64,000 nt of DNA from positions 38,088 to 102,087 of the forward strand of contig DUKY01000012.1 of assembly GCA_013329055.1 (NCBI GenBank), read 5' to 3'. The position numbers were made by a program, and so were the translations under genes. This document shows, in pieces, positions 1 to 64,000 of the stretch (positions are counted from its first letter, which is position 1; every line of letters starts with the position of its first letter). Source of the stretch: Nanobdellota archaeon (GTDB lineage Archaea; Nanobdellota; Nanobdellia; Pacearchaeales; GW2011-AR1). A model generated the notes under the pieces. The model did no database searches and was not told where the DNA came from. It was given only the letters and a program-made list of their open reading frames with translations.

Positions 1-2
1 AT

Positions 3-1115
3 TTAGACATTCCAAAGTTGTATTTTTGGGAATTAAAAGAAGATAGCCATTATAAATATTCTGTGGTGGATGGGCAACAAAGACTAGCAACTATATTCAA
101 ATTCCTTGATGGACTATTAGAATTAAACGAAGAATTTACTCCAGAATATGCAAATAAGAAGTTTATAGACCTTCCAGAAGATTTGCAAGACCAAATATAC
201 AATTATGAGTTGACATTGGTAATTATTGAAAATGCTGATGAGGAAGAGATTCAGGATTTATTCTTACGACTTAATAATGGGACAACTCTGAAATCTCAAG
301 AGAGAAGAATGAATCTCGGGGGAAATCTTTCAAAATATATTGTTGATATGGCAAACCATAAAGTTTTTTCCAAGGTAATATTCAAAAATAAACATAGAGA
401 TTACGAACAAATATTAGCACAATGTCTCAAATTGGAATTAGAAGGAAAAGCAACAAATACCCAAGGGAAATATTTGGATTTAATGTATAAAGAAGAAATA
501 GATTTTGAGGATAATGGCACAACTGCTAAAAAATTCAAAAAGGTTTTGGATTATATGGAAGAGGTATTCTCTGATGAAGACAAGATTCCAGAATTAAAAA
601 GATTCAATTTTATTTCATTATACCTAATGGTATCTCAAATGACTGATAAATTTGTGATTAAAGATAAAAAAGATTTATTCAAAAAATTCTTAATAGATTT
701 TTGGGATGAATTAACAAACTACCGAAACCAAGAGCAAATCTCTGATGAAGACAGAAATCTAGAGTTTGATGATTTTATACAATTTATCAGTAGCAGAACA
801 GATAGTTTAGAATCTATAGAAGGAAGACATAAAATTTTAATAAAATATTTTATGCTTAAGAACCCCAATTTAGAAATTTTTGATAATAATCGAAACTTTA
901 CAGAAGAACAAAGAATTACCATTTACCGTAGAGATAAAGAAATGTGTTGGCATTGTAACAAACACGTTGATTGGGTGGATTTTGAAGCAGACCACAGACC
1001 TAATCCCCATAGTAAGGGTGGTAAGACAAGTGTAGAAAATGGGGTTTGTGCCCATAAAATTTGTAATATTAAAGCGAGTAATAAAGAGAATTTGGCTAAG
1101 AATTGGTTATCTTAA
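3..1115 (+). CDS. DUF262 (ParB/Srx-like DGQQR motif) + C-terminal HNH endonuclease protein, GmrSD-like; 5' end outside the window
   Basis: DGQQRLATI motif; C-terminal CWHCNKHVDWVDFEADHRPNPHSKGGKTSVENGVCAHKICN is HNH-like. The frame stays open upstream of the listed TTG to the window edge (..LDIPKLYFWELKE), so the gene probably starts before position 1. Confidence 0.85.
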   Translation, partial: LDIPKLYFWELKEDSHYKYSVVDGQQRLATIFKFLDGLLELNEEFTPEYANKKFIDLPEDLQDQIYNYELTLVIIENADEEEIQDLFLRLNNGTTLKSQERRMNLGGNLSKYIVDMANHKVFSKVIFKNKHRDYEQILAQCLKLELEGKATNTQGKYLDLMYKEEIDFEDNGTTAKKFKKVLDYMEEVFSDEDKIPELKRFNFISLYLMVSQMTDKFVIKDKKDLFKKFLIDFWDELTNYRNQEQISDEDRNLEFDDFIQFISSRTDSLESIEGRHKILIKYFMLKNPNLEIFDNNRNFTEEQRITIYRRDKEMCWHCNKHVDWVDFEADHRPNPHSKGGKTSVENGVCAHKICNIKASNKENLAKNWLS

Positions 1116-1188
1116 AAACAAATTTTATTTTCTGTGTAAAAAGTAGCCCAAATTAAAGACTTTATACACAAAGCCTAAAAATTATTTA

Positions 1189-1325
1189 TCACTCAATGTC
1201 GGTCAAACTTAAAATTTTATCAGAACATTCAAGATGATAAATTCCCTCAAACTCTCCATCTAAAACACACTTCTCTCTTAATCCAATGAGTTTTCCACAT
1301 AAATCACAAAATTCTGCTATAAATA
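1189..1325 (-). other. possible short zinc-finger ORF or remnant (FCDLCGKLIGLREKCVLDGEFEGIYHLECSDKILSLTDIE)
   Basis: In-frame CxxC...HxxxC pattern on the minus strand ending at TGA 1189-1191; no ATG/GTG/TTG start before the upstream stop. Confidence 0.25.
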
Positions 1326-1374
1326 AATTAAAAGTCTAAAGATTAAATATTTTTCTAAAGTCTAAAGAATAACC

Positions 1375-1869
1375 TTATTTTTTAGCTTTCATCATAACTG
1401 CTAAAGCCACAGCAATAACAACAACAAAAGTCACATTAGTCCACAAAGTATTACTCCAGGATTGTTTGAACAATAATAAAACTACATTATCCCACGTCCC
1501 AGTAGCCCAAAATACTGCAATTGTAACCGCAATAAAAATCCCAAATCCAGTTACCCATTTTACCCCAGTATTAGTCAAAAAATCCTTTGATAAATCACTT
1601 CCGGAAGCAAAACCCCATAAAAGTAAACCAACAAAGACAATAACTATTGAAACAGTTAAGAATAATACTAAGTTATGAACAATATCTTTTGGATAAGCTG
1701 CCCCAATAAAAACAAAAGCAATAACAAAAGCAACAATTGAATCAATTTGCTTATTATCGCCAAGAAGCTTTGTTTTACCTAATAAAGCGAAAACTAAAGT
1801 CCAAATCAATAAAAACGGAAAGGCAAATTGCGTAAAAATCCAATGTTGAAAAATTGTTTCCTGCACCAT
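1375..1869 (-). CDS. multi-TM membrane protein, unknown function
   Basis: 164 aa ORF with several hydrophobic segments. Confidence 0.7.
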   Translation of the reverse strand: MVQETIFQHWIFTQFAFPFLLIWTLVFALLGKTKLLGDNKQIDSIVAFVIAFVFIGAAYPKDIVHNLVLFLTVSIVIVFVGLLLWGFASGSDLSKDFLTNTGVKWVTGFGIFIAVTIAVFWATGTWDNVVLLLFKQSWSNTLWTNVTFVVVIAVALAVMMKAKK

Positions 1870-1890
1870 CTTTTTTAAATTTTAAATAAA

Positions 1891-2169
1891 TTAAATCAAA
1901 TCTTGATCAAGGTCTTCCATCTCTGGTCCAGAACTTGGTAAAGCCGATTTACTTATAATAAAAATATCATTTACAGCCCTTACAAATTGATGAGGAATAA
2001 TAACCCCTCTAGCACCACCGATTAAAGATGTAACACTATTTCCTACTTTAATCCTCCAGCCATCAATCCTGTTTTCATGAAGATTTACTTCTTCAATTTC
2101 ACCAAAAAAATCTCCTGAATCAGTATAAACCTTTGTACCAAGTACTTCAGATATTTTTTTAACTATCAT
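1891..2169 (-). CDS. PRC-barrel domain protein
   Basis: MIVKKISEVLGTKVYTDSGDFFGEIEEVNLHENRIDGWRIKV is PRC-barrel-like. Confidence 0.8.
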   Translation of the reverse strand: MIVKKISEVLGTKVYTDSGDFFGEIEEVNLHENRIDGWRIKVGNSVTSLIGGARGVIIPHQFVRAVNDIFIISKSALPSSGPEMEDLDQDLI

Positions 2170-2236
2170 ACTAAAATATTATCTGAAATGATTTAAATAC
2201 TTTTCCGTTGTTTAGTCTATAATTCAAAATAGAAGC

Positions 2237-2297
2237 TTTTGATTTTACAATCAACTTGGAAGCTCAAATATTATTAAGGGGGAATCCAAAATCAAAA
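2237..2297 (+). repeat. structured intergenic element, copy A (minimal, no apical module)
   Basis: TTTTGATTTT 2237-2246 pairs with AAAATCAAAA 2288-2297; internal TTGGAAGCTCAAATATTATTAAGGGGGAATCC shared with copies B-D. Confidence 0.7.
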
Positions 2298-2361
2298 ATA
2301 TTTAATCTGAACAAAACTTCAAAATAATAAGTTTTATAATAAATGTTTTACTCTTTTTAAT

Positions 2362-2988
2362 ATGCTAAATAAAAACGAAATAATTTCAATCTCAATAATC
2401 ACGCTAATATTAGCTTTTACAATTAGCTTAATACAAACAACTCAGGCATTTTTACAGATGTTGTTAATAGTCTTTTTAGTTTTAATAGTAAATATCACTG
2501 CAAAAAAAATAACCAGTTTTTACCTTGATTCAGAAATCGAAATAAAAATGTGGGAAATCTTAAGATATGGATTTCAGGCACATAAACAGTTCAAAAATCC
2601 TTTTCCGGCAGGAGTATTTGTTCCGTTAATATTAATAGCAATCACATTCGGTAAATTAAAGTGGATGGCATCACTGGTTTTTGAAGTCAAAGCAAAAACA
2701 TACAGGGCTGCAAAAAGATATGGAGTTTATTCATTTTCTGAAATGACTGAATATCACATTGCATTAATTGCAGCGTCAGGAATTATTGCAAACTTAATAT
2801 TTGCAATTATTGGATACTTAATAGGATTCCCGGACTTTTCAAGAATAAACATTTATTACGCATTTTTCAACCTTTTTCCAATTTCAGATTTAGACGGAAA
2901 TAAAATATTCTTCGGAAGTTTAATACTTTGGAGTTTCATCACATCAATAACACTTATTGCATTAGGATTTGCAATTTTATTAGTATAA
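2362..2988 (+). CDS. M50/site-2-protease-like membrane protein with degenerate HExxH
   Basis: Multi-TM; retains NLFPISDLDGNKIFFGS (NxxPxxxLDG-like), but the expected HExxH region reads NITAKK. Confidence 0.6.
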   Translation: MLNKNEIISISIITLILAFTISLIQTTQAFLQMLLIVFLVLIVNITAKKITSFYLDSEIEIKMWEILRYGFQAHKQFKNPFPAGVFVPLILIAITFGKLKWMASLVFEVKAKTYRAAKRYGVYSFSEMTEYHIALIAASGIIANLIFAIIGYLIGFPDFSRINIYYAFFNLFPISDLDGNKIFFGSLILWSFITSITLIALGFAILLV

Positions 2989-3020
2989 AAATTTTTAAAT
3001 CCAAAAAACAAACAAATAAC

Positions 3021-3245
3021 ATGAAAAAGACAGAAAAAATATTAAATTTATTTAAATCCAAATCAGCAACAGTATCGTTTGCAATAATTGCATTAATTAG
3101 TGGAGCATTTTTTATAAACAAAGGAATTACAGGCAACGTAGTATTGACAACAAAACAACCATTTGACATTGCATCTTTCATCGGATTATTATTAATAATT
3201 TGTTCAATTATTTTAGCAGAATACAGCATTAGAAATAAAAAATAA
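3021..3245 (+). CDS. small two-TM membrane protein
   Basis: ATG at 3021 (MKKTEKILNLFKSKSATVSFAIIALISG...) is more plausible than the longer listed ORF. Confidence 0.55.
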   Translation: MKKTEKILNLFKSKSATVSFAIIALISGAFFINKGITGNVVLTTKQPFDIASFIGLLLIICSIILAEYSIRNKK

Positions 3246-3267
3246 TTATTTATTTTTTAATTTCACA

Positions 3268-3363
3268 ATTAAATTTTAGAGTAATTTCTTTGGCAATTCA
3301 GATATTCTAAAGGACGGGTTTGCGACGAAAAGTCGCATTTAGAGGGAATCCCTAAAATTTAAT
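3268..3363 (+). repeat. structured intergenic element, copy B (small hairpin module)
   Basis: ATTAAATTTTAG 3268-3279 / CTAAAATTTAAT 3352-3363 perfect 12-bp stem; internal TGCGAC-GAAAA-GTCGCA hairpin 3321-3337; shared motif TTTGGCAATTCAGATATTCTAAAGGACGGGT and GGGAATCC. Confidence 0.75.
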
Positions 3364-3423
3364 ACCCATCTTTCTGCTTATCTAATTTTTTCAGGATAAA
3401 ATTTAAACTTAACAATTAATTAC

Positions 3424-3744
3424 GGCTCTGTCCAGAGTTTTTGATTTTAGCTAACTTTTGGCAATTCAGGTATTCATTAAGGGCGAAATTATTGAACAGT
3501 GAGTAAATAAATTTATTAATAACAACTTTTCAATGATTGAGCAGGGTCTTCAAGCTTTAGCTTGAACTAGAAGCGAAAGTTTACATTTGCATTAAATTCT
3601 GAAAGTAAAATTAAAAAATCGCAAGTGTGGGCTTGAGTAGAAAGTTTACATTTGCATTAAATTCTGAAAGTAAAATTAAAAAATCGCAAGTGTGGGCTTG
3701 AGTGGGAATCCTAAAATCAAAAAAACTTAATTCAGGACAGAGCC
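3424..3744 (+). repeat. structured intergenic element, copy C (long, outer inverted repeat, tandem apical modules)
   Basis: GGCTCTGTCC 3424-3433 / GGACAGAGCC 3735-3744; TTTTTGATTTTAG 3438-3450 / CTAAAATCAAAAA 3711-3723; 65-bp perfect tandem repeat at 3575 and 3640. Confidence 0.8.
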
Positions 3745-3788
3745 ATTAATTACTAAACCTATTTATACATTAAAAATTTTAAAAAAAG

Positions 3789-5324
3789 ATGTCAGAATTT
3801 CTAAAAGATATAACACCAAGAGAATACCAGCAAAAAATATTTGAAACATGCATTAACAAAAATTGTTTAGTAGTGCTTCCAACAGGATTAGGTAAAACAT
3901 TAATCGCTTTAATGCTAACGATAAAAAGAATGCAGGAATATCCCGGAAAAAAAGTAGTTTTCCTAGCCCCAACTAAACCATTAGCAGAACAACATATAAT
4001 TTCTTTTAAAAAATACTTGCCGGAATTATTTGCAGACATGCAATTATTCACAGGAGCAATTAATTCAATAGAAAGAAAAAAAATCTGGCAAACAGCAGAT
4101 ATAATTTTTTCAACGCCTCAGTGCGTCGCAAATGATTTACGAAAAGAATTATACAGTTTAAAAGACGTATGCTTATTAATTGAAGATGAAGCACATCGAT
4201 GTGTGAAAAATTATGATTATAATTACATCGCAAAAAGATATATCACACAAGCAGATAATCCGAGGATAATGGGACTTACAGCTTCACCGGGAAATGAAGC
4301 AAGCAAAATCAAAGAAATCTGCAAAAATTTATCTATTGAAGAAGTAGAACTAAGAACAAGAGATAGTCCGGATGTTAAAAAATATCTTCAGGAACTGGAA
4401 TTTGAAAAAATAATGATTGATTTCCCAATAGAATTTCAGGAAATGAAACATGTTTTATTAAAGTTATATGATAGATATGTTGAAGAATTAAGATATAGAA
4501 AAGTTCTTTTTGGACCGGCAAATAAAATAACATTGATTAAACTTCAGCAAACAATAATGGGAACATTAGCAAGAGGAAATCACAATTATAATTATCTTCT
4601 TGGAGCAAGTGCCTGTGCACAGGCAATTAAACTTCAACACGCCTTAGAACTTTTAGAAACACAAACATTAGAAAGTTTTAACAAATATCTCAAAACATTA
4701 TTTAATCAGGCAGCAAAAAAACAAAGTAAAGGAGTTGTTAAATTAGTTGCAAATCCTGAATTTAATTTTTTATTCATGCAATCAAATGAATTATTAGCAA
4801 AAAAGAAAGAACATCCAAAACTACAAAGATTAGAAGAAATAATCAAAAAAGAAAATCAAAAAAGAATTATTGTTTTTACACAATTTAGAGATACAGCAAC
4901 GACAATTTCTGAAAAATTAAATAAAATTGAAGGAATAAAAGCTAAAATATTTGTCGGGCAAACAAAAAAAAATGGAACAGGTTTATCTCAAAAAGACCAA
5001 AAAAAAATAATTGAAGATTTCTCAATAGGAGAAATAAATGTTTTGGTTGCAACATCAATTGCAGAAGAAGGATTAGATATTCCCGAAGTAAATGCAGTTA
5101 TATTTTATGAACCAATACCTTCAGCAATAAGAGCAATACAAAGAACAGGTAGAACAGCAAGACTAAAAAAAGGAAAATTAATCATGCTGATTACAAAGGG
5201 AACAAGAGATGAATCATTTTATCACGTTTCACGAGCAAGAGAAAAACAAATGGGCAGAGCAATAGATACAGTTAAACAAGGACTTGCAAATAATATCAAA
5301 GAAGAAGTCCAAAAGACATTATAA
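3789..5324 (+). CDS. hef: Hef-type SF2 helicase (ERCC4-associated helicase, archaeal FANCM/MPH1-like)
   Basis: TPREYQQKIFETC, LPTGLGKTLIALML, EDEAHRC, GLTASPG, TSIAEEGLDIPEV, QRTGRTAR motifs; no nuclease domain in the ORF. Confidence 0.88.
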   Translation: MSEFLKDITPREYQQKIFETCINKNCLVVLPTGLGKTLIALMLTIKRMQEYPGKKVVFLAPTKPLAEQHIISFKKYLPELFADMQLFTGAINSIERKKIWQTADIIFSTPQCVANDLRKELYSLKDVCLLIEDEAHRCVKNYDYNYIAKRYITQADNPRIMGLTASPGNEASKIKEICKNLSIEEVELRTRDSPDVKKYLQELEFEKIMIDFPIEFQEMKHVLLKLYDRYVEELRYRKVLFGPANKITLIKLQQTIMGTLARGNHNYNYLLGASACAQAIKLQHALELLETQTLESFNKYLKTLFNQAAKKQSKGVVKLVANPEFNFLFMQSNELLAKKKEHPKLQRLEEIIKKENQKRIIVFTQFRDTATTISEKLNKIEGIKAKIFVGQTKKNGTGLSQKDQKKIIEDFSIGEINVLVATSIAEEGLDIPEVNAVIFYEPIPSAIRAIQRTGRTARLKKGKLIMLITKGTRDESFYHVSRAREKQMGRAIDTVKQGLANNIKEEVQKTL

Positions 5325-5329
5325 AAAAT

Positions 5330-6376
5330 CTATTTACTTTTTAATAATCCATGAGCAATACTTTCTTTATAACCTGCTGAAGAAATTTTAATAAAATCAA
5401 CCTTACCCCTCAATTCAAGAATATTCTTTGCACCAATATAAGTCATCCCTGAAGCAAGACCACCAAGAAATTTTTTTATAATCGGTTCAATTTTACCTTT
5501 ATGAAGAACTCTTGTTTTTTCTCCTTCGATATGAACTATTTCATCTTCACAACGACCATCAAGTTTTAATCTTTTAAGTGTCGCATCATAACTTGCCATT
5601 CCTCTATAATCCTTAAACTCTTTTCCATTAATATTAATTAATTCACAAGGTGTTTCTGTTGTTCCAGCCAAAATATGCCCAACCATCACACAATCTGCAC
5701 CTGCACCAATAGCTTTTGTAACATTTCCAGGAATTGTAATCCCCCCATCTGCACAAAGAGGAATTTTCCCTTGCGTTTCCTCATAAACATCAATTATAGC
5801 CGTAATTTGAGGTACACCAACTCCAGTCATCATTCTAGTTGTGCACATCGAACCAGGACCGATTCCAACTTTAATTGCATCAGCACCTTTTGTTAAAAAA
5901 TAGTGAGCAGCATCTTTTGTTGCAATATTACCAACCATAACATCAATAAAAGGATAATGTTCTTTAATCCAATCTAACGCTTTACCGACATATTTTGAAT
6001 GACCATGAGCAACATCTAATACTAAAATATTAACACCTGCATCAACCAATAATGGAACTCTTTCTTCTAAATCTTTAACACCGATTGCAGCAGCACAAAT
6101 TAAATTTTCCCCTTTTACTTTTTTAACTTCTTTTACTTGATCATTAATAGACATGAATCTATGCAAAACCCCAAGACCGCCAAGTTTGCCTATCGCAATA
6201 GCCATACGACTTTCACAGATGGTATCCATATTTGAAGCAATAAAAGGAATACCTATTTCATAATTCCGAGTAACTTTTGTTTTAAAATCTACATCTTTTC
6301 TGGATTTAACTTTATTATATTTTGGAACAATCAAAACATCATCAAAAGAATAACCACCACCAATAACCCTTGCCAT
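5330..6376 (-). CDS. IMP dehydrogenase/GMP reductase family protein lacking CBS domains
   Basis: [20 protein letters not shown] catalytic loop, [21 protein letters not shown]; 348 aa without a CBS insert. Confidence 0.88.
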
Positions 6377-6493
6377 AATTAAAAAAACAAAAAAGAGTAT
6401 AAAAAGATATTTATGAGATAAAGATAAGATTTTTAATTAAAGTATATATTTCACAATAACAATTCTTTATAAGCCAGATAAATAAAAACTATT

Positions 6494-7597
6494 ATGGTGA
6501 AAATAACAATTTCTGGTATGCCTGGTTCCGGTAAAAGTTCTTTGAAAGATAATTTAGCAACAAAACTGCAATATGCATCCTTTATTTCAGTTGGAGACAT
6601 CCATGGAGAAATTGCTAATGAAAAAGGAATGAATATAAATGATTTAATGGAATTCGCAAAAACAGACATATCCATTCATAAAGAGATGGATAAAAAAGTA
6701 AAAGAATATGGTCAAAGACATAAAGATGCAATTATTGAAGGTTGGATAGCATATAATTTTGTTCCGGATTCAATTAAAATTTTTTTGGATGTCGATGAAA
6801 ATACAGGAGCAGAAAGGATTTATCACGCTCAAAGAAAAGATGAACCAAAATATACATCTATACAAGAGACATTAATGCAAACAAAAAAAAGATTAGAAGA
6901 TACTTGCCAAGGATTTCAAAAAACTCACAAATTAGATTTTTTAAATAAAGACCAATATGACATAATAATTAATACAACAAATAAAACCCCCGAAGAAGTT
7001 TTGCATTTAGCAGATAAAAAAATCATAGATTATAATCAAAAGATGTTTCCCCCAACATTTTATTTAGCTCATCCGACAGAATCAAAAAAAGAAGTCAGAA
7101 CTTGGCAGCAAAAATTTGAAGAACAAACAAAAATAAAATTAATAAATCCATTTTTTGATTGCAACTCTTTAGAAACAGAAATGGGACATTTAGGAAAAGA
7201 AAAATATCTGCAAATGTCAAAAGAACAAAGATCAGAATTAATACGGGGGGATTTAGAAGGAATCGCAGACAAAAAAGTTATTGGAGGAATATTCCTTTTT
7301 GACAAATCTTACACCCTTGGAACACCATTAGAATTAGCTCTGACAAAATTAATGGGAAAACTTACTTATACCGTCGCAATGCATCCCGAACAAGCATATA
7401 AAAAACATCCAACATTTGCATTATTCTCAGATGAAATCTTTACAGGTTATGAAGAATTAGAAGATTTTATGAAGAAAAACAAACAAAATTTTTTTAGAGA
7501 CTTAGAACAATCAAGACAAAGAACATTAAAAGATTCAACACTTCAAGTAATATACAATCAGGTATTCAAAAATATAGAGCTCCTTGCAAAAGAATAA
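6494..7597 (+). CDS. fusion: N-terminal (d)CMP/adenylate-kinase-like P-loop domain + C-terminal nucleoside 2-deoxyribosyltransferase-like domain
   Basis: GMPGSGKSS Walker A and cytidylate-kinase-like region; C-terminal FYLAHPTESKKEVRTWQQKFEEQT...NPFFDC. Confidence 0.65.
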   Translation: MVKITISGMPGSGKSSLKDNLATKLQYASFISVGDIHGEIANEKGMNINDLMEFAKTDISIHKEMDKKVKEYGQRHKDAIIEGWIAYNFVPDSIKIFLDVDENTGAERIYHAQRKDEPKYTSIQETLMQTKKRLEDTCQGFQKTHKLDFLNKDQYDIIINTTNKTPEEVLHLADKKIIDYNQKMFPPTFYLAHPTESKKEVRTWQQKFEEQTKIKLINPFFDCNSLETEMGHLGKEKYLQMSKEQRSELIRGDLEGIADKKVIGGIFLFDKSYTLGTPLELALTKLMGKLTYTVAMHPEQAYKKHPTFALFSDEIFTGYEELEDFMKKNKQNFFRDLEQSRQRTLKDSTLQVIYNQVFKNIELLAKE

Positions 7598-7633
7598 AAT
7601 CCTAAAAATTTAAATCCTAAGATAAAAAATATA

Positions 7634-8350
7634 ATGACAGAATTTTACGATATTTTCTCAAGAAAAAAAGAAATAATAAAAATAGATAAACCGATTGAAA
7701 CAAAAGAAATAATAAAAATAGATTATAGAGAACAAAACAGTTTTGTCCCAACAAATTTAAAAAAGTTAGGTTATGAAATTGAATTCTTAGAATTAAAAGT
7801 TGCAGATTATATTGTTAAAGATGTCGCAATTGAAAGAAAAACAGTTTCAGATTTTTTATCTTCAATGATTGATAAAAGACTAGCCCATCAATTAGAAGAA
7901 TTACAGCAGTATCAAAATAAACTTTTAATTATTGAAGGAATCGAAGAACAGGAACTTTATAACGACGATAATTTAAAAGGAATAAATGCAAATGCAATTA
8001 GAGGATTCTTATTATCAATTTTATTAAAACACAACGTGCCAATAATTTTTTCAAAAAATCAAAAAGATACAGCAAAATTTATCGACATACTTGCAAAACG
8101 ACAATCAAAAGAAGTTTCATTGAATGCAAAAAAAAGAACATTAAAACCAAATGAACAATTACAATTTATTACAGAAAGCTTCCCGGGAATTGGGCCAAAG
8201 ACCGCAAAAAAACTTTTAATAAAATTCAGAACAATAAGAAAAATAATAAATGCACCACATAATGAATTAAAAAAAATAATGGGAAAACAAGCAACAATAA
8301 TTAAATCAATAATAGACCAGCAATATATTATCCATAAAGAACAAAATTAA
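7634..8350 (+). CDS. ERCC4-type (XPF/Mus81) nuclease with C-terminal HhH, Hef nuclease half
   Basis: IDYREQNSFVPTNLKKLGYEIEFLELKVADYIVKDVAIERKTVSDFLSSMIDKRL (ERKxxxDF motif); FPGIGPKTAKKLLIKF HhH. Confidence 0.88.
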   Translation: MTEFYDIFSRKKEIIKIDKPIETKEIIKIDYREQNSFVPTNLKKLGYEIEFLELKVADYIVKDVAIERKTVSDFLSSMIDKRLAHQLEELQQYQNKLLIIEGIEEQELYNDDNLKGINANAIRGFLLSILLKHNVPIIFSKNQKDTAKFIDILAKRQSKEVSLNAKKRTLKPNEQLQFITESFPGIGPKTAKKLLIKFRTIRKIINAPHNELKKIMGKQATIIKSIIDQQYIIHKEQN

Positions 8351-8970
8351 AATAAATTAACTTTCATAGAATTTAGATTGATAAGACAATCTTCTTTATA
8401 ATCAGACAATGCTTCTAATGTACCATTTAAAATAATTGGTGAATCATATTTATTTTTAGCTAAAACTTTCGGCGTCTCAGGAAGAATTGGATCATTATCA
8501 CGAAAAGCCAAAGGTTCGTCACAATATGCAACAATTCCTTTAAGAGATAACTCTTCAATAACTTTTTGGGTCAAATCCAAATCAGTTTTATTACTGATAA
8601 TCCTAAATAAACTACTCCTACCCATAATATTTTTTCTAAAATCCAATGCTTCAGAAGCTTTTATTGAAATTTGTTTCAAACTAACAGGAGAATAAAAAGA
8701 AAAATCTTCTTCAGGATAAATTAAATACAAGTCATTTAAATCAACATTATATATCCCTTTTTTGGGTTTACGTTTACCCTTAATAATAAACGGTTTTAAA
8801 CCATGAAGATATAACATTTGCTTAAAAGGATGAAAATCTAAATCACCTTTAAATGTTTTTTCAGGAATTATCCCAACAGCTCTTGTATTCCTTAAACCAG
8901 GATTATTTTTAAAACCATATCCGATTATTTCATCAACAGCATATTTAGCATAATCAAATGATTTTTTCAT
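8347..8970 (-). CDS. conserved-looking protein of unknown function
   Basis: 207 aa ORF, coherent globular composition, convergent with the ERCC4 nuclease. Confidence 0.6.
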   Translation of the reverse strand: MKKSFDYAKYAVDEIIGYGFKNNPGLRNTRAVGIIPEKTFKGDLDFHPFKQMLYLHGLKPFIIKGKRKPKKGIYNVDLNDLYLIYPEEDFSFYSPVSLKQISIKASEALDFRKNIMGRSSLFRIISNKTDLDLTQKVIEELSLKGIVAYCDEPLAFRDNDPILPETPKVLAKNKYDSPIILNGTLEALSDYKEDCLINLNSMKVNLF

Positions 8971-9021
8971 TAAAATATATTTAATAAAATTAAATTTATA
9001 AAACTATCTTTTATAAAAAAT

Positions 9022-9783
9022 TTAAATAGATTCAGCTAAAATCTTCGCACATAATTGAAGAGTAATTTTATTAATATCTTTTTTAGGATTAATCCCGACT
9101 AAATCTAAAGCAAACAAATTTTTCATTTTATTAATCCTTTGAATTAGATAAATAAATTCCCTGCTACTAAAACCACCAACTTCCGGGAAAAAAGTTCCTG
9201 GAGCATAAGCAGGATCAATTGCATTAAGATTAATTGAAACATAAACTATTTTTCCGCTTGTAAATTCCATTATTGAATCACAAATATCTTCTATATTATT
9301 AATAAAAGAATTCATCCCAATAAACTTAATATTATTTTTTTTCAAAAATTCAAGTTCTTCAAAATCAAGATTTCTAACACCGACTAAAAGAATATTTCTT
9401 TTTGGAAAACCGTCTTCAATTAATTTTTTCAGCCACGTATGATTAAAAGAATTTTTGCATTCAGCATGTGAATTAAAAATTACTAAACAGGGTTTATTCC
9501 CGGAATTTTGAACAAAATCAAAAAAAATTCTGGTTAAAGAATAATTAATAGAATTTTCTTCATTAATAAAAAAAGTTTTTGAATTTTTCTTGAAAATTTC
9601 AAAAATAAAATTATAAAGAGTTTCATTTAATTCATTAAAATTCTTTTCCAAAATAAAACTCTCAATGTCTAAGTTATTAAAATCAATTAATTTTCCATCT
9701 TCGTTTAACTTGATATTTTTTAAAAAATCAAAAATAATATTAAAGGTATTGTCATTTTTTTTAGAAAAATTTACAATTTTCAT
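9022..9783 (-). CDS. arginase/agmatinase-fold (ureohydrolase) protein with degenerate metal site
   Basis: SINLNAIDPAYAPGTFFPEVGGFSSREF matches the ureohydrolase SxDxDxxDPxxAPGTxxPExGG signature except for the DxD; NSHAEC at the DAHxD position. Confidence 0.75.
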   Translation of the reverse strand: MKIVNFSKKNDNTFNIIFDFLKNIKLNEDGKLIDFNNLDIESFILEKNFNELNETLYNFIFEIFKKNSKTFFINEENSINYSLTRIFFDFVQNSGNKPCLVIFNSHAECKNSFNHTWLKKLIEDGFPKRNILLVGVRNLDFEELEFLKKNNIKFIGMNSFINNIEDICDSIMEFTSGKIVYVSINLNAIDPAYAPGTFFPEVGGFSSREFIYLIQRINKMKNLFALDLVGINPKKDINKITLQLCAKILAESI

Positions 9784-9795
9784 ATTAAAACATAA

Positions 9796-11004
9796 TTAGA
9801 TTTTTGGGACTAATGCAAAAAAACTATAATTATCAATAACACTTTTTGCAAGTTCTTTAACATCCTTTAACTTAACAGAATTTATATGATTTTCATAATC
9901 ATAAAATGAAAATGCATCTCCATGAATTTCACTAACTAAAAGATTAACCATTTGATCTTGTGAATCTTCCATAGAAATTTGATAATTACCAATTAATTGA
10001 TTTTTAACCTGATTTAATTCATCTTCAGTCAATTTATTGCTCACTTTTTTAAATTCATCTAAAATCAAGTTTTTTATTTTTTCAACATTCTCTTTATTTG
10101 TCCCAACATAAATAAAACTATAAGCAAAATCTTTGCTAATGTCAGCTTCGCCTTTTACTGCATAAGCCAGATTCCTTTTAGCCCTTATTTCCTGAAATAA
10201 TCTTGAAGACATTCCCCCAGCCATTAAAGTAGTCAAAACTTGTGCCGCATAATTTTTTTCATCATCAACCAAAGGAGAATGATATGCAAAAACTAAATTT
10301 GCCTGGTCAATGCCTTCTCTTTCTTCAATTTTAAAATCTTTTTTTAACTGAATATCAATTTTGGGGATAATACCCTTTTCTTTACTAAAATTTTTTTCTG
10401 CAAATTTAATAATCTCATCAAAATCCGCATCACCAACAACAGCCAAAACTAAATTATTAGGTTGATATATTTCATTAAATTTTTTAACGATTTTTTTTCG
10501 ATTAATAGAATTCATAGTTTCATAAGTTCCTGCAAGATTCATCCCTAAAGATCCTTCATATAAAACATCTTTCAAACCATCAAAAACATGTAAACGAGGA
10601 TTATCTTTATGCATTTTAATTTCTTCAAAGATAACTTCACGTTCTTTTTCTAATTCGACTTCATCAAATAAAGGATTTTTAATCATATCGCTTAAAACAT
10701 CTAAAGCAATTTTCAAATGACGACTTGGCATCTTACAAAAATAAGCAGTAACCTCTTCACCGGTAAAACCATTTAATTCTCCGCCATTTTTTTCAATTTC
10801 TTCTGAAATTTTTTTCAAGTCTCTAGTAGGAGTTCCCTTGTATAACAGATGCTCGATGAAATGTGCAATTCCTTTTTCTTCAACAGATTCATTAATCCCA
10901 CCAAATTTAACAGCAATCGCCACACTAACAACTGGAAGATTCCTTTTTTCAAAAAGAATAACCATGCCATTATCTAACACCTTTTTATAAAAATTTTCTT
11001 TCAT
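9796..11004 (-). CDS. M16 family zinc peptidase (insulinase/processing-protease-like)
   Basis: HFIEHLLYKGT (HxxEH), downstream E; typical M16 architecture. Confidence 0.9.
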   Translation of the reverse strand: MKENFYKKVLDNGMVILFEKRNLPVVSVAIAVKFGGINESVEEKGIAHFIEHLLYKGTPTRDLKKISEEIEKNGGELNGFTGEEVTAYFCKMPSRHLKIALDVLSDMIKNPLFDEVELEKEREVIFEEIKMHKDNPRLHVFDGLKDVLYEGSLGMNLAGTYETMNSINRKKIVKKFNEIYQPNNLVLAVVGDADFDEIIKFAEKNFSKEKGIIPKIDIQLKKDFKIEEREGIDQANLVFAYHSPLVDDEKNYAAQVLTTLMAGGMSSRLFQEIRAKRNLAYAVKGEADISKDFAYSFIYVGTNKENVEKIKNLILDEFKKVSNKLTEDELNQVKNQLIGNYQISMEDSQDQMVNLLVSEIHGDAFSFYDYENHINSVKLKDVKELAKSVIDNYSFFALVPKI

Positions 11005-11078
11005 ATTTTATTAATTTCTAAACAAAAATTTTGTAAATTTAAAAAAAAATTAGAATATATAAATATATAGCTAAAAAA

Positions 11079-11264
11079 TCAAAATAAAATAAAATATGCT
11101 AAAGCACCACATGCAATAATAACCAAAATAATCATCCAAATCCACCATTTTTTCCAAACAGGAGACATACCCTCAACAGGCATCTCAGAAGCAGGCTGTT
11201 TTGGTATAGGATTAATCTTTGAATTCATTAACGAATTATTTTGCATATTTTGTTTTTGTCCCAT
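11079..11264 (-). CDS. small single-TM protein
   Basis: ATG at 11264 preceded by GAGGTGA Shine-Dalgarno; C-terminal WKKWWIWMIILVIIACGALAYFILF. Confidence 0.6.
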   Translation of the reverse strand: MGQKQNMQNNSLMNSKINPIPKQPASEMPVEGMSPVWKKWWIWMIILVIIACGALAYFILF

Positions 11265-11388
11265 TATTTTCACCTCTTTTAATTAATAAGTAAAATAAAT
11301 TAAGAATTATAAATATTTACTTTTTGCAAAACAATGAAGTTGGAGAATAATTTCGTGGTAGAAACAATAAAAAAAGCGTATTAATAAT

Positions 11389-11615
11389 AAGATTTTAACA
11401 AAGTAAACTAATTGAATTAACGTTGATTTAGTTTACTTTTGTCAAGAAACTTGCAAATGGGGTTTCTTGAGCACACACAAGAATTCATTCTCCTAAAAAT
11501 TCTTGGTGTTAGAGGATTATTTTATAATTCTCTATAGCTAAAAGGCAAATTATTACCTTTGTAATAATTTGGGGGATGAGGGAACACAAGATAATGGGGG
11601 AATCGTTAAAATCTT
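11389..11615 (+). repeat. structured intergenic element F: closed multi-hairpin region, candidate ncRNA
   Basis: AAGATTTTAAC 11389-11399 / GTTAAAATCTT 11605-11615; internal perfect stems 11400-11411/11428-11439, 11442-11450/11462-11470, 11478-11485/11498-11505, 11511-11518/11526-11533 (with G-U), 11547-11556/11561-11570; GGGGGAATC just before the 3' arm. Confidence 0.6.
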
Positions 11616-11714
11616 TGACACACTTTTTTCATCAAAAAAGTTTCATTTGAAATTATGAAAATGGGTGAGATAAAAATTAAAATTAAAAATTCAGAAGATT
11701 AATTAATTTAAAAA

Positions 11715-12485
11715 CTACTTTTTGCAAAAAATTACATAACGCTCGCTTCCAATCTCTTTGTCATCTAAAATTTTAAAATTATCTTTAATAAAATTAATTA
11801 TCCAATTTCTTTTAACATTAAATTTCTTTTTTGCAATCAAACTTTTTGTCGCAAAACTAACAACAACCTTATCAGCCAAATAAACAATTTCGTTTAATAA
11901 TTCTTTTGAATAATCTCTTTTTAACATTTCCAAAGAATCCAGTGTTTTAAACAAAAAAATAATTTTCTCCCCTTTTTCTTTTTTAATAATTTCAACAATT
12001 TTTTCTTTTTCAAATAAACTTTCATGAATAACTTTTGCAGGATAATTATTTTTAGCAAAATAATGATTTTGCAAATCAACTAATTGACCAACAGCTTCAA
12101 CACCAACATATTTTATCTTTGGATTTATCTTTTTAAATAAATCATAACTAAATCCGTTTATTCCGCAACCTAAATCAAGGATAGTTATTTTTTTCCCACT
12201 CCCTTTCAAAATTTTTTCATAAACTTCAGAATAAAAATCTAATCTTTCCTTTGTCGATAAATGCTTTCTTAAAAACCATTCTGGACTTTTCTCTTTAACA
12301 TTTAACAATTTGTCTGAAACAAAAGCAGTATACATTTTCCTTAATAAATCCCGAGTTAACTTAATCTTTTCTTCTTCAACATATTGATCTTTATCAAAAC
12401 TTTCAAAAACTAATTCCACATCTTTAATGGGTAAATAAGAAAATTCTTTTTTTTGCATAATTTTTTCAATAATTTCAGATTTCAT
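11715..12485 (-). CDS. class I SAM methyltransferase resembling ArmA/Rmt/FmrO 16S rRNA methyltransferases
   Basis: HLSTKERLDFYSEVYEKI...ITILDLGCGINGFSYDLF resembles the H-x-ST-x-ERL ... LDLGCGLNP arrangement of that family. Confidence 0.6.
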   Translation of the reverse strand: MKSEIIEKIMQKKEFSYLPIKDVELVFESFDKDQYVEEEKIKLTRDLLRKMYTAFVSDKLLNVKEKSPEWFLRKHLSTKERLDFYSEVYEKILKGSGKKITILDLGCGINGFSYDLFKKINPKIKYVGVEAVGQLVDLQNHYFAKNNYPAKVIHESLFEKEKIVEIIKKEKGEKIIFLFKTLDSLEMLKRDYSKELLNEIVYLADKVVVSFATKSLIAKKKFNVKRNWIINFIKDNFKILDDKEIGSERYVIFCKK

Positions 12486-13009
12486 TTTTTACTAATCCAG
12501 GAACAATCCTTAATATAAAATCTTAACTTTTCAGGTAAATCTTCATGCACCCCTATTCTAAAACTTTCAACAATCTCAAATTTATTTTTGGAATCCTCAA
12601 CCCAAATTAATTCAGAATCTAAAATATTTAATTTATGAAACTCTTTTTTAATATTCAATGCTTTTGTAAGTAAACCAGGACCTTTTGTATTTACATTAAA
12701 ATTTTCAGGTTCAAGAGCCCTCAATAAAACAGCAGCAGCCTCACCTTTTTTACCTGTAACAAAATTAATTAACCAGCTATTATGAACACCATAAACTAAA
12801 ATTGTCCCTGCATCCATCTCCATTGTATCTTTCAAATCACCATTTTGCCTTGCTCTTGAAGCAGGATCATTTTTATCATAATAAGCTTCAGTCTCCACAA
12901 TCTTCGCCCGTAATTCCTTGCCATCAATAACTCTAACTAAAATTTTCCCCAATAAATTTTTAGCAACAATTGCAGGGTCTTGATTAAAAAAACTTTTTTT
13001 AAGTTTCAT
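12482..13009 (-). CDS. DNA-3-methyladenine (alkyladenine) glycosylase, AAG/MPG family
   Basis: AKNLLGKILVRVIDGKELRAKIVETEAYYDKNDPASRA, GPGLLTKALNI. Confidence 0.9.
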   Translation of the reverse strand: MKLKKSFFNQDPAIVAKNLLGKILVRVIDGKELRAKIVETEAYYDKNDPASRARQNGDLKDTMEMDAGTILVYGVHNSWLINFVTGKKGEAAAVLLRALEPENFNVNTKGPGLLTKALNIKKEFHKLNILDSELIWVEDSKNKFEIVESFRIGVHEDLPEKLRFYIKDCSWISKK

Positions 13010-13056
13010 TAAATTTTTAAGTAAAGTTGCTTTAAAAGATTTAACATCAAATTAAA

Positions 13057-13425
13057 ATGATACAAAAAATAAACATCTATAATACCCTTCAGTGTTTTGA
13101 GGGGGTTCAAAAGGAATCAGGGAATTTATTCCATGTGGCATTACAGAAGGCTCCGAAAGTTTACACTTGCATTAATTCCGAAGGTAAAATTAAAAAAAGC
13201 AAGTATGGGCTTGAGTTAAAAGATATCACCCTTCAATGTTTCGAGGAGGTTCAAAAACTTCAAAAGTATCGTCTTTTGAATGTCCCAGAGAATTTAACCC
13301 AAAATTCTCTGAAGGAACCAAGGGGGTTGCCCATTTTTTGGGGTATCACCCGAAGGCTCAAAAAAGATACCCCCCTTCAGAGTTTTGAGGAAGGGATCCT
13401 AAGGGAAACCAGGGGGTTGCCCTAG
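13057..13425 (+). repeat. repeat/hairpin-rich region upstream of the TGS GTPase, containing apical-module copy E (13155-13216)
   Basis: Three CTTCARNGTTTYGAGG repeats (13087, 13231, 13375), two GGAACCAAGGGGGTTGCCC-like repeats; perfect stems 13259-13266/13273-13280, 13286-13295/13302-13311, 13340-13347/13366-13373; the overlapping 122 aa ORF looks spurious. Confidence 0.6.
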
Positions 13426-14337
13426 ATGCCAATCAATGTAAACGACCCGGAATATGTAAAAGCAGAAAAAGATTATTTTGAAGCAGGCACTCTCGAAGAA
13501 AGACTCATTGCTTTAAGAAAAATGATTTCACACGCCCCAAAACATAAAGGGGGTGAAAATCTAAGACAGCAATTAACAACACGAAGAAAAAAATTAGAAG
13601 AACAAATTAATAAAGTAAAAAAAGCGGGAAAATCATCCAAAATAGGAATACGAAAAGGAGATATGCAGGCAATAATAATCGGCTTTACAAATGTTGGAAA
13701 ATCAAGCTTGCTTTCAATTCTCACAAATACAAAACCATTAATCGCAAACTATCCATTTACAACAAAAGAATCAATAATTGGAATGATGGACTATCTTGAA
13801 ATGCAAATCCAATTAGTGGAAAATCCTGCACTTGAATCAGAATATTATGATAAAAGTTTAGTTAATACCACAGACACAATTTTAATTTTAGTGGATAACA
13901 TCGAACAAATTAAACAAATACAGGAAAAACTAGGAAAATCCAATGCAAAACAAATAATTATTTTTAATAAAATAGATAAATTAAATGAACAGGAACAAAG
14001 AAAAATTTCAGCAACACTTCAATCAAAAAAATATAACTTTATTTTAATTTCAACAAAAACAAAACAAAATATTGAAGAATTAAAAGAAAAAATATTTAAA
14101 AGTTTTGACAGCATAAGAATTTTTACAAAAGAACCAGGAAAAGAAAAATCACCTAAACCGGTAATCATTAAACCAAATTCTACTGTTGGAGATATTGCAG
14201 AAAAAATCTTAAAAGGATTTTCAAAAAAGATAAAACAAACAAAAATTTGGGGACCCTCAAGCAAATTTGCAGGACAAAGTGTAGGATTAAAACATAAACT
14301 TAAAGATTTAGATGTTGTAGAATTCAGAACAAATTAA
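13426..14337 (+). CDS. DRG/Obg-like GTPase with C-terminal TGS domain
   Basis: GFTNVGKSSLLSILTN P-loop, YPFTTKE switch I, FNKIDK (NKxD), C-terminal TGS-like VGDIAEKILKGF...VGLKHKLKDLDVVEF. Confidence 0.85.
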   Translation: MPINVNDPEYVKAEKDYFEAGTLEERLIALRKMISHAPKHKGGENLRQQLTTRRKKLEEQINKVKKAGKSSKIGIRKGDMQAIIIGFTNVGKSSLLSILTNTKPLIANYPFTTKESIIGMMDYLEMQIQLVENPALESEYYDKSLVNTTDTILILVDNIEQIKQIQEKLGKSNAKQIIIFNKIDKLNEQEQRKISATLQSKKYNFILISTKTKQNIEELKEKIFKSFDSIRIFTKEPGKEKSPKPVIIKPNSTVGDIAEKILKGFSKKIKQTKIWGPSSKFAGQSVGLKHKLKDLDVVEFRTN

Positions 14338-14455
14338 ATAATTTCTAAAAAAAGGATAATAAATTAAAAATTTTATCCAAAAATTAAAATATGTATAAAA
14401 AATTATCAATAAAGATTATTAATATCCTTTCATCAAATATATCAGAGGCGATAAA

Positions 14456-14815
14456 ATGAAAACATTAAAAAATTTATTAACAGTTGCATTAATTGCATCA
14501 ACGGTTTCTTTAATCCAAACAATTGTACCTGAAAATTCATATTCAAAAGGAATAACAATGACTAGCGGAATTTCAAGAACACAGCAAGATCCTAATTGGA
14601 AAAACAATGCACCAAATTATACAGAGGAACAAAGAAGAGAAAAAATAGAATATTATATGGGGAAACTTCCAAATGGAGGTCAGATTAATAGAGGATTAAA
14701 AGGATTAGAATGGACATCACAACAACAACGAAATAATGGTTATGTAACAGGAACAGGAAGCACAACAGAACAAAAGAATAGAGAACCAAAAAGCAGATTT
14801 TGGAATAAAAAATAA
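14456..14815 (+). CDS. small secreted protein, unknown
   Basis: Signal-peptide-like N-terminus (MKTLKNLLTVALIASTVSLIQTIVPENSYS); upstream GAGGCG. Confidence 0.6.
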   Translation: MKTLKNLLTVALIASTVSLIQTIVPENSYSKGITMTSGISRTQQDPNWKNNAPNYTEEQRREKIEYYMGKLPNGGQINRGLKGLEWTSQQQRNNGYVTGTGSTTEQKNREPKSRFWNKK

Positions 14816-14818
14816 TTT

Positions 14819-15112
14819 TTATTTTTTTGTTAATTTTTCAATAACTTTACGCCCATTATCAGTAATTAAAATTAACCGATAATTTTGAGGATTAATTCTT
14901 TTTCTTTCAATCTTCATAACATCCTGCATACTAATTAAATTCATTAATTCTAAAAAATCACAATTTCTTTTTACTGATTTAAAATTTGAAGCACCAATCT
15001 TTTTTTTCAACCCATTCAAAGAAACCCCTTGCCGTTCTTTAAAAAGACACTTCAAAATTTTAATCTTCATCTTATCACTTTCCAAAATATCCATAATAAA
15101 CTCAAATATCAA
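14819..15112 (-). CDS. winged-helix DNA-binding protein
   Basis: MKIKILKCLFKERQGVSLNGLKKKIGASNFKSVKRNCDFLELMNLIS...LTDNGRKVIEKL. Confidence 0.7.
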   Translation of the reverse strand: MIFEFIMDILESDKMKIKILKCLFKERQGVSLNGLKKKIGASNFKSVKRNCDFLELMNLISMQDVMKIERKRINPQNYRLILITDNGRKVIEKLTKK

Positions 15113-15217
15113 AACTTAATAAATATTACCATATGAATATAACTTATATTCAATTAATTACTTAATTAATCTAAACAAATATTAGAGATTTAAATATCAA
15201 AAAAGTTTAATTAAAAA

Positions 15218-16333
15218 ATGAACACATCACAATTAGAAAAAGCAGTAAAAGAAGCAGTAAAAACTGGAAACTGGATGATTAGTTTTGACAACGGAGAAAA
15301 TTCACAAAGAAAAGATGGATTTAAATGGAACCCTATTGGAAAATGGAATATTGACCCGGACTGGTATCCTTCAGGTTGTGAATATATAAAAGATACAAGA
15401 TATATTTATGAAAAAGGTTTAACCAAATTTGCAGGAACTCTTTATGGACAAGGACCAATAGCAGGAGGATATAGAACAAATGGATCTCGACTTTTATTTT
15501 GTCAAACAAAAGGACCGCAAATATCAATTGGAGGAGATGAAGGAAATGAACTCGTAAAAGTTAAAGAAGCTCGAATCCTTTTAGTTAATGAAATTCCTTC
15601 TGGATTAGAAACAAGATTTCTTAATTTAAGAAACCATGAAGGCATAAAAAAAATTGAAAATTTACGTACAAGACAAATTAATTTATATGGTTGTACAAAT
15701 TTGACAGATGTTTCGGGATTAAAAGCACAGGAATATGCTTATTTAGGCAAAACCACAAGTTTGAAAAGTTTAAAAGACCTTTATACACTTAATTTTATCG
15801 ACTTGAAAGGCTCCTCTTTAGAATCAATAGAAGACATAACTTGCCCGGAAATTGAATTAAATGATTGCATAAATCTAAAAAAGGTAAAAAATCTTAGAAA
15901 TATACAAAAAATTGATTTCACAAATTGTACAAGTCTAACTGAAATTGATAATCTTCTTTTAGGGAGAACAAATGCATTCGAACTCCCTAAATATTGGATT
16001 GCATTTACTAACTGTAAAAATCTTATCTCTGCAGAAAATCTAGAAGCAGATATAATCACATTCAAAGGTTGCGAAAATCTAAGTTATGTGGATAATATAG
16101 TAGGGCACAGAAACATTGATTTTTCAGACTGCCCAGAAATAAAAACCCAAAAAATGAATTCAATAAATTTCAATGTTCATTCACGAAAAGCACTCTTTGA
16201 CTATGAATATGGCAAAATGACATATGAAGAAGCAAGAGAATTATATGATATGAGAGATGAAGAAAAGAGAAAAAAATTTATAGAAAAAATATCCGATAGG
16301 AATAAATCTTTAATGGAGTATCTTGGGTATTAA
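15218..16333 (+). CDS. leucine-rich-repeat-like solenoid protein
   Basis: Repeating ~20 aa units: INLYGCTNLTDVSGLK / IDLKGSSLESIEDI / IELNDCINLKKVKNL / IDFTNCTSLTEIDNL / ITFKGCENLSYVDNI. Confidence 0.65.
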   Translation: MNTSQLEKAVKEAVKTGNWMISFDNGENSQRKDGFKWNPIGKWNIDPDWYPSGCEYIKDTRYIYEKGLTKFAGTLYGQGPIAGGYRTNGSRLLFCQTKGPQISIGGDEGNELVKVKEARILLVNEIPSGLETRFLNLRNHEGIKKIENLRTRQINLYGCTNLTDVSGLKAQEYAYLGKTTSLKSLKDLYTLNFIDLKGSSLESIEDITCPEIELNDCINLKKVKNLRNIQKIDFTNCTSLTEIDNLLLGRTNAFELPKYWIAFTNCKNLISAENLEADIITFKGCENLSYVDNIVGHRNIDFSDCPEIKTQKMNSINFNVHSRKALFDYEYGKMTYEEARELYDMRDEEKRKKFIEKISDRNKSLMEYLGY

Positions 16334-16342
16334 AATAAAAAA

Positions 16343-17437
16343 TTATCTCGTAACCTGAAAGCTTCTTACAGCTTCCAACAATTTCTTAGCTTTTTTATTC
16401 TCGTCAAAATGTTTTCTAACTGGTTCTAAAAGTTCGTTAATATATACTGCACAGGTCATTTTAACATCAAGAGGATGAACTTTTTTTTCAACAAAAACTT
16501 TTTCTAATTCATTATAAGAATTAAAAGATAAATTTCCTCCAAACTTTTCATCACGAGTAATAATTATCTTATCAAACTTTTCAAAAATAATATATTTGAA
16601 ATATTCTAAAATAGGATTATCCTCGATTTGTCCTTCTGGACAATAAGCCTTCTTAAACTTTCTTTTTACTTCATCTTCTGAATCAGTCATAAAAATAGCA
16701 GTATCAGGTTTAGACTTGCTCATTTTAATTTCAATTTTTCTGTCTATAGAATTTAATGACCCATCAACCTTCGGTTCACTCAAACCCATAAGCATATGAT
16801 GACTGATAATCACAGGAGGTTTAAATCCTAATTTTGGGAATAAATCTCTTGCAAGCATATTTACTTTTCTCTGATCCATTCCAAGTTGAGCAATATCAGC
16901 ACCTAAATGATGAATATCAGCAGCCTGCATTAATGGATAAATAATTTGCGACGAAGGATTATTTGTATTCTCCTCACGCCCCATAATTTGACCACATCTA
17001 AGCACTCTATTAATAGTAGCATTCATAGACAACTTCAAAACTGTTTCCCAATATTCAGGATGCTCTTTAATAAAATCACTTGCCCAGATAAATTCAACAT
17101 TTTCTAAATCCATACCACAAGCTTTCCAAACTTCAATGAAATATTCACCAACAATTTTAATCTTCTCTAAATCTCCACCCATCTTATTATTTAACAATCC
17201 AAACCAATCTGCAACCCAAAATTTAAATTTAATACCTGTAGAAGTTAATTTATTAACATTAATTGCCCGAAGTAAACCCTGTGCAATATGAATATTCCCT
17301 GAAGGTTCAAACCCATCATAAGCAATCGGATTTTTTTTATTCAGAAATAATTCTCTAAGTTCTTCTAGATTAATAACCTCTTCACCAACTTCATTAATTA
17401 TTTTAATTTTCTCTTCAATATTCAAACTTTTTACCAT
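16343..17437 (-). CDS. tyrS: tyrosyl-tRNA synthetase, archaeal/eukaryotic type
   Basis: YDGFEPSGNIHIAQGLLRA, ADWFGLLNNKMGGDLEKI, KMSKSKPDTAIFM. Confidence 0.92.
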   Translation of the reverse strand: MVKSLNIEEKIKIINEVGEEVINLEELRELFLNKKNPIAYDGFEPSGNIHIAQGLLRAINVNKLTSTGIKFKFWVADWFGLLNNKMGGDLEKIKIVGEYFIEVWKACGMDLENVEFIWASDFIKEHPEYWETVLKLSMNATINRVLRCGQIMGREENTNNPSSQIIYPLMQAADIHHLGADIAQLGMDQRKVNMLARDLFPKLGFKPPVIISHHMLMGLSEPKVDGSLNSIDRKIEIKMSKSKPDTAIFMTDSEDEVKRKFKKAYCPEGQIEDNPILEYFKYIIFEKFDKIIITRDEKFGGNLSFNSYNELEKVFVEKKVHPLDVKMTCAVYINELLEPVRKHFDENKKAKKLLEAVRSFQVTR

Positions 17438-17480
17438 TTTAAATTAAACAAAAAACAATTATTAAAGATTTCTATTAAAT

Positions 17481-18482
17481 TTATTCTTCAGCTTGCACAG
17501 CCCCGAATAAAATATTCCCTGTGCAATTACCTGCTACACCTCGAGGAACATAAACTCTCCAATATGTTCCATTAATAGCATCATCATTAGAATCATTCTG
17601 TCGATAATTTAAATTAAATCTTTTTACAGTCGCACCAGCACTTAAATTAGTATAATTTGCTTCAAAATCTGAAAAAGTTAATGGCCCGGTAATTGATGTA
17701 TTAAGCCTGAATTTTTCATAGCCTATGCTAATATTTTGGATATTACCTAAAGTACAATTCATAGAATAATTATCTCCCTGAGTAACTGCATAACCTGAAA
17801 GACTCAAGTTTAAGATTACATTTCCGGTATTACTTACATTAACAGTTTTTTCCCCTGAAACAGAAGTTGAATTTACAACGCTATAATCAATAGAAGAAGG
17901 AAGACCAATAGATAAAAGTTGGTTTATAGTAATACTATCATTTTGTAAATCACTAAAACCAACACTATCATTAACATATAATGAACAATTCCAATTTCCT
18001 GGATTTGCATAATAATAAATCTGGAAATTACATTGTGCTAAAGCGTGATAATCATCATCACTCACACCACCCCATGAACTAAAATTAGTATTAATAAGAC
18101 AAGAGCCATTCGTATAATGTAAATTATTATCGTTACTTCCACCATAAGAAGAACCGGAAGTAATAAATAATTCAGCAGTTGCATTACCTAAAGTACTGTC
18201 ATTATTATAATCCCTAATCAAACCCTCACATAAAACCGTTTTTGTTGAATTACCAACTAAAGTAACGCTTGAAGCACTATTGTCAATACTAACATTCAAT
18301 AATTCCGGATAAACTTCTCCAACTTGTAATGAAGTAGTAACAGTAACATTATTCCCAACACCCCCGCTAATAAAAGAACTAAAAGAAGTTAGAATGAAAG
18401 ATAATGCAATTAATTCTAAAAATAAAATTCCAATTAACTTTGCTTCAATATTCATTTTTTTATTTAAATTATTTAATTTCAT
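17481..18482 (-). CDS. secreted surface protein, family R
   Basis: N-terminal hydrophobic segment; C-terminal half homologous to 38849..40063 (LNFRQND...STYWR(V/I)YVP.GVAG.C.GNI). Confidence 0.75.
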   Translation of the reverse strand: MKLNNLNKKMNIEAKLIGILFLELIALSFILTSFSSFISGGVGNNVTVTTSLQVGEVYPELLNVSIDNSASSVTLVGNSTKTVLCEGLIRDYNNDSTLGNATAELFITSGSSYGGSNDNNLHYTNGSCLINTNFSSWGGVSDDDYHALAQCNFQIYYYANPGNWNCSLYVNDSVGFSDLQNDSITINQLLSIGLPSSIDYSVVNSTSVSGEKTVNVSNTGNVILNLSLSGYAVTQGDNYSMNCTLGNIQNISIGYEKFRLNTSITGPLTFSDFEANYTNLSAGATVKRFNLNYRQNDSNDDAINGTYWRVYVPRGVAGNCTGNILFGAVQAEE

Positions 18483-18491
18483 TTTCTAATT

Positions 18492-19256
18492 TTAAGTACC
18501 TATTTCTACATAAACATAATATGCAGTAGCCCCTGAAAAACCAGGAGAACCATCCTCAGGAACAATCATCTGAAAATCATATTTTGAACCATCATATCCT
18601 GCCACATCTTCTTCTAAAATAGTAGCATAAACAGTATTTACTCCGTCACTTAAAGCCATTTCCTCGAAACTTGAATCTTGTGCTACATCATTTACATAAG
18701 TGTTTATTGTAGGACAAGTATTAGCAGGAATAGAAACAGCCCCAACCCAAAAAGTACTATGTGTTCCGGGAGCAGATGCATTGAAGGTCTTATTTAATTG
18801 ATCATTTGAATTATTATGATTCATTGCAATTGCTTCAGTGCTAAGATACGTTGCATTTGAACAATTAACACTTGCCCAAGTAATTGCACCAGATTGCCTT
18901 GTCGCATAAACTCTACCAGTAATTGTCGTAATACTCCAATCATAAATAGTAGAACCAGCTGAATCATCTAAGGTAAAACTACCTGTAACATTACCAACAA
19001 ATGCTTTCCATCGAGGATTTTGAATAGTCGCAGATAAATTGAAAGTAGAAACATATCCCCCAGAGATATTAAACATCTTTGCACTAACTGCATCCTTTGT
19101 CTCATTTGTAACACTAGTAATTGTATCAGGACCACCAGGGTTCGCTGCAAAAACTAAACCAAATGAAGTTAATGATAATAAAAAACCAATTAATATAAGA
19201 ACAACTAAAAGAATCTCCTTCTCTTTTTTTAATCTATTTTCAATATTTTTTTGCAT
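18492..19256 (-). CDS. secreted surface protein, family Q copy 1
   Basis: Signal/TM N-terminus; near-identical blocks with 43841..44632 (FNISGGYVSTFNLSATIQNPRWKAFVGNVTGSFTLDDS...). Confidence 0.8.
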   Translation of the reverse strand: MQKNIENRLKKEKEILLVVLILIGFLLSLTSFGLVFAANPGGPDTITSVTNETKDAVSAKMFNISGGYVSTFNLSATIQNPRWKAFVGNVTGSFTLDDSAGSTIYDWSITTITGRVYATRQSGAITWASVNCSNATYLSTEAIAMNHNNSNDQLNKTFNASAPGTHSTFWVGAVSIPANTCPTINTYVNDVAQDSSFEEMALSDGVNTVYATILEEDVAGYDGSKYDFQMIVPEDGSPGFSGATAYYVYVEIGT

Positions 19257-19336
19257 TTTTTTATACTCTTTCTTTTCTCATTCATCCTTTTCTTTTCCTC
19301 GTTTTAATAAAAATAAAAATAAAAAATAAAATAACC

Positions 19337-20056
19337 TTATTCTAGCTCTACATAAAAGTAGTACGGTCTAGTAGCAGTATCAGTTCCATGACCATCCTCT
19401 AAAACTAACATTTGGAAATCATGTGAAGCATCGTTAAAACCAAGCATATCTTCTTCTAAGATTGATGCAAAAATAGTTTCATTGCTTCCGCCTTTTAATA
19501 ATACCTCTTCAAATTCAGTATCAACACCAGCACCAGTATCTCCGTAAATTCTAGCTGACATACATGTATTAGTGTTAATCAAAATATTATTCACATAAAA
19601 CGCATCATGGTTTTGTAAATTGAATGTTTCATCAACACCATCAACATCATCACCAAGAATATTATATTCTAATTCTAAATTTGGAGTAAATGTTGTATTA
19701 TTGTAACATTGTGTTCCAACCCAATTAACTGAATTATTAACTGAAGCATAGATTTCACCCTCTGGACTTGCTAGTGACCAATTGTACATTACATTATCAC
19801 TTCCATCTGCTAATTGAATAGTACCTGTAATATTCCCAAAATAACCTTGCCAGCTCTGTGTTGTAGTAAAAGCAACAACAGTCATCTCAGTAACATTACC
19901 TGCAATTGCAGCATGACTTCCAGCAACATCAGCAGGAGCAGTAGCATTCGAAATGCTTGTAAGTGTACCACCTGATGGAACTACAGCATAAACAACAACC
20001 AAAGAGAGAACTAAAGCTAGAATTGGTAATAACAACAATCTATAAATCTTACTCAT
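19337..20056 (-). CDS. secreted surface protein, family P copy 1
   Basis: Signal peptide; blocks shared with 44693..45421 and 46214..46942; SD-like GGAGGG upstream on the minus strand. Confidence 0.82.
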   Translation of the reverse strand: MSKIYRLLLLPILALVLSLVVVYAVVPSGGTLTSISNATAPADVAGSHAAIAGNVTEMTVVAFTTTQSWQGYFGNITGTIQLADGSDNVMYNWSLASPEGEIYASVNNSVNWVGTQCYNNTTFTPNLELEYNILGDDVDGVDETFNLQNHDAFYVNNILINTNTCMSARIYGDTGAGVDTEFEEVLLKGGSNETIFASILEEDMLGFNDASHDFQMLVLEDGHGTDTATRPYYFYVELE

Positions 20057-20100
20057 CTCTTTTTTAATATCCCTCCTTTCATTAAATACTATATATTTAT

Positions 20101-20118
20101 ATACGAATATATTCGCAC
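20101..20118 (-). promoter_or_regulatory. palindromic candidate operator next to TATA box upstream of family P copy 1
   Basis: GTGCGAA-TATA-TTCGTAT (minus strand) directly downstream of TTTATAAAT; same layout as 59346-59363. Confidence 0.45.
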
Positions 20119-20185
20119 AGATTTATAAACCTTCCGAAATGATTTGTTATCCTAAAAAGGTAAAAAAATAACCACAGCGAAGATG

Positions 20186-23100
20186 TTAAATAAGTTCAGC
20201 ATAAAAAACTGCACTTTCAGAGTTAGTTGAATCATATTCTCGAAGCATAGCAGGAACACGAATTTCATAATCATAAACCCCATATGCCCCCACACCTCCC
20301 TGATTAATTTCAGTTACAAAAATTAAATCTTCTTTATCCACTTCATCAAACTCTAAATCTCCAATGTCATCTAAAGAATCCCATAAAATACCAGTAACAA
20401 AATTAGTATTATTTGTAGAGTTTGTTATAGGAATATAATTAACCACCTTGCCAAAGATACTCAGATTAATAGTGCTATCATTATTATAAAGAGAATCAAC
20501 AGAATCTTCAAAATTACTCATATTTAAAAGAGAATCAATTTCAATAAAATCATCAGTAGAATTATCCAAATTTATTTTTTTCCCGATTGCAACTAAATCT
20601 AACCAAGATATATCACTTTCAAGGTCACTAATAAAAACTTCTCCTTGGCTAAAGTTAATTATATTCCAATTGAGAACAGGATCTTCAGAATTATCCATTA
20701 AACTGTAATTACTACTTGAATCAATCTCGCCATAAAAGAAATGCCAACTTCCAACAGTAATATTCAAGCTAACCTCATTATTGCTTTCATTCCATTCGTC
20801 ATATGTACCATTAGTTGCAAATGGAGGATCAACTAAAACAAAAATTTCGCTTGTCCCGATATCAGCAATATAAGTAGTATTAACTTCAGTCAGATTATAC
20901 ATTGAAATATTAATCAATTTATCAGCCCCAATTTGAGACCCACCTAAATCAGGATCCCCATCATAAAACTTTACAACAACATTATTAATATCTGTACCAC
21001 CAAGATTTTCTAGAGTCAAATTAATAAAAACAGATTCACCTTCTTTAGGATTTGTAACATTAAAACTAAATGTGCTTTGATTCAGGAAAAAATCAGGATA
21101 AGTAAAATTAAATCCATAAGTTAAACTATTATTAGAATTATTTAATGCATCCCAGCAAGTTACATTCCAATTGTGCCATCCCAGAGTTAATCCTGCAACA
21201 CTCTCAGGATTTGAAATTCCACTTGTAACCCATTCATCATTTTTCTTAACAACACCATCAACAATTAAATCACATTGAAAAATATTATAAACAGAGTCAT
21301 TTGCCGTCCATCTAAAAGTCACAGAACCACCGTCAAAATATTTACCGGAATCATTTAATGGAAGTTCTAATTCAATAGTCGGAGGAGAAATATCACGAGT
21401 GAAATGATAAAAGGTTGCATTAGCTAAATTTAAATCAGCATCAGAACATTCAACAGTCCAATTATGCTCTCCTTCACTTATCCCCCCAACAGGAGTAAAA
21501 GAATTTTCTTCATTTTTATTAATAGTATTATCTGTTTGATTTAATCCTTCATCAAGATATAATTTACACTGAGTAATTCCTACAGCATCATAAGGAATAT
21601 ATCTAAATGTAACTGTTGAATTTGTTGCAATCCAATTATCACTTGGAAGAGTTAAATTAACTATTGGAGGAGCAATAACACTAAAATTAATCAAAGAAGT
21701 TATATTATAATTTTTAGCCTGATCAATACATTCAATATACCATGTATAATTTCCATCATTTCTCAATAAATATTGAAGATTCGTTCCATTGACAAAAATA
21801 TCATCTTCAAACTCATTAAAATCATCAACACTCACATTACAAGTAATATTTTCTGCCATGTTATCAATTAAAGTAAAATTCAATGTGATATTATTCGTAG
21901 TTATAACTTCATCCTGATAAGGAGAATTGATAATAATTGTCGGCTTTATTGTATCAATATAAAGATATTGAATATTATCTGTGCCAACTAAAGATTCAGA
22001 GTCGCTGACATTCACAGTCCAATTATAAAATCCATCAACTAAACCAAAAACAGTAAAATTATTTATCTCATTATTTATCAAGAGGGTAGAATTTGATTGA
22101 TTCAGGATGCCATTCAAAATCAAACTTGAATTTACCATATCATCATTACCGTCACTAATATTATAGTAAAATACTAAACTAGTAGAATTTGCCCAATAAT
22201 AATTTTCAGGACTGGTTAAATTAACAGTTGGAGGAAGATATAACGTAAAATTTCTTGTTTCACTTGAATTTAAATTTCCGGAATCATCAATACAAGTTAC
22301 ATTCCAATATTTTAAACCCCCTAAAGAAAATGTAAAAGGAACAATGGTATTGCTCCCATTAATCGCAGTTGTAAAATTTTGAACAACACCGTCAATAGTT
22401 AAATTACACCCAATATTCAAATCTAAATCATCAATAACAGTATAATTAAATGATACAGTTGAATCATAAACCATTGCCTCAGAAAGAGGATAATTTAAAT
22501 TAATTATCGGCTTTGCTAAATCAACAGTAAAATTTCTATAACTAGTTTGATTTACAAGACCAATAGTATCATTACACATTATAGACCAATTATGATATCC
22601 GCTGCCTAAAGTTAAAGTAAAATTATTTTGTGCACCATTTAAAATCGCGGTAGAATTTGATTGATTATAGGCACCATTTAAGTATAAATTACAGGAACTT
22701 AAATTAGTATTATCGCTAGGAGTATAAAATAATTCAACATTTGTCGTATTAAAAAATGCATTATTTTGAGTATTCGAAATAACACTTGGAGATTTGGAAA
22801 CATTAATTATTCTTGTTGCACTGTTGTTAATATTATTTGCCTGATCAATACAGGTAACATTCCAATATTTAACACCGTCGGTTAAAGAACTAATTAATCG
22901 ATTAGTTAATGTTCCATTATTTGCATTAAAATTCAAATCTTTAACAATACCATTAATAGTCAAATTACAAACTAAAACAGAATCAAGATTATCAATAATT
23001 GTGAAATTGAAATTAATATCAGATATTAAAAACTGTGAAGCATTATCAGGCTTGCTTAAATTTAAAATTGGAAGAGTCGTATCAATATAAAAAGTTTTAT

Positions 23101-26100
23101 TTGCAGGTTTAGTTGATAAACCTCCAGTGTCTGTACAGTTCACAGTCCAATTATATTGCCCGTCATCCCAAGAACTTAGAGTAAAATTATTAATTTGGCT
23201 ATTAAGAATAACTGTTGAATTTGATTGATTATAAATTCCGTTAATATAAAGAGAACAATTAATCAAATCATTATTATCTGTTGCATTGTAATATAAAACA
23301 GGATTACTTATATTAAACCAAGTTGGATCAAAAAGTTCTAAAGAGACAGTAGGAGGATAATCAACAATCGTAAAGTTCCAGGTGGCACTGGTGTTCAAAT
23401 TTTTTGCATTATCAATACAACTAACATTCCATAAATGATTTCCCATACCTAAACTCACTGTTTGATTTGTAAATGTCCCATTATTTGCATTAAAATTTAA
23501 ATCTTTAACAATACTATCAACAGTTAAATTACACACCAATACTGAGTCCAAATTGTCATTTGCACTAAAATTAAAATTAATATTAGTGGTATAAATAACT
23601 TCATCATCCGAAGGATAAATTAGATTTAATTGCGGTAAAACAGTATCAACACTAAAATTCTTAGTTGTATCAGTGCCATTTAACCCTGCAGAATCATAAC
23701 AAACAACAGTCCAATTATAATTATTGTTTCCCAAGGTTAAAGTAAAATTATTAGTCGAACCATTAATAATTGGTGTTGAATTTGTTTGATTAAAAAGACC
23801 ATTTAGGTATAATGAACAATTATCAAATTGACCATTATCATCACTTGCAAGATATTCTAATAAAACATTGCTAGTATTAAACCAATAATTATCAGCAGTA
23901 ACTAAAGACACGCTTGGAGCCTGATTTGCACCGGTAATTGTGACCTTTTTTGTGGTTGTACCATTAAAACTAGAATAACTTGAAATTCCCACACAACGAA
24001 TATTATTTATCGATTCTATATTTCCTCTAATAGTAAAATTAGTAGAAGAGATATTTGTAGTTGTGTTACCTAAATTATGAGGATTTGTTTCACTGCCGGA
24101 TAAGATTAAATTTCCTGATGCACCAATATTAGTCCAACCAGTTGCAGAAGTGTTATATTGAACATAAACATTAGTATCCAAACATTTACCGGCATCACAA
24201 CTTGCATTACAGGTAACATTTAAATCCTGTGCAGTTAAAATATTTTGATCAGTTGTTGGAGCAACCAATTCTGTATTCAAATTTCCTAAAGAAATAAAAT
24301 CCGGAAATTCCACATAAGAAAGTCTAAGGTTATCCCAGTAATGGGTAACAGTAACAGCACCAGTATCAGTATTTCTAACATTTAAAACTAATTTTATTCT
24401 ATCTGTGCTGGATAAATATAAACCATCAGGATTGTTACAACTCCCTGTCCAGGTTCCTGTTCCTGATGTAATCCTTGTCCCTCCTGTAGAATCATCACCA
24501 TGCTGGCAAATTAAAAAATCCCCTGAAGTATTAGTTACATAAACTTTCCAGGTTAAATATGCTTTATTATTTGCACTTGCACTTGCAACAGCACTAAATG
24601 AAATAGTTCCAGAAGGAATAAATGCTCCATTATTCACCATAAATGGACTAACAGCCTCAACAAGAGAATATAGTCCTCCGGCAGGAACAGAATAAGCAAC
24701 ATTATTTTCAACTGCATCCCGATTATTATTTAGATAGATATTTGCAGTAGAACTAAAATTAGAAGTATAAGTTTCATACCAACGAGCTTGATATGTTTGA
24801 GGAGAAAAGGAGATATTAATATTTCTTGTTTCGCTTGCATTTTCATTGCCTGCTTCATCAAAACAATGTATACTCCAATTATGCAATCCATCAGAAACAG
24901 GATAACTGATTGTTTGATTTATTCCTTTACTAATCGTCGTATCAGTTAAAACATTAGCATCATCAATGAACAAAGAACAATTATCAACATCATTTGCATC
25001 ACTAACATTAAAAATAAAATCAACACCAAAAGTAGAATTTGAAAAAGAGTCATTTGCAGGAAAAACTTGTGTTACAAAAGGAAGAGTAGAATCAAGAATA
25101 AAAGTTCTATTCACAAAATCAAATACACAACCATTAGCATCATCACAACATTGAATATTCCATAAGTATGAGCCTTCTCCTGAATAAGTATTTATAAAAT
25201 CATTAATTGAACCATTTGTAATTATAGTTGAATTTGATTTATTGAATAAAAAACTTCCGGAAGAATTATCCCATAAACTGCAATTCAAAAAATTACCAGA
25301 AGTTAAAGGAGTATAACCAAAGGTTACAGAAAAATTATTCAAAACCTGCATATTAGAAGGGGAATTTAAATTTAAACTTAATGCACCTGCAACTTGATAA
25401 GATATATTAAGATAAACATAATCAATATTCAATTTTATAAATGCCCCGGCAGTAGGAACTTTTATCGCAGTCATATTTAATTTAAGATTTTCTAATTGTA
25501 CTTCACTTAAACTGCTCAAATCATAACTTACAGTTGATTCAGAAGTTTGCCCTGTACAATCAGAGTTTAAAAAAGTCCAGGTTCCGCCATTTGCAGAATA
25601 TGAAATTTCGCAGGAACTCATCCCGGATTCAACATAATATTCAATATATAAATCTGCATCAAGAATTGTTGCACCAGCCGGAATCAATGAAGTATTTGTT
25701 AAATCAATCACACCTTTAGCTAAATTACCGGATTTTGTGTCTAATCCTCCCCCCAGATAAACATTATTACTTGAAGTTACATCACTGCAGGCACAAGAAC
25801 CGCTAGCACCATTATCCAAACAAACATCAATTGCTGTGCAAACACCAAGGATAGTTGGATCAATAACATAATCAAATTCTACTTCACCAATTACTTTTAA
25901 ATCAAAAGTATTTTGCTCTTCGGATAAAAAATTCAAAAATATTTGATATTTTTTATATTCATTAATTTCTCCAAAATCTGCAATTTTAACATTTGATTCC
26001 TTTTCATAAACTTCGATACGACCATTTCCTTTAGCATAAATAGTAATATCATTTTGATTCGTTAAGTTCTTTTCAAAAGTTACTCTTAAAAATTCTTGAT

Positions 26101-27136
26101 TAGAAATTAAAACAAAATTTTCATCAATATCTTTAATCAAATCATAAACCTCTTCAATAAAATTTCGCTGTGAATCTAAATGTTCAGCTTTAGTCACTAA
26201 AATAATTTCAAAAGTTTGAGTCGATAAATGAGGGGCAATCCATTCAACATAGTCTAAAAATCCATCATTATCAGAATCATAAGCTTCAAAATCAAGATAT
26301 TTTTCACCACCTTTCCAATAAATTTTAATTAAATCTTTTTCATCCGGAGTAAATATTTCATTAATGTTAGTATAAGCTAAAACATTTTCATAATGAATAT
26401 CAGAAGATACAATAACTTCTTTTTCCGTAAATGAAATATCTTTTTCGATTTTTTGAGGAGTAGGAGTATTATATTTAATTTCTATTTCTCCGTCAATATC
26501 TGTTAAGATAATTTCTTTTTCATTTTCTTTTCCGGATAAAGAATTCAGAATATTGCTAAAGATTAAATTATTTTCTACAAATTCAATAGATTGATTATTC
26601 TCTAAAACAACAATCTCTTCACTTAATTCTGGAATTTTTATTCTAATTTTTTTTGCATTAGACATATCAATTTCTTTCGTCCATAAAACAGGCTTGCCTA
26701 TAACAATACCAGGATAATTTTCAGACAATTTCTTTGATTCTTCAATAATACCTAGATTACTTAAAGAAAAATTGTCTTTATTCAAAGTATTTGAGTTTAT
26801 CTCAGAGACTTCTGGTTTTTCTAAAACTTCAAAATTAAAAGTTTCAGAAATATTTTCAGTTTTAAGAATAACTTCATAAAAACCAGCTTCTTTTAATTTA
26901 AAAGTAAACATATCATTATAACCTTCTTTAATTAAAATTTGATTAGGAGTAATAATTTTCAAAGTATAATTCCCATAAGATCTTAAATCAAATTTAACAT
27001 CTTCCCCCACAAAATAACTTTTTTCAAACGAAAATAAAGACGACAAAAAAGGTAAAAATAACAATAATAAAGTTAAAACTAAAATTAAAAAACTTAAACA
27101 AATCTTGCCCCTTTTTCCTAAAACTAATTGAAACAT
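20186..27136 (-). CDS. giant secreted adhesin-like protein (2316 aa) with repeated Ig-like modules, a CARDB-like segment and C-terminal surface domain
   Basis: N-terminal hydrophobic helix; repeated ~100 aa modules (NCSLYxNG.xNQSNST..NxFTLxxxxGxxNWTVxCxD); dense N-x-S/T sequons; C-terminus homologous to 56093..57958. Confidence 0.85.
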   Translation of the reverse strand: MFQLVLGKRGKICLSFLILVLTLLLLFLPFLSSLFSFEKSYFVGEDVKFDLRSYGNYTLKIITPNQILIKEGYNDMFTFKLKEAGFYEVILKTENISETFNFEVLEKPEVSEINSNTLNKDNFSLSNLGIIEESKKLSENYPGIVIGKPVLWTKEIDMSNAKKIRIKIPELSEEIVVLENNQSIEFVENNLIFSNILNSLSGKENEKEIILTDIDGEIEIKYNTPTPQKIEKDISFTEKEVIVSSDIHYENVLAYTNINEIFTPDEKDLIKIYWKGGEKYLDFEAYDSDNDGFLDYVEWIAPHLSTQTFEIILVTKAEHLDSQRNFIEEVYDLIKDIDENFVLISNQEFLRVTFEKNLTNQNDITIYAKGNGRIEVYEKESNVKIADFGEINEYKKYQIFLNFLSEEQNTFDLKVIGEVEFDYVIDPTILGVCTAIDVCLDNGASGSCACSDVTSSNNVYLGGGLDTKSGNLAKGVIDLTNTSLIPAGATILDADLYIEYYVESGMSSCEISYSANGGTWTFLNSDCTGQTSESTVSYDLSSLSEVQLENLKLNMTAIKVPTAGAFIKLNIDYVYLNISYQVAGALSLNLNSPSNMQVLNNFSVTFGYTPLTSGNFLNCSLWDNSSGSFLFNKSNSTIITNGSINDFINTYSGEGSYLWNIQCCDDANGCVFDFVNRTFILDSTLPFVTQVFPANDSFSNSTFGVDFIFNVSDANDVDNCSLFIDDANVLTDTTISKGINQTISYPVSDGLHNWSIHCFDEAGNENASETRNINISFSPQTYQARWYETYTSNFSSTANIYLNNNRDAVENNVAYSVPAGGLYSLVEAVSPFMVNNGAFIPSGTISFSAVASASANNKAYLTWKVYVTNTSGDFLICQHGDDSTGGTRITSGTGTWTGSCNNPDGLYLSSTDRIKLVLNVRNTDTGAVTVTHYWDNLRLSYVEFPDFISLGNLNTELVAPTTDQNILTAQDLNVTCNASCDAGKCLDTNVYVQYNTSATGWTNIGASGNLILSGSETNPHNLGNTTTNISSTNFTIRGNIESINNIRCVGISSYSSFNGTTTKKVTITGANQAPSVSLVTADNYWFNTSNVLLEYLASDDNGQFDNCSLYLNGLFNQTNSTPIINGSTNNFTLTLGNNNYNWTVVCYDSAGLNGTDTTKNFSVDTVLPQLNLIYPSDDEVIYTTNINFNFSANDNLDSVLVCNLTVDSIVKDLNFNANNGTFTNQTVSLGMGNHLWNVSCIDNAKNLNTSATWNFTIVDYPPTVSLELFDPTWFNISNPVLYYNATDNNDLINCSLYINGIYNQSNSTVILNSQINNFTLSSWDDGQYNWTVNCTDTGGLSTKPANKTFYIDTTLPILNLSKPDNASQFLISDINFNFTIIDNLDSVLVCNLTINGIVKDLNFNANNGTLTNRLISSLTDGVKYWNVTCIDQANNINNSATRIINVSKSPSVISNTQNNAFFNTTNVELFYTPSDNTNLSSCNLYLNGAYNQSNSTAILNGAQNNFTLTLGSGYHNWSIMCNDTIGLVNQTSYRNFTVDLAKPIINLNYPLSEAMVYDSTVSFNYTVIDDLDLNIGCNLTIDGVVQNFTTAINGSNTIVPFTFSLGGLKYWNVTCIDDSGNLNSSETRNFTLYLPPTVNLTSPENYYWANSTSLVFYYNISDGNDDMVNSSLILNGILNQSNSTLLINNEINNFTVFGLVDGFYNWTVNVSDSESLVGTDNIQYLYIDTIKPTIIINSPYQDEVITTNNITLNFTLIDNMAENITCNVSVDDFNEFEDDIFVNGTNLQYLLRNDGNYTWYIECIDQAKNYNITSLINFSVIAPPIVNLTLPSDNWIATNSTVTFRYIPYDAVGITQCKLYLDEGLNQTDNTINKNEENSFTPVGGISEGEHNWTVECSDADLNLANATFYHFTRDISPPTIELELPLNDSGKYFDGGSVTFRWTANDSVYNIFQCDLIVDGVVKKNDEWVTSGISNPESVAGLTLGWHNWNVTCWDALNNSNNSLTYGFNFTYPDFFLNQSTFSFNVTNPKEGESVFINLTLENLGGTDINNVVVKFYDGDPDLGGSQIGADKLINISMYNLTEVNTTYIADIGTSEIFVLVDPPFATNGTYDEWNESNNEVSLNITVGSWHFFYGEIDSSSNYSLMDNSEDPVLNWNIINFSQGEVFISDLESDISWLDLVAIGKKINLDNSTDDFIEIDSLLNMSNFEDSVDSLYNNDSTINLSIFGKVVNYIPITNSTNNTNFVTGILWDSLDDIGDLEFDEVDKEDLIFVTEINQGGVGAYGVYDYEIRVPAMLREYDSTNSESAVFYAELI

Positions 27137-27311
27137 TTTAACCCTTTTTTAAGGCAATTTTTATCAAAAAATTACCCCTTATATTAACAATAATTAATAT
27201 AAACAAAACTTTAAATAGGTTTTTGAAGAAAAGTTTAACATTTTCGATAAAATCCCGCAAAAAGTTTAAATATCAAACTAATAATTCATTTTATAACAAG
27301 ATGAGAATAAA

Positions 27312-27554
27312 ATGGTTACAGCAATTTATGATAAAATATTTTCTTTTATGAACATTAATTTAAATAATAAAGTATTTTGGATAGCTTTTATTACAATTTT
27401 AGTAATTTATTTTGTATTAATCCTAAAGACATTTCTAAAAAATAACAGAGACATACAACAAAAAGCAAAACAACAAAGGAAAATTGAATTAAAAAAAATT
27501 AAAAAACAAAAAAAAGAATTACAAAAATTCAGAAAAATAATTGAAGGGTTATAA
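27312..27554 (+). CDS. small single-TM protein with Lys-rich tail
   Basis: 80 aa, one TM followed by a KKIKKQKKELQKFRK tail. Confidence 0.5.
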   Translation: MVTAIYDKIFSFMNINLNNKVFWIAFITILVIYFVLILKTFLKNNRDIQQKAKQQRKIELKKIKKQKKELQKFRKIIEGL

Positions 27555-29120
27555 TTTTATCTCACTAAAAAAGTTTTTAATTTTAATAAAGAATTTAAAC
27601 AAAAAAGATTCTTTTAAATCAATCTCTTCAAAAATAGATAAACCGGTTACTTTATTTGAAAGATCTTCAGAGATTGAATTATTTGTCACACCGGCAATTG
27701 CAAACCCTTCTTTAAATTCAATAAATCCTCTATAATAAAGATTATTATCATCTTCAGAATACAAAGAAAGATTTGCTAAAGAAAATCCATTATCCAAGGT
27801 ATATAAATTAATTTTTTCAAAATTATTTTTTAATAAAAAATCTTTGCTAATCTTAAATTCAACACCGACTTTTTCAAAATTATCTTGAATTAAAGAAGAA
27901 TCATAAGAATAAATTTGTATTAAACCATCAATTAGATTTTCCTTAAAGTAACTATCAAGATTAAAATTTTCAACAATCATTTCAGTTTTAGGATAAATAA
28001 CTAATCTTTTAACAAAAGAATCATTCAAATCAATCACTAAAGGATGCGAAGGAGAAATTTGATTTTTCGAAGATTCATTTTTTTTAGCTGGAGGTCTACC
28101 CCATCCACTACTCCCTTCAGAAGAATCAGAAGAAAATGAAAATTTAGGTAAAGAAACAGGGACAACTTTATACACTAAAATATTTTCTTCATTCAAAATT
28201 TCATATTCTAAATTTGTCCCAAATAAAAATTCCTGTTGAAAAATCCCAACATCAGGAGATTTCACAATATAATCAAAAGTAAAGTTTTTTCCCGAGAGAT
28301 TCCATTCAATAAGATTATAATTTGAGTCAAAATCTTTAATAATACCAAAACCAGCATCCATAATACTCCATTCAATCGGAACATATTCTTTTAATAAAAC
28401 ACCATCAACATCATTTGAAAGATTTAATGCAAGAGACATTGTTACATTTTGTGCACCACGAATCTTTTTTTTGCATTCGCCACAATCAAAACTCCTTTCA
28501 AAATCAAAATCTTCAATTAAAGCTACATTAATAACTTCTTGAAAACTTTCATTATTAATCTTCTTTGCAAAAACATTAATTTTATTTTCACCAAAACTTA
28601 AATTCAAACTATCATTAAAAAAAGTACAATTATCACAATTAAACAATAAAGAATTTTCATCTCTTATCTCAATTAAATTATATGGCTCACTAAAACTTAA
28701 ATTTAAAGAAAGATTATTTTCTTTTGAAATAATTACACGACTAACAGGGTCATTAACTTTAATTGCTTTTTTCAATTTTAAATTTGGAAAAATATCATAA
28801 GCCCTCCCGGTAGTTATAACATTAACTTCATCAGCAAAATAACCCGTATTAAAATCATATACTCTTGCAAAAACTTTTTTCCCAACTTTCCAGGTATTTT
28901 GAGGATAAATTGAATCAGCATCGCAACAATACTTATTTTCCTTAGGACTAACTTGGCAATTTAAAAAATTCGAACTATAATTTTCATAAAATAATCTTGT
29001 ATTAAACCATGCACCAGACATTCCATCATCAGAATTTTCAACAATCCCGCAAACAAAATTAGCATTAATATTAAAACTAAATAAAATTAAAATTCCAAAA
29101 AATAAAATAAAATTTCTCAT
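27549..29120 (-). CDS. secreted surface protein, C-terminal TM-like/basic tail
   Basis: Signal peptide; N-terminal CGIVENSDDGM...VYDFNTGYFADEVNVITTGRAYD domain shared with 38849..40063 and 56093..57958. Confidence 0.75.
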   Translation of the reverse strand: MRNFILFFGILILFSFNINANFVCGIVENSDDGMSGAWFNTRLFYENYSSNFLNCQVSPKENKYCCDADSIYPQNTWKVGKKVFARVYDFNTGYFADEVNVITTGRAYDIFPNLKLKKAIKVNDPVSRVIISKENNLSLNLSFSEPYNLIEIRDENSLLFNCDNCTFFNDSLNLSFGENKINVFAKKINNESFQEVINVALIEDFDFERSFDCGECKKKIRGAQNVTMSLALNLSNDVDGVLLKEYVPIEWSIMDAGFGIIKDFDSNYNLIEWNLSGKNFTFDYIVKSPDVGIFQQEFLFGTNLEYEILNEENILVYKVVPVSLPKFSFSSDSSEGSSGWGRPPAKKNESSKNQISPSHPLVIDLNDSFVKRLVIYPKTEMIVENFNLDSYFKENLIDGLIQIYSYDSSLIQDNFEKVGVEFKISKDFLLKNNFEKINLYTLDNGFSLANLSLYSEDDNNLYYRGFIEFKEGFAIAGVTNNSISEDLSNKVTGLSIFEEIDLKESFLFKFFIKIKNFFSEIKL

Positions 29121-29182
29121 ATAAAAATAAACAAAAAATCATTAATAAACTTAATTATACATTTATATAAAATTGCGAAGAA

Positions 29183-29530
29183 TCAAATCAACTTTTCAAT
29201 TTCTTTTTTAACTTGAGTAAGAATATTAACATTCACTAACCCAATTTTCTTCTTAACTAACTTTTTTTCTAAAGTAAACAATTTATCAACTTTAATTCTG
29301 CTTTTAAGAGGAATTTTACCATTCAGTAGACAATCATTATCAATAATTACTGAATATTTATTATCTTTCAAATTTGAAGTAATACCACAAACAATAATAT
29401 CATTTGAAATTCTATTATAATTATTTTTAGACAAAACCAAAACAGGTCTTTGCTTAATTGAATTTAAATTACTAAAAGGAAAAGGAACAATTAAAATCTC
29501 ACCCTGCTTAAACTGTGTCCCAAATATCAT
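29183..29530 (-). CDS. mazF: MazF/PemK-family toxin
   Basis: FKQGEILIVPFPFSNLNSIKQRPVLVLSKNNYN...LKSRIKVDKLFTLEKKLVKKKIG; start chosen at ATG 29530, overlapping the antitoxin gene end. Confidence 0.85.
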   Translation of the reverse strand: MIFGTQFKQGEILIVPFPFSNLNSIKQRPVLVLSKNNYNRISNDIIVCGITSNLKDNKYSVIIDNDCLLNGKIPLKSRIKVDKLFTLEKKLVKKKIGLVNVNILTQVKKEIEKLI

Positions 29531-29747
29531 CTTCTTTATTATTCCACAATTTATTTGCAACAGATTCAGAATTCTTTAATAAATCTTCAAAATTACCTTT
29601 ATTAATTTTCTTAATTAAGACAGAATCTTTTCCACCAATCATAAAAACATCATCTCCACTGCTAATCCCAATAGAATTTCTAATCTCTATAGGAATTGAA
29701 ATTTGCCCTTTACTTGTTATTTTAACTATTTTTGTTTCCATATACAA
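29508..29747 (-). CDS. AbrB/SpoVT-type antitoxin
   Basis: KIVKITSKGQISIPIEIRNSIGISSGDDVFMI. Confidence 0.88.
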   Translation of the reverse strand: MYMETKIVKITSKGQISIPIEIRNSIGISSGDDVFMIGGKDSVLIKKINKGNFEDLLKNSESVANKLWNNKEDDIWDTV

Positions 29748-29821
29748 AGTAAGATATTCCTTACTTAAAAATCTTTTTATGAATAAAATTTCTCATATAA
29801 AAATTAGATATTTTTACCATT

Positions 29822-32800
29822 TTAAACCTGACTCCAAACACCACTTGCAGTTACTGAAACTTCATAACCGCTTTCAACATTTAAATTAAAATTTTCTCCA
29901 AGATATTGAGCCCAAGGAAAAGGAGATGGAATTAACCCGGAAGATTTTTGAGAACTCGAATTCCATCTGGTCAATGCATCGGCATTACTAATATTTTGAA
30001 TTAAACCCTGAGCATTTGTTAAACTAGTATTCGCAGACATAGAAATCCAATTTTTTCCAAAAGAAGTTGAATTCTTTACTAAGTTAATATTTGTAGAACT
30101 ATAAACAATCCCAACACCACTCCAATTAATTGAACTTGGAGCAGAATCATTAACATTAACTTCATATCCTCTTCCTTGTTGATTAACAAAACTAAAATTG
30201 CAATTTGTATCCGTACATTCATAACTATCTGGACATGAAAACTTATTGCAAGTAACTCTTTTCTGTATTGTCTCATTCCACATTGTAAAAGCTGTAGCAT
30301 TTCTTATCTCATATAGAGTCTTGTTAGCATCAGCCAAATAAGAAAAATTTGTTGGAAAACCAATCCAATTACGAGTATTACCATTATGCCTCAATGTATA
30401 AACATGTACACCGAAAAAATTATTGCTTGAATTTTGTCCCGTAGGATTCCAGCTATCGATCCTATAAAATCTTCTTACATTTCCTGCAAAAGAAGTATCA
30501 GTATAATTTGAATTAAATGTTTCACCAATAAAATTTAGATTTGATAAATTATTGCCGGAATAAATTTTATACAAATAAGAATGATTGGTAACATTCCAAA
30601 ATAAAGTTACATCACCTGTTCCATCATTTACAGTTTGACTTGCATTCAATAATAAAGGTTTATCCGGAAATAAAAATGCAGAAAAAGAAAAATTGGTTAG
30701 ATTAAATGCAGAATTCCCGGCATAATCTGTGCAATTAACATTCCAAATATAAAAATTATCTCCTTCAACAATAACCTCTGAAAAATTTACATCTGTGTTA
30801 TTCATAGGAGAATTAATAGTTTTATTTAAATGCCATCCAGTTGACCAATTTCCGTATAAAGAACAATTTTTGATTTCATAATTATCAACAACACTAAAAT
30901 TCAAATACGGTATTGCAAAGGTAGAAAAGTTTTGATTTTGTATAGGATAAATTAAATTTACTGTTGGAGGAGTTAAATCAACATTCACACTTTTATTTAA
31001 TGAAGCAAACTGGCAATTATCAGCATAATCACAGGCATAACAATTCCAATTATATGTTCCTTCATTAATACTTTTATTGAAAATATAATTTGCATTATTT
31101 ATCCCGGAATTATTTGTTTCATTTAAATGCCAGCCATTTTTCCATTCACCAAATAAGCTAACATTAACTAAAATATTATCATCATTTGCAGAACAATTAA
31201 ATCCTAAAATCGAAGAAGAACTATTAAAGTTATCAATAGGAGAATTCAGTGTCACAGTCGGAGCAAGGATATCTGTCTGGACTTTTAATTCCACAAAATC
31301 AGTACTAATTCTTGCCCAACGATTTCCACCAGCTCCGCCAGTTGGACCTGCTAAATAAGATCTTGCAAGAAGTTTAATATAACCACTTGAATTAATCCAA
31401 TCACTAAAATTACCTGTCTTTGCAATATATTCAATATATTTTGCATTAGTTGTTCTTGTAACTTCAGTATTCCAAGTCCCGGAAGTATGATTATAAAGAT
31501 ATAAAATAAAACCAGGAGTTGTTCCGCCATTCTCCCCATAACCATCCCAGGTTAAATTTATTTTAGTAACTTTATTTCGTGCCTCGTCAATTTTAATTTC
31601 AAATCGGGTAAAAGCATATTCACCTGCACCGGATTGAAAATCCTGAACAACAGTATTATTGCTTTCTAAATCAGTATATGGATCATCAATTAAAGTAGTA
31701 GTTGTATTGATTATTCCTTCATATGCCTTATTAAAAGTAGTATTTGAATAATCATAAATAAAAAGACCATAACCCACACCTAAAGATAAAATTTCTTGAT
31801 TATTTGTAGACACATTATAATATTTTGCAGTATCATTAGTAAAATTACAAGTAATGTGATAACTACCGGCAGAATAAATACTAAAAGTCCATTTTGCATA
31901 TCCATCTGCACCGGTTAAATTTGAACCCATATAAACAGATTCATTATAAAAAGAAACATTATAATTACTCAAAGGTTGAAGAGTCACATTATCTTGAACC
32001 TTGCAATTAACTGTTGTAGAACCTCCAATAGGAATTCCCGCAGGATTCAAAAATGAATTTCCAAATTCAGATCTACCCCATAAAGTAAAAAAATTCACAT
32101 TAGTCAAATTAGTATTTCCAACTAAATCATTTGCATAAATTTTCCAATAAATATTTGTTCCGGGAATAAAACTTGAATTGGACCAATTAAAAACACTTTG
32201 ATTATTTAATCCGGTAATATTTTGAGGCGAACTATATAAACCGGTTTTATTCTCCCATAAACCAGTAGCATTTGTAGATAACCATGAAGAATTCAGGCCA
32301 ATTGTATCACTCCAATTAGCGAATAAATTAATTGTATAACCTAAATAAACAGTATCAGAATAAATTCCGCCAACAGTTTGGTTTTGATTAGACCAATTTG
32401 GAGAAATAAAATCAAGTGTTACAATTCTTAAACTAGTTAAATTAAAATTAGTAGATGAATCATTTGCATAAGCCCTGAATGTATAAACCCCATGACCTAA
32501 ACCCGTCTTATTTTCCCAGAAAAATTTTCCATCGTTATTATCAAAAGTTTCATTAGCACCTTGCCATTCAAAATAAACAGAATCTATATTTGAATCATTT
32601 ACTGTTACATTAATAAAAATCCAATCCTGACGTAAAAATGAATTATTCAAAGTAGTATTAGTTGTAAAATCTATTTTTGGATAAACAGTATCAACATTAA
32701 TTGTATAATTTGTGGAATTAAATGCAAAATTTCCCGCAGAATCATTACACCAGATATTCCAGATATAACTTCCATCATTAATAGGTTTTATGAAAGCATT

Positions 32801-35800
32801 CGAACTTCCATTAAATAAAGTTGAATCAGTATCATTTAAATGCCAGCCATTTGACCAATTTCCCCATAATTGACAGGAATCTAAATAAGAATCACTCGGA
32901 GTATAATCAAATTCAATATTACTTAAAGGAGACCAGGAATTATTAATTGGAAATTCTAATAAAATTACCGGAGGAGTCAAATCAATTCTTAAATTTCTAA
33001 CTTCACTGAAATTTTTATTCCCTGCACTATCAGTGCAATTAACATACCAATTATGGTTTCCCTCGTTTAATCCATTAACAGTAAAAAAAGTTAAAGTCGC
33101 ATTTAATGTCGAAGAATTTGTTTGATTAATAATAGAATCTAAAATTAAAGAACAATTAATCATTGACTCAACATTTTCATAAGCCGTAAAACTAAAAATT
33201 TTAGTAGTAGTATTAATTAACGAATTATTAAGGGGTAAATTCAATTCAATAAGAGGTTTAGTAGTATCATGAGTAATATTCCCATGAACATTATAATTTC
33301 CAAAATTACCTTCACTATCATTAGCTCTTGATCTTACTTCAATATTTTTCTGATCAGTAACGCTTGTTAAATCCCAATTAAATTGGTAAGGATTTGCACA
33401 ATCAACATTTATTGAATTCCATCCCCCATTATAATAAGCATCAAACTCAATACAGGAAACACCTGAACCGGAATCAGTTGAACTTGCATTCACAAATTGT
33501 GATTCAATTACAATATAAGAATCATTAAAAGGTAAACCCTGAATAGTAGTAGGGCCAATATTATCAATTCCAATTTGAAGAATCGTAGAATTTTTTGTAG
33601 AATCATCGTCAGTAACATTTAAACGCAAATAACAGGTGCTTGTTTCCTGCAAGCATTCAGTCTGCGTAATTGTATTTAATGAGCAATAGTTATTTGAAGA
33701 ATCGCAAATCAAAAAAGGACTTGCAAAATCCGTATTATTATCTATTTCAAATTTATAATTATTAATTGTTCCGTCACTATCTGTAGAAGAAGAAGCATTT
33801 AAAATTTCAGTTCCGGAAAGCCATTCACTTACGCTCGGATAATAAAAATTTGCAATAGGGAAATTATTAATATGCAAATTAACAGGAGTTGCAAAATCTG
33901 CGGCAGCATTACTGCTTGAACCATGACATCTTAAATCCCAGCTATTTCCTCCTGAATTTGCTCCGGCAGTAATATTAAAGGTATGAAAACAAGATTGACC
34001 AGTCAATAAATCCCCGCAACCATAAAAATCTTCATCATTAACTAAATCACTTGTTAAAGTAGTAATATCGATAAAACCTCCATCATCATATTCAGCAGTT
34101 ATTTCAACATTATCACAATTTGTTCCACTTTCATTACAAGTAATATTACATACAATTGTGAAATTTGAATTAAATCCGGACTCATTAATTTCAAAAGGAA
34201 TTGTAGGATAAATCATTTCAGCAATCAAAAAAGCAAAAGAAGTTGAAGTCCAGGCAACACCAATGTTCGAAAAATTTTCATTATCTAAATCATCACTTGC
34301 ATAAACTTTTGTCCAGTTATAACTTCCGTCATAGATTGATAGATAGTCCTTAGAATAAACATTATCTCCGGATACAAAATCACAACCTGTTCCATCATCA
34401 ACTAAAGTAATATTTTCGTTTGGACCGGTGGGAACATCAATTTCTGCTTTAACAGAATTTACACCAACTAAATTATCAGTAACAGTAACATTCAAACAAA
34501 CCCAAGTATTAATTGCAATGTCAGTATCATTAATATTTGCATTATTAATTATTGGAGCAGTATTATCAATAGTAAAATTAACATTAGATTCGTCAGATCC
34601 TATACCACTTCGGTTATCAGTAGCATTACATCTAATTAAATATTCATTTGAATCAGAGTCTAAAGTTGTATCCCAAATAAAAGTATATTCACTTAAATTT
34701 AAAGTTAAATTATTTCCTATTAGATTCCAATTGGTTCCATTATTTAAAGAATATTCAAAACTTACATTTGAAACAATATCGGAAGGATCAGATTCACTCG
34801 CACTTGCATTTAAAACTATTTGACCATTCAATTCTTCAAAACCATTTGGATAATTTACTAAACAAATAGGATTATCATTTGCTAAATCAATAACAATATT
34901 AGTATTTGTATCTATCCCGATTAATCCGGCATTATCTGTAACATTAACCCGAATATCATAATTTCCATCACTTAATCCAATATCCCAACTAAATGTTAAA
35001 CCATCGCTAGGATTTGTATCACTTCCAATTAAATTCCAAGAAACATCATAATAATAAAAACTTGCATTTTTTATCCAGGAAGTTGCGTCACTTGAAGTTG
35101 TTGCATTTAATAAATAAGGACTTGAAGAGATAATCTCTGAATTTATAGGATAATCTAAAACAGCATTTGGAGAAGTTGTATCGTGAGTAATATTTCCATG
35201 AATATCATAATTTCCAAAGTTTCCCTCACTGTCGTTTGCTCTTGACCGAACTTGAATTCCAGTTTGGTCGCTTACGCTTGATAAATCCCAAGTGGTTGAA
35301 AAAGGACTTGCACAATCAACAAATAAAGAATTCCACCCACCATCAAAATAAACATCAAATAGAACACAAGAAACACCTGAACCTAAATCATTTGAACTTG
35401 CATTAATTAATTGTGATTCAGTATTAATGTAAGAATCATTAATTGGAACTCCATGAGTTGTTGTCGGACCTAGATTATCTATGCCCACTTGAATAATCGT
35501 AGAATTTATTGCAGAATCATCGTCAGTTACTGTTAAACGTAAATAACAAGTGCTTGTTTCTTGAGAACATTCAGTCTGCGTTATAGTATTTAATGAACAA
35601 GTAGAACTTGCCGAATCGCAAATTGTTGAAGAGGTTGCAAAACCTAAATTATCATCAATTTCAAATTTATAATTATTAATTGTTCCGTCTGAATCAGTAG
35701 AACTTGAAGCATTTAAAGTTTCAGTTCCAAAAAGCCATTCACTTGCAATAGGATAAGAAAAATTTGCAATAGGTTTATCATTAACATGCAAAGCTAATTT

Positions 35801-37600
35801 TTCAGAGCTTAATACAGCTTGAGCATTACTTGAAGTAGAATTGCATTGTATAACATAATCATTACTTAAACTTCCGGTAATATTAAAAGAAGCATTTTGA
35901 GTAACCCCCGGGGAAATTGAACCTAAATTAACACTACTAACATTAGAGGATAAACCATTTGAAGTAAGATTTAAAAATTTATTAGGAGTGCAAATTAAAG
36001 AACCATCACAATATAATAAAGAAACTAAAACATCATTGCAAGTTTGCCCTTCACATTTCACCGAACATTTTAGATCGAAATATTCATTCTCATCAATTAA
36101 AGGATCAGTAATTGGAGAAGTTAAATTCACAGTCAATGTTGGAGAATTTAACACATTGATACCTGCATTCAAGGTATTATTATTTAAAACAGAAGTGATA
36201 CTTGAAGTGAATAAAACATCTAAATTATAATTTCCTAATTGTGTAGCATTAACCTGCCAAGTCAATATACAAGTATCTTGCCCGGAAGTTGCATTTAAGG
36301 AAGTGCAACTTTGATTTCCGGTATTCGCAAATAATGGAACTGCACCAGGCGTTGAAGAGATTTGTGCTGTCGGCTCAATTCCTGAAGAATTATATCTTGC
36401 CATACCAACAATATTCCCGCAACGATCTCCTGAATTCCCAATGCATTTAACAGTTGCATTTAAAGTAAAAAGATTATTAATAGTTTTATTTGTGATGATT
36501 GCTGTTGAAGGATCATTTAAAGTAACATTTAAACTACCGGATTTTGCATAAGTTACATTGAACCATAATTGATCAACATAAGCAGTTGTTGATGTAGCTG
36601 CTGTACTCGTTTGCCTGCTTCTTAATCTTGCTCTATTTCCTGAAGTATCGAAAAAATTAGAACAAATCCAACTTTCACTTAAAGTAATATTCTGACAACC
36701 AGAAGCACCGACTATCCCAGGGCAAGCTGAAATTATATTAGACCATCCATCTCCGGAATTATCATAATCAATTGCACAAACTGTAGGATTAGTATTACTT
36801 GAACGCCATTCATAGCAAGCCTGAACATCTAATACTTCAACGCAATCAGTAATAGTATTATTATAAAAAATTGCATCTAACCCTGCATAATCGCTTTTTT
36901 TTGTAGTTTGTGCTTCTTCAGAAGCATCATTACAAGAAATTCTATCTGTTCCGCAAGTTGACGGATAACTACCAGAACACGCTACTACAACACCATTAGT
37001 ATAACAAGTCACATTTTGCGGACGTAAACCACCTGTAGTTGTTCCACCAACAATTGGATCAAGGATATAATCTAAATAAAGAGAACTGCCTAATATTTTC
37101 AAATCAAAAGTATCTTCGATACCAAATAAGTTATTCAGTAAAACCTGATATTTATTATAAAAAGTAATTTCATCAAATTGAGTAATTAGTTTTGAACTAT
37201 CTTTAGAATAAATTTCCACAACAGATTGATTTATACTTTTCGCATAAATAGTAATATCATTATTTTTTGTTAAATTCTTCTCAAAAGTTACTCTTACATA
37301 ATCCCCGCTGGGAACATACTTAAATAAATTATCTTTTTCACCGGCTTCAAAATAAATGTCATTCAAAAAATTTCTTTCTGAATCTAAATGCTGTGCTTGA
37401 GTGATATAAATTTCATCTTTATCTATTAATAGCACATTTTGTTTAAGATTCACATTTTCAATATTTAAAGAAAAAAGTAATAAACTCCCAAGAATAAAAA
37501 TACCAATTAACAAAGATAAAATTCTAATCTTCTTTTTTTCTAAACCCTTCTTTTTGTTCATCTTTACCTCTAAATTTCCCAATAAATATTCTATAATCAA
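29822..37600 (-). CDS. giant secreted adhesin-like protein (2592 aa), repeated Ig-like modules
   Basis: N-terminal TM; N-domain ITQAQHLDSERNFL...VRVTFEKNLTKNNDITIYAK shared with 20186..27136; repeated modules and sequons. Confidence 0.85.
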   Translation of the reverse strand: MIIEYLLGNLEVKMNKKKGLEKKKIRILSLLIGIFILGSLLLFSLNIENVNLKQNVLLIDKDEIYITQAQHLDSERNFLNDIYFEAGEKDNLFKYVPSGDYVRVTFEKNLTKNNDITIYAKSINQSVVEIYSKDSSKLITQFDEITFYNKYQVLLNNLFGIEDTFDLKILGSSLYLDYILDPIVGGTTTGGLRPQNVTCYTNGVVVACSGSYPSTCGTDRISCNDASEEAQTTKKSDYAGLDAIFYNNTITDCVEVLDVQACYEWRSSNTNPTVCAIDYDNSGDGWSNIISACPGIVGASGCQNITLSESWICSNFFDTSGNRARLRSRQTSTAATSTTAYVDQLWFNVTYAKSGSLNVTLNDPSTAIITNKTINNLFTLNATVKCIGNSGDRCGNIVGMARYNSSGIEPTAQISSTPGAVPLFANTGNQSCTSLNATSGQDTCILTWQVNATQLGNYNLDVLFTSSITSVLNNNTLNAGINVLNSPTLTVNLTSPITDPLIDENEYFDLKCSVKCEGQTCNDVLVSLLYCDGSLICTPNKFLNLTSNGLSSNVSSVNLGSISPGVTQNASFNITGSLSNDYVIQCNSTSSNAQAVLSSEKLALHVNDKPIANFSYPIASEWLFGTETLNASSSTDSDGTINNYKFEIDDNLGFATSSTICDSASSTCSLNTITQTECSQETSTCYLRLTVTDDDSAINSTIIQVGIDNLGPTTTHGVPINDSYINTESQLINASSNDLGSGVSCVLFDVYFDGGWNSLFVDCASPFSTTWDLSSVSDQTGIQVRSRANDSEGNFGNYDIHGNITHDTTSPNAVLDYPINSEIISSSPYLLNATTSSDATSWIKNASFYYYDVSWNLIGSDTNPSDGLTFSWDIGLSDGNYDIRVNVTDNAGLIGIDTNTNIVIDLANDNPICLVNYPNGFEELNGQIVLNASASESDPSDIVSNVSFEYSLNNGTNWNLIGNNLTLNLSEYTFIWDTTLDSDSNEYLIRCNATDNRSGIGSDESNVNFTIDNTAPIINNANINDTDIAINTWVCLNVTVTDNLVGVNSVKAEIDVPTGPNENITLVDDGTGCDFVSGDNVYSKDYLSIYDGSYNWTKVYASDDLDNENFSNIGVAWTSTSFAFLIAEMIYPTIPFEINESGFNSNFTIVCNITCNESGTNCDNVEITAEYDDGGFIDITTLTSDLVNDEDFYGCGDLLTGQSCFHTFNITAGANSGGNSWDLRCHGSSSNAAADFATPVNLHINNFPIANFYYPSVSEWLSGTEILNASSSTDSDGTINNYKFEIDNNTDFASPFLICDSSNNYCSLNTITQTECLQETSTCYLRLNVTDDDSTKNSTILQIGIDNIGPTTIQGLPFNDSYIVIESQFVNASSTDSGSGVSCIEFDAYYNGGWNSINVDCANPYQFNWDLTSVTDQKNIEVRSRANDSEGNFGNYNVHGNITHDTTKPLIELNLPLNNSLINTTTKIFSFTAYENVESMINCSLILDSIINQTNSSTLNATLTFFTVNGLNEGNHNWYVNCTDSAGNKNFSEVRNLRIDLTPPVILLEFPINNSWSPLSNIEFDYTPSDSYLDSCQLWGNWSNGWHLNDTDSTLFNGSSNAFIKPINDGSYIWNIWCNDSAGNFAFNSTNYTINVDTVYPKIDFTTNTTLNNSFLRQDWIFINVTVNDSNIDSVYFEWQGANETFDNNDGKFFWENKTGLGHGVYTFRAYANDSSTNFNLTSLRIVTLDFISPNWSNQNQTVGGIYSDTVYLGYTINLFANWSDTIGLNSSWLSTNATGLWENKTGLYSSPQNITGLNNQSVFNWSNSSFIPGTNIYWKIYANDLVGNTNLTNVNFFTLWGRSEFGNSFLNPAGIPIGGSTTVNCKVQDNVTLQPLSNYNVSFYNESVYMGSNLTGADGYAKWTFSIYSAGSYHITCNFTNDTAKYYNVSTNNQEILSLGVGYGLFIYDYSNTTFNKAYEGIINTTTTLIDDPYTDLESNNTVVQDFQSGAGEYAFTRFEIKIDEARNKVTKINLTWDGYGENGGTTPGFILYLYNHTSGTWNTEVTRTTNAKYIEYIAKTGNFSDWINSSGYIKLLARSYLAGPTGGAGGNRWARISTDFVELKVQTDILAPTVTLNSPIDNFNSSSSILGFNCSANDDNILVNVSLFGEWKNGWHLNETNNSGINNANYIFNKSINEGTYNWNCYACDYADNCQFASLNKSVNVDLTPPTVNLIYPIQNQNFSTFAIPYLNFSVVDNYEIKNCSLYGNWSTGWHLNKTINSPMNNTDVNFSEVIVEGDNFYIWNVNCTDYAGNSAFNLTNFSFSAFLFPDKPLLLNASQTVNDGTGDVTLFWNVTNHSYLYKIYSGNNLSNLNFIGETFNSNYTDTSFAGNVRRFYRIDSWNPTGQNSSNNFFGVHVYTLRHNGNTRNWIGFPTNFSYLADANKTLYEIRNATAFTMWNETIQKRVTCNKFSCPDSYECTDTNCNFSFVNQQGRGYEVNVNDSAPSSINWSGVGIVYSSTNINLVKNSTSFGKNWISMSANTSLTNAQGLIQNISNADALTRWNSSSQKSSGLIPSPFPWAQYLGENFNLNVESGYEVSVTASGVWSQV

Positions 37601-37697
37601 TACTTAAATTAAATACCGCATTTAGTTTAAATATATTTAGAATCTCGAAGATAATAGTTTTATTTTTAAACTAAAAATTTAATTACAGCACAAAAAA

Positions 37698-38792
37698 TCA
37701 ATTAAAACCAGGCAAATAAACTTCATCTTCAATTCTTAGTTTAGAAATAATAATAATCCCATAAATTAAAAAAGATCCTCCAAGAAGCAACACCGCAAAA
37801 ATTAAATTCTGTGAAAGCCCGAAATCCTGCAAATCTTTAGCAATTGCCAAAAAATTAAAACCTGAAAGCAAAAACGCCATTTCTTTCATAAATTTTCCTC
37901 CGATGAAAAATAATAAAATCGCAAGTAAAAAAGGAGCTAAAATTCCCCCAAGTAATACTAAAGAATTATCAATTTTGCCATCACATAAAACTTCTGTACG
38001 AAAAAAATCATCTTCATAAACAATCTTTCGATAATCACAATTATAAAATTTAGAGATGGAAAAGTGACCAAATTCATGAATCCCAATTGTTCCAATAAAA
38101 ATAAAATTAACAAAAATAATAATAAAAAATAAATGCCCTAAAATAACTAAAAAAGGAGGTCTGGGTCCTTTATTCAAATCTTCTTTAGAGACTAATGGAA
38201 TTTTTTGTAAATCTTTAATGAAAATGAAAATGAAAAAACAAAAAACTAAATTTAATAATAAATTAAGGAGATAAACATTTCCGATTTGAAAAATCAATAA
38301 AGTTTCAAAAGATAAACCCAATATTGAATAAAACATACCAAAATAACCCAAAGCTTGATAATTATCATCTCTAAAGATTAAATCCATAAAAAAAAGAAAC
38401 ATTAGTAAAAAAGAAATAATAATAATAAAATTTGCAAAAGTAGAAAAGGAATATAACATTGAACCAACACCAATTAAATAAAACATCAAAAGGTATAATA
38501 ATTTCTTATGTAAAGACATAAAATAGATAATTCTGAAAAATAATAAAGATTGAAATACAATCAAAAAAGAATATAAAAATAAAAAATCTTCAGGAGAATA
38601 ATTTAGAAAACCAAAAAACCATACAAAAGAAAAAAGAGACAAAAAAAGATATAATAAACCAATAACAAAAAAATAAAAAGAAATCTTGTGATAATCTTTA
38701 GTTTTATAAAATAAAAAGGATTTAACAGATAAAAAAATAAATATCCCAAGAGAGATAATAAAATTTAATAAAAATAAAATTTTCATTTCCAT
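37698..38792 (-). CDS. multi-TM M50-type intramembrane metalloprotease
   Basis: GIHEFGHFSISKFY (HExxH) in a polytopic membrane protein. Confidence 0.75.
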   Translation of the reverse strand: MEMKILFLLNFIISLGIFIFLSVKSFLFYKTKDYHKISFYFFVIGLLYLFLSLFSFVWFFGFLNYSPEDFLFLYSFLIVFQSLLFFRIIYFMSLHKKLLYLLMFYLIGVGSMLYSFSTFANFIIIISFLLMFLFFMDLIFRDDNYQALGYFGMFYSILGLSFETLLIFQIGNVYLLNLLLNLVFCFFIFIFIKDLQKIPLVSKEDLNKGPRPPFLVILGHLFFIIIFVNFIFIGTIGIHEFGHFSISKFYNCDYRKIVYEDDFFRTEVLCDGKIDNSLVLLGGILAPFLLAILLFFIGGKFMKEMAFLLSGFNFLAIAKDLQDFGLSQNLIFAVLLLGGSFLIYGIIIISKLRIEDEVYLPGFN

Positions 38793-38848
38793 ATAAGAAT
38801 ATTACTTCTGCATATTTATAAAACTATTTTTAGGATAAAGGAAATAAA

Positions 38849-40063
38849 TTAACCGCTTTCTTCTCCAAGAGTTGCTGAAATAACAATATTCCCTTGACAA
38901 TCTCCGGCAACACCCTCCGGAACATAAATTCTCCAATATGTCGAATTTACTGCTTCATTCAATAAATCATTTTGTCTAAAATTTAAACCAGTATTTTTTA
39001 TAACAGAACTTCCTGTTAAATTCAGATAATAATTGTTAAATTCACCAAAAGTTAATTCTCCAAAAGTAGAAGCAGTCAAATTATATCTTAAATAATCAAT
39101 AGAAATATTTTGATTATTACTACAATTCATCGCAAAATCATCTCCTTCATTAATGGCATAACCTAAAAGGCTAATATTAATTTTTGTATTGCCCATGTTT
39201 GTAATATTCATTATAGATTCATTTGAAACAAGCAAACTATCAACTTTACCAAAATCAAATGAAGAATTAACTTCTATCGAAAGCAATTGATTAATAAAAG
39301 TGCTGTCAGACTCATCACTTGAAGCAGAATAATTATCTTCTATAGTAAAATTGCACATCCAACTTTCAGAATTTGCATAATATTCTACCTCAAAATCGCA
39401 TAAAATTTGACTTTGATTTTCTGTTCCATAACTATCATTAACATAACAACTATTATTTGTATAGTGAGTATTATTATCATCTGAATCTCCATAAAAAGAA
39501 GAAGCTTCACCAAAAAATTCTGCAATTATATTAAACAAAGAATCTCCGTCATATTCCTCAATAATTACTTCACAAGTTACATTTCTTGTTGATGCAGCAA
39601 ATAAATCTATCTGATTAAGAGGAAAAATCAAATCATCATCAACACTTAAAGAAAGAATTGCCGGAGGACTATTTAAAGTAATATTCTCTGCAGTATCATA
39701 ACCTGCCCCGGTAACGATTACAGAGATATTTTTACTCAAATATCCATTCCCGGTATCATAAACTTTAATTTTTAATTCATCATCAATTTCACAAGGAGTA
39801 GATAATTGCTCACAATCAAACATATAAATATGATCTGCATTAGAATTGCCATTAATACCAATTATATCGGTTAAATTATCCTGTATGCCATTTAGAGGAT
39901 TCCATAAAACAACTTCGTGATCATTAGCAATTTCTCCGTCATGTGCGTCATTAACTATACCAACAATATAATGAGCAGAAGAACAAAAAGGTAAAACTAA
40001 TAAAATAATAAGTATTAAAAAAAAAGTCTTATTAATTATAGTAAGGTAATGATAATGAAACAT
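38849..40063 (-). CDS. secreted surface protein, family R with N-terminal VxGIVNDAxDG domain
   Basis: N-domain shared with 56093..57958; C-domain shared with 17481..18482. Confidence 0.78.
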   Translation of the reverse strand: MFHYHYLTIINKTFFLILIILLVLPFCSSAHYIVGIVNDAHDGEIANDHEVVLWNPLNGIQDNLTDIIGINGNSNADHIYMFDCEQLSTPCEIDDELKIKVYDTGNGYLSKNISVIVTGAGYDTAENITLNSPPAILSLSVDDDLIFPLNQIDLFAASTRNVTCEVIIEEYDGDSLFNIIAEFFGEASSFYGDSDDNNTHYTNNSCYVNDSYGTENQSQILCDFEVEYYANSESWMCNFTIEDNYSASSDESDSTFINQLLSIEVNSSFDFGKVDSLLVSNESIMNITNMGNTKINISLLGYAINEGDDFAMNCSNNQNISIDYLRYNLTASTFGELTFGEFNNYYLNLTGSSVIKNTGLNFRQNDLLNEAVNSTYWRIYVPEGVAGDCQGNIVISATLGEESG

Positions 40064-40355
40064 TTTCTTTTACAATAACCTCATAAGTTTTATTTGGAAA
40101 GATTACAAAATTTTCACCAATCCCTTCTAAAAAATTAACATATCCAACAATTTCATCTCCTTCTTGAAAACTAACTGCTTCAATTTCAGGATTTAGTTTT
40201 ACCAAAGTTTCAACATAAAAAGAATCAGTAATATTAAAAGTAACATTATTTTTTCCTTTAACTAAATCAATAGAATAATAATCAATAGATGAAATTACCG
40301 CAAAACAAATTAAAAATAAAGAAAAAGCAATCAAAAAAATAAAATTTAATTTCAT
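40032..40355 (-). CDS. small secreted/TM-anchored protein
   Basis: Signal-anchor; sits in a tightly packed or overlapping gene run. Confidence 0.55.
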   Translation of the reverse strand: MKLNFIFLIAFSLFLICFAVISSIDYYSIDLVKGKNNVTFNITDSFYVETLVKLNPEIEAVSFQEGDEIVGYVNFLEGIGENFVIFPNKTYEVIVKENVSLSLPYYN

Positions 40356-42580
40356 TTTTTCACTCCGGAATTTAATTTTATATCTTCTTTAACTTTTTCA
40401 AAAACTTTTGAAACTTTATTTCTATGCGGGATAGATAAAGTTTGGTAAATCTTATCCAAATTCGAAATTAATTTTATATTTTTAGTTCTTATCAATTCGT
40501 CCAAACCTAATTCAAAATCAAAAACAGATATTTTTTCATGCAAATCTTCTAAGTCTTTATAAAGAACAACCTTTTCTTTTGAATCTAATAAAGCGTATTT
40601 TTTAGAAATATTAGAATAAATATTTTTAGCAAATTTAAGATCCTCTTCATTAAATAAACGATTTATTTTTTTTATTTGATCTAAAATTTGAAAATATTCA
40701 TCAGAAAAATTACTTTTTTTATTATAGAATAAATAAACAAATAAAACAGCAAACAATAAAATAACTGCAAACCCTCCGGCATACTTTGTTCGGTTTAAAT
40801 CCAGCAAAAAATAACCAGTAAGACTAAATGATGAATCTATTTCCTCATCAGCAATAGAAATAAAACCAACTTTTATTTCTCTCAATCTCTCAGGATTTAA
40901 ATTTGATTCAAAAGAATAAAAAATATTTTTTGAATCTGATTCAAAAGAAATAACTGAATCTTCTTTGATGGTATTAACATTAGAATTTCTAAAAGTTATA
41001 TCATTAATGCTTTCAATTATGTCTTGTGGAAAAACTTCAATAAAAGACTGATTCTCTTGCCTGTCAAGAATAGCATTAATATTCCTTTCGATAATTAAAA
41101 GTTTTCGATTAGTTCCATCAGAATATAAAATCTCAACTAAATAAAAATTACTTGCCATTTCTAAACCGGATTCATCAATAATTTTTAATGATTCTTTAAC
41201 GCTTTTATCAATTCTCTCTTTAGACATCAAAGGATCAAATTCAAATAAAAATTCTTCAATGGATTTTTCATCAAATAAATTTTTCATCGAATCTTCCTGT
41301 AAAATAATAATATCTTCAGGAACTTTTTTTCCAATAACATTCATTTTTACTCGGCAAGAAGCAATTTTACTATTAAGCTCATTCTCAGTTAAATCCTGTA
41401 ATTTATATTTTTCAACATCCTGCTTTAAAGAAATTAAATCAGATTTTGATTTATCGATTTCATTTTCCAGCTTTAAATTTAAAAATAAATCTTTTTCTTT
41501 TTGAGATTTAGTTGCAATAGAATTTTTTATTGCCATTAATTCTTCAATTGCAAAATCTATTTCAATCAAAAGATTATCAACACGCCCCATCAATTCTAAA
41601 GCCAAACCTGAAACATAAGTAACATTATTCAATAATGAAGTAGCATAAACCTGTGAAGATAATTCTCCCTCATTTCCTGCATCATCTATAACCGAAACAC
41701 GATAATAATAAGTTTTGCCGTCTTCAACCCATTGATCATTAAAAGAATTACTGCCTGAAGTTTTATAAAAATCAGTAAAATCAGGATTCGCCGATAAAGA
41801 ACGATAAATATTAAATTCTTTATAGTCCCCATTATAATGCCAATCCAATTTTATCTCTCCATCATAGCCAACTGCAACAATTTCTAAAATTGTTGGAGGG
41901 TTTATTGTATCTACTTTAACGACCCCTCCTGAAAGAATTTTTGTCCCTTGTCTTCCTTCTAAATCATTTGCTTTAAAATCAAAAGAAATCACACCTTCAC
42001 CAAAATTTTTATCAATTGACAAATAACCTTTCCAAAATTTTTCATTGCCTAAAAGAGGGATAGGAGTTTTTACTAAACCTCCATCCATAGAGTAGGACAA
42101 GGTCGGTGCAAAAGATACAATCTTTGAAGTAATCAAACTAATTTCAACTATCCCTTCACTCAAAGGCTCTTCTTTTGAAAAAATAATTTGAGCATTAACA
42201 AGAGAATTGATACGTAATATAATTGATAATTCAGTTTCATTTCCAATAAAGCCTATTGATTCATCAATACATTTAACATAATAACGATAGATTCCATCCC
42301 CTAAACCCGTAAAACTTTTTTGATGTAATTTCCCAAGACTTGAATCAAAATTCATTTCCATATTTTCATAAGAAACGCCTTTAGATAAACTATATTTGCA
42401 ATGAGCATCAAAATTAGTAGCAACTTTTACTAAAACATCTGAAAAGTCTAAAGAATTTTCAAAAGAATTATTTATAGATGAATTATAAATAAATTGAACA
42501 GATTGATCTTTTGCAGAGATAAAATAAAAATTATGAATAAATAAAAAAGACAATAAAAGAAATAAAATTAATTTTTTCAT
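40352..42580 (-). CDS. surface protein with fibronectin-III-like domain, coiled-coil and single TM near C-terminus
   Basis: GYDGEIKLDWHYNGDYKEFNIYRSLSANPDFTDFYKTSGSNSFNDQWVEDGKTYYYRVSVIDDAGNEG; TM FAVILLFAVLFVYLFYN. Confidence 0.75.
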   Translation of the reverse strand: MKKLILFLLLSFLFIHNFYFISAKDQSVQFIYNSSINNSFENSLDFSDVLVKVATNFDAHCKYSLSKGVSYENMEMNFDSSLGKLHQKSFTGLGDGIYRYYVKCIDESIGFIGNETELSIILRINSLVNAQIIFSKEEPLSEGIVEISLITSKIVSFAPTLSYSMDGGLVKTPIPLLGNEKFWKGYLSIDKNFGEGVISFDFKANDLEGRQGTKILSGGVVKVDTINPPTILEIVAVGYDGEIKLDWHYNGDYKEFNIYRSLSANPDFTDFYKTSGSNSFNDQWVEDGKTYYYRVSVIDDAGNEGELSSQVYATSLLNNVTYVSGLALELMGRVDNLLIEIDFAIEELMAIKNSIATKSQKEKDLFLNLKLENEIDKSKSDLISLKQDVEKYKLQDLTENELNSKIASCRVKMNVIGKKVPEDIIILQEDSMKNLFDEKSIEEFLFEFDPLMSKERIDKSVKESLKIIDESGLEMASNFYLVEILYSDGTNRKLLIIERNINAILDRQENQSFIEVFPQDIIESINDITFRNSNVNTIKEDSVISFESDSKNIFYSFESNLNPERLREIKVGFISIADEEIDSSFSLTGYFLLDLNRTKYAGGFAVILLFAVLFVYLFYNKKSNFSDEYFQILDQIKKINRLFNEEDLKFAKNIYSNISKKYALLDSKEKVVLYKDLEDLHEKISVFDFELGLDELIRTKNIKLISNLDKIYQTLSIPHRNKVSKVFEKVKEDIKLNSGVKK

Positions 42581-43848
42581 TATCTTAAACCCCTTAATTT
42601 ATTTAGGTAAATTTTTCTTTCTTTCCTTATTTTATAAAAAAGGATAGATATTACCAAGATAAAACAAATATAAATAAAAGGCAAAAATAATTTGGAAATA
42701 AAATTCTTATCAGAAATCGCTTCTAAAATTGCACTTGATTCAAAAGTTTTTTTACCGCTATAATAAACTCTTCCGCTAATTACATATTGACCGGCTTTTT
42801 GCGGGGTAAAATAAAAATTAAATTTATCCACTTCATTTATACCAATATTTAATTTTTCACTTTCTAAAATTTGAACAATCCTGCCCCCTAAAGAAATTTT
42901 TCCTTTAAATTGAGCCTCAACTTCTTTTTCACCTTGATTTTTAAAATTAACAATAATAGTAGTTGTATCGCCTACATTCATTTTTCCGGGAGTTAAAATT
43001 CCTAAAAGCTCCCCCTTAACAGTTAAAGCACCTTCTTTTAAAATATCAAAAGTCAAAAGTTCATTTGAATAACATTCTAAAACAGAAACACTCGACCAAT
43101 ATTGACCCAAATCTAAACCTTTTGAATCTAATCTAAATTCGATATTCCCGTCTAAAGTCGGTAAAATTTCATTCGCAATTAATTCTTCAGTTTTTAATAT
43201 TTCAATTTGATCCTGATCCCAAATCTCAACTAAAACAGTAGGTTTTAATCGAACATTCCCGCTATTTAAAACATTCATTTTTAAAATAATATCATCACCT
43301 TCTTCAACAGAAAGAATATCAAAATCTTTAGCAGAACAACTTACTTCTTCAATATCAGTAACTTGAACTTTAATTGCCAAATCTAATGATGAAATTATTT
43401 TTCCAACAACCCCTTCACCAGATTCACCATCAAGACTGCTGGTTAATACTCTTAAAAAACCGGAATAATTTCCGTTCGGAATATCACTAGGAGGAGTCAC
43501 AGAAATTTTAAGATAATAAGGTTTATCTTTTGAAACAGTAATATTTTTTTTTGTGAAATTCAACCATTCAGCAATTTCACCTCTTGCACTTAATTCAAGA
43601 TTAATTAGATAATCAGTATCCGCAGAAATCACAGCAGTTTTTTCGGAATAACCATTTCTCATAACATTTTCAAAACTCATTTTTGCAGGACTTAAACCAA
43701 CATTCGCACAGGAAACAAAACTTAACATAAAAAGAAAATTAAATAAAATTACAATTAATAAAAAACCTTTTCTAAAATACACTTTTCTTACTTTTCTTTC
43801 TATCATTCGTTTTCCTCGCGAGTCCTTTTTAATATAAAACTTAATCAA
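42580..43848 (-). CDS. membrane-anchored surface protein with COG1470-like extracellular domains
   Basis: Signal peptide, beta-rich ectodomain, C-terminal TM (LFLPFIYICFILVISILFY). Confidence 0.65.
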   Translation of the reverse strand: MIKFYIKKDSRGKRMIERKVRKVYFRKGFLLIVILFNFLFMLSFVSCANVGLSPAKMSFENVMRNGYSEKTAVISADTDYLINLELSARGEIAEWLNFTKKNITVSKDKPYYLKISVTPPSDIPNGNYSGFLRVLTSSLDGESGEGVVGKIISSLDLAIKVQVTDIEEVSCSAKDFDILSVEEGDDIILKMNVLNSGNVRLKPTVLVEIWDQDQIEILKTEELIANEILPTLDGNIEFRLDSKGLDLGQYWSSVSVLECYSNELLTFDILKEGALTVKGELLGILTPGKMNVGDTTTIIVNFKNQGEKEVEAQFKGKISLGGRIVQILESEKLNIGINEVDKFNFYFTPQKAGQYVISGRVYYSGKKTFESSAILEAISDKNFISKLFLPFIYICFILVISILFYKIRKERKIYLNKLRGLR

Positions 43849-44632
43849 TTTCTATATAAGTATAATAAGCTGTTGAACTTGAAAAACCACTTGAACCATT
43901 TTCAGGAACAATCATTTGAAAATCATATTTTGATCCGTCATATCCTGTAATATCCTCTTCCATAATCGTAGCATAAACAGTATTTACTCCGTCACTTAAA
44001 GCCATCTCTTCAAAACTTGAATCTTGTGCTACATCATTGACGTAAGTATTTATTGTAGGACAAGTATTAGCAGGGATAAAGACAGAACCAACCCAAAGAG
44101 AATCATGGGTCCCGGATGCAGATGCATTAAAAGTTTTATTCAATTGATCATTAACATTATTATGGTACATCAAAGAAGCTTCAGTATTCAAATAAGTTGC
44201 ATTCGAACAATTAACACTTGCCCAAGTAATTGCACCAGACTGCCTTGTTGCATAAACCCTGCCTGTAATTGTTGCAATACTCCAGTCATAAATTGTTGCA
44301 CCTGTTGAATCATCTAAAGTGAAACTGCCTGTAACATTTCCAATAAACGCTTTCCATCTGGAATTTTGAACAGTTGAAGATAAATTAAAAGTTGAAAGAT
44401 ATCCTCCTGAAACATTAAACATTTTAGTTCCAACTGCAGACTTTGTTTCGTTTGTTACACTGGTAAGAGTATCAGAACCGCTTGGATTTGCAGCAAATAA
44501 AAAATTTAATGATAAAAATATCATTGTTATAACGATTAATATTAAACTTCCATTTACAAATATCTTAAGATTTCGTTTTTCAATATTTTGTTTAAATTTT
44601 TTTTCAATTTCCATCTTTTTTCGTGTTTTCAC
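43841..44632 (-). CDS. secreted surface protein, family Q copy 2
   Basis: Strongly similar to 18492..19256. Confidence 0.8.
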   Translation of the reverse strand: MKTRKKMEIEKKFKQNIEKRNLKIFVNGSLILIVITMIFLSLNFLFAANPSGSDTLTSVTNETKSAVGTKMFNVSGGYLSTFNLSSTVQNSRWKAFIGNVTGSFTLDDSTGATIYDWSIATITGRVYATRQSGAITWASVNCSNATYLNTEASLMYHNNVNDQLNKTFNASASGTHDSLWVGSVFIPANTCPTINTYVNDVAQDSSFEEMALSDGVNTVYATIMEEDITGYDGSKYDFQMIVPENGSSGFSSSTAYYTYIEID

Positions 44633-44692
44633 TTTACTTTTTTCCTTTCCGTTTTCCGCATAAAAAAATAAAAAATAAAAAATAAAATAGGC

Positions 44693-45421
44693 TTATTCTA
44701 GTTCAACAAAGAAATAATATGGTCTTGTTGAAGTGTCAGCATTATGACCGTCTTCTAAGACAATCATTTGAAAATCATGGCTAGCACTATCAAATCCAAG
44801 CATATTTTCTTCTAAGATTGACGCAAAAATAGTTTCATTGCTTCCGCCCTTTAGTAATACTTCTTCAAATTCCGCATTAACACCTGCACCGGTATCACCG
44901 TAAATTCTGGTAGACATGCATGTATTGGTGTTAATCAAAACATTATTCACATAAAATGCATCATGGTCTTGTAAACTAAATGTTTCATCAATACCATCCA
45001 CATCATTATTAGCAATATTATATTCCAATTCTAAATTTGAAGTAAATGTTGTATTATTGTAACATTGTGTTCCAACCCAATTAATTGAATTATTCACTGA
45101 AGCATAAATTTCACCTTCAGGACTTGCTAAAGACCAGTTATACATTACATTATCACTTCCATCAGCTAGTTGAACAGTACCAGTTACATTTCCAAAATAA
45201 CCTTGCCAAGTCTGAGTTGTAACAGTACTTGCTACACCCATTTCAGTCACATTACCTGCAATTGCAGAATGACTTCCGGCAACATCTAATGAACCTGTTT
45301 CATTGCTAATACTGGTTAACGATGCTCCTGAAGGAGAAATTGCTAAAACTAAACTTGGTAAAGCAAGAGTTACTAAAGATATAAATAAAATTAGAGAGAG
45401 TTTATTCATCTTTTTCATCAC
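44693..45421 (-). CDS. secreted surface protein, family P copy 2
   Basis: Strongly similar to 19337..20056 and 46214..46942. Confidence 0.82.
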   Translation of the reverse strand: MMKKMNKLSLILFISLVTLALPSLVLAISPSGASLTSISNETGSLDVAGSHSAIAGNVTEMGVASTVTTQTWQGYFGNVTGTVQLADGSDNVMYNWSLASPEGEIYASVNNSINWVGTQCYNNTTFTSNLELEYNIANNDVDGIDETFSLQDHDAFYVNNVLINTNTCMSTRIYGDTGAGVNAEFEEVLLKGGSNETIFASILEENMLGFDSASHDFQMIVLEDGHNADTSTRPYYFFVELE

Positions 45422-46031
45422 CTCCTTTCAACATATGTTGAGAATCAAGTAAATCAAGTGAATCATACAAGACCACAAGATTCTCTCGTGTAAATTTATT
45501 TAATTGAGTTTTAGAAATAAAATCAAAATCAATCTTTTGCTGGAAATTTTTAATAAAAGCACCAATTTTAGACTTCAAAACCTTTGAGTCAGAAACTAAC
45601 ACCAACTTTGGAACTTTCCCTGATTGGTCAATAAAAGCTCCGTCAAATTCATCTAAATCTTCTTCTAATTTAAATAATAATTTAACAAAAAGATCATGCA
45701 AAGATACATCATCAAGCATCCAAATGCTTAATATCCTTTTATGATGAGGAGTTAAATAAATAATTTTTTTTTCAGAATTTTTCCTTGTTAAAAGGGTAAT
45801 ATAGACTAATTCATTTGAAATGCTAAAAACAGTACGGGGTTTTCCTTTTAATACTGAACCGGTTTTCTGTTTTTTAATTAACCTCGCTGCATCAAGCAAT
45901 TTTAACTGCTGGCTTACATAAGAAACAGTTGTACTCAATTTTTCTGCAATTTCAATTGGGGAAGAGGGATTTTCAGCCACAATTTGCAATATTTCCCACC
46001 TCTGAGAAGTAAGAAAAGAATCGAAATCCAT
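45402..46031 (-). CDS. ArsR-like winged-HTH transcriptional regulator
   Basis: SQRWEILQIVAENPSSPIEIAEKLSTTVSYVSQQLKLLDAARLIKKQKTGSVLKGKPRTVFSIS; its 3' end overlaps family P copy 2. Confidence 0.8.
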   Translation of the reverse strand: MDFDSFLTSQRWEILQIVAENPSSPIEIAEKLSTTVSYVSQQLKLLDAARLIKKQKTGSVLKGKPRTVFSISNELVYITLLTRKNSEKKIIYLTPHHKRILSIWMLDDVSLHDLFVKLLFKLEEDLDEFDGAFIDQSGKVPKLVLVSDSKVLKSKIGAFIKNFQQKIDFDFISKTQLNKFTRENLVVLYDSLDLLDSQHMLKGGDEKDE

Positions 46032-46213
46032 GATGTAAAAAATAACAATCGCTATTTAAATGTTTTGTTTAATTAATACATTAAGCAATTAAATTCTTTA
46101 TTTAAATTTATTTAAAAAAATCTTAAATTCTTAATTTTTATAAATTTAATAGAATAAGGAATTAAAGAGACTATTTAATTTAATACTAAATTAGTAAAGG
46201 GAATAAAGGAAGA

Positions 46214-46942
46214 TTATTGCAGTTCTACATAAAAGTAATAAGGCCTTGTAGCAGTATCAGTTCCATGACCATCTTCTAAAACTAACATTTGAAAATCATG
46301 TGAAGCATCGTTAAAACCAAGCATATCTTCTTCTAAGATTGATGCAAAAATAGTTTCATTGCTTCCACCCTTTAGTAATACTTCTTCAAATTCCTCGTTA
46401 ACTCCTGCACCAGTATCACCATAAATTCTTGTTGACATACAAGTATTAGTATTAATTAAAATATTATTCACATAAAATGCATCATGATCTTGCATATTAA
46501 ATGTTTCATCAATACCATCGACATCATCACTTAAGATATTATATTCCAATTCTAAATTTGAAGTAAATGTTGTATTATTATAACATTGTGTTCCAACCCA
46601 ATTAATAGAACTATTAACTGAAGCATAAATTTCACCCTCAGGACTTGCTAGTGACCAATTATACATTACATTATCACTTCCGTCAGCTAGTTGAAGAGTA
46701 CCTGAGACATTACCAAAATAACCTTGCCATGATTGAGTAGTAGAAAAACCTACAATATTTATCTCTGTAACATTTCCGGCAATAGCAGCAACACCCTGAG
46801 CAACATCAGCGGGAGCAGTAGAATTAGAAATGCTTGTAAGAGAACCTCCGGACGGAATTACAGCAAAAACAAACCCAAAATTTATCACAGATATCAAAAG
46901 AACAATTAAAAAAATATTTATTTTATTAAGTTTAAATTCCAT
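46214..46942 (-). CDS. secreted surface protein, family P copy 3
   Basis: Start re-chosen at ATG 46942 (MEFKLNKINIFLIVLL), preceded by GGTGA; strongly similar to P copies 1 and 2. Confidence 0.8.
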   Translation of the reverse strand: MEFKLNKINIFLIVLLISVINFGFVFAVIPSGGSLTSISNSTAPADVAQGVAAIAGNVTEINIVGFSTTQSWQGYFGNVSGTLQLADGSDNVMYNWSLASPEGEIYASVNSSINWVGTQCYNNTTFTSNLELEYNILSDDVDGIDETFNMQDHDAFYVNNILINTNTCMSTRIYGDTGAGVNEEFEEVLLKGGSNETIFASILEEDMLGFNDASHDFQMLVLEDGHGTDTATRPYYFYVELQ

Positions 46943-46987
46943 AATATCACCTAAAAAATCAAGAGAAAAATAATTAATAAACATTCT

Positions 46988-47139
46988 CATTTTTCCATCT
47001 CCAATTCTAATAATTTTAAAACAGCAATTTGAATAAACTGCTTATCAGTAGGATACTTAATCTTATTTATCTTCTTTCCTTCTCTGAACTTTTTTACTTC
47101 TTTTAAAAGATAATCATCAATTCTAACTTTTTTATCCAT
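46988..47139 (-). CDS. possible small DNA-binding protein (ribbon-helix-helix-like), ~50 aa
   Basis: Minus-strand MDKKVRIDDYLLKEVKKFREGKKINKIKYPTDK...; below the ORF-track length cutoff; exact 3' end uncertain from manual reading. Confidence 0.35.
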
Positions 47140-47220
47140 TTTTTATGAACCCAATATGTACCCTTAATGTACCCAAGATATTTAAACTTAACGATTCTCT
47201 CGAAAAAATATGCTAAAGTA

Positions 47221-49026
47221 TTAAATTAAAAATACAGAATAATCTTTTCCGTCAATATTAATATGCCTGTTTGTCCTGCTTGAAGGAATATTCAACTTAT
47301 TGAAAATAGAATCAACAACCAAAATTTTTCCTTCAGTAAAATTAATCATTTTCCTGCTGGTTAAAGCAAGTTTTTTCAAAGAACTAAGTTTACCTTCAAT
47401 CAAAGAACCATTTAAAACAATTGAAACTTTATACCCCTTAAGATTTGAAAAACGCATCAAATCCCGTCCAAAATGAAACATACTAATTTCAGGATTATCA
47501 ATAGGAGGAGAACAAAATAAAATATAACCCAGATTATCATTCATTTTTTTAAAACTAAAAGAATACTTTTTAGATAACTCAGAGATTTCATTAAAATAAG
47601 CATCGAATTTTATAAAAATAACAAATGTTTTTTTTAATGAATTATTTGAAATTTCTTTTTTTCCAGAAATAATACTGCTTGATTTTTTAACTCTAATCGA
47701 AGCAGATTCAATAAAATCTCCTTCCTTACTTTTAACAAAAAAAGATTTAACAGAAGTAAAATTTTTAAAAACAAAATAAAAAGAAATTAAAATAAATAAA
47801 AAAATAAAAGTAATTATATAACTCTTTGCAGTAAAAGTAGAATCAAATAAAATTGCAGCACCAGTCAGATAAGCATTACTAAAATTATTTTCACCATAAC
47901 TAACATTATAATAACCATAAAAGTCAAGTTTGGGGATGAATATATCACCAATATCAAGATTATCAACATTAATTGGAACAATTAAAGATGAAGAACCATT
48001 TTGAACTTTCAAACTCACAATACCATTATAAGGAACATTCCCAATATTTTGAATTTTAATTTTATTATCAACAACTAAAACTAAAACCTCACTATTTTCA
48101 CTGATATAAATTGGTTTTGAAGAAAAGATGTTTCCATAATAAGTATTAATTTTCCACCCCCCCCTTAAAGAATCGCTTTTAAAAAAATAAGATAAATTTT
48201 CAGAACTTTTAACCTCTTTTTCAAAAACAATATTATTATTTATATCAAAAATTTTAACAACCAAAGTTTCATTTTCAATAAGATTCCCAACCTGATTAAT
48301 CAAATTTACTTGAAAAGTTAAATTTTTTGGCAGAACAATTAATTCTTCAGAGATTATTTGAATACTAGTAGGACTTGATAAAACTTCAATCTTTTCACTT
48401 TTCCTTCCTGAATTAATAACCTTTCCGAGAATGTTTTTTTCTTCTACGCTAAGACTAAAATTATACTTTGAAGGATTTGCTTTTTCAGGGATTAAAAATT
48501 CAGAATAAAAAGAACCATTCGTAACTTCAACAGTTTTTTCAATAATTCCGGGAATAGAAATTAAAATTCCTCCGTTAAACATCTGCTTATTTTCCTTTAT
48601 AACACTTCCATTAATCCTTACTAAATCTAAAGAAGAAAAAAACTTATCATTTAAATTATAATTAATTAAAATTTCGTTACTGATTTTAAATTTATTACTT
48701 GTTTCTTTTTCATCACCAAATTTAACATTGCAAACACATTCGCCATTAATAGGAGCAGGAAATTCAAAGAAAAAATATCTTTTTTCATTCGAGCCAATTT
48801 CATAATAATTCTTGTTAACAATAAAAGTTTGATTACTGCACCCTAAAGATACCTCAACATAATCCGCCAAAGCAAAATTATTTTCAATAGTAAAATTAAC
48901 CTTCATTTTGTCCCCAACATTATAAAGATTATCAAAATTATTTTGAAAAATTATAACAGCACTGCCAAAAGGTACAAAAAATAAAATTAAAATCAATATA
49001 GACAATAAAAATAATGACACCTTCAT
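47221..49026 (-). CDS. membrane protein: beta-rich ectodomain, TM, cytoplasmic domain with weak class III nucleotide-cyclase-like pattern
   Basis: Signal peptide; TM SYIITFIFLFILISFYFVF; cytoplasmic KKTFVIFIKFDAYFNEISEL...IVLNGSLIEGKLSSLKKLALTSRKMINFTEGKILVVDSIFNKL. Confidence 0.6.
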   Translation of the reverse strand: MKVSLFLLSILILILFFVPFGSAVIIFQNNFDNLYNVGDKMKVNFTIENNFALADYVEVSLGCSNQTFIVNKNYYEIGSNEKRYFFFEFPAPINGECVCNVKFGDEKETSNKFKISNEILINYNLNDKFFSSLDLVRINGSVIKENKQMFNGGILISIPGIIEKTVEVTNGSFYSEFLIPEKANPSKYNFSLSVEEKNILGKVINSGRKSEKIEVLSSPTSIQIISEELIVLPKNLTFQVNLINQVGNLIENETLVVKIFDINNNIVFEKEVKSSENLSYFFKSDSLRGGWKINTYYGNIFSSKPIYISENSEVLVLVVDNKIKIQNIGNVPYNGIVSLKVQNGSSSLIVPINVDNLDIGDIFIPKLDFYGYYNVSYGENNFSNAYLTGAAILFDSTFTAKSYIITFIFLFILISFYFVFKNFTSVKSFFVKSKEGDFIESASIRVKKSSSIISGKKEISNNSLKKTFVIFIKFDAYFNEISELSKKYSFSFKKMNDNLGYILFCSPPIDNPEISMFHFGRDLMRFSNLKGYKVSIVLNGSLIEGKLSSLKKLALTSRKMINFTEGKILVVDSIFNKLNIPSSRTNRHINIDGKDYSVFLI

Positions 49027-49133
49027 GATAAATTAAAATAAAGAATGTTTAAAAGATTTTAGATATTCTCTCAAAGATTTTTTATCCAATGATTTAGGTA
49101 GATATTTCTTAAAACAATCAAAAAGAAACAAAA

Positions 49134-49958
49134 TTATCTCAATCCTTCAAGAATACTTTTTAATTGATCAATATCTTTACTCATAGAAGACTTCTTTTCC
49201 AAATCTTTTAATGCATCAACATACCTTTGAACCTTATGAACCAAATGATCCAAATCGTCTTTTGACGCTAAACCATTAATCTTATCTTTTGCAAACTGGG
49301 CATCTTTAGTATTTTGCTCAACACCAGCCTTCATCTCTTGCAGTTCAGAATCAAAAGAGTCAATCATTTGATATTTCTTTCTTACTTCAGCATAAATAGT
49401 CTCAATTTTATCAGTATTAATATTAATTTTAGATTCAATTTTTTTTATTTCAATTAACTCTTGCTTAACCTCTTCACTTAATTTAACAATCTCTTCAACA
49501 CCCCTAAAGAATTTAATTTTTTGCTTGGCATCTTTTAATTCTTCCATAACACGATCCATAATTGTTTCATTTCCTTCCAAATTAGCTTTTAATGCCTCAA
49601 TTCTTGCTTCCTGTTTTTGAACTTCAGTCATAATCTTTTCAGGTTGAACTGTTTCAACTAAATCATAAGCTTTAATTGATTTTAATTCAACTTCCTGAAT
49701 AGTTTTATCTCTATCAAGAATCATTGCCCTTAATTCTCCAATTTGTTCACTAATACGATTAAATCTTTCAGAAGTTGATTTTCTAACTTCAGTAAATGCC
49801 TCTAAACTAGCTTTTATTTTTTCAATTTCAGCAGCCAATTGAGAAACACTAGCACTCGCTAAAGAATCATCTTTTTTCTCAACTTTTTTTTCCGGAACAG
49901 TTCCTTCTTCTAAAGCTGTATCTTCACCTTCCTTTTTCTTCTTCAAAAATTCAAACAT
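49134..49958 (-). CDS. cytosolic coiled-coil protein (possibly archaellum-accessory/FlaC-D-like)
   Basis: Long heptad-rich region, no signal/TM. Confidence 0.6.
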   Translation of the reverse strand: MFEFLKKKKEGEDTALEEGTVPEKKVEKKDDSLASASVSQLAAEIEKIKASLEAFTEVRKSTSERFNRISEQIGELRAMILDRDKTIQEVELKSIKAYDLVETVQPEKIMTEVQKQEARIEALKANLEGNETIMDRVMEELKDAKQKIKFFRGVEEIVKLSEEVKQELIEIKKIESKININTDKIETIYAEVRKKYQMIDSFDSELQEMKAGVEQNTKDAQFAKDKINGLASKDDLDHLVHKVQRYVDALKDLEKKSSMSKDIDQLKSILEGLR

Positions 49959-50346
49959 TTTTTATCTCCTTTTCAACCTCTTCGATTAACTTCATAACAA
50001 TTTTAAAATCTCTCTTGTTATGCGTCACATTAAAATATTTAATTTTCAAATTTAATAAATTTACCTTAATTGAAATAAAAAATACATCAATGCCTTTTGA
50101 CTTAAATAATTTAATTTTCTGCCTAAATAAATAAATCTTTTTTTCCAAAGCAACCTTTAATGAATATTCAAGTAAATGAATTTGTTCACCTAAATCTTTG
50201 GACTTTTTAATCTTAACAAAAATTGCTTTATCAATTAATTTTTTTGCATAAAAAATCAAAAGCTTAGCTTTCTTTTTGTTTTCTTTTATAATTAATCTTT
50301 CACTATTTGATTTGCCAAAAAGGAAGGATTTATTTTTATAAAACAT
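49951..50346 (-). CDS. small partner protein of HerA-like ATPase, copy 1
   Basis: GIDVFFISIKVNLLNLKIKYFNVTHNKRDFKIVMKLIEEVEK resembles the 61239..61772 C-terminal half. Confidence 0.6.
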   Translation of the reverse strand: MFYKNKSFLFGKSNSERLIIKENKKKAKLLIFYAKKLIDKAIFVKIKKSKDLGEQIHLLEYSLKVALEKKIYLFRQKIKLFKSKGIDVFFISIKVNLLNLKIKYFNVTHNKRDFKIVMKLIEEVEKEIKNV

Positions 50347-50402
50347 TAAATTATAATAGAAAAATTAATTTATAATATTTGCCTTTTAAGGAAATTTTAA
50401 TT

Positions 50403-53400
50403 TTATTTATTCAAGGCATCTTTTGCTTTCTTAATTAACTTGCTATCAACAATATTAGGGATCTCTTTTGTTTTTAGCCCTTCTTTTTTAAAATTATTTT
50501 CAACTTTTTTCTCAACAAAATTTCCTACCTTTTCTTTATTTCTTTCATCTAATCCTTTTTCTTTTTCAGAAGAATTATTTACTAAATCCTTAACAATAAC
50601 TTTTTCCCTCTCCTTTTTAGCGTCTTCAACTGCCTTTTTTACATCTGCTTCATTTGCAAGTTCCAATAATCGAGGTTTAGGCTTTTTACCCAATTTTTCC
50701 CATTCTTTTTCAATTCTCGGTTTTAATCCCTCAAGATAAATCTCAACAACAGAAAAACTACCTGACATAATTTTATCCTTAATTAGTTTTAATTCCATCT
50801 TTAAATCAAAAATATCAATACCTTCTTTTTCTAACTGCAACATTTGATCAGCTAAATCATCAACAAGATCATTATAACGATTATATTTCTCAAGCTCTTC
50901 GTCTGGTAATCTACGGGTGCTGTGTAAAATCGGCCTAAAATTAATAAAATAAGGTCGACCACGATTATATTCTGCATTTTGAAACATTGCAACACCGACT
51001 TCTGCACGAACTAAAGATTTCAAAAAACCCTCGCCATACTTGGTTTTAATCCTTTCAAGGTCTGACTCTTCCAAAGTCCTTGTTTGAACTTCAGTATTAA
51101 TGTTAGCTTTAATTTCGCCCACAAAATCATTTAATACCTGTGAAATAAGCATTACACCAATACCCCACTTACGAAACTCCCTGCACGCCCTTTCGATTTG
51201 CAGGAATCCTTCACCACTACCACCAAACTTAGAAAGTAATCTATGAACTTCATCAAAAACAACTAAAACTTTCAAAGTAGGAGATTCCTTTGGATCTGAT
51301 TTAAACACCTGCCTAATAACATTGGCAATAAAAAAATCTATATCTTTTGGATCTAGCTTATTTAAAGAAAAAATTTGAATTTGCCCGGGGTTAATATGCT
51401 TATTAATATCAATAATTTGTCTGGCATTAACTACCTGCCGAACGTTCCCTTTAAATCCTCTTGCATCACTTTCTTTTAATCCGAACTTTGAATAAAAAGA
51501 CATCATCTTTTTATCATCGCACTTTCTAAGCATACCACTCCACTGAGCAGTTGGATCAAAAACAATAACCGCAATATCATTCATTAAAGCTTCTTCAATA
51601 ATAACCTGTGCTGAAATAGATTTACCCATACCAGTTGCACCAGCGACGATTGCGTGTGTAGTCAATCTCTCCAATTCATAATAAGCCGGATGTTTTGATT
51701 CAGCAACTAAGCCTAATTTAACAACTTTTTCACCGGGACGAGGCAAAGTTGCATAATCTACTTCAACACGATATCTCTTTTTTCTTTCTTCATATTTTCT
51801 ATAAAGCAAAAAATTCAAAGACACAAAACTTAAGAAAGAAATAATCATAATCATCACCCACAAAGGAATACCAAAAAAAGAATAGAGATAAATAGGTCTT
51901 GAAACAATAAATGATGCAGTCGAACGAGATAACAAATTTAAATAACGAGCTTCAATTTCTAAAACATATTCTCCCTCTGAAACATTGGCAGGTATATTAA
52001 TCTCTTTTAATAATGTCAAAGAATTTTGAATCTCAGAATCATACTCCTCAACATTATAGACAACACCTTCACTATCCTTAATAACTGACTTTAAAGAAAC
52101 TTTATAACTTTGATCTCTTAATAAATTTTGAAGACTTAATTTATATTTTAAATTTTCACCAGGTTGAACAATATTATTAAATAAATCAATTTCAGATAAT
52201 AAAACCTCAACAGGAAATTTTTTTTCTACAATAGTAATAATAATAGGAATAACCAGATCCAAATCTCCGGCAATAGTTAACGTCCCATTATAAACACCTA
52301 AAGGTTTAGTACCATAAATCGTAAGAACCAAATTTGTAAATGAATCAGGATTTACAGAAAGAGCACTTTTATCTAACTCAATAAAACTTTTTATTTCCGG
52401 AGATAATGTAAAAATTAAATCCATATTAGTTGTTTTAAAATTATAAAGCCCGATAGTTTCTTCAATAAAAGTATTTTGCCTGACCTCTTTTCTAATCTCC
52501 TTAGTACTTACCCAAAAATCTTCTGCCCGGGAAATTACTTCAGGGTTAGGTTTCTTATTATACTTCCCGTCGTCATCATTATTTTCAGTATAAGGACCGG
52601 TAACAAATTCATAATTCAATGTACTATAGATCATCATAATATTATGAGTTACATTTGTAGTATTTGATGAAAAATTTAAAATAGCATAATAATTATCATA
52701 GAATAATTTTGTTGCAATAATTGGATGCTGACCCAAAGTTAAAGAAGGTCTAAATGAATAATAACCCAAACTATTTGTAGTAGTCGTGGAATTGCCTAAT
52801 TGAATAGTAACATTTTCTAAAACATTTCCTAAATCGCTTGTTACATAACCGGAAACTAAAGGGGTAATTGTAACATTATAAGAATCAGCCTCAGGAGATA
52901 AAGTAATATTTCTTAAAAAAGTTGAACTGCTAAAATTCACTTCAATCGTTGAAATATGCGTTTGATAGCCCAACTTTAAACCCAATAAAGTATAATTTCC
53001 GGAAATCACAGTAAAATTTAATGTATAATAACCATTGATATCAGAAATCCCAGTATAACCAGCTAACTTAACAGTAGCATTATATAAAGGATTATTATCC
53101 TCATCAAAAACATAACCTGAAACATTACCCAAAATATTTTCTCCAATTCCCCCCCCGGCAGGACATTCATCATAAGGGTCAGTAAAGAAGTAATATGTCT
53201 GAGTATCATTAGGAATACCGGGAATCAATGTTTGGTAATTAACTAATTTTTCAGGATTAAAAGATTTTTGGACAGTTTCAATATACGTAACATAAACAAA
53301 ATTAGTTCCGTCATATAAAATTCCCATATCAAAAATTTCATTTTCTCCGTCATACCTATAAGTATAAGTTGAGGGAATACCAGTGATGTTTCTGCTTCCA

Positions 53401-53927
53401 ACCATTATACTCATATTGCCGATAAAAGTATTAATAGCACAATCAACTTTCCCTGAACACCCAATAATAGAATCCAAATCTGCAGGATTTGCAGGTTCTA
53501 AAGTTTCAAAACTAATAGCACTTGAATTTGAAATATAGACTTCATTTCCCCCTTCAGCATCAGACTGCACACAATCAAAAAAAACATCCATACGACCAAT
53601 ATAACCTGTACTAAAATCATCAAAAAGTAATTCTGTAAAACCAGGAACTCTTAATGCTAAACCATAAATACCATGCCAGTAAATTGTATCAAAAGTGTCA
53701 TGAATAACTACCTCACTAATACTGCCTGCCTGACTGCTAAGATAACCCGCATAACCGGTAATAGAAATTTTTGACAAGAGGAATATAAATAACAAAGAGC
53801 TTGTAATGACAGTAATCAAAAATAAAGAGAAAATCAATTTATTTTCAAGTAAATCTTTTTTTAAAACATCTTTTGCAAGATCACCAACTTTTTTATTTTT
53901 ATTATTAATAGACATATAATCAAACAA
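50403..53927 (-). CDS. HerA/VirB4-like ATPase fused to a large ectodomain (two carboxypeptidase-regulatory-like beta domains)
   Basis: N-terminal TM, GNVSGYVFDEDNNPLYNATVKLAGYTG repeats, second TM WVMIMIISFLSFVSLNFLLY, Walker A VAGATGMGKS, Walker B LVVFDEVHRLL. Confidence 0.85.
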   Translation of the reverse strand: MFDYMSINNKNKKVGDLAKDVLKKDLLENKLIFSLFLITVITSSLLFIFLLSKISITGYAGYLSSQAGSISEVVIHDTFDTIYWHGIYGLALRVPGFTELLFDDFSTGYIGRMDVFFDCVQSDAEGGNEVYISNSSAISFETLEPANPADLDSIIGCSGKVDCAINTFIGNMSIMVGSRNITGIPSTYTYRYDGENEIFDMGILYDGTNFVYVTYIETVQKSFNPEKLVNYQTLIPGIPNDTQTYYFFTDPYDECPAGGGIGENILGNVSGYVFDEDNNPLYNATVKLAGYTGISDINGYYTLNFTVISGNYTLLGLKLGYQTHISTIEVNFSSSTFLRNITLSPEADSYNVTITPLVSGYVTSDLGNVLENVTIQLGNSTTTTNSLGYYSFRPSLTLGQHPIIATKLFYDNYYAILNFSSNTTNVTHNIMMIYSTLNYEFVTGPYTENNDDDGKYNKKPNPEVISRAEDFWVSTKEIRKEVRQNTFIEETIGLYNFKTTNMDLIFTLSPEIKSFIELDKSALSVNPDSFTNLVLTIYGTKPLGVYNGTLTIAGDLDLVIPIIITIVEKKFPVEVLLSEIDLFNNIVQPGENLKYKLSLQNLLRDQSYKVSLKSVIKDSEGVVYNVEEYDSEIQNSLTLLKEINIPANVSEGEYVLEIEARYLNLLSRSTASFIVSRPIYLYSFFGIPLWVMIMIISFLSFVSLNFLLYRKYEERKKRYRVEVDYATLPRPGEKVVKLGLVAESKHPAYYELERLTTHAIVAGATGMGKSISAQVIIEEALMNDIAVIVFDPTAQWSGMLRKCDDKKMMSFYSKFGLKESDARGFKGNVRQVVNARQIIDINKHINPGQIQIFSLNKLDPKDIDFFIANVIRQVFKSDPKESPTLKVLVVFDEVHRLLSKFGGSGEGFLQIERACREFRKWGIGVMLISQVLNDFVGEIKANINTEVQTRTLEESDLERIKTKYGEGFLKSLVRAEVGVAMFQNAEYNRGRPYFINFRPILHSTRRLPDEELEKYNRYNDLVDDLADQMLQLEKEGIDIFDLKMELKLIKDKIMSGSFSVVEIYLEGLKPRIEKEWEKLGKKPKPRLLELANEADVKKAVEDAKKEREKVIVKDLVNNSSEKEKGLDERNKEKVGNFVEKKVENNFKKEGLKTKEIPNIVDSKLIKKAKDALNK

Positions 53928-53983
53928 TACATAAAATAATTAATAAACTTTCCTAAATAATAAGCAGAAAACACAAATAAAAA

Positions 53984-54676
53984 TTAACTCTTATCCAAAT
54001 TTTTTATCTCCTTTTCATTATCATCAACAGATAACTCTTTGTTTTCCTCTTTCTCCAAATTCTCTGCAGAATCTTCCTTTTTTTTAAATTTTATCAATAC
54101 TTTTTTAAACAAATTATTAAACCAGTCCTTTATTTGAGTATATATCAAAGAAACTTTATTTTTAGATTTATTAAAGAATGTTAAAAGCTCTAAATTAATT
54201 CTATAAAAAAACATTCCAAAAAAAGATTTAGTATCTAAATAAAATATTTTAAAAAAAAGTTTTAATTTATAATAAATCTTTTTAAAAATAACCGGAACAA
54301 ATAAATCAAAGAAATTTTTTAATTTTAATTTAAATCGAAATTTAAATAATTGCCAATTTATAAAAAATTGCTGTTTTTTTGAAATAGCTAAATCAAGATG
54401 TTCAACCTCAAATTGATCTTTTTCTTTTTTAATAACTTTTTTTTGTTCGATTTTTGTATCCTCTTCAAAAACTTTTTGTTGATTCTTTTTAACAAAATTT
54501 TCAATGTCTTTTTTATACTTTTTAATAAGCTCATTTAAATGAACTTGATATTCTTTCTCAATAATAACTTTTAAAGGCCTGTCGGCAAATTTTAATTTTT
54601 CAGAAAGATTTTTTTCTTCTGATTTAAATTGTGATTCATAATACTCATCAATTTGTTTTAAATTTTTAAATTTCAT
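53984..54676 (-). CDS. charged, helix-rich membrane-associated protein
   Basis: 230 aa; basic/aromatic amphipathic middle and acidic tail. Confidence 0.5.
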   Translation of the reverse strand: MKFKNLKQIDEYYESQFKSEEKNLSEKLKFADRPLKVIIEKEYQVHLNELIKKYKKDIENFVKKNQQKVFEEDTKIEQKKVIKKEKDQFEVEHLDLAISKKQQFFINWQLFKFRFKLKLKNFFDLFVPVIFKKIYYKLKLFFKIFYLDTKSFFGMFFYRINLELLTFFNKSKNKVSLIYTQIKDWFNNLFKKVLIKFKKKEDSAENLEKEENKELSVDDNEKEIKNLDKS

Positions 54677-54687
54677 TTTAAGATAAT

Positions 54688-55008
54688 TTATTTACAATAG
54701 CAGTCGCAAGTATTGCACTGATTATTAAAAGGAACAAAAGTTGAATTAAAATAAGAATATTCTTTTATTTTGCATGAATTCTGGCAGGCAATTTTACACT
54801 CGCCTTCGTTCTGAATTTTATGAATTAGATTTCCCATCATCAAAGCACATTCATCTTTTATTAAAAGATATTCCGGTTCCCTAAAATTATTTTTTACTTT
54901 TTCTAAAATATTTAATTGAATAAAAGTTAATAAAAAAATTAGTAAAATAAAAAAAGTCACTAAAGGATAAATAACTTTTATAATCTTTTTCCGAAACTTT
55001 ATTTTCAT
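54688..55008 (-). CDS. small TM-anchored Cys-rich protein (pilin-like layout possible)
   Basis: Basic N-terminus, one TM, then CALMMGN...ECKIACQNSCKIKE...CNTCDCYCK. Confidence 0.5.
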   Translation of the reverse strand: MKIKFRKKIIKVIYPLVTFFILLIFLLTFIQLNILEKVKNNFREPEYLLIKDECALMMGNLIHKIQNEGECKIACQNSCKIKEYSYFNSTFVPFNNQCNTCDCYCK

Positions 55009-55611
55009 TTACTTTTTCCCTTGGTCTCTGGATTTCTTCTTGCAAATCTTAACAAATTCAGCCAAAAGCTCTTTTAATTCTTTTTCTTCGTCTTTAATTT
55101 CTTCCTCTTTTTCAATTAAATCAAAATAAATATTTTGCCATTCTTTTTCTAAAGATTGTAAATGATTAACTTTCACAGATATCTTTTCCTGGAAATTTTT
55201 CCCAAGAACTTTTATAATTGAATTTGTTTTTTGTTTTTCCCAATAACCCCTCATATCTGAAACAACATCTCGCGGTAAAAACTTTTTATTGTACCAATTT
55301 TCCAATTGGTCTAAATCATTCATTTCACTAGACAAATTTTCCTGCAAATCACTAAAAAAACTTTTTTCATTATCTAAAGATCCTTTAATCAAATCTTTTT
55401 TTGGAAAGACATCTTCTTTAAGATCTTTTTTTTGTAGAGTAGGCTTTTCAATCTCAGGAAATGCCAAAGCAGGTTTATTTTTTGATTCTTCCTCTTCAAG
55501 ATACTTATGAACAATTTTTCCTTCTTCATTAAAAAAACCACCAATCTTATCTGAAGCTAATTCAGGTAATTCATCCGGAACCTTGCTCCTCTTAAAAATT
55601 TTGAAAACCAT
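55009..55611 (-). CDS. cytosolic helical/coiled-coil protein
   Basis: Directly abuts 54688..55008; heptad-rich C-terminus. Confidence 0.55.
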   Translation of the reverse strand: MVFKIFKRSKVPDELPELASDKIGGFFNEEGKIVHKYLEEEESKNKPALAFPEIEKPTLQKKDLKEDVFPKKDLIKGSLDNEKSFFSDLQENLSSEMNDLDQLENWYNKKFLPRDVVSDMRGYWEKQKTNSIIKVLGKNFQEKISVKVNHLQSLEKEWQNIYFDLIEKEEEIKDEEKELKELLAEFVKICKKKSRDQGKK

Positions 55612-55646
55612 TTTATTTTAAATCAAGATTATTTTAAATAACTTTC

Positions 55647-55826
55647 TTATTCTATCACCACCTTTACAGTTTTATTTAAATATTTTTTTGAAAGGATAAC
55701 ATGAGCACCATTTCCAAATGAAGTAATTTTTTTTTCAATAACTTTTTCAGGAACATTCAGCAACCTTAAAGTTTGATTTATTGAATCGATATTTTTAACT
55801 AACGAATTAATATTTTCTTTATTCAT
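55647..55826 (-). CDS. 59 aa DUF2080-like (transposon-associated) protein
   Basis: Manual translation MNKENINSLVKNIDSINQTLRLLNVPEKVIEKKITSFGNGAHVILSKKYLNKTVKVVIE; FGN(G/S)AHVxLxKKxLxKxVKV resembles DUF2080. Confidence 0.6.
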   Translation of the reverse strand: MNKENINSLVKNIDSINQTLRLLNVPEKVIEKKITSFGNGAHVILSKKYLNKTVKVVIE

Positions 55827-55881
55827 ATATACAATTATATATACTTATTTATAAATCTTTCTTTTTTTACTTTGTTCGAAG

Positions 55882-56036
55882 TTTGATTTTACTATCATTT
55901 GGGAGTTCAAATATTCTTAAGGGCGGGTCTTCAAGCTTTAGCTTGAACTAGAAGCGAAAGTTTACATTTGCATTAATCCCAAAGGTAAAATTGAAAAAAG
56001 CAAGTGTGGGCTTGAGTAGGGGAATCCAAAATCAAA
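55882..56036 (+). repeat. structured intergenic element, copy D (with apical module)
   Basis: TTTGATTTT 55882-55890 / AAAATCAAA 56028-56036; TTTGGGAGTTCAAATATTCTTAAGGGCGGGTC; module 55956-56017 shared with 3575/3640/13155; GGGGAATCC. Confidence 0.78.
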
Positions 56037-56092
56037 AAGATTTAATTTCGGGAAAAACTTTTTTTCAAAAAATAAAAATAAACTTTCACAGA

Positions 56093-57958
56093 TTAAACCA
56101 AATCGTAATAAAGATAAATAGTCTCGCTATCTGTTGAATCATAATCCCTCAATTCTACCGGAACTTTTATTTCATAATCATAAATTCCATACTCTCCAAC
56201 TGATCCTTTGTTAATACTCGCAACAAAAACTAAATCTTCTTTATCTGCAAAATTATATTCGTTATCCCCAAGATCATCAGAACTGTCCCAAAGAATCCCT
56301 GTTTTGAAATTTTCATTATTAGTAGAATTAATTATAGGCACATTCAAAATAACTTTATTATGAATTAAAAGATTATCAGTTTCTTTTGGAGAACCGCCGT
56401 CAGTAAAAACAGAATAAATAGAATCTTCAAAATCTTGCATACCCAAAATATCATCTATTTCAGAAAAATCGTCAATACTGTTGCCCCCGGTAAGATTCCT
56501 TCCAATAGCTAAAAGACTTAACCAATCAATCTCACTTTCTTTATCAGTCATAAACACATTGCCATTCAAATTAATTTCATTCCCCCAAGAACTCACATTC
56601 TTTAATAAGAAGTCAGACAAGATTTTAACCGCACTTACATTCCCATAAAATTCTTGCCATGCTCCAACATAAATAGTCTGATTAATAAAATTATTATTCT
56701 CATCAGATTCTAAAATTAAATTATTTAAATCAGAACTAACAAAAAGATTAGAAGTCCCAATAATAGCCCCCCATGAAACATTCACAAAAGAAGTAGAAAG
56801 ACCACTAAGAGAAATTGTTTGGTTCAATCCTATTTGCTGTCCTCCAAAAAGAGGATTATTGTTATAAAACCCGACTAAAAAATTATCTGCATTACTACAC
56901 CCATTATTTTTTATTGTAGCATTCAAAATAACACTTTCTCCTTCAAAAGGATCCAGATTACTAAAACTTAAATTTAAAAATTTTAAATCAGGCAAATTAG
57001 TATAAGAAAAAAAATCAGGAGAAGTTAAATTCAGAGAATTATTTGCTTTATCAAAAGAATAGCAATTAAAATTCCAACTACCAATCTGATTAATTAAGAG
57101 ATCTACATAATAATCATTCTCTGCAAAGAAATCTGCAGTAAAGTTTTTATTCCCGCTGGAATTGATTGCTTCAATAATTACATTTTCAATCCCTGTTGAA
57201 TCATTCGTATTGCAGGTAACTCTAACAAAAGTAGAATCCCCGCATGTATGAGTCTCATTTACTAAAACAGAATTCACAAAAGGGTTTGTTCTATCAACAT
57301 TTAAAGAAAGATTATTTGCATAAAAAGAAGAAGCGGATAAATTATCTTGAGCTTTACAATTCCATTCATAATGTCCTTCTGGAAGACTTTTTGTAAATAA
57401 AACAGAAGAATTACTCCCAAAAACAGCCAAAGTTTCATTTAAATGCCATCCAAATGACCAATTACCATATAAGCTAATATTTGCTAAATTGGAATCTAAA
57501 TCACCGGCCGAACAATTAAAAGTAATATTAATTAAAGAAAGATTTGCAAAATTTACAGGAGATTTCAAAAAAGAATCAGGAAAACTATTTAATGTAATAT
57601 TATTAGCAATATCAAAACCGCCGTCAGTAACAATTAAAGAAATTTTTTCACTAACATAACCGTCACCTATATCATAAACCATCACATTCAATTCATCATC
57701 GATTTGACAAGGAGTCAATAACATTTCACAATCAATCATATAAGTTTTATTTGTTGAAGAATCACCATTAACACCGATTGTATCGGTTAAATTATCTTGA
57801 ATTCCGTTTATAGGGTTCCACAAAACAACCCTATGATCATTTGCAATAGTGCCATCTTTAGCATCATTAACAATACCAACAACATAATGTGCTGCAGAAC
57901 AATAAGGGATTAAAAAGAAAATAAGAAGGGCAACAAATAAAAAAATATTAAACTTCAT
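56093..57958 (-). CDS. secreted surface protein combining VxGIVNDAxDG N-domain, Ig-like/CARDB middle and C-terminal surface domain
   Basis: N-domain as in 38849..40063; C-domain as in 20186..27136. Confidence 0.8.
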   Translation of the reverse strand: MKFNIFLFVALLIFFLIPYCSAAHYVVGIVNDAKDGTIANDHRVVLWNPINGIQDNLTDTIGVNGDSSTNKTYMIDCEMLLTPCQIDDELNVMVYDIGDGYVSEKISLIVTDGGFDIANNITLNSFPDSFLKSPVNFANLSLINITFNCSAGDLDSNLANISLYGNWSFGWHLNETLAVFGSNSSVLFTKSLPEGHYEWNCKAQDNLSASSFYANNLSLNVDRTNPFVNSVLVNETHTCGDSTFVRVTCNTNDSTGIENVIIEAINSSGNKNFTADFFAENDYYVDLLINQIGSWNFNCYSFDKANNSLNLTSPDFFSYTNLPDLKFLNLSFSNLDPFEGESVILNATIKNNGCSNADNFLVGFYNNNPLFGGQQIGLNQTISLSGLSTSFVNVSWGAIIGTSNLFVSSDLNNLILESDENNNFINQTIYVGAWQEFYGNVSAVKILSDFLLKNVSSWGNEINLNGNVFMTDKESEIDWLSLLAIGRNLTGGNSIDDFSEIDDILGMQDFEDSIYSVFTDGGSPKETDNLLIHNKVILNVPIINSTNNENFKTGILWDSSDDLGDNEYNFADKEDLVFVASINKGSVGEYGIYDYEIKVPVELRDYDSTDSETIYLYYDLV

Positions 57959-58116
57959 TTTTTATCCTCCTCAATTATAATCCTTTTTTTCAAAACATCA
58001 AATTTAATTAAAATCTTCCTGCCGGATTTTAAATTAAGAGTATCAACTATTGCCTTGGGAATTTTTATTCTATCACCTGTTTGAATTTTTGCATCCTTAA
58101 ATAAAACTTCACTCAT
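57955..58116 (-). CDS. AbrB/SpoVT-like small DNA-binding protein
   Basis: Manual translation MSEVLFKDAKIQTGDRIKIPKAIVDTLNLKSGRKILIKFDVLKKRIIIEEDKK; ATGA overlap with the start of 56093..57958. Confidence 0.7.
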   Translation of the reverse strand: MSEVLFKDAKIQTGDRIKIPKAIVDTLNLKSGRKILIKFDVLKKRIIIEEDKK

Positions 58117-58201
58117 TTTATAAGTACTATTAAAGTACTTTTAAAAGTATTTAAATTTATTTGTTAATAGATTTTATAAAGTCAAGAGACTAATAGATAA
58201 T

Positions 58202-59008
58202 ATGCTAAAAATACTCTTTGATGCAAAAAAAGCAAAAAAGCATCCATTAGAAATGATGCTTATCGCGATATTTTATTCTTCAATATCTATTTTTCTTGGT
58301 TCTTGGATATTTCCGGAATATTCCTCGTTAATAATTATTTTTTTAACTGTCTTTTCCTGTTCATATATTATTCAAAGCTCAATAAAAATTGAAGAAACAA
58401 AAGAAAAAAATTATAACACAGAATCATTTTTATTAAAAGAACATTCAAAATTATTAAAAATATTATTATTTTTATTTATAGGATTTGTTGTCTCTTTTTC
58501 CTTTTGGTCATTTATTTTATCTGAAGAAAAAATCTCAACACTCTTTAGCCTGCAGGAAGAAACAATTAAAGGTGTAAGATCAATGGCAGTAACAGGAGAT
58601 GCAATTAACAAAGATGTATTCAAAATTATTTTTCTAAACAATCTTAAAGTTTTATCTCTTTCATTTTTACTGGCACTTTTTTATGGAGCAGGAGCGATTT
58701 TTGTTTTAACATGGAATGCAAGTATAATGGGGCTTGTAATAGGAACACTTTCAAAAAATCTTGGAAGTATTTTTGCAATGCCTGTTGCATTCACAAAATA
58801 TTTTCTTCATGGAATTCCGGAAATGCTGTCTTACTTAATAATAATTCTTGCAGGAGGAATAATTTCAACTTCAATAATAAAAGGAGACATTTTGAAAGAT
58901 GGAAAAACAAGAAGGATAATAACAGATACAATAATTTTAGTAATTATCTCAATAAGTTTAATGACTGTTGCAGCATTAATTGAAGTCTATATTTCCCCAT
59001 TAATATAA
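58202..59008 (+). CDS. SpoIIM/DUF95-like polytopic membrane protein
   Basis: LALFYGAGAIFVLTWNASIMGLVIGTLSK...HGIPEMLSYLIIILAGGI. Confidence 0.75.
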   Translation: MLKILFDAKKAKKHPLEMMLIAIFYSSISIFLGSWIFPEYSSLIIIFLTVFSCSYIIQSSIKIEETKEKNYNTESFLLKEHSKLLKILLFLFIGFVVSFSFWSFILSEEKISTLFSLQEETIKGVRSMAVTGDAINKDVFKIIFLNNLKVLSLSFLLALFYGAGAIFVLTWNASIMGLVIGTLSKNLGSIFAMPVAFTKYFLHGIPEMLSYLIIILAGGIISTSIIKGDILKDGKTRRIITDTIILVIISISLMTVAALIEVYISPLI

Positions 59009-59010
59009 AA

Positions 59011-59277
59011 CTAAATATCTTTATATTTTAATTTTAAATCTTCTAAAGAAAGACCATTAATAGAATCTGCTCCTTCATAATCACGAAACGCTTGAGTGTT
59101 TCTTAGATAATTTTCTGTTTCTTCTCTTCTTCTTTTATTATTTTCGAATAAAATTTCAATTTGTCTTTCTCTGGTTAAAGGTTTCTTTATTCCAATATAA
59201 TCAAAGATTTCTTCAACATCAAAATTATTTTCTATACTTCCCATAATTTTACCTTCATCCAAAAAATAATTTTTCAT
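59011..59277 (-). CDS. hypothetical protein
   Basis: 88 aa ORF, charged/helical, own upstream region. Confidence 0.5.
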   Translation of the reverse strand: MKNYFLDEGKIMGSIENNFDVEEIFDYIGIKKPLTRERQIEILFENNKRRREETENYLRNTQAFRDYEGADSINGLSLEDLKLKYKDI

Positions 59278-59345
59278 TTATAAAGATTTATATCATTCAA
59301 AATTAAATATATCCTTATTAATATAAAAACATTTATATAAGTTTT

Positions 59346-59363
59346 ATACGAAAGTATTCGTAT
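59346..59363 (+). promoter_or_regulatory. palindromic candidate operator overlapping start codon of 59362 CDS
   Basis: ATACGAA-AGTA-TTCGTAT immediately downstream of TATA-like TTTATATAA 59332-59340. Confidence 0.5.
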
Positions 59364-61038
59364 GGACAAAAAGCTCTTTTTAATAATAGGGTTATTAATA
59401 AGTATAACATCTTTAATTTCTGCAGAAGAGTTTACAAATATTATTTCAAATTCAGAAAATTGGCAGGATGTATATTCAATAATGCATTATGCAAATTTAA
59501 AAAATGTTGAAGGAGATTTTATAACCAGCACAGAACATGGAACAGTGATATTAAATGGAATTAATAAAGAGAATAAAATAAAAGTAATTACTTCAAAAGA
59601 CAATCCTTATTTATTTAATTATAAAGAAACTATTGAATCTCAGGGTTTTCAGGGAGTTGAAGAGATTACAGTTGAAGATGCAAATCTTGAATTAATAAAT
59701 GACTTACCGGAAATCCAAAATTTTATTCTTGTCGGTGATTCATTTGGATATAATGCAATTGCAGTAATACCTTACGCAATTTTAACAGACTCATGGGTCT
59801 TTCTGGCAAATAGACTAAATGCACAAGAAATAGATTTTATTTTATCAGAGAGAAATGTTAAGAAAGTATTAATTTATGGTTATGTTGATAGGGAAGTTAG
59901 AGATGCAATTGAAAAATATAATCCTGAAATAATAGATAATGAAGACAGATTCCAGGATAATATCGAAATTGTGGAAAAATTTTTAGCAATACAACCAACT
60001 AAACAAGCACTCTTAACAAATGGAGAATTTATTGAAAAAGAATTAATGAAAGGAAAAGAACCAATAATTTTTACAGGAAAAGAAAATGTTCCTGACCAGA
60101 TTAGAGATTATTTAAAAGATTCTATGATTGAAATTGGAGTTCTAATTGGCAATGATTTAATTAACACTGCAACAAACATACGAAGAAGCACAGGAATTAG
60201 CGTAATGGTAAAATTCGCACGAGGTGCAAGATCTCAACAAAGTGGAATTTCAGCTGTTGAAGGGCTTGATTTATTTCCATTGCCAACACCAACAATGAAT
60301 TTAGAATTGCATTCTGTAAAATATAATAAAATCAATTCTCAATTAGAAGTCACGTATAAAAGTTCCTCTAATATCCCTATCTATTTCAAAGGAACAATAA
60401 CAGTAAAATCAGATACAGAATCAATTAAAGTTGGAGATACACAACCAACATTCATAACCCCGGAAAATTTTAAGACAGTAATATATCCTCTTGAATTAAA
60501 ATCTTTAGAAAATTTATCTGCGGAAATTTATACAATTTATGGGGATTCAAAATCATCATCAGATAGGATATTAAAAAAAGAAATAGATATAGGTGTAATA
60601 GAAGTTTTAGATAAATGTAAAATAGAAATTAAAGATTTAAAATATAATAAACAAAGTAAATCATTTATTATTGAAATTAAAAATTTAGAAAACGCCAATT
60701 GTTGGGTTAGTGTAGAATTAGAAGATGTCTTAACAGGATATACAAAAAAAACAATAGGCACCGAAAAGTCAATAGAAATACCCGCTAAAAAATCTAAAGC
60801 AATAAGTATTAAAGAAGAAATGACAGAAGAAGAATTAATTTCAAATAAGGTTATTAACCTAATCGCCCACTACGGTGAAAGAGAAGAAAATTTAGTAAAT
60901 ATAATTCAAGGAGAATTTGAATTAAATGTCGATAATTTAACAACAATAACTTATGCAATATTAATACTTTTATTATTAATAATCTTATTAATAGTATTTT
61001 TATTTGTTTTAAAAAAAGATGATGATGAAGAGATTTAA
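59362..61038 (+). CDS. secreted, C-terminally TM-anchored surface protein with cell-wall-binding-2-like N-domain
   Basis: Signal peptide; NFILVGDSFGYNAIAVIPYAILTDSWVFLANRLNAQEIDFIL...VKKVLIYGYVDREVRDAI; C-terminal TM. Confidence 0.7.
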   Translation: MDKKLFLIIGLLISITSLISAEEFTNIISNSENWQDVYSIMHYANLKNVEGDFITSTEHGTVILNGINKENKIKVITSKDNPYLFNYKETIESQGFQGVEEITVEDANLELINDLPEIQNFILVGDSFGYNAIAVIPYAILTDSWVFLANRLNAQEIDFILSERNVKKVLIYGYVDREVRDAIEKYNPEIIDNEDRFQDNIEIVEKFLAIQPTKQALLTNGEFIEKELMKGKEPIIFTGKENVPDQIRDYLKDSMIEIGVLIGNDLINTATNIRRSTGISVMVKFARGARSQQSGISAVEGLDLFPLPTPTMNLELHSVKYNKINSQLEVTYKSSSNIPIYFKGTITVKSDTESIKVGDTQPTFITPENFKTVIYPLELKSLENLSAEIYTIYGDSKSSSDRILKKEIDIGVIEVLDKCKIEIKDLKYNKQSKSFIIEIKNLENANCWVSVELEDVLTGYTKKTIGTEKSIEIPAKKSKAISIKEEMTEEELISNKVINLIAHYGEREENLVNIIQGEFELNVDNLTTITYAILILLLLIILLIVFLFVLKKDDDEEI

Positions 61039-61069
61039 AATCAATCTCATTTATTCGACTGCAAATCTA

Positions 61070-61235
61070 TTTTTTCATTCCCTATTTTGGTCAATATCCT
61101 ACAGCTTTGCTACGTCCAAAGGAGGGATTAGAAATTTCCTTCTTCAAACTTAAAGAATTTCTTCATTCCTCATTTGGTTTAATGTAACATAGAATTTACG
61201 ACGTCCAAATGGGGGATTAGAAATTTACATTCTAA
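61070..61235. repeat. tandem pair of ~89-bp hairpin repeats between convergent genes
   Basis: Both units: ATTCCY..ATTT(T)GG ... ACGTCCAAA.G.GGGATTAGAAATTT; unit 2 stems 61156-61162/61219-61225 and 61171-61177/61205-61211. Confidence 0.65.
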
Positions 61236-61238
61236 AGA

Positions 61239-61772
61239 TTAGTAAATTTCTTTATTCTCTTTTACAGCTCTTTCTTGCTCTTCAAAAGAAATTAAACTTT
61301 TTTCAATATTTTCAACTAAAATAAAAATCTTATCAAAATCTTCTTTGTTTAAAGAAGAACTAAAAAGTTTAATCTTTAATGGAACAGACATAAATTTTAA
61401 ACTTAAGAATAAAACAGAGTAACCCTTTTTTCTTAAATCAGATAATCTGGATTTAAGATCATCACTTTTATCTTTTAAAAAATCAAGTATTAATCCCTTA
61501 ATAAAAATATTAAAATCTTCTTTTTCCTTAAAAACTCGATTAAACTGAATTTTTTCAATAAATTTGGGATTCTTATTTTTAATATCTGATAAGATTAAGG
61601 ATAAATCTTTTGAAATAAATTTGAAAGTATCTTCAAAAGATTCTATTTTTACTCCTTGATTCCCAGAGACTATTTTTTTAAGCTCATCGTCCCTTTTCTT
61701 TAATTTCTCTTCGTCTTTAACCTCGCTCTTAATAACCTTATTTTCTTTAGAAATTTGCTTATTCTTTTTCAT
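61239..61772 (-). CDS. small partner protein of HerA-like ATPase, copy 2
   Basis: GYSVLFLSLKFMSVPLKIKLFSSSLNKEDFDKIFILVENIEKS resembles 49951..50346; overlaps the end of the ATPase gene. Confidence 0.6.
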   Translation of the reverse strand: MKKNKQISKENKVIKSEVKDEEKLKKRDDELKKIVSGNQGVKIESFEDTFKFISKDLSLILSDIKNKNPKFIEKIQFNRVFKEKEDFNIFIKGLILDFLKDKSDDLKSRLSDLRKKGYSVLFLSLKFMSVPLKIKLFSSSLNKEDFDKIFILVENIEKSLISFEEQERAVKENKEIY

Positions 61773-64000
61773 CTTTTTTCTTTAAAGTCTTTTTCTTTAA
61801 TTTATCTTTAGTTTTGTCATCCTTATTATTAATATTATTTTCTTTAGAAACAGTTTTATCTTTTTCTTCAATAACATCTTTTTTTGAAGATTTCCCAAAA
61901 TTCATCAAAACTTTTATAATTTCAAATTTATCTTTAAGAGATTTATATTTTTCACCTTCATCTTTTGAAAAATTATTTGTTATCCAATCAGATATATCAT
62001 TTTTTTCATCGTTAACATGAATTTTAAATATTTCGTCATCCATATTCGGCAAATAATCTCTTAACTCTTTTACACTTCCAACCATGATACCATTATCAAA
62101 AGTTAAAGGTGTAACTTCCTTTTCGTCTAACTTTTCTTCAACTTTTTTCTTTCCGCTTTCCTTTTCATCTTCCTTTTTTTGTTCTTTCTCAAATTTTTCT
62201 CTGGATTTTTTAGCTTCTTCAATTGATTTTTTTATTTCTTCCTCGCTTGCAAGTTCAATTTTTCTTTCTTTAGGTTTTTTACCCAATTTTTCCCATTCCT
62301 TTTCAATACGTGGTTTTAAACCCTCGAGATAAATTTCTACAACAGAAAAACTACCGGACATAATTTTATCCTTAATTAGTTTTAATTCCATCTTTAAATC
62401 AAAAGTATCAACTTTTTCTTCTTCTAATTGAGAAACCTGATATTCTAAATCATCAAAAATATCATTATAATTATTATATTTCTCAAGCTCCTCGTCAGGT
62501 AATCTACGGGTGCTATGTAAAATTGGTCTAAAATTAATAAAATATGGTTGAGCATGATTATAAGCCGGATTTTCAAACATACCAACACCAACAGACGCCC
62601 TAACTAGTGACTGCAAAAATTCTTCGCCATATTTTGTTTTAATACGATTTAAATCTCCTTCATCACGAGTCCTCATCTGTACTTCTGTAGAAATATTAGC
62701 TTTAATTTCACCAACAAAATCATTTAAAACTTGCGAAACGAGCATAATTCCAATACCCCATTTACGAAATTCCCTGCAACCTCTTTCAATTTGCAAGAAC
62801 CCTTCACCACTACCACCAAACTTAGAAAGTAATCTATGAACTTCATCAAAAACAACCAAAACCTTCAAAGTAGGAGATTCCTTTGGATCTGATTTAAACA
62901 CCTGACGAATAACATTTGCAACAAAAGTATCCATCTGTTTTGGATCTAATTTATTCAAGGAAAAAATTTGGATTTGCCCGGGAGTCATATATTTATTAAT
63001 ATCAATAATTTGCCTGGCATCTTTAACCTGCCGAACATTTCCTTTAAATGCTCTTGCATCACTTTCTTTTAATCCGAAATTAGAATAATAAGAAATCATC
63101 TTTTTATCATCACATTTTCTAAGCATACCGCTCCACTGAGCAGTTGGATCAAAAACAATTACAGCAATATTATTCATTAAAGCCTCTTCGATAATCACCT
63201 GTGCTGAAATAGATTTACCACCACCAGTCGCACCAGCGACGATTGAATGAGTCGTTAATTTGTTTGGATCTAAATATGCAAGAGTCTTTTTTTCAGCAAT
63301 ATGCCCAAGGTACAAAAAACCATCTTCTTTTTTTGGAATAGTATCTAAATCTAATTTCATTTTATACTTCTTCTTGCTTTCAATATGTCTTTTAATTAAA
63401 ATAAATAAAATTAAACTTAAAAGAAAAAAAGAAACAATTAAAATTAATACCCACATAGGAAAAAAACCAAACAAAAGAATATTCATAAAAGCAACTTTCA
63501 ACACAAAAGGAGAGGTATCAATTATTGTTTCATCATCATACAAAAGAGTTGTTTTTAAAATATAATCACCTTTTTGTACTTCTAAAGGTAAATCAAAAAT
63601 TTTAATTTCTTGAATAGAATTGCTAACATTAATTAATTCATTTCCTAAAAGATAAGTATTATTATTTTCATCAACTAAAGAATAATATAACGAAACATTA
63701 TTTACCTCCTCTCTATTCAGCTTATTTAAATTTAATTTAAATTTAATGGGTTTACCCAAAACAAAACTTTTCCTTAATAAATCTATATTCATTAATAAAA
63801 GAGGATTTAAATCTGTCTCAACAATACTTAAATTTACAGAAATCTTTTCCTCAATATCTCCTCTTAAACCGATATTGCCTGTATAAACACCTAACTCTTT
63901 TCCTTTTATTAAAAAATAAGCAGACTCACTTCCCATAGACGGAATTAAAAGACTTACATTTTCAAATTCAATAAAGTCTAATAAATCATTTTCAACATAA
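61759..64000 (-). CDS. HerA/VirB4-like ATPase with ectodomain, paralog of 50403..53927; 5' end outside the window
   Basis: VAGATGGGKS, FDPTAQWSGMLRKCDDKKM, LVVFDEVHRLL; frame remains open through 64000 (..VENDLLDFIEFENVSLLIPSMGSES..). Confidence 0.85.
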   Translation of the reverse strand, partial: YVENDLLDFIEFENVSLLIPSMGSESAYFLIKGKELGVYTGNIGLRGDIEEKISVNLSIVETDLNPLLLMNIDLLRKSFVLGKPIKFKLNLNKLNREEVNNVSLYYSLVDENNNTYLLGNELINVSNSIQEIKIFDLPLEVQKGDYILKTTLLYDDETIIDTSPFVLKVAFMNILLFGFFPMWVLILIVSFFLLSLILFILIKRHIESKKKYKMKLDLDTIPKKEDGFLYLGHIAEKKTLAYLDPNKLTTHSIVAGATGGGKSISAQVIIEEALMNNIAVIVFDPTAQWSGMLRKCDDKKMISYYSNFGLKESDARAFKGNVRQVKDARQIIDINKYMTPGQIQIFSLNKLDPKQMDTFVANVIRQVFKSDPKESPTLKVLVVFDEVHRLLSKFGGSGEGFLQIERGCREFRKWGIGIMLVSQVLNDFVGEIKANISTEVQMRTRDEGDLNRIKTKYGEEFLQSLVRASVGVGMFENPAYNHAQPYFINFRPILHSTRRLPDEELEKYNNYNDIFDDLEYQVSQLEEEKVDTFDLKMELKLIKDKIMSGSFSVVEIYLEGLKPRIEKEWEKLGKKPKERKIELASEEEIKKSIEEAKKSREKFEKEQKKEDEKESGKKKVEEKLDEKEVTPLTFDNGIMVGSVKELRDYLPNMDDEIFKIHVNDEKNDISDWITNNFSKDEGEKYKSLKDKFEIIKVLMNFGKSSKKDVIEEKDKTVSKENNINNKDDKTKDKLKKKTLKKKDEKE

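Follow-up and report, generated by a model that had tools for sequence, protein, structure and literature searches.

BOX elements, Rickettsia palindromic elements and the nested palindromes of Volvox organelles are modular or nested palindromic repeats, and the elements described here resemble them in that respect, a likeness drawn from general descriptions and not from sequence. To our knowledge, a strict orientation relative to the replication strand and copies of tRNA 3' ends are not features of those repeats. The core site of integron attC follows the consensus RYYYAAC..GTTRRRY. IS608 uses the lagging-strand template, into which Y1 enzymes insert (PMC6006769); the same template is favoured for the bottom strands of integron attC sites (PMC5371416), and attC sites have been reported in Archaea too (PMC9668308).

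The modules of the locus studied here, F, resemble REP sequences, the ends of IS200/IS605 elements and attC in different respects, and each comparison fails at a defining feature that we tested. Like REP, REPIN and BIME sequences with their TnpA-REP (RAYT) enzymes, they are short, irregular, intergenic palindromes in many copies, composite and probably non-autonomous. Unlike them, they nest, keep a single orientation relative to replication, share an invariant TGGTA/GTG internal loop and have no Y1 transposase that we could find. The foot GT[AG]G of REP/RAYT systems is not that of the main hairpin module, T, which carries CGA at its 5' foot in 112 of 140 copies; GTAG-like sequence often occurs after its 3' foot.

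Architecture of the F locus and its modules

F lies on the forward strand of a window of 64,000 nucleotides from a Nanobdellota archaeon. The original prediction described 11389-11660 as a closed array of consecutive hairpins and a candidate novel non-coding RNA. Every stem it named is present and in place, and the array is real, but the actual unit is larger, at about 11344-11658. F is not a single RNA gene but a set of palindromic DNA modules nested one inside another, T[core[four hairpins]]: a T hairpin (11344-11658) encloses a core element (11369-11629), which encloses four more hairpins (11400-11534).

The left half of the T hairpin (11344-11365), delimited by sequence, the T alignment and covariation, comprises an AGA foot, the stem ATAATTTCG (11347-11355), the loop TGGTA (11356-11360) and the stem GAAAC (11361-11365). 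It pairs with the right half (11640-11658), which reads GTTTC, a decayed loop ATT, the stem TGAAATTAT and GA, and the rest of F occupies the loop of this outer hairpin. The left arms of the core (11369-11399), recognized from sequence and the core alignment, are an outer AAAAAAAGCGTAT, a bulge and an inner AAGATTTTAAC (11389-11399). Inserted hairpin 1 (12 bp, 11400-11439) is present in about eight core copies and absent from the others, hairpins 2 (9 bp, 11442-11470) and 3 (8 bp, 11476-11508) are missing from some copies that retain hairpins 1 and 4, and hairpin 4 (11510-11534) covaries among copies, for example TTAGAGAATT/AATTCTCTA versus TAGAAAAAATA/TATTTTTTCTA. The core interior (11538-11604), defined by the core alignment, contains CTAAAAGGC, a hairpin at 11547-11570 and the G-rich stretch GGGGGATGAGGG..GGGGGAATC; its inner helix covaries, and its motif is also retained in the core of a genome of another genus, G023. 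The right arms of the core (11605-11629) are GTTAAAATCTT followed by the outer CACACTTTTTT. F looks like a recombinant, since its outer arms do not match: the left one is of the GCGTAT subtype and the right one of the CACAC subtype. The sequence ACTTTTTT-CATC-AAAAAAGT (11622-11641), which the original prediction listed as following the array, is present but is best read as a module junction, where the core's outer stem abuts, with its right arm, the right part of the T hairpin. On either side of F stands ACTTTTTGCAAAA (11319-11331 and 11717-11729; p = 0.02). No tRNA genes were found in the window.

The segment 11380-11660 folds far better than chance, with a minimum free energy of -74.0 kcal/mol against -45.9 +/- 4.1 in 200 dinucleotide shuffles (z = -6.85). 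The complementary strand folds as well (z = -6.87 against dinucleotide shuffles), and because both strands of this DNA-level palindrome score alike, folding by itself favours neither.

Searches with pieces of F gave 39 matches in the source genome (1.19 Mb in 26 contigs, metagenome-assembled and 85 per cent complete), and reading these matches reveals the hierarchy of modules. The four-hairpin block proved to be inserted into the core, of which copies lacking the block exist too, and this bears out the earlier view of F as belonging, in diverged or elaborated form, to a family. The genome holds about 29 core and 29 T matches, and the copies are mosaics with hairpins added or absent. T has the layout CGA-stem-CG-TGGTA-stem-loop-stem-GTG-CG-stem-GAG, and its loop can house a core. 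The core consists of two stacked stems with a bulge, followed by CTTAAAGGC, a hairpin and a G-rich stretch. Within the core, the four-hairpin block can follow the left arm, and a T hairpin can follow the core's own hairpin. Junctions occur both empty and filled: TTTGGGG^ is empty in 16 copies and filled with T in 9, the T-loop junction GATA^ or AATA^ is empty in 10 and filled with a core in 6, and at TTTAAC^ many cores are empty and about eight carry the four-hairpin block.

The repertoire to which F belongs recurs elsewhere on the same strand of the window, as A-type elements at approximately 2230-2300 and 3262-3360, at approximately 3440-3730 with two tandem 65-bp INS units (3544-3704, 98 per cent alike), and at 55880-56045 with one INS unit (55954-56018). 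A further INS unit (13155-13219) lies among P13-type palindromic repeats at about 13057-13425. The 122-aa open reading frame listed at 13057-13425 is probably not a gene, because its DNA consists of these P13 and INS repeats. Elsewhere in the window, paralogous genes for secreted-looking proteins (18492-20056, 43848-44980 and 46182-46501) are 82-88 per cent alike in DNA over 300-bp stretches.

Orientation, folding and structural conservation

Orientation was measured against third-codon-position GC skew on contigs C13, C14, C18, C19 and C21 of the source genome. The sign of the skew is stable over long distances, including regions in which the majority of genes run the opposite way. Leading strands are assumed to be G-rich, as they are in general, and on this basis we name the lagging strand; the majority gene strand is consistent with this assignment. 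In 49 of 53 repeat clusters on these five contigs, which are up to 177 kb long, the sense strand lies on the G-poor, inferred lagging strand. All 53 lie outside genes of 100 codons or more, and the strands of flanking genes are mixed. Three of the four exceptions sit directly 3' of tRNA genes. Among T clusters away from tRNAs and with a clear skew, the sense strand is on the lagging strand in 14 of 14 cases in the source genome (p = 1.2e-4) and in 39 of 46 in other genomes (p = 1.8e-6), or 53 of 60 altogether, whereas the gene upstream of T clusters away from tRNAs shares their strand in 43 cases and runs opposite to them in 46. The tRNA-linked T copies do not obey the strand rule. The long-loop T copies of the source genome were considered as breaches of it and rejected as such, being tRNA-linked.

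Covariation, which the original prediction had named as a check, is present in both core and T. Among 19 cores, both partners have changed in 9 of 29 pairs, and these two-sided changes occupy 46 cells, compared with 16.9 in shuffles. In the G023 core the stems differ, yet CTTAAAGGC, the G-rich stretch and AAAATTCA are retained. For T, 12 of 14 pairs are altered on both sides among 66 copies from eight genomes (covariation score 0.493 versus 0.239 in shuffles), and the 96 copies found in contigs by a DNA pattern score 0.312 versus 0.173. The internal loop varies little: TGGTA occurs in 132 and GTG in 121 of 140 distinct copies, figures partly imposed by the search pattern, and in the source genome, before the pattern was used, in 22 and 20 of 22 copies, respectively. 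Because the stems covary, selection probably acts on a folded single strand, DNA or RNA. The retention of internal loops across several genera could also mean a host function.

Wobble pairs bear on which strand folds. Away from tRNAs, T stems contain 58 G.T and 11 A.C combinations, in a count that is uncorrected for kinship, excludes the one pair with a wobble as its consensus and may be affected by a preference of the pattern or model for some pairs; core stems contain 14 and 10. Because G.T exceeds A.C, while mutation in the direction of the skew predicts the reverse, the sense strand of T is probably the strand that folds. If it is, the nascent lagging strand or an RNA intermediate would be weakly favoured over the lagging-strand template as the folding substrate.

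Copies linked to tRNA genes and distribution

T copies are concentrated behind tRNA genes: 25 of 162 follow a tRNA of the same strand at a distance of no more than 300 nt, against an expectation of 1.05, and 2 lie downstream in the opposite orientation. In most tRNA-linked copies, a duplicate of the 3' end of that tRNA starts a few nucleotides past T, and in 17 of the 25 this copy of the tRNA end outscores the downstream sequence of every other T. The T-loop-like motif TTCGA directly precedes T in 12 of 25 tRNA-linked copies versus 4 of 137 others. Because TTCGA precedes T and the copied tRNA 3' end comes after it, T often lies in the loop of a duplicated T-arm, a placement that repeats the nesting rule of the modules. 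In two genomes (G013 and G015), T stands behind the 3' end of apparently one and the same protein gene, and the gene end is copied behind T. At L106:2416-2470 and L122:8093-8147, in two genomes, T follows the 3' end of what is apparently the same protein gene (ending ..FTWHGGEAP..), with 34-38 bp of the gene end copied behind T. At L114:1910-1963, T is antisense to a tRNA-Glu gene and stands on its 5' side; the segment duplicated behind T there is 33 bp from the 5' half of the tRNA.

Most or all of the genomes compared are metagenome-assembled. The structure model of T (R2) is present in 8 of 57 genomes, namely the source genome and seven from its family, and its copy number is patchy, from 0 to 29 per genome. 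The core model (R1) was found only in the source genome and G023. A DNA search of the 57 genomes with the whole of F returned a single, chance-level match outside the source genome; other genera were reached by the structure models only. The F block itself was found in no other genome. In a collection of 85,462 species, 83 stretches fitted the T DNA pattern. They come from about 29 named assemblies, every one of which carries the label Pacearchaeota, Nanoarchaeota, Woesearchaeota or plain 'archaeon'. Viral contigs gave no match to the T pattern or to a core-hairpin pattern, and a species-specific T pattern had no match in the genome and viral collections. Tandem T hairpins with 58-61 bp spacing occur in Nanoarchaeota-labelled assemblies (L142:1236-1480, L134:7612-7727, L175:3041-3217, L201:314-431 and L189:22-137). 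No Rfam covariance model matches F (best, Qrr, E = 2.5), and neither Rfam nor a limited literature search yielded a description of such elements in these archaea.

Competing explanations and a possible mode of spread

We consider it somewhat probable, at about 0.55, that F is built of non-autonomous mobile palindromic modules, nested in one another, which spread through a strand-specific process tied to replication. Each main module is a hairpin whose unpaired bases are conserved and whose stems covary. Other hairpins accommodate modules in their loops or at their feet, as the empty and filled copies show, and intergenic regions thus fill like Russian dolls. The sense strand lies on the lagging strand, as its correlation with GC skew shows. 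Most likely, a recombinase or the machinery of replication and repair would join the folded single strand of a module into DNA at the fork. A second class of copies lies directly 3' of tRNA genes, and behind most of these the tRNA 3' end is repeated. The mobility of the modules is itself something that we infer, and the search for a mover yielded neither a Y1 transposase nor an intact integrase in the source genome. Target-site duplication is not general: direct repeats exceed the 95 per cent null around 5 of 46 clusters, too few for such a claim. A 22-bp direct repeat with one mismatch, ATAAATGTACTTTTTTAAACGA, brackets the source-genome cluster G000:C19:10685-10892 and is the best candidate target duplication.

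A more specific version of this mode of spread is doubtful. The modules would be parasites of Pacearchaeota without a dedicated transposase, whose folded sense strand, nascent lagging DNA or RNA, would be captured into the lagging strand at forks and into existing hairpin loops, copied tRNA T-arms included.

It is unlikely that F and its relatives are transcribed structured RNAs, either small RNAs or cis-regulatory elements, with the modules as RNA domains. Stems that covary around invariant loops, wobbles that favour the sense strand, and the preference of tRNA-linked copies for the strand of the tRNA (25 versus 2) are all consistent with RNA. However, orientation away from tRNAs tracks replication rather than neighbouring genes, and the copies are modular mosaics that lose or gain hairpins; on these grounds, the non-coding RNA proposed originally is not supported as stated. 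That the F block was found in no other genome and that no Rfam family matches also argue against RNA.

REP-like palindromes moved on the lagging-strand template by a Y1 HUH transposase, of the IS200/IS605 or RAYT type, are a distinctly improbable source of the pattern, even though irregular intergenic hairpins, lagging-strand orientation and insertion without general target duplication speak for them; hairpins, this orientation and the lack of general duplication are also common to IS200/IS605. The Y1 transposase domain PF01797 is absent from the source genome (an 85 per cent complete assembly), as is tnpA, and Y1 genes do not correlate with T, being present in 3 of 8 T-bearing genomes versus 18 of 49 others. 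The F units are stacks of 50-300 bp, unlike IS200/IS605 elements. The orientation of the elements agrees with one-orientation insertion into the lagging template, but the wobbles suggest that the sense strand folds, whereas the template would expose the other strand.

T could instead be a folded single-strand recombination site like attC, acted on by a tyrosine recombinase such as XerA, with the tRNA-linked copies as integration products; this we regard as very unlikely. As for attC, a folded strand with unpaired bases seems to be what is recognized, and orientation relative to replication matters; T keeps an asymmetric internal loop while its stems vary. The placement of copies between a tRNA and its duplicated 3' end, often after TTCGA, would suit integration, and tyrosine recombinases occur in 50 of 57 genomes, although many of those in relatives are, from their length and ubiquity, probably housekeeping XerA. 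Against this, the R''/R' boxes RYYYAAC/GTTRRRY are absent from the T consensus; of the core types, ATTTAAC..GTTAAAT fits by letters only and TTTTAAC does not fit. Unlike integrons, F has no gene cassettes, tRNA and copy enclose units of only about 100-250 bp, and most T copies have no nearby tRNA. The sole tyrosine-recombinase match in the incomplete source genome is an 86-codon C-terminal integrase fragment with a stop (G000:C15:9564-9767), and no intact integrase was found there.

Polar host signals for replication or segregation, held on the lagging strand by selection, would account for the very strict orientation over contigs of up to 177 kb but are highly improbable, as T has a sporadic presence and very different copy numbers among genomes, tRNA-linked copies escape the orientation rule, and signals would not be expected to nest or to form tandem arrays.

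Palindromes that heed replication rather than gene direction, nest within one another and stand behind tRNAs would represent a testable form of strand-specific DNA mobility in the largely uncultured DPANN archaea. The T signature, an invariant internal loop with covarying stems, is precise and searchable and has been found in this archaeal group only; therefore, both the mover and the distribution of these elements can be pursued directly.
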